Of a stretch of 64,000 nucleotides of DNA, positions 1 through 64,000 are shown in pieces. Origin of the DNA: Entophlyctis helioformis (taxonomy: Eukaryota > Chytridiomycota > Chytridiomycetes > Chytridiales > Chytriomycetaceae); assembly GCA_025526915.1 (NCBI GenBank), contig JAHLKH010000151.1:1-64000 (forward strand). Reading direction: 5' to 3'. A program made the translations under genes and the position numbers. The notes beneath the pieces were generated by a model. It saw nothing but the letters and a program-made list of their open reading frames with translations, had not been told where the DNA came from and did not search any database. Position 1 is the stretch's first letter. Each line of letters begins with the position of its first letter.

Positions 1-2840
1 TGCCGCCAAGGCTGCTGCTGCCAAGGACACCGCGCCAAGACCATCGGCGGCCAAGAGAGGGAGACAAACGAGTGTGGCGTCAAGCACTGAGGACGCCGCG
101 TCAAGCCCGACGAAACCCAAGAGAGCAAGGTGCAAGAGTGCAGCGCCAAACCCATCGTCGGCCGGTCTTGACACCACCCCTCCTGCAACAAGCCATGAGC
201 ACACCGCGTCAAGCTCATCGTCGGCCACTGACAAGAGCGGCGCGACCAAAAAGGCACGCGGCAAGAAGCCGGCCGCCAAGGACGCCGCAGGGAACAAGAG
301 CGCTGTCGTGACCCCGCCAGCATTGCACAAGCTTGTGGCCATCATACGCAACATGTCACTGTCGACTGTTGGACGCTTCAAGCAGCTGCGCGATCTCGCT
401 GGAAGAGAGACCATCAAGCTCTGTCCTCAAGCGGCAAGTCGTGATCCCTTTGTTCTTATCACCGAGACCGTCCTCTTCTGGGCGGTTATGGGGCTGAAAA
501 GGGATCGCATCAGCGAGGAGCAAGATCCTGTCTTGCGAGCATTGAGATCGGAGCTTCTTGCTGCCATAAGTCAGTCACACTGCCTGTCTATGCCATCTTT
601 TTATGATTTGATGCTAACAATCCACTCTTCTCAAAGAGCCTGGCTGGAAAGACTCGGAGCTTGCGTTGCCCAATGACAAGATCCAGAAGGCATTCAGTTC
701 AAGTGACGAGCTGTGCGTCATGGATCTCCTCCTCCCTGGACTCGCCTCCGATACACGGCGCTATCAAACGCCAGCACAGGCCAAGTTGCAGATTGACGCG
801 GCCAACACCGCGGCAGAGACGGCCCTCGCCGCACCCATTGACAAGGCCACAGCCATCGCAAAGAATGACCCCATGACTTTCGATCTGGATGACGAGCAGT
901 TGGTGGACATGATCAAGGCCGAGGTTGCTTTTCCTCAAGTGCTACCAACCAAGTCGGTCAGATTTGGCAGCATCAAGACCGACGGGAAGAGTGTCTTTCA
1001 AACTGTTCTGGAGTTTCGCACAAACCGTCCAAAGTCACCTCGCAGTATGTGGCGTGCTTGGATGCTGTGGTGCACGCATTGATTCTGACCACTGCCTTGC
1101 TCTGCAGGTCCCAACGCGGCGACTTCAGACGAGCAGTTCAGTCACATTGAGGATGCTGATGAATCTGATTCTGACGATGACTTGGATGATGACTTGGATG
1201 ATGACTTGGATGATGACTTGGATGATGGCTTGGATGGCGAATGTGAGTTGCTGTACCAATCCAGACGGGCACTTGTTGTCCACACCGACTGACATGCCAT
1301 CCACAGCCGCCAATCCAGCCGACCCGTCAGCCACCAAGCCAAAAGCACCCAATCCTGTAAGCCACTTGCATGCTAAACTCGCGCTTTGGTGCACATGCAT
1401 TGCACATTCCTCACTCATGCCATGGCATGACAGGGCAAGCGCAACTTTTACGCCTCGCAGCGACTGCCCGATGTTGCTGATGCCAACAAGCTGCTCGCCG
1501 ACAAGGGCTACCAGACTGTTCGCGTTGTCAGCTTTGATTGGGGCGAGCGGTACCTGTTTGGCGCGTCCAGCATGCTGGTCAATGTCAAGGAGGAGACATA
1601 CACGCTCGAGGCCAACTACGTGCTCGCCTCTGGCGTATTTCATGCTGAGCGTGACCTTCAGCGGTGGTATGCATGCAATGACTCTGCCACGCGCACTCTT
1701 GACCAGATCAACTCACAGTGCCTGCCTCTTGTGCCAGGCTCAAGGCTGCGGACGTCCACAAGGCCATTGCATTCAAGACAGCAAAGCATGCTGATCCAAA
1801 CGTCTTAGCAGGCGAGAGAGCCTTTTGGGATCTGCGCTGCCATGCGTACTGCACACCATTCCTGAATGCACGGGTACGTTTTCTCTGATTCTGGATGCCC
1901 ATTGACACGACCGCCAAGCTGCTTGATCGCCTGCTGATCACACTGAACGGCATGGCATGGCATGGCATTCCACAGAAGGTCAAGGCCAAGCGGTTCACCA
2001 AGCGCAGCAACAGCATGTCTGATCGCGGAAACGCTCTTGAGGGCATCATGAAGCTGGCAGGATCGACCACTGGCAAGCGCGCATCTCGTGCATCTCAAGG
2101 CCTCCCTGTCAGCAACCCTGAGAAGGACATTCCTGTTGTATGGGCATTTGGCATCGACTTTACAGGCCAAGGTGGCCGGCACGCTGTGTTTGAGAAGTTT
2201 CTCATCAGGCATCTGCGGTCGTCTGGATATGCCTATGTGCGTCTGATGTCACGCTGTCCATCCATCCATCCATCTGTGCACCAACTGACACACGATCATG
2301 CACTCACACACACAGATCTACCGCTGTAACGAGAACCTGACCAGCCAGATGTGCCTGCAGTGCAAGCAGAGGATCCCATACGAGAACCGCACCAACCTGC
2401 GACGCTACGAGTGCACAGACTGCGAGACCGTCTACCACCGCGACGTGCTTGGAGCCACCAACATCGGGATGGTTGCACTGGAGCATCTGCTCTTTGGACA
2501 ACGGCCGCTCTACTTGACGCACACGCCAGTCGATCCGCCTGTCGTCCAGCAGCCTCCAGCACCAGATCCGCCTGTCGTCCAGCAGCGTTCTAGACACGCC
2601 ATCAAGCGACGTCGAGAACCAGATCCGCCTGTTGACCAGCAGCCCCCAAGACGTGCCATCAAGCGACGTCGAGAACCAGATCCGCCTGTTGACCAGCAGC
2701 CTCCAACACCGGATCCGCCTGTCGACCAGCAGCGTCCAACACGCAGACAGCGTGCCAGCAAGTCAAGTGCCACTCCACATGCTCTGACTTCCAGCACCAC
2801 CACCAACACTTTGAATCAGGGCACCTCCCGATCGACCTAA
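1..2840 (+). CDS. Fanzor copy A (eukaryotic TnpB-like RNA-guided nuclease), 5' end outside window
   Basis: Spliced model: exons <2-569, 637-1044, 1108-1242, 1307-1356, 1434-1666, 1738-1873, 1976-2236, 2316-2840; every junction is GT-AG and codon phase is kept throughout. The last exon shows the TnpB/Fanzor signature: a four-cysteine zinc ribbon (TSQMC..C, then YEC..C) followed directly by HRDVLGATNIG, the RuvC-III aspartate. Exon 5 carries a RuvC-I-like motif, SFDWGERYLFG. Exon 7 holds VVWAFGIDFTGQGG, the expected RuvC-II area, and NENLTSQMC after the last intron may supply the displaced glutamate described for Fanzors (family knowledge). The N-terminal part is rich in Lys/Ala (nuclear-localisation-like), an acidic DDDLDD tract precedes RuvC-I, and the C-terminal tail is a proline/glutamine repeat with KRRREP blocks. 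The family cuts DNA guided by an RNA encoded at the element's right end. The gene looks intact inside the window. Confidence 0.85.
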
Positions 2841-3032
2841 CGGGTCACTTATCACATCATTATTCAAACAATGGTGCAAGGTAAGCCTCTGGTTGGATGT
2901 GCCTCGCCCGCCTGTCGTCGCATGCTCGTTGCTGACTCGAACCTTGCATCGTGTGATGTGCGGGCTTGCATTCGTCGCCTCTTGGGTCGAATTTAACTCC
3001 AAAACGCTTGGCAATTGTTTGAATGTCGGGCC
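2841..3032 (+). ncRNA. Candidate Fanzor guide-RNA (omega-RNA-like) region and right end of element A
   Basis: Sequence after the Fanzor stop codon is shared with the same place behind copy B (22580-22802) and the match stops abruptly at GTCGGGCC (3025-3032). Inside it, 2893-2965 matches 22663-22735 at 70 of 73 positions, better than several of the coding exons. Known Fanzor and TnpB guide RNAs come from this right-end position, so this is the natural candidate scaffold. That it is transcribed as a guide RNA is inference; no promoter or processing site was proven. Confidence 0.5.
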
Positions 3033-3341
3033 ATTTGCCGGCGGTTTGCCGGTATTCCCTCGCCCTATTGCCCACCCCTCGTGTACAATGCGGGAGCCCA
3101 CGAGAATCTGGCGCTGAGATGACGGCCAAAGGGTTTTGGCACACGCTGTCTGATGGAGCTCATCGAGGACACAGGCACAACAGCAACGCTCAATGTCAAA
3201 ACTCTTCAATCGTAAAGTAAAACTCATCGAAATATAAAACTCTAGATCATCCAGACCGAACCCCACTATTGTGCGACACGCGCACGTGGCAGATACTACT
3301 GGCGGCATGATCACTTGAAAACCGGCGTGCGACTGTGGCCT
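3033..3341. other. Intergenic flank between Fanzor A and the F-box gene
   Basis: I see no gene here. It has no similarity to the flank of Fanzor copy B. AT-rich runs near 3205-3245 may hold polyadenylation signals of the convergent F-box gene. Confidence 0.5.
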
Positions 3342-4724
3342 TTATTGTTGGGCAGAGAGCCACACGCTCGAGCTGCCGGCCGATCCCACGTCAGACGAGG
3401 GCAGCGACGACGACATTGGCGACGACGACCCAGACGACGCAGCCGATCCGGGGATCGAGCCTGGAGGCGGCGGCGATGGCTCGAGGCCCGGCGGCTGCAC
3501 CATCTTGCCCGGCGGCAGCGAGTCGAGCAGCCGCCGGATGACCGGCGCAGACATCTCTCTGGACCCGCCAAAGTCGTGAAAGGCCAGATGCTCCAGGTTT
3601 TCAAACCCGGACAGATCGCCATACAGCTGTGGCATGCACTGTCGCCGCGACCTGTTGAGGTACTCGTAGTACATGCGCGCGGCATCCAGGTCGCTGTCTG
3701 GCTGGAAAAACGATCCGAGGCTTGGCTCAAACACCAGAAACTGGATCGACAGCGACCGGAGGTGTGGCAGCATGCGCGCAATCATGTCAAGGCGCACGCC
3801 GTTGCGCACATGTCCAATCGACAGCGCCGTGATGCCCGCATTGTTCTTGATGAGATCGTTGAGGGCTGTCCACGAGAAGCTGCCGCCGCCAAAGCCGTCC
3901 AGAAACAGGTGCGTCAGGCTGGACATGGACCGCGTGAAGAAGCGCAGCGAGCGGTTGTCGAGCCCAAACAGCACGCCGCCGACGCCCGACTGGCCGCCCT
4001 GGATAAACAGCCGCCGGCAGTGGCCAAACTTGTTGGCGATCGTGCGCATCAGCTTGAGGTCGCCGCACGTATCCCAGCGCATCGACAGCACGATCGTGTC
4101 AACGCGGTCCGGGCGAGGCAGCGCCTTGAAGATGCCCGTCAGCACGAGCGCATCCACGGAATGGTGCCACAGCGACAGGTCGAGAATGATGCGACGGATG
4201 CGGAACAGCCGCGCGGGCTCGCCTGCAATGGCCGTGAAGAACGCCGAGATCTGCTTGGGCGATGTCTGTCCCGGACCGCCAGGCTGCCGTGGAAGCAGCC
4301 GGTGCCATGCAAGGTCGCTCCAGAAGGGGTGCATGTGCGACACTCGACGGAACCGGCGATTGACTTGGCCAAAGACCAGCAGGCCAGGTGTGCGCCTGCC
4401 AACGACATGCCCAACGGCCGTGTGGAATCCTGTTGTGCGGCAGAATGCAGACTCTGGCCCTGCTGCACTGTCTGTGTGCATTCGCTGCTTCTGCTGTTGT
4501 TGCTGTTGTTGTTGTTGTTGTGCATCAGTCGAGGCCGCTGCTGCCGACGGCAATGACGACGACGACGCTGAACGGGATGGCGCAGGTGCGGCCGGCCAGA
4601 CATGCCTTAGCCGCAGAGGGTCTGCCGTCTGCTGTGTCCACAGCTCGTCAATCTGCGACGGCACATTCGGCTGGATGTACAAGAGTGTCTGCAGCAGCAG
4701 CTCATCTGGCAGGTCGAGGATCAT
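3342..4724 (-). CDS. F-box protein
   Basis: Single-exon gene of 460 residues with a good ATG. The N-terminus ILDLPDELLLQTLLYI is a typical F-box helix, which in the family binds Skp1 within an SCF ubiquitin ligase. A Ser/Ala-rich linker with a run of ten glutamines (CAG/CTG microsatellite near 4494-4523) follows, then VFGQVNRRFRRV, which resembles the second half of an F-box, and a long region of leucine-rich segments (for example LFLDGFGGG, ALSIGHVRNG, LRSLSIQFLVF) consistent with degenerate leucine-rich repeats for substrate binding. The C-terminus is Pro/Ser-rich. The F-box assignment is fairly firm; the substrate is unknown. It is head-to-tail with the malonyl-CoA decarboxylase gene upstream. 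Confidence 0.75.
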   Translation of the reverse strand: MILDLPDELLLQTLLYIQPNVPSQIDELWTQQTADPLRLRHVWPAAPAPSRSASSSSLPSAAAASTDAQQQQQQQQQQKQRMHTDSAAGPESAFCRTTGFHTAVGHVVGRRTPGLLVFGQVNRRFRRVSHMHPFWSDLAWHRLLPRQPGGPGQTSPKQISAFFTAIAGEPARLFRIRRIILDLSLWHHSVDALVLTGIFKALPRPDRVDTIVLSMRWDTCGDLKLMRTIANKFGHCRRLFIQGGQSGVGGVLFGLDNRSLRFFTRSMSSLTHLFLDGFGGGSFSWTALNDLIKNNAGITALSIGHVRNGVRLDMIARMLPHLRSLSIQFLVFEPSLGSFFQPDSDLDAARMYYEYLNRSRRQCMPQLYGDLSGFENLEHLAFHDFGGSREMSAPVIRRLLDSLPPGKMVQPPGLEPSPPPPGSIPGSAASSGSSSPMSSSLPSSDVGSAGSSSVWLSAQQ

Positions 4725-4873
4725 CGGGCGACGTTTCCGGCATCAGGGAAACAAATGAGAGCACACGAGCACATATGAACACGAGATCTCGTATGACGTT
4801 TATGTTGTTGGTTGGAGACGGACACAATAGGCATGGACAGGCCCACAAGGGGTGCCATGCGTTGAGGCAGCGC

Positions 4874-7487
4874 TTACAGCTTGCTGCTGAAATCATGAGG
4901 TGGTGTTGGAGGCGTGATGGCCGTCTGTGTCTGGGCCCATTCGAGCGACGGATGGACTGGATCCCAGAAAGTGATCTGTCCGTCCAGCAGGTACTTTTGG
5001 TTATTGGCTTCGATCTCTGGCAGATCGTAGATGTAGTTGACCATCATGCCAAACGATTGCCGGATGCCCTTGTCTGTTGCGCCAAGCCGGACCATGCATG
5101 CCGCATTGTAAGTCCACCAATTGCGCATCCAAGAGGACCAGATACAGGCTAGAGGCCGAAGCACTGACCGGATGTGTCGCCCGCCCAGTTGAGGCGGTAG
5201 ATGGATGCACCGTTGCGAATGTGGAAGTTGGCAACGGGGTCAAGGGCAAGTGCTCGCTTCTTCTCCATTGTCAGGTAGCGAGAGCACAGCCGCTCAATGA
5301 TGGGCTGAAAGACACGCGACTGGTCGGCAGACTCTAGCCATGCGGCGTCGCCAGAAACAGTCTGCAGACACGGTTGGGTGAGCAGACTGGCGGGCTGCTT
5401 CAGCATGGCGCGCAGTCGAGACAATGCACTCACGCTCAGCGTCTGTATAGGTGCTTGCGACGGTGCAAAAGCGCGCAATGCATCAGCCTCTTGCGGCAGA
5501 AGCAGGCTGCCCGATGCATCTGGCGGCGGGTGCTGAATCTCGTTGGCAATGGCAGTGGCCAGCCATGCGCGGAACCCAGGAATCGGCGACAGTGTGCAAA
5601 ACGTTGTGATGGATGGGAAGTTGAGCTGAATCTCCTTGACCACGCGCTTGATCAAAAAGTTGCCGAGATCAACGCCACTCAACCCTAAACACGCAGGGCA
5701 ATAGTCAGCACTGGCCGCATTCGCCCTGCATCCGTGGATGGGCAACGCGGAATGCCAATCCAGCCCACTTGCCGCGCTGTGAAGATGTGATCGAGTAGAA
5801 AATGGCAGCTTTGGGATCCTTGACATCGGGCGACTTGTCGTGCAGAATGGCTTGAACCTGGTCGGAAATGTCCTGGACGAGCGCGACTTGGACAAACGTG
5901 AGCGGGTCCTGCGGCATGCTGCGATGGAAGAACGAGTAGCACAGCCGGCCGGGTCCAAGACGTTGCTTGAGTGCCTGCCAGGATGGAATCTCGTGCACGG
6001 CCTCGTAGCGCACAATCTACCGTTCAGAAGCTCAGCACGTTGCCGGTAACAAGACTCGTATGACGGCAAGACAAGCATGGACTCGGTGGCAAACCTTTTC
6101 AAGGATGTTGGCGGGCGAGTGCCATGTGATGCGCTCCAGATCCAGGAATCCCATGCTGAACCACTCTTGCAGCTTCGCCTTTAGAGCGTCATTGAGTGCG
6201 CGAAGGTGCAGGTCATTGCCATTGGTCGCGAGTATTTTCTGCAGGATGCGGCCAAAGAGTCAGTCGCAGTCTGTGTGTGCAAGGCACGTTGGTTGCACGC
6301 CCAACTCGTACAAGAATGTCTTCGCGGAGGTGGACAAGGAACGCCATGCCGCCTGGCAGTTGGTTGATGCGACTGAAGAACGTGAGGTACGCCGGAGTGA
6401 GAACCAGACGCAGACGCTGCGACGATCGGATAACAGACCGGTCGCTCTTGCTCTGTTGGTGCATTCCGGATCGTTAGCTGGATATGCCGCCGTCGACCCA
6501 GCACATACGTATGGGAGAGCGCATTGGCCATCTCAGCGCACCATGGACTCTTCAAACTGCGTCACGGCAGACGCAGTGTCCTGCAGATCAATGTCAAAGT
6601 CTCTGCCGAGCACGCAGAGGAACTTGGTTCTGCCAGCCTGTCTGCCATGCGTCAGCCAGTCGAGCTCGCTCAACATGATAGCGGCAGTGGCGTGCATGGC
6701 CGCGCACCATATCAAGGCCTTCGTAAAACTCGCAGCATTGGCGGGTCAGCAGACACGGCCAGATGTCGCCCTGTTCGCGCTTGGCTTTGATGACGCCCAT
6801 CAGAAGCTGCCGCACAGCGGTCTCGTCGGGCTGGATCTTGGCAGCAGCGTCACCCGCGGCGTGCCCGTCGGATGCGTGGCCAAGCGTATAGTCGTCTGCA
6901 TTTGGCATCCCATGGCCATGCAGATGCAGATGCAGCAGCAGATGCAGCAGCAGCAGCACGCCAGTTTGGCCAGCGCAGGACGGTCAGTCAGCATGACGAG
7001 ATCAGGCTCGATGGGATCAGGTGTGCACAGCGGCAGCAACAACGGCAGCAACAGCACCTGGCTGGTGGGAGTATTTCATGACGTCGTCCCAGTACTCTGC
7101 GACAACGGCACTGGGCGGCTTGAGCGGCTTGGTCTCGTTGCCTGCTGGATACCCACTGCTGCTGCTGCTGCTGCTATTGTAGTTGCTTATGCCAGCTGTG
7201 GAGAGCAAGTGTTTGCCGTCGCGATGGTGGCAACAGATGCTGGTGCTGGTGCTGCTGCCGTTGCTTCTATGGATGCGGGCAAGAGAGGCGGCCGAGAAGG
7301 GGCCGGTGTGCAGGGATGCCGTGCCCGACGCAGCAAGGGGTGCGTGTGATGCGGATGCAGACACAGAGAGCGTTGCGTGTCCTGGGCGAGCTCGAAGTGA
7401 TCCACGGCCCGCGAGGCAAAGGACGCGGCCAGTTGTCATGGCAGCGGCAAACGGGGGGAAGTGGCGGCACGGATTCATTGCCAGCAT
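4874..7487 (-). CDS. MLYCD: Malonyl-CoA decarboxylase
   Basis: Converts malonyl-CoA to acetyl-CoA and CO2, controlling fatty-acid synthesis and oxidation. Exons traced on the minus strand: first exon within 7050-7487, one ending at 6708, then 6542-6637, 6312-6416, 6095-6238, 5773-6016, 5169-5684 and 4874-5073, all in phase. Family segments seen in order: LLMGVIKAKREQG, GGMAFLVHLREDIL, FLDLERITWHSPANILEK, VRYEAVHEI, AAIFYSITSSQRG, GVDLGNFLIKRVVKE, TLSPIPGFRAWL, DPVANFHIRNGASIYRLNW and SFGMMVNYIYDL. The C-terminus is SSKL, a peroxisomal PTS1 signal. The N-terminus is Arg/Ser/Ala-rich like a mitochondrial presequence, so dual targeting is possible, as in animal enzymes. The intron at 5685-5772 uses a GC donor (GCAAGT). 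ATGs at 7487, 7478 and 7439 are all possible starts, and the first one or two introns are not resolved. Confidence 0.9.
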
Positions 7488-7527
7488 GATGGTGCCAGGC
7501 TGCAGTCAGGCTGCAGTCAGGCTGCAG

Positions 7528-8457
7528 TCAGGCTGCGATCGGGCCGAGGCGCATCGCCCACAACGAGACACTGGTGATGCCTGGAAGAGATGCAGGCTGG
7601 ATGCCCTCGGCCGCATAGCTGGATCTGCCACTCGGCAGACCACGAGCACCTGGCCGTCCGCCCGCGTCTGGGAGCAGGCATCGCTCCAGCGTGACGGACG
7701 CCTCGATCCAGTCCAGCATGTCAAACAGCGCTGGCGTGTGCACCTGCTCGGCAGCAAGCCCCCACTTGTCGAGCAGCCACTGGACCGACCGCCGCGAGCT
7801 GCGCTCCTGATACGCCATGAGAAACACTGCATGCGGCGGCGACCGCTCCAGTATGAATGCGACTGTCGCCAGCAGATCGTCAAAGTCCTTTGGGTCGTAC
7901 ATCACATCTGCGCCGAGAATGAGATCAAAGCCGCCTGCAGACTGCAGAGTCGCTGCAGCAGGGTGGAGCACCTTGTGCATGCCATCGCCAAAGTCGCCCC
8001 ATGCCAGCGGCTCGACCCGCACCATGCCGGACATGCCGTTGAGATCTGCAGCACGAGCCATGCTCGCGAGCACGTCTGCAGAGTCTGGATGGTCGGTGAG
8101 CACCACTTCGCACACCGACTCGGCGGCCTGCATGTCCAGCTGCTCAGGTGCCGCCTGTCCAGCCGTGCGTGCATGCTGGGCACAGAGCCGGGCAGCGAGC
8201 AAGCCTGGAAGCGCAGTGCCAGCACCAAGCTCCAGAATGCGCAGCGTGCGGCCACCGGCTGGCGCCATGTCTGCAACCAACTGCCGCCAAGACAGACACA
8301 TAAAGGCCGACAGGATGAGTGCGCTGGGCCAGAGATAGCTTCCGTACGATGGATCCACCAGCTCCTGCACAACAACAGACACGGCATGGCTGCCATCCGT
8401 GTCTGCCATCGAGACTCGTCGCAGCATGCGCTGTGGCTGGCGCGACTGAACGTCCAT
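7528..8457 (-). CDS. METTL23-like (methyltransferase family 16) protein methyltransferase
   Basis: Single exon, 309 residues, clear ATG. It has the layout of the METTL21/METTL23/FAM86 group of SAM-dependent methyltransferases: YGSYLWPSALILSAFM before motif I, the SAM-binding loop LELGAGTALPG (about residues 75-85), an acidic strand end VVLTDHPD, and LILGADVMYDPKDFDDLL (about 175-192), which holds the DxxY-type post-motif. Family members methylate lysine or arginine side chains of chaperones, translation factors or histones; the closest looking subgroup is METTL23, but the substrate cannot be read from sequence. The C-terminal 45 residues are low complexity. The start faces a CCAAT-rich spacer at 8511-8575. 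Confidence 0.8.
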   Translation of the reverse strand: MDVQSRQPQRMLRRVSMADTDGSHAVSVVVQELVDPSYGSYLWPSALILSAFMCLSWRQLVADMAPAGGRTLRILELGAGTALPGLLAARLCAQHARTAGQAAPEQLDMQAAESVCEVVLTDHPDSADVLASMARAADLNGMSGMVRVEPLAWGDFGDGMHKVLHPAAATLQSAGGFDLILGADVMYDPKDFDDLLATVAFILERSPPHAVFLMAYQERSSRRSVQWLLDKWGLAAEQVHTPALFDMLDWIEASVTLERCLLPDAGGRPGARGLPSGRSSYAAEGIQPASLPGITSVSLWAMRLGPIAA

Positions 8458-8510
8458 AAGAGGTAAAGTCGGGCCTGGTTCTCATACCATTACCCCTGGT
8501 GGAATATTCC

Positions 8511-8575
8511 TGATTGGTCAACTCCTGGTGGAATCGCTGTGATTGGTCATCCTGGTGGAATCGCTGTGATTGGTC
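8511..8575. promoter_or_regulatory. Three CCAAT boxes in a 27-bp tandem repeat
   Basis: ATTGG (CCAAT on the minus strand) occurs at 8513, 8542 and 8569. The last two lie in a direct repeat of 27 bp (unit CCTGGTGGAATCGCTGTGAT followed by TGGTC). The sites sit 55-110 bp upstream of the methyltransferase ATG on its strand, a usual place for CCAAT-binding factor sites. Function is inferred from motif and position only. Confidence 0.5.
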
Positions 8576-8612
8576 GATCTAGAGAGCCCTTGCTCGGTGC
8601 AGACACTGCGCG

Positions 8613-9633
8613 ATGCGAGCACAGCAACAACGCGCCATGCCAGATCCAGACGCTGCTGCACTTGCCGCCCAACTGCACACAAGCAACAACGAGCCAAACG
8701 ACGACGACGGCGACGACGCAGGCGACGGCACGGATATGGGACAACACTCGCTTGCTGGACGAGTCCTTCAGGGGAGATGGCGAGACGCACTGCTCAAGGT
8801 GGCATGCAGCAGGCCATGCAGCAGGCCATGCAGCAGAGCAGCATGGTCGTGGCCGTCTGAGAGGCGTGCCCAACAAGGCGGGCGGACAGAAGGCAGGCTG
8901 CAGACAGGCAAGCGGGTGCGTTGACTCGCTGTCTGTCCAGGCATGTGCATTGCCCATCGACGACGACGGCACAGCAGTCTGACGGCCGTGTCTGGTGGTC
9001 TTGGCACTGACTGCGTGCATGTCTGATGGCTCCAAACAGCAAGGGACGTTGGCAAGACGGCCGTGAGCAGGGCGAGCTGGTCGTTGTTCAAGAGGACAGC
9101 GAGAGCATTGGCATCGCAGGACCAAGCTGCCTGGTGCTTTCCGACTGCGACATGGGATGCAGCAGCAGCGATGAGCAGCCACTGAGACGTGCTCAATGGA
9201 TCGATCCTTGGAGTTGGCTGCAGGAACTGCTTGCTGGACAGCTGGATTGGCATGCTGACTTGGACGCCAAACTCGGCAGTGGCAGCACACTCGACGAGCA
9301 GCACACTCGACGACACTGATCCAGACGAGATTGGTGAGGAGGACGCGAGTGCTGGCAGGCGTGTCTGGCCACATTGCACTTGGTGCGATGGCATCTTGGA
9401 TGCGATCCACTGAGCAGCAACTGGAGTGGCCAGACAGACCAAGCACTCTCCATTCATTTAACAACCACAACGACGATGATGATGGCGATGGTCCTGACTA
9501 TCCAAGTCTTGCATGCACTGTGTTTGTTGACAAGGACGATCCAGAGCAGAGGGGCGATGCAGGCAGTGCGCCAACGGCCAACCTGTCCACGGACCATCCG
9601 GCCAGTCAGGCAACACCAACTGCATCGCACTGA
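8613..9633 (+). CDS. Possible spliced gene of unknown function (weak)
   Basis: An ATG at 8613 opens an acidic, low-complexity reading frame (NNEPNDDDGDDAGDGTD) up to a possible donor at 8799. Joining to an acceptor at 9043 keeps the frame into a segment containing WIDPWSWLQELLAGQLDW. A third open segment up to 9633 contains DDDDGDGPDYPSL. I do not recognise any domain, and the second acceptor lacks a good pyrimidine tract. The opposite strand also has open frames here. It may be a small divergent gene sharing the promoter of the methyltransferase, or no gene at all. Confidence 0.2.
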
Positions 9634-10921
9634 GTCACAATGCAGATGCATATCAGGGCGATCGATGGATGCAATGGGACATTGAGAAGATGCTACTCGG
9701 AGAGAGGCTTGTTGCAATACTAGAAGAGATCCTTGTGTCAGGACGTTCCAATACGGTTAGCGGTCATCACAGGCAATCTGGTGCGTTACAGCCAGAAGGC
9801 TGCTGGCAAACCATGGCTGCTTGGATCGGCCTGACCTTGAAAGACAACACTTCATTCCCATGACTGTGTCACCAGAAGTCGCAGAGTACCCCACCAAGTA
9901 GAGCAGGCCCAATGGATTCTTTCCCAACATGGATGCCTCTGGGCTATGCCACAGGCTTCCATGGTGATGACAATGATATCCAAGGGATGCAACTGGTGAA
10001 CAACAATCGAGTTGCTGTCATCCATTGAGATCGCAGACGGCCCTCAGAAGTGCATCCAATGCAGCCAAGTGTCTCACATCAGCACGATCATCAAGGGCTT
10101 TGACCCACAGCGACTGGAGAATGGCGGCAATGGTCCCTCTCTCAAAGGGAACCTCGGCAGCCATGTGGCATGGGTGGTGCCTCTCAAAGACATTCGCAAG
10201 CCTCTTGGAATGATCTCATGCCTCCAAGATCGCAGCAATACTGACTGTGTGATGCACTGCAAGGCAACAAGATCACTCTCTTGTTCAAAGACAGCATCTA
10301 CCAACTTGACTTGCATAGTGCAGAGTGCTGCAAGCAGCATGCCTGATCGCCCACAACGCACAATAAGCAGTGCAATCACCTCCAAGACGGGCTGCGTGCC
10401 AGCCTCAAAGTGGAGACGATCTGCATCAACAGCATCGCTGCTCAGAGTGGCATGGCATTCCAGCCAAGAAGAATGAAATTGAAATCAAACCAGGCGTCAA
10501 CCTGAACAAAAGTCAATGCGAGCCAGCCAGCCAGTCAGCGGCACGTGCACGGTCGTGGACGAGAACACACGCCTCGTGACAGATCCATGCCACGAGATCC
10601 ACAACAAACATGGCTGTACTGGTGGAAGAGGCGGCATTGTGGACCATGCACAGCCCATTGCATTGTTTGGCTGTTTGGTGGAAAATGAAAGCAAACTTGT
10701 GTTTGCTCTTTGCTTGCCCCAACTGTCTGCAACCGCACTGCCTGATCTGACTTTTGCTGAGGTTTGCGTCTGTTGAGAGAGAGATCTCGAGAGGCAAGTT
10801 ACAAACCCCACTGCCTGTGCACTCGGCGCATGATAAGAATCGCAGCTCACAGACTATCAACCCTCATCGCTCAGCTTCCAGCGACGCACGCCGGCACACC
10901 GCCGGCACGCAGGATCGCAAG
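9634..10921. other. Region without confident gene, left flank of the chromovirus
   Basis: Short open frames occur on both strands (for example 10012-10476 plus, 10074-10385 minus), but none shows a known motif or convincing codon structure. Base composition is more mixed than in the genes around it. I see no repeat shared with the rest of the window before the LTR starts at 10922. Confidence 0.5.
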
Positions 10922-11166
10922 TGTAACTGTCCTCGTCGAGAGCGGCTGGCCGTCTGGTGGCAGAGGGGCAGTGAGTATACAGGCTTACGGCTGGATACAA
11001 CTTCATTGAGACTCAGGCACAGACCTGGTGGCAGAGGGGCAGTGAGTATACAGGCTTACGGCTGGATACAACTACAACAACAGGGCCAAGTCAAGTCCGG
11101 GCGAGGCGCGTCCAGATCAATGCCAGCAGGTCACGTGACCACGGGACTGCGGCGGCATCCGTTACA
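10922..11166 (-). repeat. 3' LTR of the chromovirus
   Basis: 245 bp, begins TGTAACTG and ends CGTTACA on the plus strand. It contains an internal direct duplication of about 47 bp (GGTGGCAGAGGGGCAGTGAG... repeated). Identical to 18687-18931. Confidence 0.93.
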
Positions 11167-11447
11167 CTCCCCCCAGCATAGACAGCCACTCATAAGAACG
11201 AAGAGTGGATGAACAGCAACTAAGAGGATGCATGGGCGTTGCACACACGAGAGGAAGAAGTGCGGGCAACGATGGACGCATAGGACACAGGACGGGGAAC
11301 CGTGCGCTCAGAGCGACGAGGTGGGGCGGGATGGTTGAGAGGGGGAAGAGAAGAGAGAGAGAAGGAGGAGGAGAAGAGGGAGGAGGGAGAGGAGGGAAAG
11401 ATGGAGAGAGAGAGGGAGATGCGGGTGCAGCAGGTGCGATCGGCTCG

Positions 11448-14400
11448 TCAGCCAGAGCAGGTGCCGCGGGCGTGGCTGCTGCGGAGCAGGGCCACTGGTG
11501 CAGGAGCAGGCGCAGTGCGCTTGCGGCGAGAGGGCTTGGATGCCTTGGGCTGCGTGGGAGCAGGCGCCGCGGCGGGGGCAGGGGCAGCCGGTGCAGGAGC
11601 CGCGTGCGTGGGCTGAGCCGGTTTGGACGCCTTGCCCTTAGGCGCCTTGGTCGGCCGAGCATGGAACGCCTTGACGAGGTCCTGGGCCTTGCGCATGTCG
11701 GCAGCTGGGACCCATGTGTTGTCGTCGGCTGGATAACCAACCCACTTGACCAGATACTCGATCTTGCCGCGATAAGTGCGCGAGTCAACGATCCGCTCGA
11801 CCTCGTAGTTGTCTGACGTGCCGTCGTCGGCGTGGTACTCGGGGTCAGGCCGGGAGGGCACGTCCTTGCGGCCGGTAGGCGCAGACAGAGGGTCGACATA
11901 CGGGCAGATCCGGTCGGCATGGAACACGTTGTGGACGCGGTGCAGCGAGGCAGGCAGCGCAAGCGTGTAGTTGAGGCCAGATTCACCAGAGTCCAGGCTG
12001 GTGATGGCAAAGGGGCCGAGCCACTTGGCGGCCGTGAGCGGCGGGCGGTGCGAGTCCGCCGGCCAGGAGATGCCCTCAGCGTTGAGGAGCACCATGTCGC
12101 CGATCTTGTACGCAGGGTGACGGCGGCGACGCTTGTTTGCCTGAACGGCCATGGCTGCCTGGGCTTTGCGCCGATTCAAAATGGCCGAGTCGCGAGCAGC
12201 AGCCATGTCCAGCAGCAGGTCGCGGGCCGCGGCAGATGGTGCCAGGGCTGGCTCGGACGGGAAGGACCGCGGGTGGCGGCCAAACGCCAGGAAGAAGGGT
12301 GCAAAGCCAGACGACGCAGACGGCGCGCAGTTGAGGCCAAAGCAGGTGGGACCGAGCAGCAGCGGCCAGTCAGAGCCGTGGTAATCGGCCGCCTTGGCAA
12401 GCGCATCCTTGATGGTGCGGATGCTGCGTTCGGCCAAGCCGTCAGTCTGCTGGTGGCGAGCCGTGCTGAGGTTCTGCTTGATCTGGGCAGCAGTGCAGAG
12501 GCTCGACCAGAAGGCCGACAGCCAGCGGGCGTCGCGGTCCGAGACGATGTCGACCGGGAAGCCCTTGCCCGAGCAGACCCAGCGAGTCAGGAAGAGCTCG
12601 GCCAGCTCCTGGGCCGACGACGAGCGGCGGCACGGGAACGCGTCGCAGAGACCGGACAGGCGATCGACCACAACCAGAGCAGCATCAAACGCATCGTCTT
12701 GTCCGCCCGCGGGCAGGAACATGACGTCCATGGCGACGCTCGAGAAGCAGTCGTCCGGGATCGCGAGTGGATGCAGCAGGCCGTCAGGCCGGTGATTGGG
12801 CGTGCGGTGGCGCTGGCACACGTCGCATGAGGCGACGTAGGCGGCAATGTCCTCGGACATTCTGGGCCAGAAGTACCGGTTCGACAAGCGGCTGGTGGTC
12901 CGCTGACGTCCCTGGTGCGCACCGAAGGGAGAGTCGTGGTAGTGGGCAAGCAGATCCGCGCGCAGAGACTGCGGCACATACAAGCGGTTGCCTTTGTACC
13001 ACCACGCACCATCCAAGCACTCCATGTGCACTATGACCTTGCGGTCGGCCGGCGTGGCAGACGATGGGTCGGCCTTCCAGCCAGGCAGTCTGGAGGCGAA
13101 TGGGTCGGCCGGCAACGCCGCACGCACGTCTTTCACCCAGTCAGAGTCAGTGCACAGATTGGCAGCACGAATCGGGACAGGCGAGCGACAGTTTGTGCAG
13201 AGAGGGGCCTTTGAGGGATCGCGGGACAGCAGATCGGCCAGCGCGTTGAGCTCGCCAGGCACGTACTCGATGGATGTATCAAACTCCTGCAGAGACAGGA
13301 CCCATCGAGCCTGCCGATCCGACAGGTGGGGCTGCGTGGCCAACCAGACCAGCGCCTTGTGGTCAGTGTGCGTGACAGAGCGCACACTGGACAGCAGATG
13401 ACGGAAACGCGAGAAGAACTCCACGATGGCGAGCAACTCGCGCTCGTGGGTTGGATAGTTCATCTCGGCTGGGCTAAGCTTACGTGACCAGCAGGCCACC
13501 AGCTTCTCGCCATCTGGGTGGATCTGCGACAGGTAGCCGGCAATGACGTAGTTGCTGGCATCAGTGTAGACATGCGTTTCCAGAGCCGGGTCAAAGAACC
13601 GCAGCTCGGTCGCTTTCAGCACTGCCTGTCGCAGGTCTTCCACAGCCTGCTTTTGAGCAGGGCCCCACTCCCACTTGGCATTCTTGGCCAGTAGCTTGTA
13701 TAGTGGCAAGCACATGGTGGCGTACGCCTTTGCAGGGTTCGGCCAACCAATGAATGACTTTAGCCATACCAGCTTGCCCAGCCAAGTTGCCAGAGTGGTT
13801 GTGTTTGAGATGTGTGGCGCTGCGGCCATCTCCTGCAAGTGCTTTGGCGCAATGGAATAACCAGTGGGCGAGAGCACGTGACCGCAGAACTCAATGTCCT
13901 GCTGCAGGATCATGCACTTAGATGGCTTAATGTACAATTGAGCCTTCAGTAGCAGCTTGAGAACAGTGCGTAGGTGTTTGATATGCTCCTTGTACGTCGC
14001 GCTGTAGATGTAGATGTCATCCATGTACACCGAGACGCACGTGCCCAGCAGCTCATTGAGCGTCGACTGGATGGCTTGTGTAAACACAGCCGGAGCATTG
14101 GTCAGCCCAAAAGGCATGACCGTGAACTCAAAGTGACCAAACTGGGTGGAGAACGCAGTTTTCCACTGGTCCTCCGCCTTAACACGGATGTTAAGGAAGC
14201 CCTCGCGAATGTCAAGCATCGAGCGGAAGGGTTTGTTTGCCAAGTTATCACGGAGGGTCTCAATCTCCGGGATCGCACTGTGGAACTTCACCGAGATGTT
14301 GTTCAAGCCGCGGTAGTCAATGACCAACCGCAGCGAACCATCCTTCTTGCGGACAAAGAGCGTGCCGGCGCCCAAAGGCGATGACGAGCGGCGGATGTAA

Positions 14401-14827
14401 CCTTTGGTGTACCACTCGTCCAGCTGCTTCTTGAGCGCTACGGATGCATCCTGGTTCAGTTTCTTGAGGCCACGACGCGGCGGCAGCTGCGCATCCTTAA
14501 TGAAAGGGATCGCGATCTCGAACTCCGAGTCGTGCGCGCGGCCTTGCGGCGGGCAGCAGACCTCGTAGTAGTCGATGAATGCCTTCTGCGTCTCCTCGTC
14601 CGGGCAGACTGGAAGGTAGGGGTACTTCTCCTTCAGCTCGTCCGGGGTGAGGCCGTTTGCAGCCGCGACGCGAAGGCGCGCATCGGCAGCTGCCTCACGG
14701 TCCTCAGGCAGGTCATCCACATAGACCAGCTCCGCGTACTCGTCAGGATGGGCGAGGATGTCCGACATGGTAACCACGATGTCAGAGTGCGGCCGGTTGT
14801 GGGGTGCAGCAGACGGCGGAGCGTCTT
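11448..14827 (-). pseudogene. pol: pol part of chromovirus polyprotein (RT, RNase H, integrase, chromodomain)
   Basis: About 1125 residues open to the stop codon at 11448. Reverse transcriptase: LRLVIDYRGLN, MPFGLTNAPAVF and the catalytic YMDD. RNase H: VYTDASNYVIAGYLSQ and THERELLAIVEF. Integrase: an HHCC zinc-binding part ending CDVCQRHR, then DxDE-type core pieces (AMDVMFLPAGG, DIVSDRDARW, HQQTDGLAERSIRTIK). A C-terminal chromodomain (VERIVDSRTYRG, YLVKWVGYPADDNTW) is followed by an Ala/Pro-rich basic tail. It has lost its own start because the nested element separates it from gag-protease; apart from that insertion the frame is intact, so the disruption is recent. Translation today could only begin from LTR-derived sequence upstream. 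Confidence 0.9.
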
Positions 14828-15010
14828 TGTCAGAGTTCCTGCTCGAGTGCGGCGAAGGCACAGGGAACTGCGGGTTTGGCTGAGGCACAGACAAAAGGAA
14901 GAGGAGCTGTCAGGCGACAGTGTCTGTGGCAGGCAATTGAATAGAACAGCAAGGGAAAGGCAGAGACGCGAGACATAGAGTTGGAAAAGCCAACAGACGA
15001 TAATCTAACA
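14828..15010 (-). repeat. 3' LTR of nested element
   Basis: 183 bp, identical to 15998-16180; bounded on the left by duplication GTCTT and on the right by the polypurine tract. Confidence 0.9.
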
Positions 15011-15129
15011 CCCCCCCTAGCCGAGGAGGCCAAGAGGACCCAAGGCGGTAGAAGGAGAGAAAAATTTTAAGCCTCGTCATCCCCCGGATCATCCGTGGCG
15101 GGCCTCTAAAGCCTTGAGCATGGGTGGGC

Positions 15130-15665
15130 GGTGAAGAAGACGCAGTAGACTGAGCAGTGGTCGCTGGGCCGTGCAGGATGGGATCAGGGCGGTGGTGGGA
15201 CGTGTGATGGACTGGAGACGCGGCAGGCTGAGCAGTGGTCGCTGAGCCGTGCAGGATGCGATCAGGGCGGTGGTGGGATGTGGGATGGACGCGGCAGGCT
15301 GAGCAGTGGTCGCTGAGCCGTGCAGGATGCGATCAGGACGGAGGTGGGACATGAGATGGACGCGGCAGGCTGAGCAGTGGTTGCTGGGCCGTGCAGGATG
15401 CGATCAGGGCGGTGGTGGGATGTGAGATGGACTGGAGACGCGGCAGGCCGAGCAGTGGTCGCTGAGCCGTGCAGGGTGCGATCAGGGCGGTGGTGGGACG
15501 TGAGATGGACGCGGCAGGCTGAGCAGTGGTCGCTGGGCCGTGCAGGATGCGATCAGGGCGGTGGTGGGACATGAGATGGACGCGGCAGGCTGAGCAGTGG
15601 TTGCTGGGCCGTGCAGGATGCGATCAGGGCGGTGGTGGGACGTGAGATGGACGCGGCAGAAATCG
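15130..15665. repeat. Seven-copy minisatellite inside nested element
   Basis: Units of about 70-80 bp, each containing GAGCAGTGGTCGCTGGGCCG (variants of it) then CAGGATGCGATCAGGGCGG, start near 15150, 15229, 15300, 15370, 15450, 15519 and 15590. Some units have an extra ACTGGAG insertion. A two-copy repeat (GAAATCGACCAATCAGAG..) follows at 15659-15750. It is not a CRISPR array: the units are contiguous and no unique spacers exist. Confidence 0.9.
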
Positions 15666-15997
15666 ACCAATCAGAGGCAAGACGTCAAAGAAGAGGATCG
15701 GAGAAATCGACCAATCAGAGACGAGATGTCAAGAAAGAGGATCGGAGACGCGTTGCGGACGAAGGGCGAGATGTTTGGACTGAGACGACAAAGAGATGGA
15801 GTGGGCACCGAGCGCGCCGAGAAGGACGACGAGAACAGTGTAGGGACTGGAAAACCAGTAGGCGCCGCAAGCGACGAGGAGGACGTCACAAAGGACGTGG
15901 GGGCTGGGCGACCGGTCGGTGCCGCAAGCGACAAACAGGCCGGACGGCCGGTGGGTGCCGCGAGCGGCGAGGTAGTTGTTTTTTTAAAGGCTGTTCT

Positions 15998-16180
15998 TGT
16001 CAGAGTTCCTGCTCGAGTGCGGCGAAGGCACAGGGAACTGCGGGTTTGGCTGAGGCACAGACAAAAGGAAGAGGAGCTGTCAGGCGACAGTGTCTGTGGC
16101 AGGCAATTGAATAGAACAGCAAGGGAAAGGCAGAGACGCGAGACATAGAGTTGGAAAAGCCAACAGACGATAATCTAACA
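15998..16180 (-). repeat. 5' LTR of nested element
   Basis: 183 bp, identical to 14828-15010; its end supplies the stop codon TAG that truncates the gag-protease frame, followed by duplication GTCTT. Confidence 0.9.
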
Positions 16181-18619
16181 GTCTTCGTGCTGCCAGATGT
16201 GGTGCACATCAGGGCGCGACTCGGTTGAGAAGCGGAAAACACCGCGACGGAAGTTGAATGACGCCTCCGCGGTGGTGCGCAGCCATGGCATGCCCAGGAT
16301 GACATCATCCACACCGTCATAGACGAGGAACCGCACCTGGCTGACCGCAGCTGATCTGTCGGCCAGCGTGAGGTATACCTCTGAATCTAGCCTCTGCAAG
16401 TTGCCGTTGGCAAACTCGAGAGTCACCGCCTGCCGGGTGAACGGCCGGGCAGCGGCGAGCAGGCCATTGGCATCCAACCAATGGCGAGCCACTAGATTCG
16501 CGCTGCTGCCAGTGTCCACCAGGACGCTGGCGCTGCGATTGTCCAGGAACACCGGAAAGGTGCACCGGTGTGTGGTGATGGGCCTCACCGGGGCAAGGTG
16601 CCCCTCCTTTAGCCGCGATGGCGGCATCACAGGACAAACAGGGTGATCAGGGGCCGCGGAGGGCATCTTTTTATTCGCAACACCACCCAATGGGTCACTC
16701 TTCTTCATCTGCGTCACTGTACTGCGTCCCGTCGTCTGAGAACGACGAGATGGTTTCGAGCGACTGCGAGCCGGAGCCATTGCTGGTGCGCCGTCGTCAC
16801 GGGCAGGGACCGATGGAGATTCGGTGTCAGCATTGGGCTTACACGCGGCTGCAGGCTTAGCCGCCGAAGCGTGCTTAGCCGCAGGAGCAGGAGGAGCCAG
16901 AGGGGGCGAGCGAACGTACCCAGTTGCCTTGGCCTTTGCCGCGATGCGCCCAACCTTAGAGTGGTGCTGGCGCTGGCTAGGCGATCGGCCAGCATGGTCG
17001 GCTGTCGCAGCAGGCGAGGCAGCCTTACGCGTCTCAGACGCGCTGCTGCTGCCTGAAGGCGCGGGGGTGGCAGCTTTGGGCGACGAGGAACTCCAAGAAC
17101 GCGGCGACGCGGCAGCTGTCTTGCCAGAGCTGGGCTTTGACTGGGCCTCGAGGGCCTTGTGGGCATCTGCCAGAGCAGTGGCGGCGGCAGTCTCCAGGGC
17201 GTGCTCAGCTGCCTCTGAGTGATCCTCAAAGAACGCGTCGCGGAGGGCGGCATACGTCTTGAACTTCCCTGGGGGCAGATCCTTGATGCGGGCACGGAGG
17301 AATCTGAGCTTCTGGTCATCCGTGTATCCCGCGTCGCTGAACAGCGGTTCGGCCTCCAGAATCCAATCCTGCGGGGCGCGGCCATGGCACAGCGTCGGCT
17401 TGAACAGGCTCGCCAGCTTCCCTTCGGCTTGGTTGCGAATCCGCTCTGGGTTGCGGTGGAGCGACTGGAGGTCGGCGAGGAACTGAGGGAACGTGAACAG
17501 ATCATCGTCGGCAGAATGCGACTCGTGCCATGCGGTGACAAACTCGAGTGCGCAGCCAGAGAAATAAGGCAGCAGTAGCGAGAAGATGGCGCCTAATGGG
17601 ATCGCGTCGACGCCGGCAGTGGTGCAGGCTTCCTTGTATGCTCTGCCGACTGCAATGACAAATGGCTTGAGGTTCTTGTGAGTGGCGTTCCAGTCGACTG
17701 AGGGAGCCGGGCCTTTGGTCATCACGAATCCGCTGAATGGTACCTGCTTGGCACCCAAGCAGTCTGTGAAAACCTTGGCGAGGTTTGGTGCACGGGCGTC
17801 CGCGGCTGCTGGCAGGCGTGCGTCCACCGAGGACCCAATCGCGAGGGCCGAACGCGACGCCTGCAAGGCAGCCGTGGCAGCGACAGCCTTGTCCGCAGAC
17901 TGCTGGGCCAAGGCAACTTGCTTGCTAAGGGCGATCATCGATTCCACGGTCTTGGTGGCCTGCGTCTGCAAGTTTCGCACGGCTGCCGTGTTGGCTGACA
18001 CCGAGTTGAACAGAGCGGCCAGACGCTCCTCATTGGACGCGGCAGACGTGGTGAAAGAGTCCGCCTGCTGGACTAGCAGCTCGTGGGTGTCATGCAGACG
18101 GGTCTGCAGGTCCTCGATGGAGACCTGAACCGCAGACAGCGATGCGGCGTGGTCATCCAGTGTGATCCGGACGTCCTCGCTGGCCGAATCCTGCAGCTGG
18201 TGCACAGAAGCGGACGCGGCGCCAACAGAGTGGACGGGAAAAGCGAGCGAGCCGCCCGCGCCGCCCAACAGAGCACCTCCGCCGCCCCGAGGCGCGGCAG
18301 AGGAGTGGCGAAACGCGGGCGTGCTGGAGGCCACTGCAGAGGTTGCATTGCCCGATGGAGCACCCTGGCGGCCACGAGAGCCAGCCTGAGGGAGGCGGGA
18401 TGCAGACATGCCGCTGGCCATGGAGCCAAGCCCAGAATCACGCGTGCGGCTATCAGCCCAGATGGTAGAGTTACCCGTAAACCCATGCAGGAGGTGTGAC
18501 GGCTTGTCGGCAAACGAGGAGTCTGGCGAGGCGAATGAGGCGCTGTTGGCGTCCGGGTCGGCGTCGGCCGCAGCGCTGGCAGGGCCGGCGCCAGGGGTGG
18601 GCGTGCGAGACAGGCCCAT
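16175..18619 (-). pseudogene. gag: gag-protease part of chromovirus polyprotein
   Basis: 814 residues from a clear ATG at 18619 to a TAG contributed by the nested LTR. Order: Ala/Ser-rich N-terminus, a coiled-coil stretch (about residues 150-250, heptads around ISLSAVQ-like segments), a capsid-like region (LLPYFSGCALEFVTAWHESH), an Ala/Lys/Pro-rich linker and a retropepsin domain with active site LVDTGSSANLV and the second motif VILGMPWL. No CCHC zinc knuckle is visible, which is unusual for Gag but known in some Ty3 relatives. When the nested element and one copy of GTCTT are disregarded the frame runs on into pol, so the original product was a single Gag-Pol polyprotein. Confidence 0.88.
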
Positions 18620-18686
18620 AGGCGCACAAAAAAATTCGACGCCGCAGGTAACGGCGGCTGGCGGCGTCGGTGGCGTTGGTTGTTGT

Positions 18687-18931
18687 TGTAACTGTCCTCG
18701 TCGAGAGCGGCTGGCCGTCTGGTGGCAGAGGGGCAGTGAGTATACAGGCTTACGGCTGGATACAACTTCATTGAGACTCAGGCACAGACCTGGTGGCAGA
18801 GGGGCAGTGAGTATACAGGCTTACGGCTGGATACAACTACAACAACAGGGCCAAGTCAAGTCCGGGCGAGGCGCGTCCAGATCAATGCCAGCAGGTCACG
18901 TGACCACGGGACTGCGGCGGCATCCGTTACA
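18687..18931 (-). repeat. 5' LTR of the chromovirus
   Basis: 245 bp, identical to 10922-11166. It ends four bases before the first ATG of Fanzor copy B, so it may have replaced or separated that gene's promoter. Confidence 0.93.
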
Positions 18932-18934
18932 CAC

Positions 18935-21900
18935 ATGTACAAGTGGTTCGAAGGAGAGCAGGTCAGGCACTGTTTCTTGGACCTTGACTTCAAGGGCATC
19001 AACAATCTCGGCGACCATGCCAGCATCGACGGCCTCGGCGGCGTGACCAAGGCGCAGTTCTTGTCTGGACGATTTACCCTCAGAAAGGACGTCCTTGCAC
19101 ACCTCATGTACGGTTCAAGTTGTTACAATCAGGAGAGCATGGACCCTCGCTTTGGAGACCCGGTACAGCTGGCAACGGGCACGACGCTCGAGATCTGTCT
19201 GCACGAGAAGGTCGAGAAGCCCAAGACGGCCGAGGAGTCAAAGGACACTGAGGATGACGAGGACGCCGAAGAGTATGAGGACATTGAGGATGTCGAGGAC
19301 GCCGAAGAGTATGAGGACGTTGAGGATGTCAATGAGTATGAGGACGCCGAGGACATTGACGATGCTGAGGACGCCGATCAGCCCGACATTCACGAGCAGC
19401 CTGAGCAGCAAGCAGCAGCAGCAGGACCACCAGCAGTGCCGACAGCCAACCAGCTGCTCACGGCATTCATCAGCAGCACCTCTGGTGGCCAGACGTCCGT
19501 GACCTGCATGCTACGCCACTTGTCGTACATCTTTACTGGCAAGCAGATGGCTAAGCCAGATTTGAAGATGGAGACGACCAACGCGTGGATCGTCACGGCC
19601 ATGCAGCTGATGTTCCACCGCGAATGGACGCGGGGGATGGTGCACACCAACGCGGTCAAGGTGTATGAGACCAAGAAAGGCAAGCAGCAGGACGTCGCAA
19701 TCCCGAAGGACATGCAGCAGGACGTCGCGCAACAGCCGGCTCTACCATACCTCCTGGACGGCAGCTTCTGCCCGGACGCAGTGAATGACATCTTTAGCAA
19801 CCTCGCCAGAGAAGTGTGCACCATACTCGCACGGCACTACATTGGAAGTCAATTCGACCTGGCGGTTGATGCGGCCCTCCAGCTGGTACCCGGTGCATCT
19901 TACGCGCAGGCAGTAGCGTGGGTTAAGCACCTGAAACAGCAAGCCAAGGATGCCAAGGCTGCTGTTGCCAAGCGTGCTGCCACCGACAACACCGAGTCAG
20001 GACCATCGGCGGCCAAGAAAGTGAGGTGCGAGAGCGTTGCGCCAGCCCCATTGACGGCCGCTCAGGATGCCACCCCTTCTAAAGCAACTCACAAGAGAGA
20101 CCGGTCCAGCACTCCATCGGCCAATGAGGGTGCTGCGAACAAGAAGCCATGCCGCAAGAAGACTGCCAAGGACACCATGTCAAGCACGCCTTCAGACGCG
20201 GAGGGCAAGGTCACTGTCGAGCTACCGCCAGCGTTGGACGTGCTTGCTGCAATCATGCTCGATGAGTCGCTGTCGCAGATTGGAAGGTTCAACGCGCTGG
20301 TCAACCTTGGTGGACGAAGGAGCATCAAGCTGTGCCCACAGCCATCCAGCCGCGATCCATTCGTCCTTGTCACCGAGACCACGCTCTTTTGGTCGGTGAT
20401 GGGGACAAAGGATGAGCGCATGAATGGCAAGCAGGATCCAGCACTGAAAGGATTGCGAAAGCGTCTCCTGGCTGCGATCAGCAGTAGGTCGCACTTGTTT
20501 ATGCCATGCTTACATGATGAGATACTAACACTCCACTCTTCTCAAAGAGCCTGGCTCGCAAGCCTTGACACTCGAGTCATCCAACAAGCAGATCAAGCGC
20601 GCGTTCAGCTCAAGCCGCGAGCTGTGTGTCATGGACATCCTGCTTCCTGGACTCGCCTCGGACAAGCGACGGTATCAAACGCCGGCAGAGGCCCAAGCAG
20701 ATATGGACGCGGCCAATGCCAAGGCAAAAGAAGACGCCATAGCCAAGGCGACGCAAGGGACTGATTATCGGCGTATGACTCACGAGCAGCACGAGGAGCA
20801 TATCAGGCTGTGATCAAGGCTGTGCGTCCAGCGAGACCAACCAAGCGGACACGGCTGAGCAACGTCATGACAGATGGATACACCATCTGCCAGCTGGCTC
20901 TCGATTATCGCACAGACCGTCTAGAGTCGCCTCACAGTATGTGCCGTGCTTGAATGTTTTGGTGTACACATTGGTTCTGACCACTGCCTTGCTCTGCAGG
21001 TTCCAAACGAGCATCCAATAAGGCGTTTTCTGCCCAGCTTCAAAGCCTCATTGATGCGACTAACACTGGTGACTGCGAGCCTGATTACCTGAATGGCACA
21101 TGTGAGTTGCTGTGCCAATCCAGACGCACACTTGTTGTCCACACCGACTGACATGCCATCCACAGCCGCCGATCCAGCCGACCCATCAGCCGCCAAGCCA
21201 AAAGCGACCAATCCTGTAAGCCACTTGCATGCCAACCTCGCACTTTGGTGCACATGCATTGCACATTCCTCACTCATGCCATGTCATGACAGGCTCAGCG
21301 CAACTTTAATGCATCCCAGCGACTGCCCAATGTTGCTGATGCCAACAATCTGTTCACTAACCAAGGCTATGAGACTGTTCGTGTTGTCGGCATTGATTGG
21401 GGCAAGCGGTACCTGTATGGCGCGTCCAGCATGCTAGTCAATGTCGAGGACAAGACATACACGATGGAGTCCAACTACGTGCTCGCCTCTGGCATGGCAC
21501 GAGCCGAGCACAGCCTTCAGCGGTGGTATGCATGCAATGACTCTGCCACGTGCACTCTTGACCAGATCAACTCACAGTGCCTGCCTCTTGTGCCAGGCTC
21601 AACAATCGATATGCCAAGGCAGCCGACATCCAGGCGGCCATTGCATTCAAGACAGCAAAGCATGCCGATCCAAACGTCAAGCCTGGCGAGAGAGCCTTTT
21701 GGGATCTGCGCTGCCATGCGTACTGCATGCCATTCCTGAATGCACGGGTACGTTTTCTCTGTTTCTGAATGCCCATTGACATGGCCGCCATGCTGCTTGA
21801 TTGCCTGCTGATTGCACTGAACGGCATGGCATGGCATGACATTCCACAGAAGGTCAAGGCCAAGCGGTTCACCAAGCGCAGCAACAGCACGTCTGATCGC

Positions 21901-22579
21901 GGAAACGCTCTTGAGGGCATCATGAAGCTGGCAGGATCGACCACTGGCAAGCGCGCATCCGATGCATCTCAAGGCCTCCCTGTCGACCGAACAAAGTCGA
22001 CAGAGGACAACATTCCCGTTGTGTGGGCATTTGGCATCGACTTTACAGGTCAAGGTGGCCGGCACGCTGTGTTTGAGAAGTTCCTCATCAGGCATCTGTG
22101 GTCGTCTGGATATGCCTATGTGCGTCTGATGTCACGCTGTCCATCCATCCATCCATCTGTGCACCAACTGACACACGATCATGCACTCACACACACAGAT
22201 CTACCGCTGTAACGAGAACCTGACCAGCCAGATGTGCCCGCAGTGCAAGCAGAGGATCCCATACGAGAACCGCACCAACCTGCGACGCTACGAGTGCATA
22301 CCATGCAAGACCGTCTACCACCGCGACGTGCTTGGAGCCACCAACATCGGGATGGTCGCACAGGGGCATTTGCTTGATGGACAACGGCCGCTCTACTTGA
22401 CGCACACGCCCGCCGGTCAGCCTGTCATCCAGCAGCCTCCAGCACCGGATCAGCCTGTCGACCAGCGGCGTCCAAGACAGCCACAGCGTCCAAGACAGCC
22501 ACAGCATCCAAGACAGCCACAGCGTCCAAGACAGCCACAGCCTGCCCTCAAGTCACTTGACCTGCATCCCACACAGTGA
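18935..22579 (+). CDS. Fanzor copy B (eukaryotic TnpB-like RNA-guided nuclease) with one frameshift
   Basis: Exons 18935-20483, 20548-20936, 21000-21101, 21166-21215, 21293-21525, 21597-21747, 21850-22119 and 22199-22579, about 1040 residues. The shared introns sit at the same places and phases as in copy A. RuvC-I is VVGIDWGKRYLYG, RuvC-II region VVWAFGIDFTGQGG, zinc ribbon TSQMCPQC...YECIPC, RuvC-III HRDVLGATNIG. The N-terminal 500 residues, seen only here, include a long Glu/Asp tract (DDEDAEEYEDIEDVED) and Lys-rich nuclear-localisation-like segments. In exon 2 the frame changes between 20765 and 20810 relative to copy A and to the downstream exons, which needs a one-base change; this is either inactivation or an assembly error. 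The 5' end abuts a chromovirus LTR, so the true N-terminus and promoter may be lost. Confidence 0.82.
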
Positions 22580-22802
22580 CTTGTTTGACTTCCAGCACAA
22601 TATGAATCGGGGCACCTCCCGATCGACCAATAGGGTCACTTCAATAGAAGGTGAGCATCTCGTTGGATGTGCCTCGCCCGCCTGTCGTCGCATGCTCATT
22701 GCTGACTCGAACCTTCCATCGTGTGATATGCGGGCATCTATTCGTCGCCTCTTTCGACGAATTTAATTCCAAAATTCTTGGTAATTGTATGAATATCGGG
22801 CC
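22580..22802 (+). ncRNA. Candidate Fanzor guide-RNA region and right end of element B
   Basis: Matches the region behind copy A up to ATCGGGCC (22795-22802), after which the flanks are unrelated. The core 22663-22735 differs at only three positions from 2893-2965. A perfect 7-bp hairpin (TTCGTCG / CGACGAA, loop CCTCTTT) lies at 22741-22761; copy A keeps only a shorter stem there. The next gene starts 63 bp beyond the boundary. Guide-RNA function is inferred from position and conservation. Confidence 0.5.
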
Positions 22803-22865
22803 TAAAGTCGGTGCGTCTATTTCCAACTCGTCGACATTGATCGCGCCAGTCACGACGTCGTCAAC

Positions 22866-25338
22866 ATGGGCAGGCCCGTCATCTGCTTCGGGGGCGACGA
22901 CGACGCGACCGACACGGCCAAGCACCGCGCCATGCCCGCCTCGTCCCTCCAACAGCAATACAACGAGTACCTGCATTACAGGCCGTACCCGCCAGCCTCG
23001 CAAACAACGACCGCTGCAGGCCTAATGGCCGACATGCTGGGTCGACGGCCGCTGTTTACAGGCCCAAATGCAAACGTTGGTATGTCCACATGCCATGATC
23101 GCATCCCATTGCAGAAGCAGACGGGGCACTCGGATGGCTGACCGGTCTTCTGCCAATGCGTTTGATGCAGGTCCGGCTTCCACCACGACCAACGCCTCTG
23201 CGGCTGCTCAGCAGAATGCATCGTCTATGCGAGCGGCCCGCGCTGCGTCGTGGGCGGCCACGAGAGCAGCAGTCGCAACGCGCACCTCGTCTGTTGCTCC
23301 TCGGGAACCGGCCATTTCGAGACAGACTGACAGCGAAATGGCTGCATCTGGTATTGAAGCTGGGGTTCCCAATGCGCCAGGTCCCTCGGAAAGTCTTGCA
23401 GACACAGCGGCAACTCCAGCGGCAGCCACCGGGCCATCGGCGTCGTCATCATCCCGCTCGCTGTCTGCCTTTTCGTCGTTGACCGCGCCACACACCTATC
23501 TGCCTAGTGGTGGCTACCGAGGCACTGCACCAGCGCCAGCTGCTGCAGGCGTCAGCGGACACATAGAAAGAGCCCGAGCCCACGCCGAGCAAGCACTGCT
23601 GACGTACAACGGTTCTGGCGCTGCGGCGAGCGGATCGCCGACACACATCCTTGTGTCTCTGCAGGATTCTGCCACCGATCACACAATGATGGACAATGCA
23701 ACCTCAAATACCAGCCAGAGCTCTCTTGCAAGCAGCTTTCTATACCCACAATATCCAGACACATCTGACGATCTCTCGGACATTTTATCGCAGGCATCGA
23801 GCAGTCCCGGGCCTGTCCAGCCGTTGGCAACGCCGAGCTTTGTGGCAAACACCAGCGCACCGACTGTCAGACCAACATACTCGGCTGTAGCTGCATCGCG
23901 TTCTGCATTGGTCGATGCCTTGCGACCAGCCGGCATGGGCGGCATGACGATTGACGCGCAGGTCGAAGCAGGCTGGCCTGGATCCGACTCGTGTCCACCA
24001 TGGGTGCATCCGCGTCGTTGGCTGTTGTACGTCCAAGAGCAAGAGGCAGCGGCATCGCAGGAGAATGCTGCATATGCTGCCAGATTGGGCAGGCCGTTAG
24101 CATCTCCTGGACACAACACGAGTGCGTCGAGTAGCCATGGTACGCATTTCAGCCCACAAAACTACATTACACGCTTGCACAACGACTACAATGGCAGTGG
24201 CAGCATGCAGGTTGACAGCGAACGGGCCTCGCAACGATCCAGCAACACCAACGTCTCAGTGGACGATCTCGGCGACCTGATCATCCGTCATCTTCGTCCG
24301 CGCGCCTTCAATCTGCTGTTTGGTACAGCTTCTGGCAACCGCATTGGTCGCTACTACGGCCCGTATGGGCATCCAGACGACGACATGGGAAGCGGCACTG
24401 GCGGCCTTGGCCTCAACAGTAGCAGTGTGGGTCTCGGAAACAGCAGCGATTTGCTCGATCTTGACACCACATCCAGCATTGAGGGTGTTATGGAGCGGCT
24501 CCGCAGGCAGCTTCGCAACTCATCCACACAGTTACAGCAGCAACAGGACAGCGAGGATCGCCCTCATCGACGACGGAGCTCTGCATTGTACGGCGATCGC
24601 GCGGGCACATCAACTGGGCTGGCCAGTCATCGGGAAACAAGTGCCGCTGCTTTGCGCGCTTCTGCAATTGGACTGCAGCGAGAGCTGCGGAGGGCTCCCC
24701 CTGTCGAAACAGGACCGTTTGGTCGTGCTCCTGCATCTGAGCAGACAGACTCGGGATCGAATGCAGCCAGCCCGCCACCGGCGATGCCCGGCTCTGTGAC
24801 ATCCCTGCGCTCCGTGCCGTCCATGGGGGGATCGACGGGCACAAGAACTGCTCCAGAAACGTTTGCGCCAGACTCGATGGCATACCTGGACGCGTATGTC
24901 GCCAGGGAAGGAAGCAGCTACCGACCGCAGCGTCCACCGCAGCTTCCACCGCGTCCGCCGCCTTCCTTGCCTCAACAGCAGCCGTTGTCCATCAGATATG
25001 TGCCACGGGTGCTGCCGCAGACGAGCGAGCCAACCAACGTCCTTGCAGACACGTTCCACCGCTGGAGCATGATCCGCCGCAACCATGCTGCATCGGCATC
25101 GGCATCGGCATCGGCCACTGCGTTGTCGCCTGTACCCCGTGTGTCCCAGTTGCGTCTCGACCAAGGCCAGCCAACCCAGCCTGGTGGATCCGTGCGACAG
25201 ACGGTCATCCAGATGGAAGCAATGCCGCGCGACAGCGCTGTCGACATGATTGCTGGTCAGCACAATGGCAATGCAGAGGATGCTGATACCGAAGAAGGCA
25301 GCGAGGGGCGTTCTCAGCTGTCTTTGACTCTGCATTGA
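22866..25338 (+). CDS. Large Ser/Ala-rich protein of unknown function
   Basis: Best model: exon 22866-23079 beginning MGRPVICFGGDDDATDTAKH, a 91-nt intron (GTATGT...GATGCAG) and exon 23171-25338, giving about 794 residues. An ATG at 23134 inside the intron would give an alternative shorter start. Most of the protein is disordered Ser/Ala/Gly sequence. More ordered islands are DSCPPWVHPRRWLLYVQEQE, DLGDLIIRHLRPRAFNLLFG, SSIEGVMERLRRQLRNS and NVLADTFHRWSMIRR, suggesting short binding motifs rather than an enzyme. I do not recognise a domain. It begins only 63 bp after the Fanzor B right end, so that element landed in or next to its promoter. Confidence 0.7.
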
Positions 25339-25693
25339 CCGTTGGATGTGCACAGCTTTGAATGAATTATCGTGTTTGTTTGGTACACCCATGACTGTAC
25401 TGTACGCCTTGTCCCCAAGACACTTGATGCCATACCCTTTCGAGCTTTAGGCCGTTCGTAGATCCCTCAGTTATGTCATCCCCCTGGTCCGACACGTCCA
25501 CGGTGATGTATCCATAAAGCACGCTGGAACACACCATGGTCAGCCTGAAGAAACGCGCACATTCGCGAGGCGAGTGGACGCACGTCTCCAGGCCGCCAGG
25601 ACACAAGAAAAGAAAAGGAAAAGCCACGAGCCACCAGCGCATCTCGTTGCGCCACCTTGCCATGTGCCAAAGTGCCAAAACTGAAAAAAGTGT

Positions 25694-25764
25694 GCATCGA
25701 CCGGGGGTCGAACCCGGGCCACGCGCTTGGAAGGCGCGGATGTTAACCACTACACTATCGATGC
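25694..25764 (-). tRNA. tRNA-Gly (TCC anticodon)
   Basis: 71 nt without intron. Acceptor stem GCATCGA/TCGATGC, anticodon loop CTTCCAA (anticodon TCC) on a 5-bp GC stem, and T arm GGGTTCGACCCCC. A T-run follows on the minus strand (the CTGAAAAAAG before 25691), the Pol III terminator. Identical to 45165-45235, its partner in the inverted repeat. Confidence 0.97.
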
Positions 25765-25776
25765 CCCTCTTGTTCA

Positions 25777-26033
25777 TGTTACGGGCTCAGCCGCCTAGGT
25801 CGGTGGATCGCCTCCAGGGGGATGCGCCTCTCGATGTCTCAGGATTGGACATGAGACTCGGCCATTCGGCCGAGGGGCGCAACCCACAGTTGGGGCGCGC
25901 CTAGACGCCACAAGTTGTTTTGGGCTGTTGCCTCATGTCGAGTGTGTTAGGCCGCGTACTTAAAGTGTGCCTTGCCCTGCGTGCAGTCGGCTCTAAGCGT
26001 ATCTGACCGACTGCACAGACTTGGCCCGCTACA
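25777..26033. mobile_element. Solo LTR 12 bp upstream of tRNA-Gly
   Basis: 257 bp running TGTTACGGGC...GCCCGCTACA, bounded by the duplication TTCA (25773-25776 and 26034-26037). The right arm of the inverted repeat has the empty site with a single TTCA. TG...CA ends, imperfect terminal inverted repeats and lack of coding sequence fit a solo LTR. Its insertion 9-12 bp from the tRNA 5' end resembles the Pol III-directed targeting of Ty3-like elements. Confidence 0.8.
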
Positions 26034-26204
26034 TTCAAATTTCGTTCTGTTGACATTATGAACCATGCATGCACTTGATTCTCATTTGCATTGTCCAGCC
26101 GTGAAAGCTCAATGGACGGCAGCATTCCATGCCACCAGATGGGGATATGACAAGAAGCACTCTGAAATCACACTGCACTGCTGTTTTCCACGTGTCCATG
26201 CCCA

Positions 26205-26699
26205 CGCTGCCCATGTGCTGTTCGAACAGCCATGATCCACTCCTCTGTGCACTCTAGCACAAAGTGCGCAGTCTCCAGCATGTCTCCCAGATCCTCGCCG
26301 CACATGATGCAGCATGAACCGTCGCCAAACGGGTTGGTCGAGCAGGTTGGCATTGATGGCACGGCGAGCAGTGAAGATGCCGCCCACACGAGAGAGCATC
26401 AGGAACCGTGCACCTTCCGAGCGTCGCGGGTCAAAGACCGGATCGCGACTGATGTTGGCTGTCTTGTGGGATCTGGAACGCAGTGTGGATGGCAGCCGTG
26501 TCGCACTTGCTGGCAGACTTGAGTGTGACAGCCAGGCCGTATGCCTTGATGCGTGGCTGGACTGGACACTTGCTGCCAAGACCGCTGCACAGCAAGCGAG
26601 CGAGCAGACCAGCAAAGCCAAGAGTGCTGTAGATGGACGCGATCGCTTCGAGTGGATCTTGTCGTCACAGCCACAAAGCGAGCAAGCAGCTGTGACGAT
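26205..26699 (-). mobile_element. LINE ORF2 C-terminal fragment (copy 1, left arm)
   Basis: On the minus strand the sequence encodes SRDPVFDPRRSEGARFLML, ARRAINANLL and, after a frameshift, CIMCGEDLG...HFVLEC, the C-terminal CCHC-type zinc motif of non-LTR retrotransposon ORF2. It is broken by the frameshift and stops matching copy 2 after HGQRG near 26205. Same fragment in the right arm. Confidence 0.75.
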
Positions 26700-27511
26700 T
26701 TTTTTTTGATGGATAAGAAAGCTTCATTCCAAATGCTCGCATAGCATGCCCCACCAGTGATGGCATAGGCTCGTTGGCAAATCCCACAGGTACCCTTACC
26801 CTACAGCGCGCCGTTTGTGTGCCCAGAGCTCAGACCGGTACACCCAAATAGACGCTTGCAGGAAGTCCGCTAAACCCACCATAGCCAACCCATCACCCTC
26901 GAAGTTCCGCATCTGCTCCGCATTGAATGCTTCGCCCCACGTCCCGCCAAGGACTAACCCCCACATCAAGTTTACCACGTCAGAAACAATATGTACAAGA
27001 TCGCCGCGTATCTGTGGGTGTCCCACATTCTCGTGCGTTGCAATGGCGCGTGCTGCTGCGAACCGTGCGTCCAAGCCACGCTGCCCGTGCGCTGTGCGGA
27101 TAGCCACGATCCGCTCCTCTGTGCACTCGAGCGCAAAGTGCGCAATCTCCAGCGTGCTTCCCAGATCCTCGCCACACATGATGCAGCATGAACCGTCACC
27201 AAACGGGTGGGCTGGGTCGAGCAGGTTGGCGTTGATAGCGCGGCGAGCCGTGTAGATGCCGCCCACACGTGCAAGCATCAGGAACCGTGCACCTTCCGAG
27301 CGTCGCGGGTCAAAGACCGGATCTCGTATGATATTGGCTGTCTTCTGCATCTGGAACGCAGTGTAGATGGCAGCCGTGTCGCACTTGCTGGCAGACTTGA
27401 GCGTGACAGCCAGGCCGTATGCCTTGAGGCGGGGCTTGCTGTCCGGATCGCCGTCGGGCAGGCCGGGCGTGGCCATGTAGCGGTTGTAGATTTGGATCGA
27501 GCGGCGTGTCC
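26700..27511 (-). mobile_element. 5'-truncated LINE insertion (copy 2)
   Basis: 812 bp with a poly(A) tail (eight T at 26700-26707 on the plus strand) and a perfect 15-bp duplication AGCAGCTGTGACGAT at 26685-26699 and 27512-27526. The minus strand encodes the last 238 residues of ORF2, ending at a stop at 26796, with intact zinc motif CIMCGEDLGSTLEIAHFALEC-like C-x2-C-x11-H-x4-C. The right arm of the inverted repeat carries the empty site. A textbook target-primed insertion truncated at its 5' end. Confidence 0.9.
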
Positions 27512-27524
27512 AGCAGCTGTGACG

Positions 27525-28763
27525 ATGCAGACGCAGCGACAGACGACAGGCAACACAGTCGAGCAGCGGGCTGTGGTCGAGCAGGTCGTTGGGGCAAGTG
27601 GCAGCCAAGCCGTCGAACCAGGACAGACAGCAGCAGCAACGACCGCACAGCCAGACGTGCCTCGCTATGTGGTGCCGCCAGCCACTGGCGACCTTGCGTT
27701 CGGCAGCAGCCACTGGGACGGCAAGCCCGCCGAGATCCACGCCATGATCCTCAAGCACGCCGGCCCGCTCACCCGCTTCCTCAACGGCCTGCTCGGCGAC
27801 AAGGACACACTCGACCAAGCGACCAAGCTGGAGCTGTGGATCGATGCGTTCAAGATGGACTGGCAGGGCGATCTCGACCTGCTGCCTGACGTTGATCTGT
27901 CGGCCGACAACGGACTGCTGCTCGCACACTCTCGCTCCATGTACGACCGTCTCTGCAAGCGCTTTCCTTGGTCAACCGAGACGGAGTGTGCAAGCTCAGA
28001 CACATACTACAACAACTACACCAAACCGTTCGATAACACTCTTTGTGACAGCCACCGGCTGCTTCTCATTCCCATGCGGCACGGCTGGTTCGACCTGCTC
28101 GACTTTTCGACTCCGATCACACTCGCTCGCTTGGCCATTCGCTTTGGATGCCTCGATCTGCTCAAGCATCTCGACGACAAGTACAAAACACTCCAAGACT
28201 GGATGGCTGAGCATGATCCGACAAGCGCTTACTGGCACCGGGCAGTTGACCAGGCAGCGGAATACGGACATCTCGATGTTGTGCAGTTCCTGTTTGCGGC
28301 GGGCGTGACGGGATGCACGACAGAAGCCATGGATAGGGCGGCTGGCAACGGCCACCTTCATGTTCTCAAGTGGTTCCACGAAAACACGAAGGCAGGATGC
28401 ACGACAAAGGCGATGGACTGGGCGGCCGCAAACGGCCATCTGCATGTCGTCAAGTGGCTGCATGCCAACCAGACGGAAGGATGCACAGCGTATGCTATGA
28501 ATTGCGCGGCCAAAAACGGTCACCTGCATGTTCTCAAGTGGCTGCATGCCAACACGAAGGCAGGATGCACGACTCATGCGATGGACTCGGCGGCTGAAAG
28601 CGGTCATCTGCAAACGGTCAAATGGTTGCACGAGACTCGGGGTTTAGAGTGTACGCCTGGCGCACTCCATAGCGCCATCAACAAGGGGCACATTGACGTC
28701 GTCAAGTACATGGACTCCAAAGGCGTCCGCGCGCCAAGCGATGTTCTCTACACGGTAGCATAA
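27525..28763 (+). CDS. Ankyrin-repeat protein, left copy
   Basis: 412 residues from ATG 27525. A Gln/Ala-rich N-terminus leads to a conserved module (WDGKPAEIHAMILKHAGPLT), similar in placement to an F-box-like domain of fungal ankyrin proteins. From about residue 190 there are about seven ankyrin-type repeats of the GHLHVLKWLHANTKAGCTT class. Ankyrin repeats mediate protein binding; the partner is unknown. The TSD of a LINE insertion overlaps the start codon: the ATG survived, but the upstream DNA is now retrotransposon. Compared with the right copy it has two more repeats, yet ends at TAA 28761-28763; TGA and TAG follow in the same frame within the next repeat and the tail (to 28994) is still recognisable, so the C-terminus is decayed. 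Confidence 0.8.
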   Translation: MQTQRQTTGNTVEQRAVVEQVVGASGSQAVEPGQTAAATTAQPDVPRYVVPPATGDLAFGSSHWDGKPAEIHAMILKHAGPLTRFLNGLLGDKDTLDQATKLELWIDAFKMDWQGDLDLLPDVDLSADNGLLLAHSRSMYDRLCKRFPWSTETECASSDTYYNNYTKPFDNTLCDSHRLLLIPMRHGWFDLLDFSTPITLARLAIRFGCLDLLKHLDDKYKTLQDWMAEHDPTSAYWHRAVDQAAEYGHLDVVQFLFAAGVTGCTTEAMDRAAGNGHLHVLKWFHENTKAGCTTKAMDWAAANGHLHVVKWLHANQTEGCTAYAMNCAAKNGHLHVLKWLHANTKAGCTTHAMDSAAESGHLQTVKWLHETRGLECTPGALHSAINKGHIDVVKYMDSKGVRAPSDVLYTVA

Positions 28764-28994
28764 ATTTGAGACGCCGGCATGGTCCATCACTTGTTGGATT
28801 GCGGATAGGCGGTTGAACTCGATGCGCTCGAACGTGCCAAGACTTCCGAAATCGCCGATATTCTCCTTGGCAGCCTCACACTGGATCGGGCACAGACGCT
28901 GCTTGCGGAAGCAAACCAAGGAGATACCACCAACCAAGTCACCGTCGATCAACTCCAAGCGACCGTCGAGAAGCTGCCGGCATCAAGCAGGTGA

Positions 28995-29462
28995 TGAATG
29001 GACAGCCAAGACTCGTGTTGGAATGAAAACGTGATTGCTCGTGCGGCACGAGGTTGCAACCATTGACGAGTCCGTTGAGCCACATGGCACTTTCAAACCG
29101 ACATGGATAAGCGAGATACCGAGGTGGTTGGACGGATCGCTCAGATCGCCCTTCTTTGGCAGCGAGACGATGGACGCCGACTGCCAAGCCTTTGGAATGA
29201 CTGCGTCTTCAAAGACGGTGTTGCACATGCGCAGCAGCCCCTGTGCTGCTCCCGAGATGCCGGCCGCTGCTGATTTCTGGCCCTGGAGCTCCGGCGAGAT
29301 CTCTGCATCAAACGCCTTGTAGAACGACGCAGGGATGCCGTCGTCGCCAGATGCCTTGCGTCCATTCATCTCGGAGATGGCTGTCGCAAGGTCGTCCCAA
29401 CAGAACAGCGAGTCAGTGTTGGGGCTCTGCACGTCTGTTGATCCAGCCGTCGATCTCGAAAC
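28995..29462 (-). mobile_element. LINE reverse-transcriptase fragment, left arm
   Basis: The minus strand encodes DLATAISEMNGRKASGDDGI, IPKAWQSASIVSLPKKGD and SDPSNHLGISL, the N-terminal motifs of a non-LTR reverse transcriptase. It shifts frame after GISLIHV and continues as LNGLVNGCNLVPHEQS before ending next to the ankyrin gene. The catalytic part (motifs with YxDD) is absent. Mirror copy at 42760-43240. Confidence 0.8.
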
Positions 29463-29620
29463 ATCTGAGCGTCCTTTGGCAAAGACCGGATCGCGACCAA
29501 GACTGGCTGTCCTGTGCACCAAGACGTTGGCCCGACGCCTGGCGAGTGGCGCCAAGGTCGTCACGCAGGACACGCTCGCGCATCAAATATCCCGCCATTT
29601 CAACCGTGGATTGAACAACG

Positions 29621-32303
29621 ATGACGCTCTCGGCTGCACGCATGCTGGCGACCCGCACGGCGCTTCCCTCTGTCCTCGCAGGCGCTTCACGCCCTGCGCT
29701 CTTCTCGACGGCACGGCCCTTGGCCTCGCTGCTTGCCCGCCAGTCTGCTTCGGCCCGTTTCCTGCCCCTTGCGGCAACGGCGTCTGCAGCCTCCACGCTT
29801 GTGCACAACACCAAGCGCTCGTTTGCGTCGGCTGCGACGGCACCGGCGACTGCTGCCACGGCTGGCTCGGAACCCGCCGCGGCCGCCGAACGCAAGCGCT
29901 GCAGTGTCTAGTGCGTATCATTTCTGGCGTGCCTGCATGCCTGCATGCCTGCCTCGTCGCACTCTGTGTAGTGTGCTCCTCTGGCCTCCACTCGCTGGCT
30001 CGATTGTCTGACTGATGCTGCGCTGTCATCGATGCTTGTCTGATGATGCTCACGCGGACGGGTCGTGTGGGCTCGACCAAATCACCTGCCTGCCTGCGTG
30101 TCGCCTGCGTGTCGCCGTTGTGTGGCTGCCGTGCTTGGACGGCGCTGCGGCAACCACAGCTTCACCATTGGCGATCGCGTGGGTGCGCTCGACGACATCC
30201 TGAGCAAGCTGCGCAACCTCGACATCTCGCTCGCCCGTATCGAGTCTCGTCCCAGCCGAACCAAGGGCGACTACGACTTTTACGTTGACTTTTTGGCCAT
30301 CGACGATGCCCACATCAACGCGGCCGTCGGCGAGGTGCGCAACCTCGCCAAGTCCATCAAGGTCGTCAGCACGGGATCGTCCGATGCAGGTGGGTTGGTT
30401 GTTGCTGGCAAGCTGCGTGCTGTCGCGATGGATTCGTTTGGCCGCACGTGGACTGATCACTGATCTGGCCATCAACCGGACGGTTGTTTGCGATGCGACA
30501 GAGTCGACCGAGGGATCGGTGCCGTGGTTCCCCAGAAAGATCTCGGACCTGGACTCGTTTGCCGAGCGTGTTCTCTCGTACGGCGCGGTGAGTCTTGTTG
30601 CCGTTTTAGGTTTTCGTTCCCGTTGCTTGCATCAGGCACTGACCGGGACTGGCCTGACTAGGAGCTTGAAGCTGACCATCCCGGCTTCACCGATGCCGAG
30701 TACCGCAAGAGGCGCTCGGCCATTACCGAGGCTGCCAAGAGCCACCGCCAGTAAGATCTCCCTCTGGGTTGTCCGCCGCGTCCAACACCACTTTCAGTCT
30801 TGGTTCCTGACATGCATGGTTTCCTCTGTAGCGGCCAGCCTCTCCCACGCGCAGTGTACACGGCTGATGAAGTCAAGACCTGGTGAGTGCTGTGACTTGG
30901 CGTCTGTCTGTTTTATCTGCCCGTGATCCGGTGAACTCACACGGCAACTGCTTGGGTCTCAGGGGCATTGTCTTTGAGAAGCTGACTGCACTCTACAAGA
31001 CCCACGCTTGCTATGAGCATCAGTACATCTTCCCTGTACGTTTTGTGCCGTATGCCATGTTTGCTGTGGGTCGTCGCTGCTCATCGTCTAACGCGCGCCA
31101 TCCAGCTTCTTATCCAAAACTGTGGCTACGGACCAGACCGAATTCCCCAGATTGACGACATTTCCCGCTTCCTCAAAGGTTGGGCGACAAGCCTGCTGCC
31201 TCTCAGCTGTGTCCTGGCAACTCACCCTGATGTGGCTTGAACAGATTGCACAGGCTGGACACTCCGCCCTGTCATGGGTCTGCTTTCGTCGCGCGATTTT
31301 CTGAATGCCCTGGCATTCCGCGTGTTCCACAGCACGCAGTACATCCGCCACCACTCGGCACCGCTGTACACCCCCGAGCCCGACATCTGCCACGAGCTCC
31401 TTGGCCACGTGCCGCTGTACGCCGATCCCGACTTTGCAGCATTCTCGCAGGAGATTGGTCTTGCTTCTCTTGGCGCATCCGACGAGGATCTCAAGAAGCT
31501 TGCGACGGTGTGTAGTTTGCCATGCCAGCCAGCCATGCCATGCGACGCCATGCGATGCCATGCGGACTGGATGCAGAGTCTCTAACGAGCCGCTTCTTTG
31601 CTTTCGTGGCACAGATCTACTGGTTCACGGGTGAGTTCAAAGTGCCATTTCGTTGGCAACACGGCAGAATCGACGGCATGGCGTGCTGACGATTGGATGC
31701 ACCGCAGTTGAGTTTGGTCTCACCAGACAGGGCAACGAGATCAAGGCATACGGTGCCGGTCTCTTGTCCAGCTTTGGCGAGCTCGAGGTGGGACCATCTC
31801 CTTGCACAACACGTGCACTGTCTTCTGGCCCGCTGACCTGTGCGTTTTCTCCAGTACTGCCTGTCCGACAAGCCCAAGTTGCTGCCCTTTGACTGCGAAC
31901 CATGGCCGTGCAAGAGTACCCGTGCGTGCCTGATTTTTCCAGTCCACGCAATGCCATGCTTGCTCTCTCACACGCTGTCCATATGCCGTGCACAGCATCA
32001 CCGAGTACCAGCCGTGTACTTTGTCGCTGACAGCTTCAAGCAGATGAAGGACGATGTCCGGTGCGTCTGATGCCATCTCAGCCGCCTGCGATGCGTGCCC
32101 GAGCTAACCCAGTGCAACTCCATCCGGCACGAGCAGCGAGTACGCCATGAGCCTCAAGCGTCCGTTCAGCGTGCACTACAACGCCCTCACGCAGTCGATC
32201 GAAGTGCTGGACACCAAGGACCGCATCACGCGTTTCGCGGACTGGCATCAAGGGCGATCTCACGCGTCTCATCAGTGCCATTGACAAGGTCATCAAGGAG
32301 TAA
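29621..32303 (+). CDS. PAH: Phenylalanine-4-hydroxylase (aromatic amino acid hydroxylase) with ACT domain
   Basis: Converts phenylalanine to tyrosine using tetrahydrobiopterin, O2 and iron. Thirteen exons: 29621-29910, 30160-30389, 30502-30587, 30662-30750, 30832-30882, 30963-31035, 31106-31178, 31254-31507, 31615-31630, 31708-31787, 31855-31921, 31996-32060, 32137-32303. The regulatory ACT domain ([26 protein letters not shown]) precedes the catalytic domain ([32 protein letters not shown]). Iron ligands are the two histidines of [14 protein letters not shown] and the glutamate of VEFGL. The first exon reads like a mitochondrial presequence (Arg/Ala/Ser-rich, about 80 residues). Three single-base irregularities (near 31899, 32014 and 32243) break the frame in the last exons, where the protein sequence is otherwise well kept ([33 protein letters not shown]). 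Confidence 0.92.
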
Positions 32304-32474
32304 CAGTGCCTCGTGGCCATGATTTAACCTATGCTCTCGAATACAACGCCGATGGCCGCCCTCTTTCCATTCTCTACATGTCCCCGACAACAGTCCATGT
32401 GGCCTTTTACTGGTGAACAAGACTAGAACAAGGAACAGAAATGAGGTCGCTGATTGATCCTGCGTGTGCCGTGC

Positions 32475-34595
32475 TTACCACTCCTCGTCATCCCCGTCCT
32501 CGTCATCGTCATCAGAGTCTGTGGCGCATGGACGACACCAGCACAAGCAAGAGTCAGCCATGGCACAAACATCATTGAGACACCACAGCAGAAAAGCAAG
32601 ACAGAGAGCACGGACCAGAGCCGCCCACAGCGTTGATGCGCTTCTTGAGGGCATTGCGGAGCGCGTCGGCAAGGTCGTCGCTGGTATCGGCAGACGCCTC
32701 TGCGGCAGGAGCTGGAGGGGGCTCGTGGGACGCCTGCTTGAGCTGGACACCCTGACGGATCGAGTTGAGGAAGTCGCTGCGGCCATCGGATGCCGCAGGT
32801 GCCGGTGCACGCGTTGGAGAAGGAGCGCGTGGAGCCGGCGCAGGCGGTGGGGGAGGGCCGCCAAGGAAGGGCCAGGAGGCGGAGGCGGGGGAGGAGGACC
32901 GCCACCGCCTCCAAAGCGAGGCCCGTCGTCTTGAGGCGGGGGAGGTGGGGGAGGCGGAGGGCCAGGAGGCGCTGGCGGGCCACGCGAGGGCAGCGACGGT
33001 GGGGCACGCGATGGGATTGCAGGTGGCTGAGGAGCTGCCACGGGTTGAGGGGGAGGCGGCGGCTGGTAGGCTGCAACCGGAGGAGGCGGCGGAGGCGAGC
33101 TGACTGCTGCGGAGCAGTGCCTATCATTGCATGCAGGAGGTGTCAGTGAGAAGGACGGCCATGGCGAGAGCATGGTGCATACCGCGAGAAGGAGGCGGCG
33201 GCGGCGGAGCTCTGCAGCAGTGCCGCGCGACGGAGGTGGGGGCGGGGGGACGCGACGGGCTGCACCGGTCCACGCAAGCAAGCGTGCAAGCAAGCACGGC
33301 GAGTAAGTAGCCATAACAACACAGCCTGGGACATGTGCCGAGACGCACCAGGTGCAGATGCCTGTGCTGCAGAGGAAGAAGCAGGGGCGGCGGCACCGGC
33401 AGACGCAGAGATTGCGGCGTTTGGACGGCCGAGCTGGTCAGCGTGCTCCTTCATGAACTTGGCCACCTTCTTGGCCGTCTTCTTGTCCTGCAGCTGCTCC
33501 TCGGTGATGCCGGCCTTTTGGAAGATGATCTTCCACTCCATGGGGATGTTTTGGGCCTGCCACAGAAGAGTGCGTGAGCCCAAGATGGCAATGGAGATGG
33601 AGTGCACCATGCAGACGGCCGCATACACTGAAGCCGGTTTTGGGATCGTATCCGACGTGGCTGACGTGTCTGTGGACAGCAAAGCGTCAGCATTCACGGC
33701 GTGTGCAACGCTAACAGCATGGCGTGGCGTGGCGTGCCAGCGGCGGCCGTACTCAAAGTTGGATGGTGCCGAGATCATGGACTTGTCGATCTTGCCCTTC
33801 TTGCCCGTCGTCTTGGAGCGGTTGCGGCCAAAGAAGCCGCCGCCGCCAGACTCTTTCTTTGACTGTTTGGAACCCACCGAGTCCGAGCTGGTGCTCCGCG
33901 TCATGCCCTGCTGCTGGATCTGTGCCGGGACAGGCGACGGGGCAGGGGCGGCGACGGGGATGGGGGCCGGGGTAGGCGCAGGCATGGGGGCGGGGGCCGG
34001 GGTGGGCGCCAGGGACTCCTTGCGGGCGAAGGTGTCGTGGAACGAGGCGGCCTCGTCCTCGTCGGCGAACGAGAAGCCGATCATGCACGACTGGCCCAGG
34101 AACGAGTGGAAGAAGGGGCGGTCCTGCACGTACTTGACGTCTCTGGAGACGTCCTGCTCCCACAGGATCTGGCCGCCCTGTTGCTCGAGTGCCGGATGAG
34201 TGTGCAAGGAAAGTGTGCAAGGAAAGTGTGCAAGGATGCCAGGCAGACAGACACGCAGACAGACAGCTTACGTTGAGGCTGATGAGCTTAAAGGCAAAGG
34301 CGCCGGCGGGCGAGCGCACGAGGGCGACGGCGCCAACAAGCCCCGAGAACGAGTACTCGTGCGGGCTCGCCTTGGCCTCGTACAGCCGGGCAACCGTCGA
34401 GGCCAGCACCTGCGGGCCGTCGCAGTAGCCGTCGCAGTAGCCGTCGCAGTAGCCGTCGCAGTAGCCGTCGCAGTAGCCAGGCGGGGGTCAGCAAGGGCAG
34501 CACAGCACACGGGGCACACACGGCAGGCCACGTACGTCGCTGGGCCCGGCCGAGCGCTCGATGGTGCGTCTCTCGTCGGGACGGAGGGTCGGCAT
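32475..34595 (-). CDS. WAS: WASP/Las17 actin nucleation-promoting factor
   Basis: Activates Arp2/3-driven actin assembly. Exons read on the minus strand: 34536-34595, 34272-34409, 33753-34176, 33627-33669, one starting at 33556, proline-rich exons to 32616 and a last exon 32475-32518. The WH1 domain (VARLYEAKASPHEYSFSGL, RDVKYVQDRPFFHSFLG) is followed by a basic stretch and a CRIB motif formed across an intron (MISAPSNFE then HVSHVGYDPKTGF), the GTPase-binding remainder (NIPMEWKIIFQKAGITEEQL), polyproline tracts, a WH2 motif (RSDFLNSIRQGVQLKQ), a central helix (DDLADALRNALKKRI) and an acidic end DSDDDDEDGDDEEW. One base is missing or extra in the proline-rich part near 32870. A CRIB motif is kept, as in animal WASP and unlike yeast Las17. 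Confidence 0.92.
34413..34487. repeat. 12-bp minisatellite in WASP intron 1
   Basis: Six tandem copies of GTCGCAGTAGCC lie inside the intron between the first two WASP exons, touching the 3' splice site. Confidence 0.9.
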
Positions 34596-34707
34596 GCGTC
34601 TCTTGGTGTTTGTGCTTCTGTTGGAGTTGTCGAAGTTGTCGTCGAGGTTGCGGGCAAACCACAACCACGTCCACGTCCACGTCCACGTCCTCGTCCACGC
34701 AGACATC

Positions 34708-36617
34708 ATGGCCCGCCCCGCACGCCTGTTGCGCGCCGCGTGCTGGGCCCTCTGCTTGGCTGGCTGCTGGGCCCTGTGCTTGGCCGGCCCTGCTGCCCGC
34801 GCTGCCCGCGCTACGGGCTCGGCTGGCACACCCAGCGGCCACGCTCCGCTGCTGACCGTGTTCGCAGACACGCCGCTGGCATCGCTCTCGCACTCGCCGC
34901 ACTTGACCATCGACGCCGAGACGGCCGTCTACACCGCCCGCCTGCCGCTGGCTGCCTTGGCCGGAGACGCACACGTAGGTGCAGATCCTCGCCCCCTCGC
35001 GCCACTCGCCCGGCTGACCAGCCCGCCCCCTCGTGCAGCCAGACCCGTCGGCACACGGCCTGGCTGCCCGCCCGCCGTTGCTGCAGACGCTGGACGCTCA
35101 GATCGAGCTTGTGTTTGATCTCAGCGCTGCCCGGCCCAGCCTACAAGTCGTCGTGTCGTCGCCGTCGCTGGCATCGCTGCAGCCGACCAAGCTCGCCACC
35201 GCCACCGCCGCCGCCTCGTCCAACGCAACGCTCCTCCTGCAGGCCCTCGAGATGTACGCGTGCCGCCTCGCCACCATCATCCTGCTTGGCAGCGACGCGT
35301 GCGACAGTCTGGCCGATGCCAACATGCCCGCCTCGTCGCCGCCCGCCTTCCGCACGAGCATCGTCCAGCCAGACGGCCTCGCATACAAGCTGGCCTCGTG
35401 GCCCAAGCGCTCGCATCTCGACTTGGACGTGCTCAACCACCACATCCACACGCATCTCGCGGACCTGGGATACTCTGGCTCGTGGATGCCGCTCGAGCAG
35501 GCTACGGCGCTGATCCACATCACGGCCGGCAGTCCGACCCCCACTCCATCCGTGCTGCTCTCGGCGCTGCTCCATCCCCGCCAGAAGCCGATCGTCTTTG
35601 GTCCTTCTCAGCAGGCATCTGCCACGACTCGAGGCGGCACGGTCACGGTGGTCGCGCCAGACTCGATCACAGACTGGACGCTTCCCATTGTCCACCGGCC
35701 TGCAGGCGAGCCGCTGGTGCCAAGCGTCTCCAGAGCGCCGTGCCGTACGCCCGCTCCTCCGCCACTAGACCTACTGGCATCCATCGAGCCGACGTTTGGC
35801 TACCACTCCAAGCTCACCGTGCGGGTAGGAAAGCAGAGCGGCGCTTGTGGCTCATCGGAAGCGTCAGACATTCTCGTCGTGCTGCACCTCTCCAGCGATG
35901 CATTCGCAGATCGCTTTGAGCTTGGCCGCATGGACTTTGGGCCGCACATCCGCGTGGCTGCTCTTGGCGATGCCGACCTTGAGGTCCCGTCCAACTCTCC
36001 TGTCGCACGAGACAATCTTGTTCTCATCCATTTCGCCCACAGGTGCGTCTTGTCGGCGTTGGCGTGACGCTGGGCTTGGCGCTGCATTGACACCCGTGCG
36101 GCGTGCACCAAAGCTGCTCATTGCCAACAGATCTGTCCGTCGAGATCCCCTTCCATCTGAGATACCAGCCTGCCACTGCCACGCGTGACAGAGCACGGCC
36201 CATCCGAGTGTCGTTCCCCACAGCCTTTTGGGTCAAGCCAAACTCGGCCGGTAAGTGGCAATGGCGGGTTTCCTTGCCAATGATGCAGCACAGACTAACG
36301 ATCGCTTTCAATCGCACACAGACGACAAACTCCAACACTGTCCTGCTGTGCTGCGACAGAAATCTGCTCCGCTGCTGTCTTCCATGGATCTACCGGCCTT
36401 GTTCAGCATTGCAGGAAACTCCACTTTGATTCCCATTCCAGTCAGCAGCAAGGCGGCTTTTGCCGAGTTCTCCATACCCTTGGGAAGCGTGGCCGACTAT
36501 GATTGGGTCCCAGCTGCAGATGCCATCATTGTGATTGCCGGTGTTGCGGTTGTCATCTGGGTGTCTCTTGCACATCGATCGCAGACTTTTGCTGGGCAAA
36601 AGTTCAAGCAAGAGTGA
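34708..36617 (+). CDS. PIGX: PIG-X/Pbn1-like subunit of GPI mannosyltransferase I
   Basis: Four exons 34708-34974, 35039-36042, 36114-36250, 36322-36617. An N-terminal signal peptide (LLRAACWALCLAGCWALCLA) leads to a lumenal region ending in the PIG-X core DLSVEIPFHLRYQPA and PIRVSFPTAFWVKPN; one transmembrane helix (AIIVIAGVAVVIWVSLAH) and a short cytosolic tail follow. In the family PIG-X stabilises the catalytic subunit PIG-M, which adds the first mannose to the GPI precursor in the ER. The order signal peptide, large lumenal domain, single C-terminal helix fits. The fit of exon phases (H-S at 36042/36114) supports the model. It is divergent from WASP, with only 112 bp between the two start codons, so the promoter is probably shared. 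Confidence 0.8.
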
Positions 36618-36794
36618 CCGTGTCCAACAACAAGCCCATGTCGTGGCTGGTATGGCGTACACAGCGAGCACTTGGAATGAAGCAGCCTGATCCATAAACA
36701 CAAGCAGGCTTGGTGTGCTGACTCGCACTGTCCACTGCTCGAATGCTCAGCGATACAATGCATGTCCGGCTCCAAGCCTGTTTATTCCCTTTGG

Positions 36795-39583
36795 TCACCA
36801 GCCATCAGAGCTGCCAACCAGCTTGCCAACCATGCGCTCGGCCTCGGCATCAGATCCAAGGTCGAGTGGCTGCTGGGCCGGCGGCATCGGCACACCAAAG
36901 GCGGGAGCTGCAGGCCGGGGCGGTGGGTGCCGTGGCAGAGACGGCAACCCTGGCGGCCCTGGAGCGCGCGCCATGCCAACCGGCAGTGGCAGCCCCGGTG
37001 GACGCGTCCCGGTCTGCCCAAGAGGCCGGTCTGCACTTCCAAGGATCGTCGCAATGACGTCCTTGTTGAAGGCAGACCGTCTCATGCCTGCCTCCATGAT
37101 GAGGTGGTATAACAACACCGCCTTGTCTGTCGACCCCTGCTCCTCGAGGAGCAGGTTCGACAGGTGCCGCGGGTCCAGTCCAAAGACCTGTACGACCTGC
37201 TGGAACGCAGCGGCGTCGATGCGGCTGATGCGGCTGCTCCGATCGGGTTCGTGAAGCACGACCGGCGAGCTTCCGCCATCTGTGAGCCACCTGTGCACCA
37301 TACATGGCAAGGATGGCATTGCTGCGTGTCAGTGACCTGCTCAACACGAGGCGGCGATACAACCACAATGCATGGCAACACAGACTGACAGGTTGTTGGC
37401 GACCTGCCCAATAGTCGGTCGCTTGTTCGGATCCTTGTCCAGCAGGGACAGGATCAGGGCTTTGAGATCTGTTGAATGACAGCAGCATGAGCACCAACAC
37501 ACGTCAGCCATCCTGCCTGCTGCTCAACATCATCGTCATGCAAAGCGCGGCATGGCTTATCATACCGTCGTGGATGGGAGGACTCGCAGCGAAGTTGATC
37601 ACGTCTGTGAACAACGTCCGTCCTCTCACCAGGCCGCCAGCCGCCTTGCTGACAGAGAACGGCTTCTGGCCGTAGACCATCTCGTAGAGCATCACGCCGA
37701 GGCTCCACATATCGGCCTGCTTGCCGTCGTAACCAATGGCGTGCGGCATGCCCGAGTCTTCGACCTCGGGAGCCATGTATCCAAGCGTCCTGTGAATAGC
37801 CAGTCAGTGACCATGCCCAGCCAGACCAGTATCGCCACATACAATGCAACAGCAAAGAGCAAGCGTGCGCTGCAGAGAGCATCATGAACGTACCCGACTG
37901 GACCCTTGGACTTGACCATTTGGCTGTAGATGCCAGCCAGCCCAAAGTCAATCACGAAGATGTGACCATCGCCATCCATCAACGCGTTGTCCGGTTTTAG
38001 GTCGCGGTGGACCACGCCGCAGCTCTGTCACACACGTTCACAATGCCAGTCAGCCAATGAACACAATCAACAAGCCAGATACAGCCAGCATCATCAAGAC
38101 TTACAACATGCAGGTAGTGCAGTGCCGAGACAAGCTGCCGCATCGCCAGGCGGCAGTCGTCGTTCGCCATTGCCTTGCCGCCACCGAGACGCGACGCCAG
38201 TGATCCACTGTGGATATAGTCCATCACAGTGAATATATGCGTCGACGTCTCGATGACGTCCTGCAGGCCGATGATGTTGGGGTGGCTGACCAGCCCCATC
38301 AGCTGCGCGTCGACCAGGTTGGCCAAGACAGCCGAGCCCTGGTCGTCGCACAGCCGCATCGCCTTGACCGCGCACTGTTGCATCAAACATGCATCAACAC
38401 ATCGAAGCGCATGCATGGCTGTAAGTTGCATGATCAAGCCACAGCCACAGTCGGTGCAGCAATCATCGCATCAAACAAACCATTTGCCGCGTGGCGGCGT
38501 GCTGGCAGAGTAGGACCTCGCCGAACCCGCCTCTGCCGATCCCCATGCAGATGACGAGGTCCTCGAGGCGAACGCGTGGCGTCGTGCCAAACCGCGTCTG
38601 GATCCGCTGCGCGTGGCCGCCAAACCGGCAGGCAAGAGTTTGGAACCCGGCGTTCCTGATGGCGGCCAGTGGCAGAATGAACGGGCAGATGTGGGTTGCA
38701 TAGTGAAGATGCAGAGCCCGTCTGTCGAGCAACTTGCCGTTGATCCTTGGCGCCGTGTTGATAAACTCTTGTTGGTTGCATTGCAAGCACATGTCAGTCA
38801 TGGTGTCATGACGACAGATCCAACACGAGACACGGTTTGACCGCAGTGTGCACTGCATCACATTGCTCATCATCATGATCCGGACAGCAGACACCAGAGA
38901 GACAAGACTTACGTGCAGGTTGGGCCGGGTCGAGATGAACTTGCTCAGCAGCTTGAGCGAGTTCTGGTACTTGACCGTCTTGGGGTCGACACCATGCACG
39001 CCGCATAGCCGATCGAATGTAATGAGGTATTCAAGCATGTCGGCCGCACCCATTCGCTTGAACGTTTGTTGCAGTGCGATGAGCGCATCTGCCTCGGCGG
39101 AGTCGATCGGTGACGGCTGTCCTGCGGGTGCGACGGGCGGCTGCGGGACGACGGGAGATGGCGCGACGGCTTGGATTGGTGCGCCGATCAACAGCACCGG
39201 TCGTGGCGGACCGATCAAGCGAGGAGCGATCCGTGCGGTGGCGGCCTTGGCGGCAATGTCAATCTTGCTGACCGCCTTGGTAATGGCAGCGATGACCTTG
39301 ACAAAGAGCTCCGCGCTGATGGTGAGAACGGCCGATACTCCGCGTGGCAGACTGATCCGACGAACGGTACAAGGAATGGCGATCGACGGGCCAACAACGA
39401 ATGCGCGCCAAGCAGCATGTCTGCTGTTGGCGGCGGCGCAGGCGGTCAACAGTGTCAACTTGACAATGACAACTCGGGCCTTGACCAGTGCTGCGGCGAC
39501 AACCGCCAAGAGGACCGCAGACGGTCGAGCATGCACGGCGAGGACAATACCATGATCGTGTGGCACGCTGACGAGAACGACCT
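36795..39583 (-). CDS. Serine/threonine protein kinase (C-terminal part of a probable transmembrane kinase)
   Basis: Exons 36795-37290, 37390-37468, 37566-37789, 37894-38024, 38105-38374, 38481-38765, 38913-39583, all GT-AG and in phase. Kinase motifs: glycine loop GIGRGGFGEV, CAVKAM (lysine), VVHRDLKPDN, VIDFGLAG, GYMAPEV, DMWSLGVMLYEMVYG and DKDPNKRPTI. This is a complete, apparently active kinase domain. After it comes a helical region (HLSNLLLEEQGSTDKAVLLY) with a proline-rich tail. Before it lies a domain I do not recognise (MLEYLITFDRLCGVHGVDPK...CPFILPLAAIRNAGFQTLACRF). The most upstream exon has no ATG before residue 190 or so and contains hydrophobic stretches (AVLLAVVAAALVKARVVIV), so the start is elsewhere; its first two bases fit the donor at 39669, joining it to the membrane-protein exons upstream. 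Confidence 0.85.
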
Positions 39584-39669
39584 CTGTGCCATCGAGAAGA
39601 GTGGCAGATGCGAGACAAACCGAGCGACAACGCAAAAGACGGCCAATCTTGGAACAACAGGGTTGCTAC

Positions 39670-41933
39670 CCTCGGATGCGGCTGCTTGGCATGACGATCC
39701 GTCGCCGGTGCGTGGATGCAAGGTCACGATTGACCTGATCCAGAGGCAGAAGGCGAGCGTGGCGGCGAGCCGTGAATATCCGTTTGCCGTGCCTCTGACG
39801 CCGTCCCATCGTGCAATGCCGAAGTAGATGCCGCAGAGGAACGCCAGTGAGGCATCGGCGGCGAGTTGGGCGCCAGAGACGGGGCCGTGCGACGTGGCGA
39901 GCGGCCAGCCGATGCTCCTGGCCCGTTGCGGCTGCTGCTGTGTTGATCATGCGCTGACGGATTTGCAACGACGGCGGCATGTCCAGAGACGGCAAGGCCG
40001 ACAGCGAAGAACAGTCGAACGGCGACGACGAGCGCGGCCGAAACTCCGACGACAATGCGTGTCGCGGAGTTTGTCGCGCTTTCGACAAACGACGCTGGCA
40101 GTCGGAAGCAGCGAGGAGCAAGGACGACGAGGACGGCAGAGACGACGAACGAGACAAGGAGAGAGACCGGGACAGGGAGGAAGTCGGCAGCGGTTTCCTC
40201 GGTGTGGCTTGCTCGGAATAAAGCTCGTTCGAACACCTCCCGACGTTGCTGTTGTTGCTGTTGTTCTTGCTGTTGTTCTTGCTGTTGTTGTCGGCGTTGC
40301 AGCTTGTCCAGAGGCGAGTCGGCCAAGCGTCGTCCGGCCAGATCCAGTGTGCCACATGAGAGCGTCGATATCGCATCCCGCCCATCACCGAGACAGGCAG
40401 GCAAGGCAGGCAAGCAAGCAAGCAGGCAGGCACAGAGAGGACCGCAGAACACATCGATCGAGCCATGTAAGTGTGCGTGCTTGCGTCTGCCGACCATGGG
40501 ATGTCCTGCGTGCTGCACTCACCTGGCACTGGATCACGGCCAGCACAAATGCCACGGCACAGACGGCTTCGTGGATGAGCAGCACGGTGCTGATCCACAC
40601 GCCGAGAGCAGCCTGGCGCATGCAGGCGTGGGCGGCATCGCAAAGGCAACTGAATGCCCAGCGCACGACGATCCAAACGGCCCGCTTGCATGCCCTGTCC
40701 GGTCATGGGCGAGTGCGAGCCAGAAATGGTCGAGACGGCACGCAGCATTGCAGATGCGCAAGACAGGCAGGCAGGCAGACGCGCTGGTGTCAGTCGTGCA
40801 TCCAAACGATCGCACAGCACAACCAGACACTCACCTCCAAAGGATCTTGCGGCAGGCATAGCAGCCAAGAGCAGCCGCCATGACTCGTAACGGCTTGCTC
40901 TTGGCAGCCATGCAAACGACCGCCCATACCAGCTGCCACGCGGCATCAGGGAATGCAGTCGCAAAGGCGACTGTGGCGATGGCGACGGCGAGCCCACGAA
41001 GACCAATGCGATGCTTCGCTGCCTCAAACGCCAGGACGAGCTGCAAGGATCGGGATACGAGTGGATTGGGACAGCACGCACAAGAAGCACGCACATAGTC
41101 AGCATCCAGCATCCATCCTCAAGCATCAAGAGCAGCATCGCACGCATCGACAGCCAGCTCTCGTCGACTTTCGCCGCGCTCTCATCCAGCCTGACCCGCC
41201 TGGCTGGCCGTCAAAACAAGCGCGGATTCGCCATCACCAAACGCACATCCAACACCGACTGAAGCTGCGACAGACGCGCATCACTGCAGGCGGTGCGAGG
41301 AGGGGAAGCGCAGCATGGGAACTGGCCGTCACTGCCGAGCAGAGCGCCGTGTATTGGCAACCAACGGCAGCATCTGCGACACGGACAAGGCATTCGCGAC
41401 ATTCGCAGACTCCAGCAACAAGACCCATGGCACCGTCAACCGCAGCATCGCCCGCAGCCACACTGCCCGACACGCCACGACAGATCATTGCTGCTCCACG
41501 CGATGCTTGTCGAGCAGTGCCAGCCGTATCGGGCAAGGCGATCAGCCGACAAGTGCCCAGACTCGCGGCTCTGCTGGCTGCCAGGCATGCAGACGGTCGC
41601 TCAACCAGCCCCGGGCAGTCTGAGATGCAGGCATCCAAACGGCAATCACAGCACACGACACGACACAACACGCAGCATGTGGATGCCAGTATCACCACAA
41701 CGCACAACGGCCAAATGGACAACGGACAGAGACACTGAAGCGAGGAGAGGCTGACGACAACTGACGGGACACGACCATACACGGCACGATGCTGCTCATG
41801 CAGGACGCAGCTGCTGATCACGCATCACAGCCAAGCAGACACTCACAATGACAGGAGGAGCGAGCAGGAGAAGCAGCCAGACGAGTTCGGCCCACGCGTA
41901 TGCCGCGACAACGAGGCTGGAATAGCTGAGCAT
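39670..41933 (-). CDS. Multi-pass membrane protein, probable N-terminus of the adjacent kinase
   Basis: Exons 41847-41933 (ATG start, MLSYSSLVVAAYAWAELVW), 40835-41040, 40523-40694, one starting at 40302, and about 39670-39937. The first three junctions fit in phase with good GT-AG signals. Hydrophobic segments include LVVAAYAWAELVWLLLLLAP, GLAVAIATVAFATAF, VWISTVLLIHEAVCAVAFVL, SLLVSFVVSAVLVVLAP, IVVGVSAALVVAVRLFFAVG and LAFLCGIYFGIARW, so at least six membrane passes. A Gln/Glu run (QRRQQQQEQQQEQQQQQQRR) lies in a loop. The last exon ends one base into a codon that is completed by the acceptor at 39583 of the kinase gene. I infer one gene of about 1050 residues; the donor between the fourth and fifth exon is not resolved. 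Alternatively this is an independent membrane protein ending at the stop at 39724. Confidence 0.55.
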
Positions 41934-42759
41934 GTGGAGTTTCGTGTCGATGTCGGTTATGGCGTCAAGATTCGGCGCGGCGGGAAACGGGGATTTGTGT
42001 GCGAGGCAATGCAGTGGACTGGCGCGACGGGCTGGCCGTGAATGGACGGACCGACAACTCGACGGATGCAGACACTGCAGTCACTGGTCATGGATCCACA
42101 GTAGCCACACTGGGCAGCATGCTGCGATCAAGGATGGCAAGACTTGGTTTGGCGAGTGCCCGCTGTTGCAATGGCTGGCTTTAGGATGTGATGGCGGCGG
42201 TACTTGTTGCATGTCTTGGGTCTCGCACGATGGACGGCATTCAATCACAGGCGATGGTGCAGGCGATGGATCAGATGCGCAATGAGCGATGCGACAAACA
42301 ACAGCTGGCAGCTATGATCAGCCATCAGCAACACCAGGGGCATAGACAAGCACGGTTGCGGCGACATGATGGGCTGCTTGGAGGGAGCGAGTCCTTGCAT
42401 CCGACTGCTGCCAAGCACCGTGTTTGTGGCAGGAGGGACTTGGGGGTCGGAATGATCATTGAGCATCCGCACAGGTCTCCTGTTGCTCCGACAAGGAAAC
42501 TGAAGGGAACGCATCGGCAAAGACCACCTGCTGCTTCGAGATGAACAACAATACGGTTCAGAAAAGCAATCGTGCTAACATGCATGTGTTGACCGCACAT
42601 CTGGCAAGGCGTCACGCAACACGGCACGATGGAGGCACCGCACAGGTGCAGCCGCAACGCCACTGAAGGACAGCAATGGAGTTCTGCAGCACGTGCCCGA
42701 GTCAATTGCACGGATCTGGCACAGGCACTACTCAGCCTTGGCAGCAGACGCATCAGGCG
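41934..42759. other. Intergenic region before the right inverted-repeat arm
   Basis: Holds the presumed promoter of the membrane/kinase gene. Short open frames (for example 42188-42544) show no recognisable motif. No repeat found. Confidence 0.5.
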
Positions 42760-43240
42760 GTTTCGAGATCGACGGCTGGATCAACAGACGTGCAGAGCCG
42801 CAGCCACCTGCCCCAACACTGACTCGCTGTTCTGTTGGGACGACCTTGCGACAGCCATCTCCGAGATGAATGGACGCAAGGCATCTGGCGACGACGGCAT
42901 CCCTGCGTCGTTCTACAAGGCGTTTGATGCAGAGATCTCGCCGGAGCTCCAGGGCCAGAAATCAGCAGCGGCCGGCATCTCGGGAGCAGCACAGGGGCTG
43001 CTGCGCATGTGCAACACCGTCTTTGAAGACGCAGTCATTCCAAAGGCTTGGCAGTCGGCGTCCATCGTCTCGCTGCCAAAGAAGGGCGATCTGAGCGATC
43101 CGTCCAACCACCTCGGTATCTCGCTTATCCATGTCAGCTTGAAAGTGCCATGCGACTCAACGGACTCGTCAATGGTTGCAACCTCGTGCCGCACGAGCAA
43201 TCACGTTTTCATTCCAACACGAGTCTTGGCTGTCCATTCA
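42760..43240 (+). mobile_element. LINE reverse-transcriptase fragment, right arm
   Basis: Encodes the same broken non-LTR RT segment as the left arm (DLATAISEMNGRKASGDDGI, SLPKKGDLSDPSNHLGISL) and ends next to the ankyrin stop codon. Confidence 0.8.
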
Positions 43241-44545
43241 TCACCTGCTTGATGCCTGCAGCTTCTCGACGGTCGCTTGGAGTTGATCGACGGTGACTTG
43301 GTTGGTGGTATCTCCTTGGTTTGCTTCCGCGAGCAGCGTCTGTGCCTGATCCAGTGTGAGGCTGCCAAGGAGAATATCGGCGATTTCGGAAGTCTTGGCG
43401 CAGTCGAGTGCATCGAGTTCAACCGCGTATCCGTTATCTAGCAAGTACTGCAGCAGCTCCATGTTGCCCCATCTGGCTGCACTGTCAATGGCATCGTTTG
43501 ATGTACGGACGCCTTTGCTATGCATGTACTTGACAATGTCCAAGCTCCCCCAACCGATGGCGGCATCCAGTGCGGCAGGAGTACACTCCTCGCCACGGAT
43601 TTCGTGCAGCCACTTGACAACATGCAGATGGCCGTTTGCGGCCGCCCAGTCCATCGCCAACGTCGTGCATCCTTCCGTCCGGTTTTCGTGGAACCACTTG
43701 AGAACATGAAGGTGGCCGTTGCCAGCCGCCCTATCCATGGCTTCTGTCGTGCATCCCGTCACGCCCGCCGCAAACAGGAACTGCACAACATCGAGATGTC
43801 CGTATTCCGCTGCCTGGTCAACTGCCCGGTGCCAGTAAGCGCTTGTCGGATCATGCTCAGCCATCCAGTCTTGGAGTGTGTTGTACTTGTCATCGAGATG
43901 CTTGAGCAGATCGAGGCATCCAAAGCGGATGGCCAAGCGAGCGAGTGTGATCGGATACGAAACGTCGAGCAGGTCGAACCAGCCGTGCCGCATGGGAATG
44001 AGAAGCAGCCGGCGGCTGCTTTGCAAGGGAGAGACAAAGAACGGTCTATCGCACTTGTTGTAGTATACATCGTCCTTCTTATACTTGTCCTCAGTGAACA
44101 GAGGAAAGCGCTTGCACAAACGGTCGTACATGGAGCGAGAGTGTGCGAGCAGCAGTCCGTTGTCGGCCGTCAGCTCAACGTCAGGCAGCAGGTCGAGATC
44201 GCCCTGCCAGTCCATCTTGAACGCATCGATCCACAGCTCCAGCTTGGTCGCTTGGTCGAGTGTGGCGGCGTCGTCGAGCAGTCCGTTGACGAAGCGGGTG
44301 AGCGGGCCGGCTGCCTTGAGGATCATGGCGTGGATCTCGGCGGGCTTGCCGTCCCAGTGGCTGCTGCCGAACGCAAGGTCGCCAGTGGCTGGCGGCACCA
44401 CATAGCGAGGCACACCTGGCTGTGCGGTCGTTGCAGCTGCTGGCTGTCCTGGTTCGACGGCTTGGCTGCCACTTGCCCCAACGACCTGCTCGACCACAGC
44501 CCGCTGCTCGACTGTGTTGCCTGTCGTCTGTCGCTGCGTCTGCAT
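43241..44545 (-). CDS. Ankyrin-repeat protein, right copy
   Basis: 434 residues from ATG 44545. Same N-terminal module as the left copy (WDGKPAEIHAMILKAAGPLT) and about five full ankyrin-type repeats (GHLDVVQFLFAAGVTGCTTE, GHLHVVKWLHEIRGEECTP, GNMELLQYLLDNGYAVE), then a C-terminal helix (SLTLDQAQTLLAEANQG, VDQLQATVEKLQ) likely to form a coiled coil. Two central repeats present in the left copy are missing, but the C-terminus is intact. The residues before the ATG, though open in frame, are antisense LINE sequence. The 5' flank is a LINE fragment, so the promoter is not obvious. It is the better preserved of the two paralogues. Confidence 0.82.
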   Translation of the reverse strand: MQTQRQTTGNTVEQRAVVEQVVGASGSQAVEPGQPAAATTAQPGVPRYVVPPATGDLAFGSSHWDGKPAEIHAMILKAAGPLTRFVNGLLDDAATLDQATKLELWIDAFKMDWQGDLDLLPDVELTADNGLLLAHSRSMYDRLCKRFPLFTEDKYKKDDVYYNKCDRPFFVSPLQSSRRLLLIPMRHGWFDLLDVSYPITLARLAIRFGCLDLLKHLDDKYNTLQDWMAEHDPTSAYWHRAVDQAAEYGHLDVVQFLFAAGVTGCTTEAMDRAAGNGHLHVLKWFHENRTEGCTTLAMDWAAANGHLHVVKWLHEIRGEECTPAALDAAIGWGSLDIVKYMHSKGVRTSNDAIDSAARWGNMELLQYLLDNGYAVELDALDCAKTSEIADILLGSLTLDQAQTLLAEANQGDTTNQVTVDQLQATVEKLQASSR

Positions 44546-44559
44546 CGTCACAGCTGCTT

Positions 44560-44990
44560 GCTCGCTTTGTGGCTGTGACGACAAGATCCACTCGAAGCGA
44601 TCGCGTCCATCTACAGCACTCTTGGCTTTGCTGGTCTGCTCGCTCGCTTGCTGTGCAGCGGTCCTGGCCTCAAGTCTGCCAGCAAGTGCGACACGGCTGC
44701 CATCCACACTGCCTTCCAGATGCAGAAGACAGCCAACATCAGTCGCGATCCGGTCTTTGACCCGCGACGCTCGGAAGGTGCACGGTTTCTGATGCTCTCT
44801 CGTGTGGGCGGCATCTTCACTGCTCGCCGCGCCATCAATGCCAACCTGCTCGACCAACCCGTTTGGCGACGGTTCATGCTGCATCATGTGCGGCGAGGAT
44901 CTGGGAGACATGCTGGAGACTGCGCACTTTGTGCTAGAGTGCACAGAGGAGTGGATCATGGCTGTTCGAACAGCACATGGGCAGCGTGGC
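44560..44990 (+). mobile_element. LINE ORF2 C-terminal fragment (copy 1, right arm)
   Basis: Encodes DPLEAIASIYSTLGFAGLLA, SRDPVFDPRRSEG, ARRAINANLL and, in another frame, CIMCGEDLG...HFVLEC. A deletion of roughly 60 nt separates it from the left-arm version. Remnant only. Confidence 0.7.
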
Positions 44991-45164
44991 ATGGACACGT
45001 GGAAAACAGCAGTGCAGTGTGATTTCAGAGTGCTTCTTGTCATATCCCCATCTGGTGGCATGGAATGCTGCCGTCCATTGAGCTTTCACGGCTGGACAAT
45101 GCAAATGAGAATCAAGTGCATGCATGGTTCATAATGTCAACAGAACGAAATTTGAACAAGAGGG

Positions 45165-45235
45165 GCATCGATAGTGTAGTGGTTAACATCCGCGCCTTCC
45201 AAGCGCGTGGCCCGGGTTCGACCCCCGGTCGATGC
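45165..45235 (+). tRNA. tRNA-Gly (TCC anticodon)
   Basis: Identical 71-nt partner of 25694-25764 with anticodon loop CTTCCAA; a T6 terminator follows at 45240. The upstream flank here is the original site without the solo LTR. Confidence 0.97.
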
Positions 45236-45515
45236 ACACTTTTTTCAGTTTTGGCACTTTGGCACATGGCAAGGTGGCGCAACGAGATGCGCTGGTGGCT
45301 CGTGGCTTTTCCTTTTCTTTTCTTGTGTCCTGGCGGCCTGAAGACGTGCGTCCACTCGCCTCGCGAATGTGCGCGTTTCTTCAGGCTGACCATGGTGTGT
45401 TCCAGCGTACTTTATGGATACATCACCATGGACGTGTCGGACCAGGGGGATGACATAACTGAGGGATCTACGAACGGCCTATAGCTCGAAATGGTATGGC
45501 ATCAAGTGTCTTGGG

Positions 45516-46599
45516 AACCAATCGGTGCACTTGCTGACCAGGCGTGCGATGCAGCTCTTTGGAACGAGTCGTAGTATCTGTGCGTTTATTGATCATTGTC
45601 AATTGCAACAGAGAGGGAGTGAGTCCCATACGGGCTGGCTAGTTGGCTGGCTTGCTGGCTGGCTGGCTGGTAGTTTGCGGCAGACACCAATGTGCAGATC
45701 AGGCAGTTCTCAATGGCCTTGCAACACAGCATTGCTGCATTGCCAGCTGACGTGCCATCACTGCAGACTGGGCCGCGCCAAACACAAACGACTGAACCGA
45801 ACCGAGCGATCAGCAAAGCCTCCTGTCCAGACAATCATGCGTTGTCAGACAGTGTCAAGGACTGGCGGCTCGCTGCATGGCAGCAGCAATCGTCGACCTA
45901 CCAGAACACAAACAAGAACGAACGAACGAACGAAGGAAAGAAAGAAAGCAACGAAAACACGACCCAGACACTCAAAGCCACTGCCGTCAAAGGGACTCTC
46001 GCTGGAGTCACAGCAGCGGCGTGTCGAGTGTCGCCAAAACGATCCAAACAGAAACAACGAGAGCCAGAACGAGCTAGAAAACGAGCGGAACGGGAAGAAC
46101 GGGAAGAACGAGAAGAACGAGCGACGTGTGTGTGTGTGTGTGTATCGAATATGCCCCAAAGTGAAAGGTTGAACGGGTGTGTCGAGGTCGTGATGGGGGT
46201 CGCAATGACCCCAGTGGTCTTGGTCATGAGAGCAGCGATGCTCACAGGGCCGCAGGCGAGTTGTGCTGCTTGCTGTTTGGCTCAACCAAGGAGTGACGCG
46301 ACAGAGCCGCGTATGCCTTGACCAACAGCAACCGGACAGCAAACTTTGCGACGACGAGAAAGGGGTGGAGTGAGAACGAGAAGCGGGGTGATGCGGTGCG
46401 TGGTGTGCGTGGTGTGCGTGGTGTGTGGTGTGTGTGGTGTGTGTGGTGTGTGTGGTGTGCGTGGAACGACGAGATACAGGAGTATGCACAGGACAGGCGT
46501 CCATGGATCGCGGATCCAGCAGAGAGGCGAAAGGAGGCGAACAAGCCGTGCAAGACGGGCGAGGCGAAATGTGGCCAAAAAGGTTCTGCGTACACGCGA
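45516..46599. other. Low-complexity intergenic region
   Basis: Contains simple repeats: TGGCT units (45635-45672), GAAC/GAAAG units (45916-45950), GAACGGGAA units (46085-46120), a GT run (46122-46143) and GTGGTGTGC units (46396-46465). Open frames here are products of these repeats. I see no gene. Confidence 0.6.
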
Positions 46600-49500
46600 T
46601 CACCAGTCCCTTGTGGGGAACTGGTTGGGTTCCAAGCCAGGAAGCGTCCATTTGAGCGCAGCAGGGTCCATGACCGGCACGGGTTTACAAGGACATGTGG
46701 CTGCCCGAAACTTGCGCTCCCAGCTGGGGTTATCGGGGTTTGGCTCGCGTTCAAACTGAAACGGGGAATAGCGCAGATAGAGCGTCTCGCTCAGATATCC
46801 CCAATACTTGCGAGGCCGCGGGTTGATTGCAGGATGGCGAAACGGCTTCTCATCTATCATTCTTCGGATGCGTTGAAATGCATGCCAGGCCGAATCATCG
46901 ACCTGCATGGGCTGCACGTCATCGTCGGGATCTTTGGCGGCCTTTGGCTGCACGACAGTGTGCGGATCGTCCACATCCATTGGCACCAATTGTGTGTTGC
47001 CCTGACCATCCGACGTATTGGCAGCTGTGCCATGGGCTAAAGGCATGCTCGTGTTTGCCGCGTTCACTGCATTGGTCGTGTTCGCCGCATTTGGAAAGTA
47101 GAGCTGGCGGTACTCCTCGTCGCTCATAGAGTCCATGGAGTTGTCGTTCGCTTCCGATTCTATCTTGGCAACAGCTGCTGTTGGTGGCGCAGCAACAGTG
47201 GCTGGGCGAGACGGCGCAGGAGTATCGTTCAACGCGTTGGCAAGAAGATGATATCTGTGGGCACGCTCTTGGGCCTCCTTGTCCGCCGAACACGGCGTCG
47301 CGATTGTGGCTGTTGGTGGTGCAGCAGCAGCGGCTGGGCGAAAACGTTGACGAACCACTGGCGCAACAGACGCGCTTGCTGCTGGTGGTGATGGGGTTTG
47401 CTTTGGACCAGTCGGTTTGCTCCGCGACGAGCCGCCAATGGATGTTGCTGTCGCAGGTAGACATGACGAGCTGGAGACGGCCGGGAGTGTCTTGCTGCCG
47501 GATCCAGCATCGGATGTCTTTGTCGTCTTGCCAGTCTCGGCAGACTGCGGCTGGTTCCGAGACACGCCTGAGCTGCCAGCATGCGACACTGACAATCCTA
47601 CCGCGGAAGGCGTCTTCTTGGTCGTGCCGTCCGGCTTTGTTGTTGAGGCAGGCGGCAGGTTTGGGGAGTTGGCTGCCGACTTGCCTGCCGACTTGGCTGC
47701 CGTCTTATCACGCGTCTTGTCTTGCGCATTGACAGGCGTCGCGTCTCCCGTCCTGACTCTTGCTACAGGCGACGAGATCAAGGACTTGCCGGCCACGCCT
47801 TTGGCAGGAGCACTGACTTTGGCAGCATCCGCAGACGAAGATCCGGCAGAGGACTGTCCGGTTTGGGAAGACGATGCCTTGGCAGCAGCTGTTTGATCAG
47901 CCGGTGCAGCATCCGATAGCAGTGACTTGAGTGCAGCAGTGGATGTGCTGTTCTTTGGAGACATGGCTCCTGAGTGGCCGTCGGACGGTTTGGGCTGCGG
48001 CAGCCTGACTGCCAGTAACCCCGCAGAAGGAAGAGAAGTCAGAGTGGATTGAGAAGCTGCGGGCACGTTGGCTGGCGCGGTAGTGATCTTGGTGGCGGCA
48101 GCGGCGACGGTAGCAGCGGCTTGACCAACAGACGCGACAGGCTTGGAAGACTTTGTTGACGGCTTTGCCACTGGCTTGCTCGTCGTGGCAGCGATCGCCT
48201 TGTTTGGGATGCCTTCTGCGTCTTGCTTTGCAGAGACCGAGGTAGTTGAACCCGTCTTGGCTGCACTCGCAGTGGTGGTGACGAGAGTCGGCGATCTCGG
48301 CTCTTGAGAGGTGGCAGAGGAAGCCGCCGACTTGATCACATCGGTCGCAACAGCAGCAACAGCTGGCAGAGTGGATGTTGCTGGCTGTGATGTCGATGCG
48401 GCATTGATGGCATTGATGGCATGAGTGCGTCTGCCAGTAACCATAGCCAGTGGGTCTGCCAGCGACGCATGAGGACTGACCTTCGAAACAGATGCGACAG
48501 GTGCATCCATCACAGCAACCGCAGCACCGACGCTGGCCATTGCGACGGGCTGGACTTTATCAGAAGGTCCTGGCGTGGACGCAGTCATAAGGGAAGGAGA
48601 CTTGGACACGGCTGGGTGTGGGATCGACGCGGCCAACGACACAGCCGACAAAGGTGGCGTGGGCGAGCCGCTCTTGGCTGGCTGCAAGTTACGGGCCACT
48701 GTGTCGGTTGCGGGGCAGCCAGAACGAGGCGTCGAGGCAGGAGGCTGGCGGGCTGATGGCTTGACAGGCGAGATGAGCAACGACACGGCCGACGCGATCA
48801 GAGTGCAGACTTCCAGCTTGACTTGCGGGTCTGCCAATGGCTCGCCAGGCGACATCGTTCCGTCCGACGAAGTCGACATGTCGTCCAAAGGAACCACGAC
48901 CGAGCGGCACGCCGTGACGAGCTGAGTAGTCAATCGGTTGGAACGCAACGGTCAGATGCATTGTCTTGGAACCAACAACAGTGCAATCAATGGAACAGGC
49001 AAGATGAGAGATGACACTCACTTGGCAGGGCGGCACATAGAGCACCATCACACCGGAAAGCGCGACGCTGGCACCTGGTGGCGGTGTGGTGGCCGACTTG
49101 CCAATAGTCATTGGTGGCGGAGGAAGCAGACGCGAGGACAGCGACGGCAACAGGGATGGGGACGCGGGAGGCGATAATGGAAGGGGCGTTTCGAGGGCGA
49201 GTCTCCAAAGCGCGTCTTTGCAAGGATCATCTTGGGCAGGTGTCGGCAAGCTTGTCTCTGGAGTTTGCGCGACACTGCTGATGCCATGCTGACAGCCAGT
49301 CGTGGCACTGCCGTCTTTGACTTGAGTCACGAGGAACGACAGACGGCGGACGGCAACGATGGAAACGGGCCCGTTTGCAAAAGCAGAAAGCAGAGACTGC
49401 AGACGGCAAGCGTGTCAGTCAGCGACGTCGCGAGTGAGCACAGAGTTCAAGGGGGCAGGCCGAGCGCGACGCGTCTTCGTGTTGCTTGTCATGAACGGAC

Positions 49501-49950
49501 GTGTCGACGCGATGGCATGGGGTCCCGTGCCACAAGGCCCGCAACGGGCGGACACGAACAGGGATGAATAGGCTTTTGTTGCTTCTGCAGCGATGGCATG
49601 CGCAGTCGCACAGACAGCGACAGAGAGCGCGAGGGACAGCAGGCAAGAACAGAGCGAGCGGGCAACAGGGCAGAGAGATAGGGAAGCGCCAAGCCACGGC
49701 AGCAAGAGGCAAGAGGCAAGAGGCAAGAGGCACAACACAGATAGCATGGGGTGGAACGTACGCAAAGTCGACAAAACACTTCGACGACGAAGTGGGCCGC
49801 GACAAGAACGATAAGAGCCAGAAGAGTAGCAAACGCCATGGCGAGGCTGAAAGCGGACACGACAAAGTTGCTCGGCGATACGTCGACAGCAGCGCAGTGC
49901 TGAGCGACGCTGAGGGCAAGCCCAAACAGGGTGGCGATGATGCTTGCCAT
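46600..49950 (-). CDS. Membrane-anchored, largely disordered protein of unknown function
   Basis: Three exons with matching phase: 49762-49950 (ATG, MASIIATLFGLALSVAQ), 49022-49396 and 46600-48921, about 961 residues. The first exon carries two hydrophobic segments (IIATLFGLALSVA; FSLAMAFATLLALIVLVAAHF) and a third may lie at SVALSGVMVLYV, so the N-terminus is likely membrane-embedded. About 600 residues of Ala/Ser/Thr/Lys-rich sequence follow. The C-terminus is ordered and aromatic (WHAFQRIRRMIDEKPF, PRPRKYWGYLSETLYLRYS, NPSWERKF) and is the part most likely conserved. I do not recognise the family. If the upstream exons are wrong, translation could start at ATG 48879. Confidence 0.6.
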
Positions 49951-50218
49951 CGGGCAGGTTTAGGCGTGTCTGGTATCTCTTGTGCTTCTTCTTCTGTGGT
50001 TTGTTTGCTGACGATAATGGAGACGGGAGAAAGCGCGTCAGGGCAACGCGTCTGGTTTCGCGTTTCCTGGCCGCTGTGTGGTGAATGTCGCTGGCTCAGG
50101 ACACCACAACAGAATGGCACAGCTCAAGTCGCCAAGACATCGAAGAGACGATCACAGACACATGATTGTAGAGAGACTGACGAGATCTATTGGATTGAAA
50201 GAAGATGTATCCGAAAGG

Positions 50219-53200
50219 TTACTCCCAGACACCGACATACGAGCCACGCAGGTTGAGTTGCAGCGGACCACCTGCCGCAAACAAGCGACGACCAGAAGAA
50301 TCGTACGAGAGCGTGTACACAGCGTTGCGCACTTCGACTCCTTGGAAATGGTTGAGATAGATCGTGTCGCGATGCAGCCAGCCTTGTCCTGATTGCAGGA
50401 ACCGGCGTTGGTCCAGGGACGAGTACGGCGGCTCGAAAGCGAGAGTTGGGGTATTCATGCATCCGCGCAGCTGAACCGGACTTGCAAGGTTGCTGAGCGG
50501 CGTTGCAGGCAGCCATGCACTTGACACTGGGATGCTTGGCAGGTCGACAGAGACCGTGCGCAGTGATGCAGCATCAACCAGCCGACTGTCGATGCTGGGG
50601 CCATGTGGCTGTGAACGCGGCGGCGACGTGCCTTGAGGAGCAGCGGGCGGAGGCCAACTCGGCGATGAGTCGCTTGGTGCATCCCAGCGGCGTGAATATC
50701 TGGTGGCATCCCAAGAAATATACTGCTGCGCACGCAGATCGTAGAATGAGATGCGTCCGAGACCGCCGCCGACCGTCAGCACGTCTCTCTCAATGCACAA
50801 CGACCGAACTCCCCAGCCATCGTCGCAAGACTCGACAATGTGGGCAATGGATGAGCTTCGCGGATCAATCAGAGACACGTGGCTTTGGGATCCAACAGCT
50901 ACAAGGTGATGCTGACGGTCGAGGCCATGCAGACGGTTTCGTTTGTGTGGTACAGAGGCACATTGAGACGACCTCGCAGAAGGGGCCGGTTGCATCCCAG
51001 ATCTTGACAAACCCATCCGACGACAGAGTGTATGCGCGTTTGGTGCTCGGGTCAAACGTCAGATCACGCACTTTGCCGCAATGCTCCTGCTTCTTAATCA
51101 CGGGGCTGTAGATGGAGATGGGCTTGGCAAACGGCGACGGCTGAAGGCTGCCCATGGCAAAGTGCGGCTCGAGCGACCACTGCAGAAGCTGCGAGTCACG
51201 CGATCCAGAGATGAGCGTCGTGTCGCTCAGCCAGGCGACCGCAAAGACCACGTCTGCATGTCCGCGCAAAAGTGCGTATGGCTCCATCGTAGGCAGGCTG
51301 TAGATCTGGATGAACTCGGTCGGCTTGCTGCCGCCTACTGCGAGCAGCGTTCTCGACGGGTTGATGACGATCGAGTGAATTCCTGCGCACTGTTGCTGGC
51401 CACTTGCCGTCAAGCTGGGATGCGACTGCGGCTGTGGACGCAGATGGTTACTATACCCGAAGATACCCGTGTTGTGAGCATGCTGAGCGTCCAGGTTTCT
51501 GAGAAAGCTTGGCGTGGCCAGCCCAGCAAACGACGGGATGTCGACCCGCCGCCCAGTGGATGCATTCAGGACCTGCAGTTTGTTGCATTTGGTGCCCAGC
51601 ACGATCTCCGTGTCCGACAGCCACACCGACGCAAACACCTTGTCCGTGTCGGGCAGCTTGTACTCGCGCTCCCGGAGCACAGAAGGCAGGTGGCGCGTCA
51701 CAAAGGATGATACGCTCTCCTCGTCAATGGCCAGAAGACGCTCGTATGCGTCGAGCCGCATGTGCGTCTGGCATCTTTCGCACTGCCCGCAGTCATACGG
51801 CATGCTTTCCATGAGGATATTGCTGTTTGTGAGTGCTCCGACTCTGTTGACGTCCTTGCTGCGGCCGATGAACGCGTCAGAGGGATCAACGCTTGCACAA
51901 AACATGCTCATGCTGCTGGATGGACGCTCCGAGCTGCATGCATCGGACATGCTTGACAGGGTATGCTGGATGTGCAAAGGAAAGAGTGGCTCAAGTCGAT
52001 CCGCAGACGACAAGAATGTGGATGCAAGAATCGGCTCGTGCGGCGATATTGACGACGCTGTCTCAATGCTCGGTGGGGACGATGACGATGAGGAGATGGT
52101 CCTCGAAATGGACGGCGAGGATTCATCCGAGAGTGCGCCAGAGTGCACCATGTGGGTATCCGCGTCCAATGGATCAGCAGGGGCGACGACAGAGGTGATG
52201 GTGGCATCGGAGTCCATGCGAGTGTCTGTGCAGATTGGCAAGGCAGCGAATGTCAGTGAGGCAGTTTCAAAGACGAGGCGTGGGTTGGCAATACACAGAA
52301 ACGCACTTGTTGATGGATTTCCAGGCCAGAATGCGCTTGATGCTAATGGTTGGACGGCTTTGAATGCGTCCGAGGGGCCGGCACGAGAGAGTGCCCAGTC
52401 AATGTCAGACCGGTTGACTGGTGAGCAGCACGGGCTCTTCATGCATGCGAGCGCAGACTCGTGTAGCCCTGCATCACCCAGACGCCGACCTCTGCGTCGT
52501 GCTGGCGATCCGGTTTGCGACACCCAACCAAATGCAGAGTGTTTGGCATTGTTGGTGTCGACTGTTGGGCCGCTTGCATGGTTTCTGGTGTCGGTCTTGT
52601 GCAAGACGCTGAGACAGTCAGGGCAGCGCGATGCCGATGCCGATGCCGATGCCGATGCCGATGCCGATGCCGATGCCGATGCCGATGCCGATGCGGATGC
52701 CGAGGACGGCACAGCAGACATGAAAGACGCGAGATGCGCGTCTGGCAAGCCAGCCATGCTCACCGAGATGCTGGACATGTTTACGACCGATGCAACCGAG
52801 CCTGCGGCATTGTGTGGCACATTGTCGTTGTGGCGAGGCGAGCCAGACTGCAGACGAAAGGCTGGCATGCCAGACTCGGAGGCAGCATGGCCGGCGTGCA
52901 GTGGGCCCAGGTCAGCACGGCGACGACGGTGGTGGATGTGGAGCCGTGCCTGGACACTGCTGCTGCTTGATTCGAGCTGGAGCGCGCCGAGCTCACGCGA
53001 CTTGAGAAAGTCGATAATGTTGCAGCTCGTTGTGGCAGCATCGAGCTGGGCACGCTCTGCGCGGTCTGCGTCCTCGGCCGTGAAGGGGGCGGGCGGATAC
53101 ATCCATGCGCTGCTGTCGCTCTCGAGGCCGCGGCGAGACGAGAACCGCTTGAGGAGCGTGCTCATCATGTGGGTCGGCCTTTCCATGGCAGCCGCAGGAA

Positions 53201-53615
53201 TGGCAGCAAACGGCACAGATGCGCCACCAGCGGCGGTTGTTGCCGTTGGAGTCGGCGAGGTTGCCAGAAGAGCAGCAGCAGGCGTTGACGTGACGTGCAT
53301 ATTGGGGACATACGCAGCTGTGGTGGCAGCGACACGGGAAGCAGTAGCGGTGCGAGCCGGACTGCGGGTGGTCGTGGGTGCCTGCGAGGCAGCCGAGGTT
53401 GTCGGAGGCGCGATGGCGACCGCGGCCGTTGTCGCAGCAGCAGGCACAGGGCCGGCAACGTGCGCATCTGGAATGGGCGAGAGCCTCATTGCATGGAGCG
53501 GACTTGCGCTGCGGCCGTCGCGCTCACGATGGTCATGGACCGGAGGGAGCTGCTCTGGAGCCTGGCTCGAGAGACTGGCGAGGGCGGCAGCCGAAGCAGA
53601 TGCATGTGCAGCCAT
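50219..53615 (-). CDS. DCAF12: DCAF12-type WD-repeat protein (CUL4-DDB1 substrate receptor)
   Basis: About 1130 residues from ATG 53615; a further in-frame ATG upstream is reached only through a TG microsatellite. Roughly 650 N-terminal residues are disordered and Ser/Ala-rich, with a Ser-Ala run encoded by GATGCC hexamers (52630-52695). The C-terminal 450 residues match DCAF12: REYKLPDTDKVFASVWLSD, GTKCNKLQVLN, GIHSIVINPSRTLLAVGG, VFAVAWLSDTTLISGSRDSQ, KVRDLTFDPSTKRAYTLSSD, VAVGSQSHVSLIDPRS, ISFYDLRAQQYISWD and AVYTLSYDSSGRRLFAAGGP. WD repeats form a propeller that binds DDB1 and presents substrates to CUL4 ubiquitin ligase. Two single-base shifts (near 50950 and 50900) break the frame around PLYHTNETVCMAS; an intron does not explain them because that segment matches the family. 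Confidence 0.88.
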
Positions 53616-54432
53616 TCGGGCAATGCGTGTGCGTGTGTGCGTTGTGTGCTTGTGTGTGTGTGTGTGTGTGTGTGTGGGCAGACAGGCGGGCAGACGGCAC
53701 CACGACACAGCGAGCTCCACAAGATGGCTGGAAAGAGCGAGATGCGATGCGATGCCGAGCGGGGTCGGAGGTTCGAAGCTGAGCAAGACGCGTGCGCGAA
53801 TTCCCCGATGGCCACAGCCAGGCGGGCAGGCGGGCAATACAAGTGTTGTGCGATGGTGCGATGAGGGTTAGAAGGCAGGCAGGCAAGCAGGCAGCTAGAC
53901 ACACCGATCAAGGCTCCATCAGATCAGCTGGGCACTGCGAGGGCATCGACGGCCGGTGCATGCTCACGATGCCGTGATGCCGTGGGCGGGCAGTGCAAGC
54001 ACTCGGGCACGGGGCTGGCACGCTGCACCGATCCCGCGGTTGGTCCCGCGGTTGGTCCCGCGGTGTCTGTAGGCGGCGCAGCAGACATGCTGGACAGCGT
54101 CGTGCGAACGGGCGTGCCAGCCGACCTTTGATCCAGACAACCAGCGTGCCAGCCAGCGTGCCAGCCAGCGTGCCAGCGATCAATTCGGTTTTCCAACAAT
54201 CTGTGCTGCAGCGACACCGACGAGCAGCAGACGCAGACGCAGACGCAGTTTGGCAGCAGCAGCACACGCAGCACACGCAGCGCACGCAGCAGCAGCCAGA
54301 CCCGCCCGACAAGCGCAATCGCCGCCAGCAGACGCATCAGGCCACAGCGCAGCCGCATAAGCACGCACACCAGCACGCACACCAGCACGCACACAAGCAC
54401 GCAGCCGCATAAGCACGCAGCCGCCCGCGGCC
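53616..54432. other. Divergent spacer between DCAF12-like gene and CHD1
   Basis: Low-complexity DNA: a TG run at 53653-53678, GGCAGGCAAGCAGGCAG-type repeats, GCGTGCCAGCCA triplicate (54145-54175) and CACGCACACCAG units (54363-54395). Probably holds both promoters. Open frames on both strands look like repeat translations. Confidence 0.6.
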
Positions 54433-54462
54433 ATGGACGATTCTTTGTGAGCGCCAGCTTGA

Positions 54463-54493
<31 letters not shown>

Positions 54494-57400
54494 TAAACTG
54501 CCGGCCTGTGTGTGTGTGCCGTCGCTGCCCATGCATCTGCCCACGCATCTGCCCACGCATCTGCCCCGTGCCGGCCGGCGGGCACGGCCAGCCAGCCAAG
54601 CCAGCCAGCCAGCCAGGCATCGCCCGCCGCCGCCCCTCCCCTCCTGTTTTGTGCCGCCCGCCTGCCCGCCCGCCTGCCTGCCCACTCGCCTGCCTGCCGT
54701 GTCGCTCGCCTGCCGCCTGCAGAGGCCCCCGCCTGCAGCCAGTGGCAGCAGCAGCGCAGACGAGCGAGCCCACCGACGGGCCGGCCGCCGCCTGCTGCCC
54801 CTGCGCCTGCCCAGCGGCCGGCCCTGCAACACCGGCCGCGATGCGTCTGCCTGCCCACCACCTGCCCATCCGCCCATCCGCCCACCTGCCCATCTGCCCC
54901 ATTTCCAGCTCGCTCGCTCGCTGCACACGCCGAACCGCGCTCTGCAGGCACATGGGAACCTCGCCTCTGCGTGGCTTGCGCCTGCGCTGGCATGCAGCCC
55001 GCGGCCCGTACTGGCTCGGCGACAGGCAGGCATGCGATCACTCGCACGCTCGTCTGGCCTGCCAAGTCGCGGCCCTCCCGTGCCGCCCGCCGCCCATGCG
55101 CCTCCAACCACGCCGTTGGGATGGCGGCGATCGGCCGGATCTGTCGTGGCTTGGATCGCTCAGCCTTGGATCGCAAGCCACAGTCCAAGGCTGTGCGGCA
55201 TCCATGTGCTTGGATCTGGCCGTCCCGTCCCGTCGCGCCGCGCCCGTCTGCGCCGCGTCCGCTTCTTCTCTCGTCCTCCTTCTCCTTCCTCCTTCCTCCG
55301 TCGCCCCCGATCCCTCCTGCGCCGAGCCACCACTGCCTCTCTCCGCTGTGCACAGTCACTCACACTGCCACCCGCATCTGCTGCCAGGTCAATCCGGCCA
55401 CGTCGACATTGAAGACGACGACGATCTGGATGACATCTTTGCCTCTGACAGCTCCTCCGTTGCCGGCTCTATCCACGCACACGACAGCCGCCAGGGCCAC
55501 TCCAATGCTACCTCCGACGACGCCCCCCACAGCAACCACAGCGATGACCAAGGCAATGCAGACTCTGCTGACGACGATCACCAATGGAAGCCTACAACGC
55601 GCCAAGCAACACTGCCCAGCAAAGTGTACAGTGACAATGACGACGATGACGACGATGACGACGATGACCACCACAACAACCAGTATGGGTCGGACTCGCA
55701 CGACAGCTCTGCAGACATGGACGGCGACTCTGGAAGGAGGACGAGCAATGGCGAGCCCAAACGCAAGCATCGCCGGACCACCAACAAGATCGACCTTGAC
55801 TTTACCGCCATCAACCCCGAGCTCTATGGCCTGCGTCGATCGTCACGAGCCCGCCGGCCAGCAAAGGTCAGCCAAACCTACGCCTGCTGCTTGGCCCGTG
55901 TCTCTGCCAAGCCCGGCGCTCACTGACGCGTCCGACTCTGCTACGATGACCGCCAGGCTGATGCGGATGACGACGCAACGCCTGGCGTGAGTGACCAAGA
56001 CAGCGACGACTTTGCACCGCGCAAAAGCAAAAAGCGCACATCCAAAGGCTTGGAGCCGAAACGGCCATACAAGCGCACGCCAGTGAAGCCAGGCGAGTTG
56101 TGGATGCTCACGGCTGTCTCCCTCCGTCTCTAAAGCTGACCGCGTGTTGCTTGGACGTGCACAGTCATTCAAGAGTCCGACGACGACGACGACGTAGTGA
56201 TGAACGATTACTCGTCGGATGCAGCGTCCGAGTCGTCCAATTCAGAGTTTGAGACGCGTGCCAGCCACAAAAAGCGCACAACAAAGGCTCAGCACACCGC
56301 CAAAGCTCAGCACTCTGGCAGCTTTGGCGGCCGGCATAGTGGCAGCATGGCGTCTGCCAGCCGTGTCTCGGCACAGGCTGCCGAAGCCGACACGGTCCGT
56401 TTCTCTGTCCGCAACCGCGAGACCAAGAACTACAACGTCGACAACAACGCAGATCTGGACTTTTTGAGCGAGTCGGACGATGACAAGAAGAAGAAGAAAA
56501 AGAAGGTGTTCAAGATTGCCGAGGTCGAGGGTAAGGCTGCGCTCTCCCCTCCCCCCAGAACCGTACTACTCTGCTTTTGATACTCACCCACACTTGCATC
56601 CGTCCGTGTGCTTCCCCGTCAACAGAAGAAGGCCTGGCCATTGAGAGTGTATGCGACCACCGCATCCGGCCGCCCAACAAGAATGGTATGCCTTGCTCGC
56701 CTACTCGCCAACGCGCATGCAGCCCAACTCCACTCTTTTTGATTTGCACGACTTTTGGGCTGACCATCCCTCGCTGCCCGTCACAGAGGACGACTCGACC
56801 AGCTCCACTGAATACCCAGAGTCTGAGTTCCTCATCAAGTGGCGTGGCTTGTCGCACAGGCACAACACGTGGCACACCTCTGACGACCTGCGCACTTACA
56901 AGGGATTCCGCAAGGTCGACAACTTTCGACGACGGGTCGAGGAGGAAGACGACTTCCGCCGGGATCCGCATGCCAATCCGGACGACGTTGAGCAGCTCAA
57001 TATCCGCATTGAGATGGAGCGGTCCGAGATCGAGGAGCACAAGATTGTGGAGCGCGTGGTGGCCATGCGCGACCTCTCTGAGAGCGGGTCCAAGAGCAAC
57101 CAGACGACCGGCACAGAGTATCTCTGCAAGTGGCACCGGCTGCCCTACTCCGAGTCCACGTGGGAGGCGTCCGACTCGCTCTTGCCCGAAGATCAGGCCG
57201 AGATCGACTCGTTCCTCGAACGCAATGCCGCCCAGACCGTGCCGCACAGGAACGAGACCTTTCTGCGCCACCGCACCGAGTACAAGCCCTTCCAGAAGCA
57301 GCCAGACTACCTTGTTGGCGGCGAGCTTCGCGACTACCAGCTGCTTGGTGTCAACTGGATGGCGCATCTGTGGCACCGCAACTACAACGGCATCCTCGCT

Positions 57401-60400
57401 GATGAAATGGGACTGGGCAAGACCGTCCAGTCCATCTCGTTTCTCTCGTACCTCTTCCACTCGCAGCACGTCTACGGGCCGTTCCTGGTTGTGGTGCCCC
57501 TGGGAACGATTGGCGCATGGCAGAAGGAGTTCAAACAATGGGCACCGGACATGAACGTCATCTGCTACCAGGGCGACAATTCTTCGCGCCAGATCATCCG
57601 CGAGTACGAGTTCTACCTGCCGGCGACCAAGAGCAAGGAGCCGCGCCTGCGGTTCAATGTGCTGCTGACGACCTTTGAGCTCATCCTCAAGGACAAGGAG
57701 CAGCTTGGCCGCATCAAGTGGGCGTTTTTGGCTGTCGACGAGGCGCACCGCCTCAAGAACGCAGACTCGCAGCTGCACGAGGCGCTCAAGGACTTTTCGA
57801 CGGCCAACCGCCTGCTCATTACGGGCACGCCTCTGCAAAACACGGTCAAGGAGCTGCTGGCTCTCATCCAGTTCCTGATGCCAGACAAGTTCCAAGAGTT
57901 TGAGGGATTCGAGATCACGGTCGGCGCTGACGACCAGGAGGGCAAGATCCGTGAGCTGCAGGCCAAGCTCAAGGACCTCATGCTCCGCCGCCTCAAGAAG
58001 GACGTGGAAAAGTCGCTGCCGTCCAAGACCGAGCGCATTCTGCGCGTGGAGCTGTCGCCGCTCCAGCTCGAGTACTACAAGGCCGTGTTCACCAAGAACT
58101 TTGAGGCGCTCAACAAGAGCTCGCACGCCCCCAACAGCAAGGCCGTCAGCCTGCAGAACATTGCCATGGAGCTCAAGAAGGCGAGCAACCACCCATACCT
58201 GTTCGACGGCGCCGAGAGCATGGGACTGTCTCGCGAGGAGCAGCTCAAGGGCATCATCTTGAATTCGGGCAAGATGGCCCTTCTCGACAAGCTGCTGACG
58301 CGGCTACGGGAGGGCGGCCACCGCGTGCTCATCTTTTCGCAAATGGTGCGCATGCTGGACATTCTCGCCGACTACCTCGTGTACCGCGGATACCAGTTCC
58401 AGCGTCTTGACGGCACGACGGGATCCGAGGCTCGCAAGCGCAACATGGAGCGCTTCAATGCGCCAGGTTCGACCGACTTTTGCTTCCTCCTGTCCACGCG
58501 CGCCGGCGGCCTGGGCCTCAACCTCGCCTCTGCCGACACAGTCATTCTCTTTGACTCGGACTGGAATCCGCAAAACGACCTGCAAGCCATTGCCCGCGCT
58601 CACCGTATCGGCCAGAAGAATACGGTTAATGTGTACCGCTTCCTGTCCAAGGACACGATCGAGGAGGACATTATCGAGCGTGCCAAGCGCAAGATGGTGC
58701 TCGAGTACTCGATCATCAAGACCATGGACACCTCTGGCGAGGGAATCATGCGTGGCGGCAAGAGTGGCAAGCACGGCGGCTCGGGCAACAACGGCACCAT
58801 CTCCAACGAAGAGCTCCAGACGATTCTCAAGTTTGGTGCACGCAACCTGTTCCGGCAGGACACGGCCAAGGACGGCACGGGCACGATTGAAGATGGCGGC
58901 CAGGCCGACTCTGCTGCAGGGGGTGCTAATGGCGCTGGCGCCGGCAACAAGTTGGAGCAGCTGAACCTGGACGACGTGCTTGCGCGCGCCGAGTTCCATG
59001 AGGGTGTCGAGCAGTCTGGCACGGCGCTTGGCTCGGCCGAGTTCTTGGAGCAGTTCAATGTCGCCGACGTGGCCGTCAACCAGCTCAGCTGGGAAGACAT
59101 TATCCCCGAAGACCAGCGCGCCAAGTCGGCGGCGTTGGCAGCGGGCTCGTCGTCGGCATCTGTCCTGGACGAGATCCCCGAAGAGTTTCTTCTCGAGGGC
59201 ACGCGGCGGCGTGTCACGCAGCCCGTGTCGTATGTCGACGACGACGACCTCGACACGGCCGGCAACCGCAAGCGGAAACGCAAGTCGGCGTCGTCGTCCT
59301 CTGCGGCGTTTGGCGCCAAGAAGAACGGCGTGTCGGGTGCGGGCAGCGGCGACGAGATGTCCAGCAACAAGCTGTCGGACAAGGACATTCGGTCGCTGAT
59401 CCGCGCACTGCTCAAGTACGGCGACATTGAGCGGCGGTACGACGTGATTGCGCAAGAAGCGGGCCTGCAGAGCAAGGACCGCGACGCTGTCGTGTCGGCC
59501 GTCAAGGGCATCTTCACCGTGTGCAATGAGGCGATGCGTGCTGCGGCCGAGACGTCTGCGGCTGGAGCTGGCGACGGTGCCAAGGACAAGGATGCCGACG
59601 GCGACGCGGCGGCCGGTGGCCCTGTGGACGGCCTGAGCGCCACGATTTCACTGGACATGCCGCTGCAGCCCGCGTCGTACTCGTACAAGCACAAGGTCAT
59701 CTCGGCGACGTATGGAGGCGTGACGGGCATCAATGCCGGCCAGCTCCTCCAGCGTGCCGGCGACCTCACCTTTCTCGCACAGCGTCTCGAGAAGCAGCAG
59801 AAGCAGTCCCAGTCCATCCACCAGTTCCGCATCACGTGGAACCCCAAGGCAGTCACCAACTGGGCGGCGCCATGGGGCGTCAAGGACGACGCGATGCTTT
59901 TGGTCGGCGTCCACAAGCACGGCTTTGGTGCATGGGCGGCCATCCAAGACGATGCCGACCTCTCGCTCGGCGTCAAGTTCTTCCTGGACAACTCGGACGC
60001 CAAGAAACTGCCCAAGGCGCTCCATCTTGTCCGCCGTGCCGAGTACCTCTTGAAGCTGCTGTACGAGAACGAGCGTGCCAAGATGGAGTCTCGACGGGCC
60101 GACGCTCATGCGGCGCCGTCTGGTGCAAGCGGCGTGGTTGCCAAGCGGATGGCCAAGGAGCGGGAGCAGCGTGAACGCGAACGCGAGCGGGACCGAGAGC
60201 GCGAGGCGGACCGAGACAAGGATGCTGCTGTCCGGGACAAGGATCACGACCCGAAGGAGCGCGTCAAGGAGCGCGATCGTGAGCGAATTGAGCGCGACAA
60301 GGAGCGTGACCGCGAGCGGGAGCGTGAGAGGGATCGCGACCGGGACAGAGACCGTGATGGCAAGGACCGCGACCGCGATCGCGACAAGGTGGTTGACCGT

Positions 60401-61645
60401 GACCGTGAGCGTGACCGTGAAAAGGACCGCGACCGTGAGCGAGACAGAGACCGTGACAAGGAACGTGGCTACGATCGCGACCGTGACCGCGACCGTGACC
60501 GTGACCGTGATCGCGAGCGAGAGAGGGAAAGAGAGCGCGAGCGCGAGTACCGTGACAAGGACCGCGACCGACGGGAGTACCGGGATCGTGACAGGGATCG
60601 TGACCGCGACAGGGATAGAGACCGCGACTACCGCGACCGGGACCGCGAGAGAGATCGCGACCGGGACAGAGATCGTGACCGCGACCGTGATTATCGCGAC
60701 CGAGAGCGGGATAGAGAGCGAGACCGAGACCGCGATCGCGACCGTGACCGTGATCGTGACAGAGATCGTGACCGCGACCGTGACCGTGGCAGGGACCGCG
60801 ATCGCGAGAGAGACCGGGTCAGGGACAAGGACCGTGACCGGGACCGTGACAGGGACCGAACCGACCGCAGCCGCGACCAATCGCCTGCATCTGCCCGACG
60901 ACGTGCAACGATCCAGGGGACCGTTGGTCCGTCGGGCAGCAAACACGACGGAGGCTCGAGCAGCAGCGGCAGCAACCAGCCGCAACGGCGAGACAGCAGC
61001 ATGAACCACGGCAGCAGCAGCATGGCAAGAAGCCACAGCGACGGCGGCGTGGCGGCGGCGCAAGCGGACGGCGACGAAGTCACCTCGTCGTACGGGTCGA
61101 TGGACGAGGACGAGTGCCGGTCGCTGCTGCGGCCGATGCGAAGCAGTCTGCGCGGCCTGCGCGACTCAAACAACCTCACGGGCAAGGAAAAGGCGTCGTT
61201 TGTGCGCCAGCACGTGCTGGCGATTGGCGACTTTATCAAGAAGGAGGCGCAGAATGTGCCGGCGAGCGAGGGCGGCGCACGGCGAGAGCGGCGGATCCGG
61301 CATCTCTGGAAGAGCGCCAGCCGCTCGTGGCCCAAGGCGATCTCGAGCCGGCAGCTGGAGAAGCTGTACGGCAAGATTGCGGCCGCGACCAGTGGCAATG
61401 TTGGTGGTGGTGGTGGTGGTGCGGCGGCGGCTGCAGACAAGAGTGGATCGGCGGCCAGCACGACGAATGTGTCGCCGTCGGCCAAGATTGCGCGGTCCGA
61501 GTCTGCCATGTCTGCACCGGCGGCGGCGGCTGATGCCAAGACGAGCGGATACAGGCGATCTGATAGTGGCGGCAACGGTGGCGGCTACACGCCCGGCACG
61601 TCCGCAGCGCCATCCGCGAGCGGGACACCTCAACGGCGGACATGA
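54433..61645 (+). CDS. CHD1: CHD1 chromodomain-helicase chromatin remodeller
   Basis: About 1980 residues in exons 54433-54446, 55356-55866, 55957-56092, 56165-56530, 56626-56685 and 56787-61645. Domain order: acidic Ser-rich N-terminus with [12 protein letters not shown]; chromodomain 1 ([16 protein letters not shown]) and 2 ([20 protein letters not shown]), which bind methylated H3K4 in the family; SNF2 ATPase with [12 protein letters not shown] and AVDEAH; helicase C ([38 protein letters not shown]); SANT/SLIDE-like DNA-binding region ([19 protein letters not shown]); a 240-residue Arg-Asp/Arg-Glu tract; and the C-terminal CHCT domain ([34 protein letters not shown]). It slides and spaces nucleosomes in transcribed genes. 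The tiny first exon (MDDS) has a good start context and a GTGAGC donor, and its 909-nt intron contains a CAG microsatellite. The third intron seems to use a GC donor (GCGAGT at 56093). Confidence 0.93.
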
Positions 61646-62375
61646 GGAAGGCGTGTGATAATGTATGGAGTACGACTGGGGTGTGCTGTGCTGTGCTGTG
61701 GCGTCCTGTGGCGTGGCGTGATGAGATGAGACGGACGCGTGGGTGTCTAGAGTGGACAAGACATTTCTTTGTTGTGATGGTACTGCGAGTGGAGTGGGGA
61801 GGTGTGGTGTGACGTGACGTGGTGTAGGCAGTGTTGGGCCATGCGGCCCATGCAATGAATCACAATGCTTGTATGCAACGTGCGTCTGTCTGTCCATGCG
61901 CGTCTGTTCATGCGCGTCTGTGTGGAACGCGTCGCTTCAGAGCGAGGCTGCCATGTGGTGCACGGCGGCCGCCAGGGGTTGCACAGACAGACAGCGCGCG
62001 CGCGTGTGTGAGTGAGTGCGGCGGAAAGGAAAGAGGCGTCGAGTGGCCACCGCCACGTCCCACGTCCACGCACCACATCCCACGTCCCACGCCACGCACC
62101 ACGGCTCGACGCGTGTGCACCAAGTGGCCGCCGCCCTGGACAACCGCGTGAGTCACATGAGGCGCGACGCCGTCAGCCGACACACGCGCGAGATAAGCTT
62201 TTGCGGGTGCGAGTGCTCATGCGTGCTCATGCGTGCTCATGTGCTCATGTGCTCATGTGCCTCTGTGCGTGCTTGCCGGCAAACGCCTATTCCATCGCCG
62301 CTCTGTAGACGCCAGACCCCCAGTCGCCACCACCACCACCACCACCACTGCAACCACCACCAACAACAGCACAGA
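61646..62375. other. Intergenic region after CHD1
   Basis: Contains short tandem motifs (GTGCTGTGCTGTGCTGTG near 61682, GTGCTCATGTGCTCAT near 62220-62260, CACCACCAC near 62330). No gene seen; the last 100 bp are a CA/AC-rich leader of the next gene. Confidence 0.6.
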
Positions 62376-64000
62376 ATGGATCAACAGCAACAGCAACAAC
62401 AGCAACAGTCGTGGCCCGACCGCTTCCTGCAGCTCGTCAGGGCGTCGCTCTCGGACACGGACGCGCACTCGGACATGGATCCGCAGCCGCCCGCCACCGC
62501 AGGCCGGGGCCGCATGCCGCTGCTGCAGAGCCGCGCGTTGAGCAATACAAGCAATACAAGCAGCAGCCATCGCAGCAGCCATCGCAGCAGCACTACCAGC
62601 AGCAATACCAGCAGCGACCACCAGCAGGCCCTGCGCCTGTACGACGTCCACCACGTCGCCACAAGCACCGCGCGCAGAGCCGCAGAGCCGCCGCTGCCGC
62701 TGCCACACGGCGATCGCCCCAAGGCCGCCCCGTCGCCACCGCTCGCCTTGCCCGTCCATCCCGAATCCCCGCCCGCCGCCGCTGCTGGCCAGCCGCAGCC
62801 TCCTGCGCTCGGATTGCCGCCAACCACCACGCCGACGACTACAACCAGCAGCGCTTCAACCACCACCAGCACCACCACCACCAGCAGCAGCAGCCTGCCG
62901 CATCGCCCGCCCGCCGGCCCCTCTGCCGCCGCCGCCCCCTCGACGCCCGCCGCCCCCAAGCCGCTGCAGCGGGTCGCCACGCCACCGCTCGACTGTGAGT
63001 CGCTGCCACGATAAGCTTTCCGCTCGCAGCGGGCGTTGGGCTTTGGGCATTGGCCCTTGCTACTGCAGCCCTGGATGCCCTGGCTGCCCTGGATGCCTTG
63101 CTACTGCTGCTGTCCTGGCTGCCTTGCCCTTGATGCCTTGCTACTGCCGCCTTGCTGACCCGCCTTTCTCGGGCCGCCTTTCTCGGGCCGCTTGCGATCG
63201 TCGCTGCACTCGCAGGGTCTTGGATCCAAGTCCGCCGCCGTGCCGCTGGCTCGCCTGCTCCGACATCGTCGACAACTTCTGCAGCATCTGCAGCTTCTGC
63301 AGCTTCGACGCCGCTTGCTCTTTCCCAAGCTCCGACACTCGCTGCCAGCACCGCACCAGCAGCACCCGCACGATCGCCCGCCACGCTGCCTGCCATGCCC
63401 ACGCCGCTCAACACCGCGGCGCCGGCCTGCCCAGACGACGGCCGCAACGCCGCGTGGACCGGCTCCGACTCGGACAACAGCCTCGAGATCATCTCCAATC
63501 CCAGCGCACCCACAACCCCCGTGCTTGTGCACGCGCCCGTTGTGTCGCCGCACATGCTGGCGTCGTCCATCCTCGAGGTGCTGCGCTCGTCGTCCACGCA
63601 CGACGTCTTTGCCGCCCATGCTGCCGCAGCCTCCGGCAGCAGCAGCAGCACCGCAGACTCCTTCTACGCCGGCGCGCTGGACGCCAGCGACATGCTGCTC
63701 GGCATGTCCATCATCTCGACAAACGCTTCAAGGCCGGCATCGTCCATTCACGCGTCGCAGCAGCCTTTGTCGTCTTCCGCCGCTCCGTCTGCGCCTGACC
63801 AGGGACCGCCGTCGCTCCTTCGCGACTTGAATGCGCTGGGCGGCATGGTGGGCCAGCCCACGCCCATGAGCCGCACCGCGTCGCACGCTGCTGCGTCAGA
63901 GATCTTTGCTCGTGGCAACCACGGCCTGGCTACCCTTGTTTCCACTGCATCCGCATCAGGAAGTGCAGCCACAGGTGCAGGTGCATCTGGAGCGTCGTGG
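62376..64000 (+). CDS. Unknown Gln/Ser/Ala-rich protein, 3' end outside window
   Basis: Exon 62376-62994 ([23 protein letters not shown]), intron 62995-63215 (GTGAGT...CTCGCAG), exon 63216 onward open to the end of the window. In the second exon the coding frame is the one reading GSDSDNSLEIISNPSAPTTP, SSILEVLRSSSTHDVFAAHA, ASDMLLGMSIIST and LLRDLNALGGMVGQP; it has no stop before the window ends. The other two frames are stop-interrupted or low complexity. Composition and short hydrophobic islands suggest a regulatory protein with transactivation-like segments, but no domain is recognised. Confidence 0.6.

Follow-up and report, generated by a model that had tools for sequence, protein, structure and literature searches.

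The conserved non-coding DNA downstream of two TnpB/Fanzor-like genes of Entophlyctis helioformis belongs to two multicopy DNA-transposon families, A and B, whose right end it forms, and this right end probably serves as an open-ended spliceosomal intron, with a splice donor inside the element and an acceptor supplied by the target site or the flank, so that transcripts would be spliced into downstream host DNA. This reading, drawn from sequence patterns, is favoured because it explains the avoidance of AG in the right end, the donor motif and the asymmetry of the host flanks. One copy of each family lies in the window, the whole 64,000-nt stretch of DNA that was analysed, within a genome assembly of 29.57 Mb in 482 contigs. 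The main features of the two copies are as follows.

1–3080 (+): copy A, 3' part only; the contig starts inside the element
2316–2840 (+): last coding exon of the TnpB-like gene of copy A, with TNB zinc ribbon; stop codon at 2838–2840
2893–2965 (+): right-end core of highest conservation, common to 22663–22735; A–B identity of 0.94–0.97 in alignment columns 28–72
3033–3080 (+): A-specific right terminus of 48 nt, not a guide; pyrimidine-rich end (0.75 over the last 30 nt, 30 copies)
8464–8471 (+): left target-site duplication (TSD) of copy B, TAAAGTCG
8472–22802 (+): copy B, rearranged, with an LTR element inside and one apparent frameshift; the N-terminal exons of full-length A were not found in it
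8472–8494 (+): left terminal inverted repeat (TIR) of copy B, GGCCTGGTTCTCATACCATTACC; pairing with the right end judged by eye
22199–22579 (+): last coding exon of copy B; stop codon at 22577–22579, frame followed across exons
22780–22802 (+): right TIR of copy B, ending ATCGGGCC
22803–22810 (+): right TSD of copy B, TAAAGTCG; provides the AG proposed as acceptor

The original prediction held that non-coding DNA is conserved downstream of both stop codons, and this conservation is real: 70 of 73 bases are identical between the cores at 2893–2965 and 22663–22735, and 137 of 155 between 2878–3032 and 22648–22802, with A–B identity of 0.66–0.91 outside columns 28–72 of the right-end alignment and a mean column identity of 85% among the aligned copies. 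It lies far above chance, because a 29-nt piece of the core has 154 matches in the genome at up to 2 mismatches and its reversed control has none. A protein-coding exon, which the prediction had named as the competing cause of the conservation, is ruled out by 1-nt indels between copies. Past the border (3033 and 22803 onward), only 19 of 80 positions are identical between A and B, which is about the chance level.

That border had been taken as sharp and common to both copies, and this is correct for B, where 22802 is the exact terminus, marked by the TIR and the 8-bp TSD; position 3032 is not the terminus of A, because 3033–3080 is common to the A copies. Positions 3032 and 22802 are thus the point at which the two families diverge, and a true terminus for B only. 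When 2700–3100 was compared with the genome, 33 of the 39 other matches in the best 40 places ended at query positions 380–384, corresponding to window 3079–3083, and 27 of 30 A-type right ends carry 46–48 extra nucleotides (window 3033–3080), the extension being altered in three of the 30 (L012, L019, and L023). A 30-nt piece of 3033–3080 has 53 genome matches, against none for its control. The proposal that the guide of copy A begins at 3033 is therefore wrong, since 3033–3080 is constant in the A family. Whether the extension might act as an unchanging guide directed at other places in the genome was also considered, and this was rejected, as many of the 53 matches coincide by coordinates with known A right ends. 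Most A copies contain a possible 6-bp hairpin in the extension (GCCGGC-GGTTT-GCCGGC, with GCCGGT in the window copy), and at the right end of L009 the final 19 nt of the A terminus are tandemly duplicated.

Family B is a TIR DNA transposon with a fixed 8-bp TSD, and its sharp border is a transposon end, because TIRs are accompanied by matching 8-bp duplications. Both ends were available for 12 B elements, and in nine of them a copy of the right 8-mer, identical at 7 or more of its 8 positions, stands next to the left terminus; contigs C67 and C297 represent one duplicated site, which leaves 8-bp TSDs at 8 of 11 independent sites, and the right 8-mers at C198, C60, and C49 have no match beside the left terminus. 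Two elements that combine a B-type left end with an A-type right end (C140 and C348) were left out of the count. For family A, no clear TSD was found at C95, C103, or L039, and a plausible one occurs at L047 (8 of 9 positions, judged by eye). Two full-length A copies, on contigs C95 and C103, were examined, each of about 9.66 kb. A LINE-like 5' truncation, suspected from the end points of blast matches, was rejected, both ends being present in full-length as well as internally deleted or inserted copies. No transposase family was found when pieces of the A copy on C95 were searched against Pfam; below the cut-off lay a transposase-associated cysteine cluster (E 0.12) and XPG_I_2 (E 0.091).

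Several observations concern the interior and history of the elements. Copy B contains a pair of LTR-like direct repeats of 246 nt (10922–11167 and 18687–18932) that are 100% identical, lie 7765 nt apart, and have TG...CA ends without matching 5-nt flanks; A locus L036 holds a related stretch. The LTR-flanked stretch includes tandem arrays at 15123–15745, with units of about 71–78 nt and of 44 nt. The left ends of B elements (window 8500–8580; L073–L092) carry units like CCTGGTGGAATCGCTGTGATTGGTC with ATTGG (inverted CCAAT), in numbers that vary by element, which are possibly the promoter of the transposon gene. Loci L037 and L050 are chimeric, with an A-like right end and 3' part, a diverged remainder, and B-like sequence at the left. 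These chimeras, together with L069 and 15 alignment columns in which the same two bases segregate in both families, point to exchange between A and B.

The prediction that a TnpB/Fanzor-type gene precedes the conserved stretch is borne out, the stretch being the right end of the transposon that carries the gene. The last exon matches the TNB zinc ribbon domain (PF07282, E 4.2e-10, 40.1 bits against a cut-off of 26.3), and NCBIfam TnpB models give weak hits there, with scores far short of their cut-offs. Matches to this exon in the genome (29.6 Mb) number 150, all those scored of 253 candidates. The zinc ribbon has the pattern CxxC-x16-CxxC-x6-D, with an Asp after the second CxxC, and a displaced glutamate (Ealt) resides six residues before the first CxxC, within ENLTSQM-C in both window copies; by analogy, this glutamate may be catalytic. 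The RuvC-I motif is DWG, not DPG, in all 44 pattern matches obtained from loci L001–L050 (overlapping loci counted), and published Fanzor patterns with a spacing of 120–160 were unmatched, the spacing here being 178 and 186. Fanzors have been defined by DPG together with the displaced glutamate, and a second displaced-glutamate clade has D-hydrophobic-G (PMC10711439). By the DPG and displaced-glutamate test, its motifs make the protein an atypical displaced-glutamate member of the TnpB family and not a standard Fanzor.

Protein database searches, whose reach is limited to relatives sharing 5-residue words, returned hits from E. helioformis only (4 of 4 and 10 of 10). In the PDB, one sequence had no match at E ≤1, and the best match of a profile had E 0.27. 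An AlphaFold2 model of protein P0001, used to look at the RuvC part, was of low confidence (mean pLDDT 42.7, pTM 0.28). In the N-terminal half of the gene in the full-length A copy on C95 (L071 plus L033), exon pieces with HEADVCIAR...VICNDSDLVAH resemble an XPG/FEN1-type nuclease; the presence of such a nuclease was rejected, the Pfam match being weak (the E 0.091 given above) and no relevant PDB match appearing up to E 10.

The gene has several exons. The spliced frame of window copy B is continuous after the apparent frameshift near 20810, and a deposited gene model from the same contig (P0009) agrees with the inferred splicing at three introns; the following intron is left unspliced in it and is removed in models P0002 and P0005, as in the inferred frame. 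The seven introns of the B gene are 63–102 nt long and begin with GTRNGY; four of the seven contain CTRAC, 14–27 nt before their AG, CTGAT occurs as well at 38 and 69, two of the seven have no CTRAY, and only four AG dinucleotides in total precede their ends. The right ends of both window copies hold the following splice-like signals.

2878–2885 (+): donor-like motif AAG/GTAAG of copy A; GT at 2881–2882, 40 nt past the stop codon
2885–3094 (+): AG-free run of copy A, 210 nt, from the donor through the element end into host DNA; next AG at 3095–3096
2932–2936 (+): invariant, branch-point-like CTGAC of copy A
22648–22655 (+): donor-like motif AAG/GTGAG of copy B; GT at 22651–22652
22655–22805 (+): AG-free run of copy B, 151 nt, stopping at the AG in the target-site duplication
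22702–22706 (+): CTGAC of copy B

The donor-like motif AGGTRAG is present behind the stop codon in 49 of 51 copies, as an island whose surroundings are variable in both length and sequence, and GCTGAC, which includes the branch-point-like CTGAC, is present in 51 of 51. The dinucleotide AG, which would end an intron, is nearly absent: it occurs twice in 51 copies of 140 nt, where about 289 occurrences are expected from base composition, and one of the two (L020) arises from a deletion that moves the donor into the counted stretch. The next lowest dinucleotide is TA, at 0.43 of expectation. Among 102 distinct substitution variants in 50 aligned copies (49 distinct), only one creates an AG, against 13.6 expected (P = 7.6e-6), so the shortage reflects selection rather than ancestry; in this test the other 15 dinucleotides show no deficit at the 0.05 level (TA 0.085). 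Over 20 long A loci, no AG occurs within 100 nt upstream of the A/B border, where 91 would be expected. Both full-length copies have their longest AG-free run at the right end (195 and 202 nt), and by our reading some of their other long AG-free runs overlap introns by position. The weight of this evidence rests on the many copies, because an AG-free run taken singly is not unusual: stretches of 110 nt or more without AG number 11 on the + strand of the window (the longest 210) and 29 on the − strand (the longest 256). AG is likewise scarce, without being absent, at the left ends (18 against 60 expected, in 19 of 20 fragments). A donor at the left end, which would make the whole element one intron, was sought by eye only and was unconvincing.

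The host DNA beyond the elements begins with an asymmetry that matches these signals. Right flanks identical in their first 15 nt were counted once, giving 46 flanks (28 A, 18 B; L030 was assigned to type A, and L060 was left out as its flank repeats that of L064 shifted by one base); a set of 50 adds L093, L094, L095, and L097, with L096 omitted as a duplicate of L095. Within the first 8 nt of the 50 flanks, AG occurs in 39 and its complement CT in 8; AG alone is found in 33 and CT alone in 2 (p = 3.7e-8; A 18:2, B 15:0), whereas 40–240 nt from the right end the two are equally frequent (581 and 580). In the set of 46, an AG lies at most 8 nt into the flank in 35 (A 20 of 28, B 15 of 18), against a control rate of 0.366 (p = 5.5e-8), and 42 have their first AG ahead of the first ATG, against 101 of 137 controls (p = 0.013). 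The base before this first AG is C in 17, A in 19, G in 6, and T in 4 of the 46, so that CAG is not enriched (C 17/46 against 0.57 in the control). The asymmetry reflects either orientation-dependent survival of insertions or an asymmetric integrase with an orientation-dependent target preference. In family B one of the two is needed, because a duplicated 8-nt target could take the element either way round, and survival is favoured, because the same AG bias is seen in family A, whose termini differ.

The genes beside the insertions show a weak tendency to point in the direction of the element. A codon-usage model, for which 13 long ORFs of the window served as training set, called coding sequence in the direction of the element in 27 of the 46 flanks and in the opposite direction in 12, with 7 ambiguous (p = 0.024; A alone p = 0.052, B alone p = 0.39). 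In the window, the gene behind copy A runs against the element (L001) and that behind copy B runs with it (L051, the same flank). The longest sense and antisense ORFs of 20 flanks out of 28 were searched against Pfam, and host domains were found in sense in 6 and in antisense in 2; one more sense flank, L005, gave zf-RVT, a domain of mobile elements. At L018, an aminotransferase class V gene has its ATG at +14 past the element end, and at L010 a GDSL lipase gene has its ATG at +21. The lengths of ORFs from the first ATG did not separate right flanks from controls.

The shortage of AG, the donor motif and the flanks that bear AG suggest splicing, a possibility absent from the original prediction. 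Taken as a terminal intron, the right end would act in the following manner. Transcripts leaving the element would be spliced from 2880 or 22650 to the first AG of the TSD or flank, and, one step further, the message of the element would be joined to the 5' part of a downstream host gene in the same direction. Such joining could give the element a host 3' end, or allow the host gene to be expressed from a leader exon borne by the element, or both, and insertions before genes would thereby become tolerable. Some findings count against this scheme: a terminal intron alone does not account for the 70/73 identity of the core, the donor is lost in 2 of 51 copies, CAG is not enriched at the proposed acceptor, and the left ends are poor in AG too. 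CTGAC is separated from the first AG by about 102 nt in B and about 160 nt in A, which is unusually long beside the 14–27 nt of CTRAC in the introns of the gene. A guide RNA or another sequence-specific element in the core is possible, because the core is over-conserved for an intron and this distance is long. The confidence given to the alternatives below overlaps with that given to splicing, as splicing and guide RNA are not mutually exclusive.

Guide RNAs of Fanzor-type nucleases are made from the transposon right end, and in Fanzor1 guide RNAs the TSD is predicted to be part of the scaffold, with the RNA extending about 15 nt beyond (PMC10711439). The right end might likewise be transcribed as an omega/reRNA scaffold, with host DNA past 22810 (B) or 3080 (A) as the guide, a reading that is compatible with splicing and that we consider possible though doubtful. 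The TNB domain with its Fanzor-type displaced glutamate, a right-end position as in known systems, and core conservation beyond the needs of an intron speak for it. Its proposed start in copy B, at 22803, fares poorly, since 22803–22810 is the 8-bp TSD, which corresponds to predicted scaffold in Fanzor1 guide RNAs. The covariance modelling with more copies suggested as a check brought no support: RNAalifold on the 50 aligned copies gave 26 consensus pairs, of which one shows a double change, with a covariation term of 0.15. Single sequences fold with no extra stability over shuffles (z −0.52 and −1.20), 496 of 500 shuffles outscore the clearest hairpin of copy B (TTCGTCG/CGACGAA) in pairing and covariation, and Rfam has no matches in window 1–24000. 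The copies are so alike that the covariation test has limited power, so these tests give a folded scaffold no support rather than a disproof, the mean column identity being that stated above. A scaffold does not predict the loss of AG or the AG-bearing flanks, and the A terminus lies 48 nt farther from the core than the B terminus. Should the terminal-intron reading hold, conservation of the right end downstream of a Fanzor-like gene would not suffice to indicate a guide RNA.

The two functions may also coexist, with a guide RNA lying within the terminal intron and splicing competing or cooperating with guide production, somewhat as in bacterial IStrons; this is unlikely, although splicing signals and a strongly conserved core do occur in one stretch. 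If the acceptor lay among the first 8 nt of flanking DNA, little or no guide sequence would be left in the spliced intron, and unspliced transcripts would be needed. The specific form of this arrangement, in which the acceptor comes from the TSD, splicing fuses the element message to a host gene, and the unspliced transcript yields the guide, is judged quite improbable. If true, what survives among insertions would be set by the need for an AG.

It is very unlikely that the right end is a transposon end only, its conservation stemming from transposase binding sites and from recent spread with gene conversion. The TIR and 8-bp duplications of family B (8 of 11 independent sites) and the 15 shared polymorphic columns, a sign of exchange, are in keeping with this. 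Against it, the left ends of window copy B and of C95 lack a convincing inverted core (best E 0.083, 11 nt), on which account symmetric subterminal repeats were rejected, and AG-specific selection and the donor motif are left unexplained. A role as promoter of the downstream host gene is the least probable reading: several insertions do lie shortly upstream of host start codons, and ATCACGTGAT, found in some right-end copies, and GCTGAC, found in all, may resemble fungal transcription-factor sites, but AG avoidance is unexplained.

With the terminal intron as the preferred reading, the E. helioformis elements can be compared with several known systems. In maize, splice donors in the ends of the Ds transposon are joined to acceptors beside the insertion; Ds is a hAT transposon and, unlike the E. 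helioformis element, has no TnpB-like gene. Fanzor transposons (Bao and Jurka 2013, PMC3627910; Saito 2023, PMC10432273; Yoon 2023, PMC10711439) resemble it in carrying a TnpB-family gene in a eukaryotic DNA transposon, with a displaced glutamate before the zinc finger and a right end downstream of the gene, and differ in that the E. helioformis element has DWG in place of DPG, a multi-exon gene, splicing signals in its right end, and no sequence relatives found outside the species. The word "intron" is absent from the main text of these three papers, and no splicing at Fanzor right ends was found in the literature searched, which lay mostly outside subscription papers.

Introners (Gozashti et al. 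2022, PMC9860276) likewise have a donor in the mobile element, an acceptor from duplicated or neighbouring host DNA, and TSDs, the splicing in E. helioformis being predicted; the motifs and selection described here would fit an element that brings one splice site and takes the other from the insertion site. Introners are short (family medians of 30–654 nt) and the whole element is the intron, in contrast to the E. helioformis element, which is about 9–10 kb long (about 9.66 kb in the two full-length A copies), encodes a TnpB-like nuclease, and would have only its right end removed. IStrons (Tourasse 2014, PMC4227781) would share with it the combination of a DNA transposon and splicing that makes insertions harmless, but there a bacterial group I ribozyme removes the element, whereas here the spliceosome would remove the right end only.

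If the terminal-intron reading is true, the element ends in a splice donor and persists where an acceptor is at hand, which shows how a very abundant TnpB-like family can live directly before host genes and joins introner-type intron gain with RNA-guided transposon nucleases; a transposon with its guide inside such an intron would, in turn, be the spliceosomal counterpart of the IStron.
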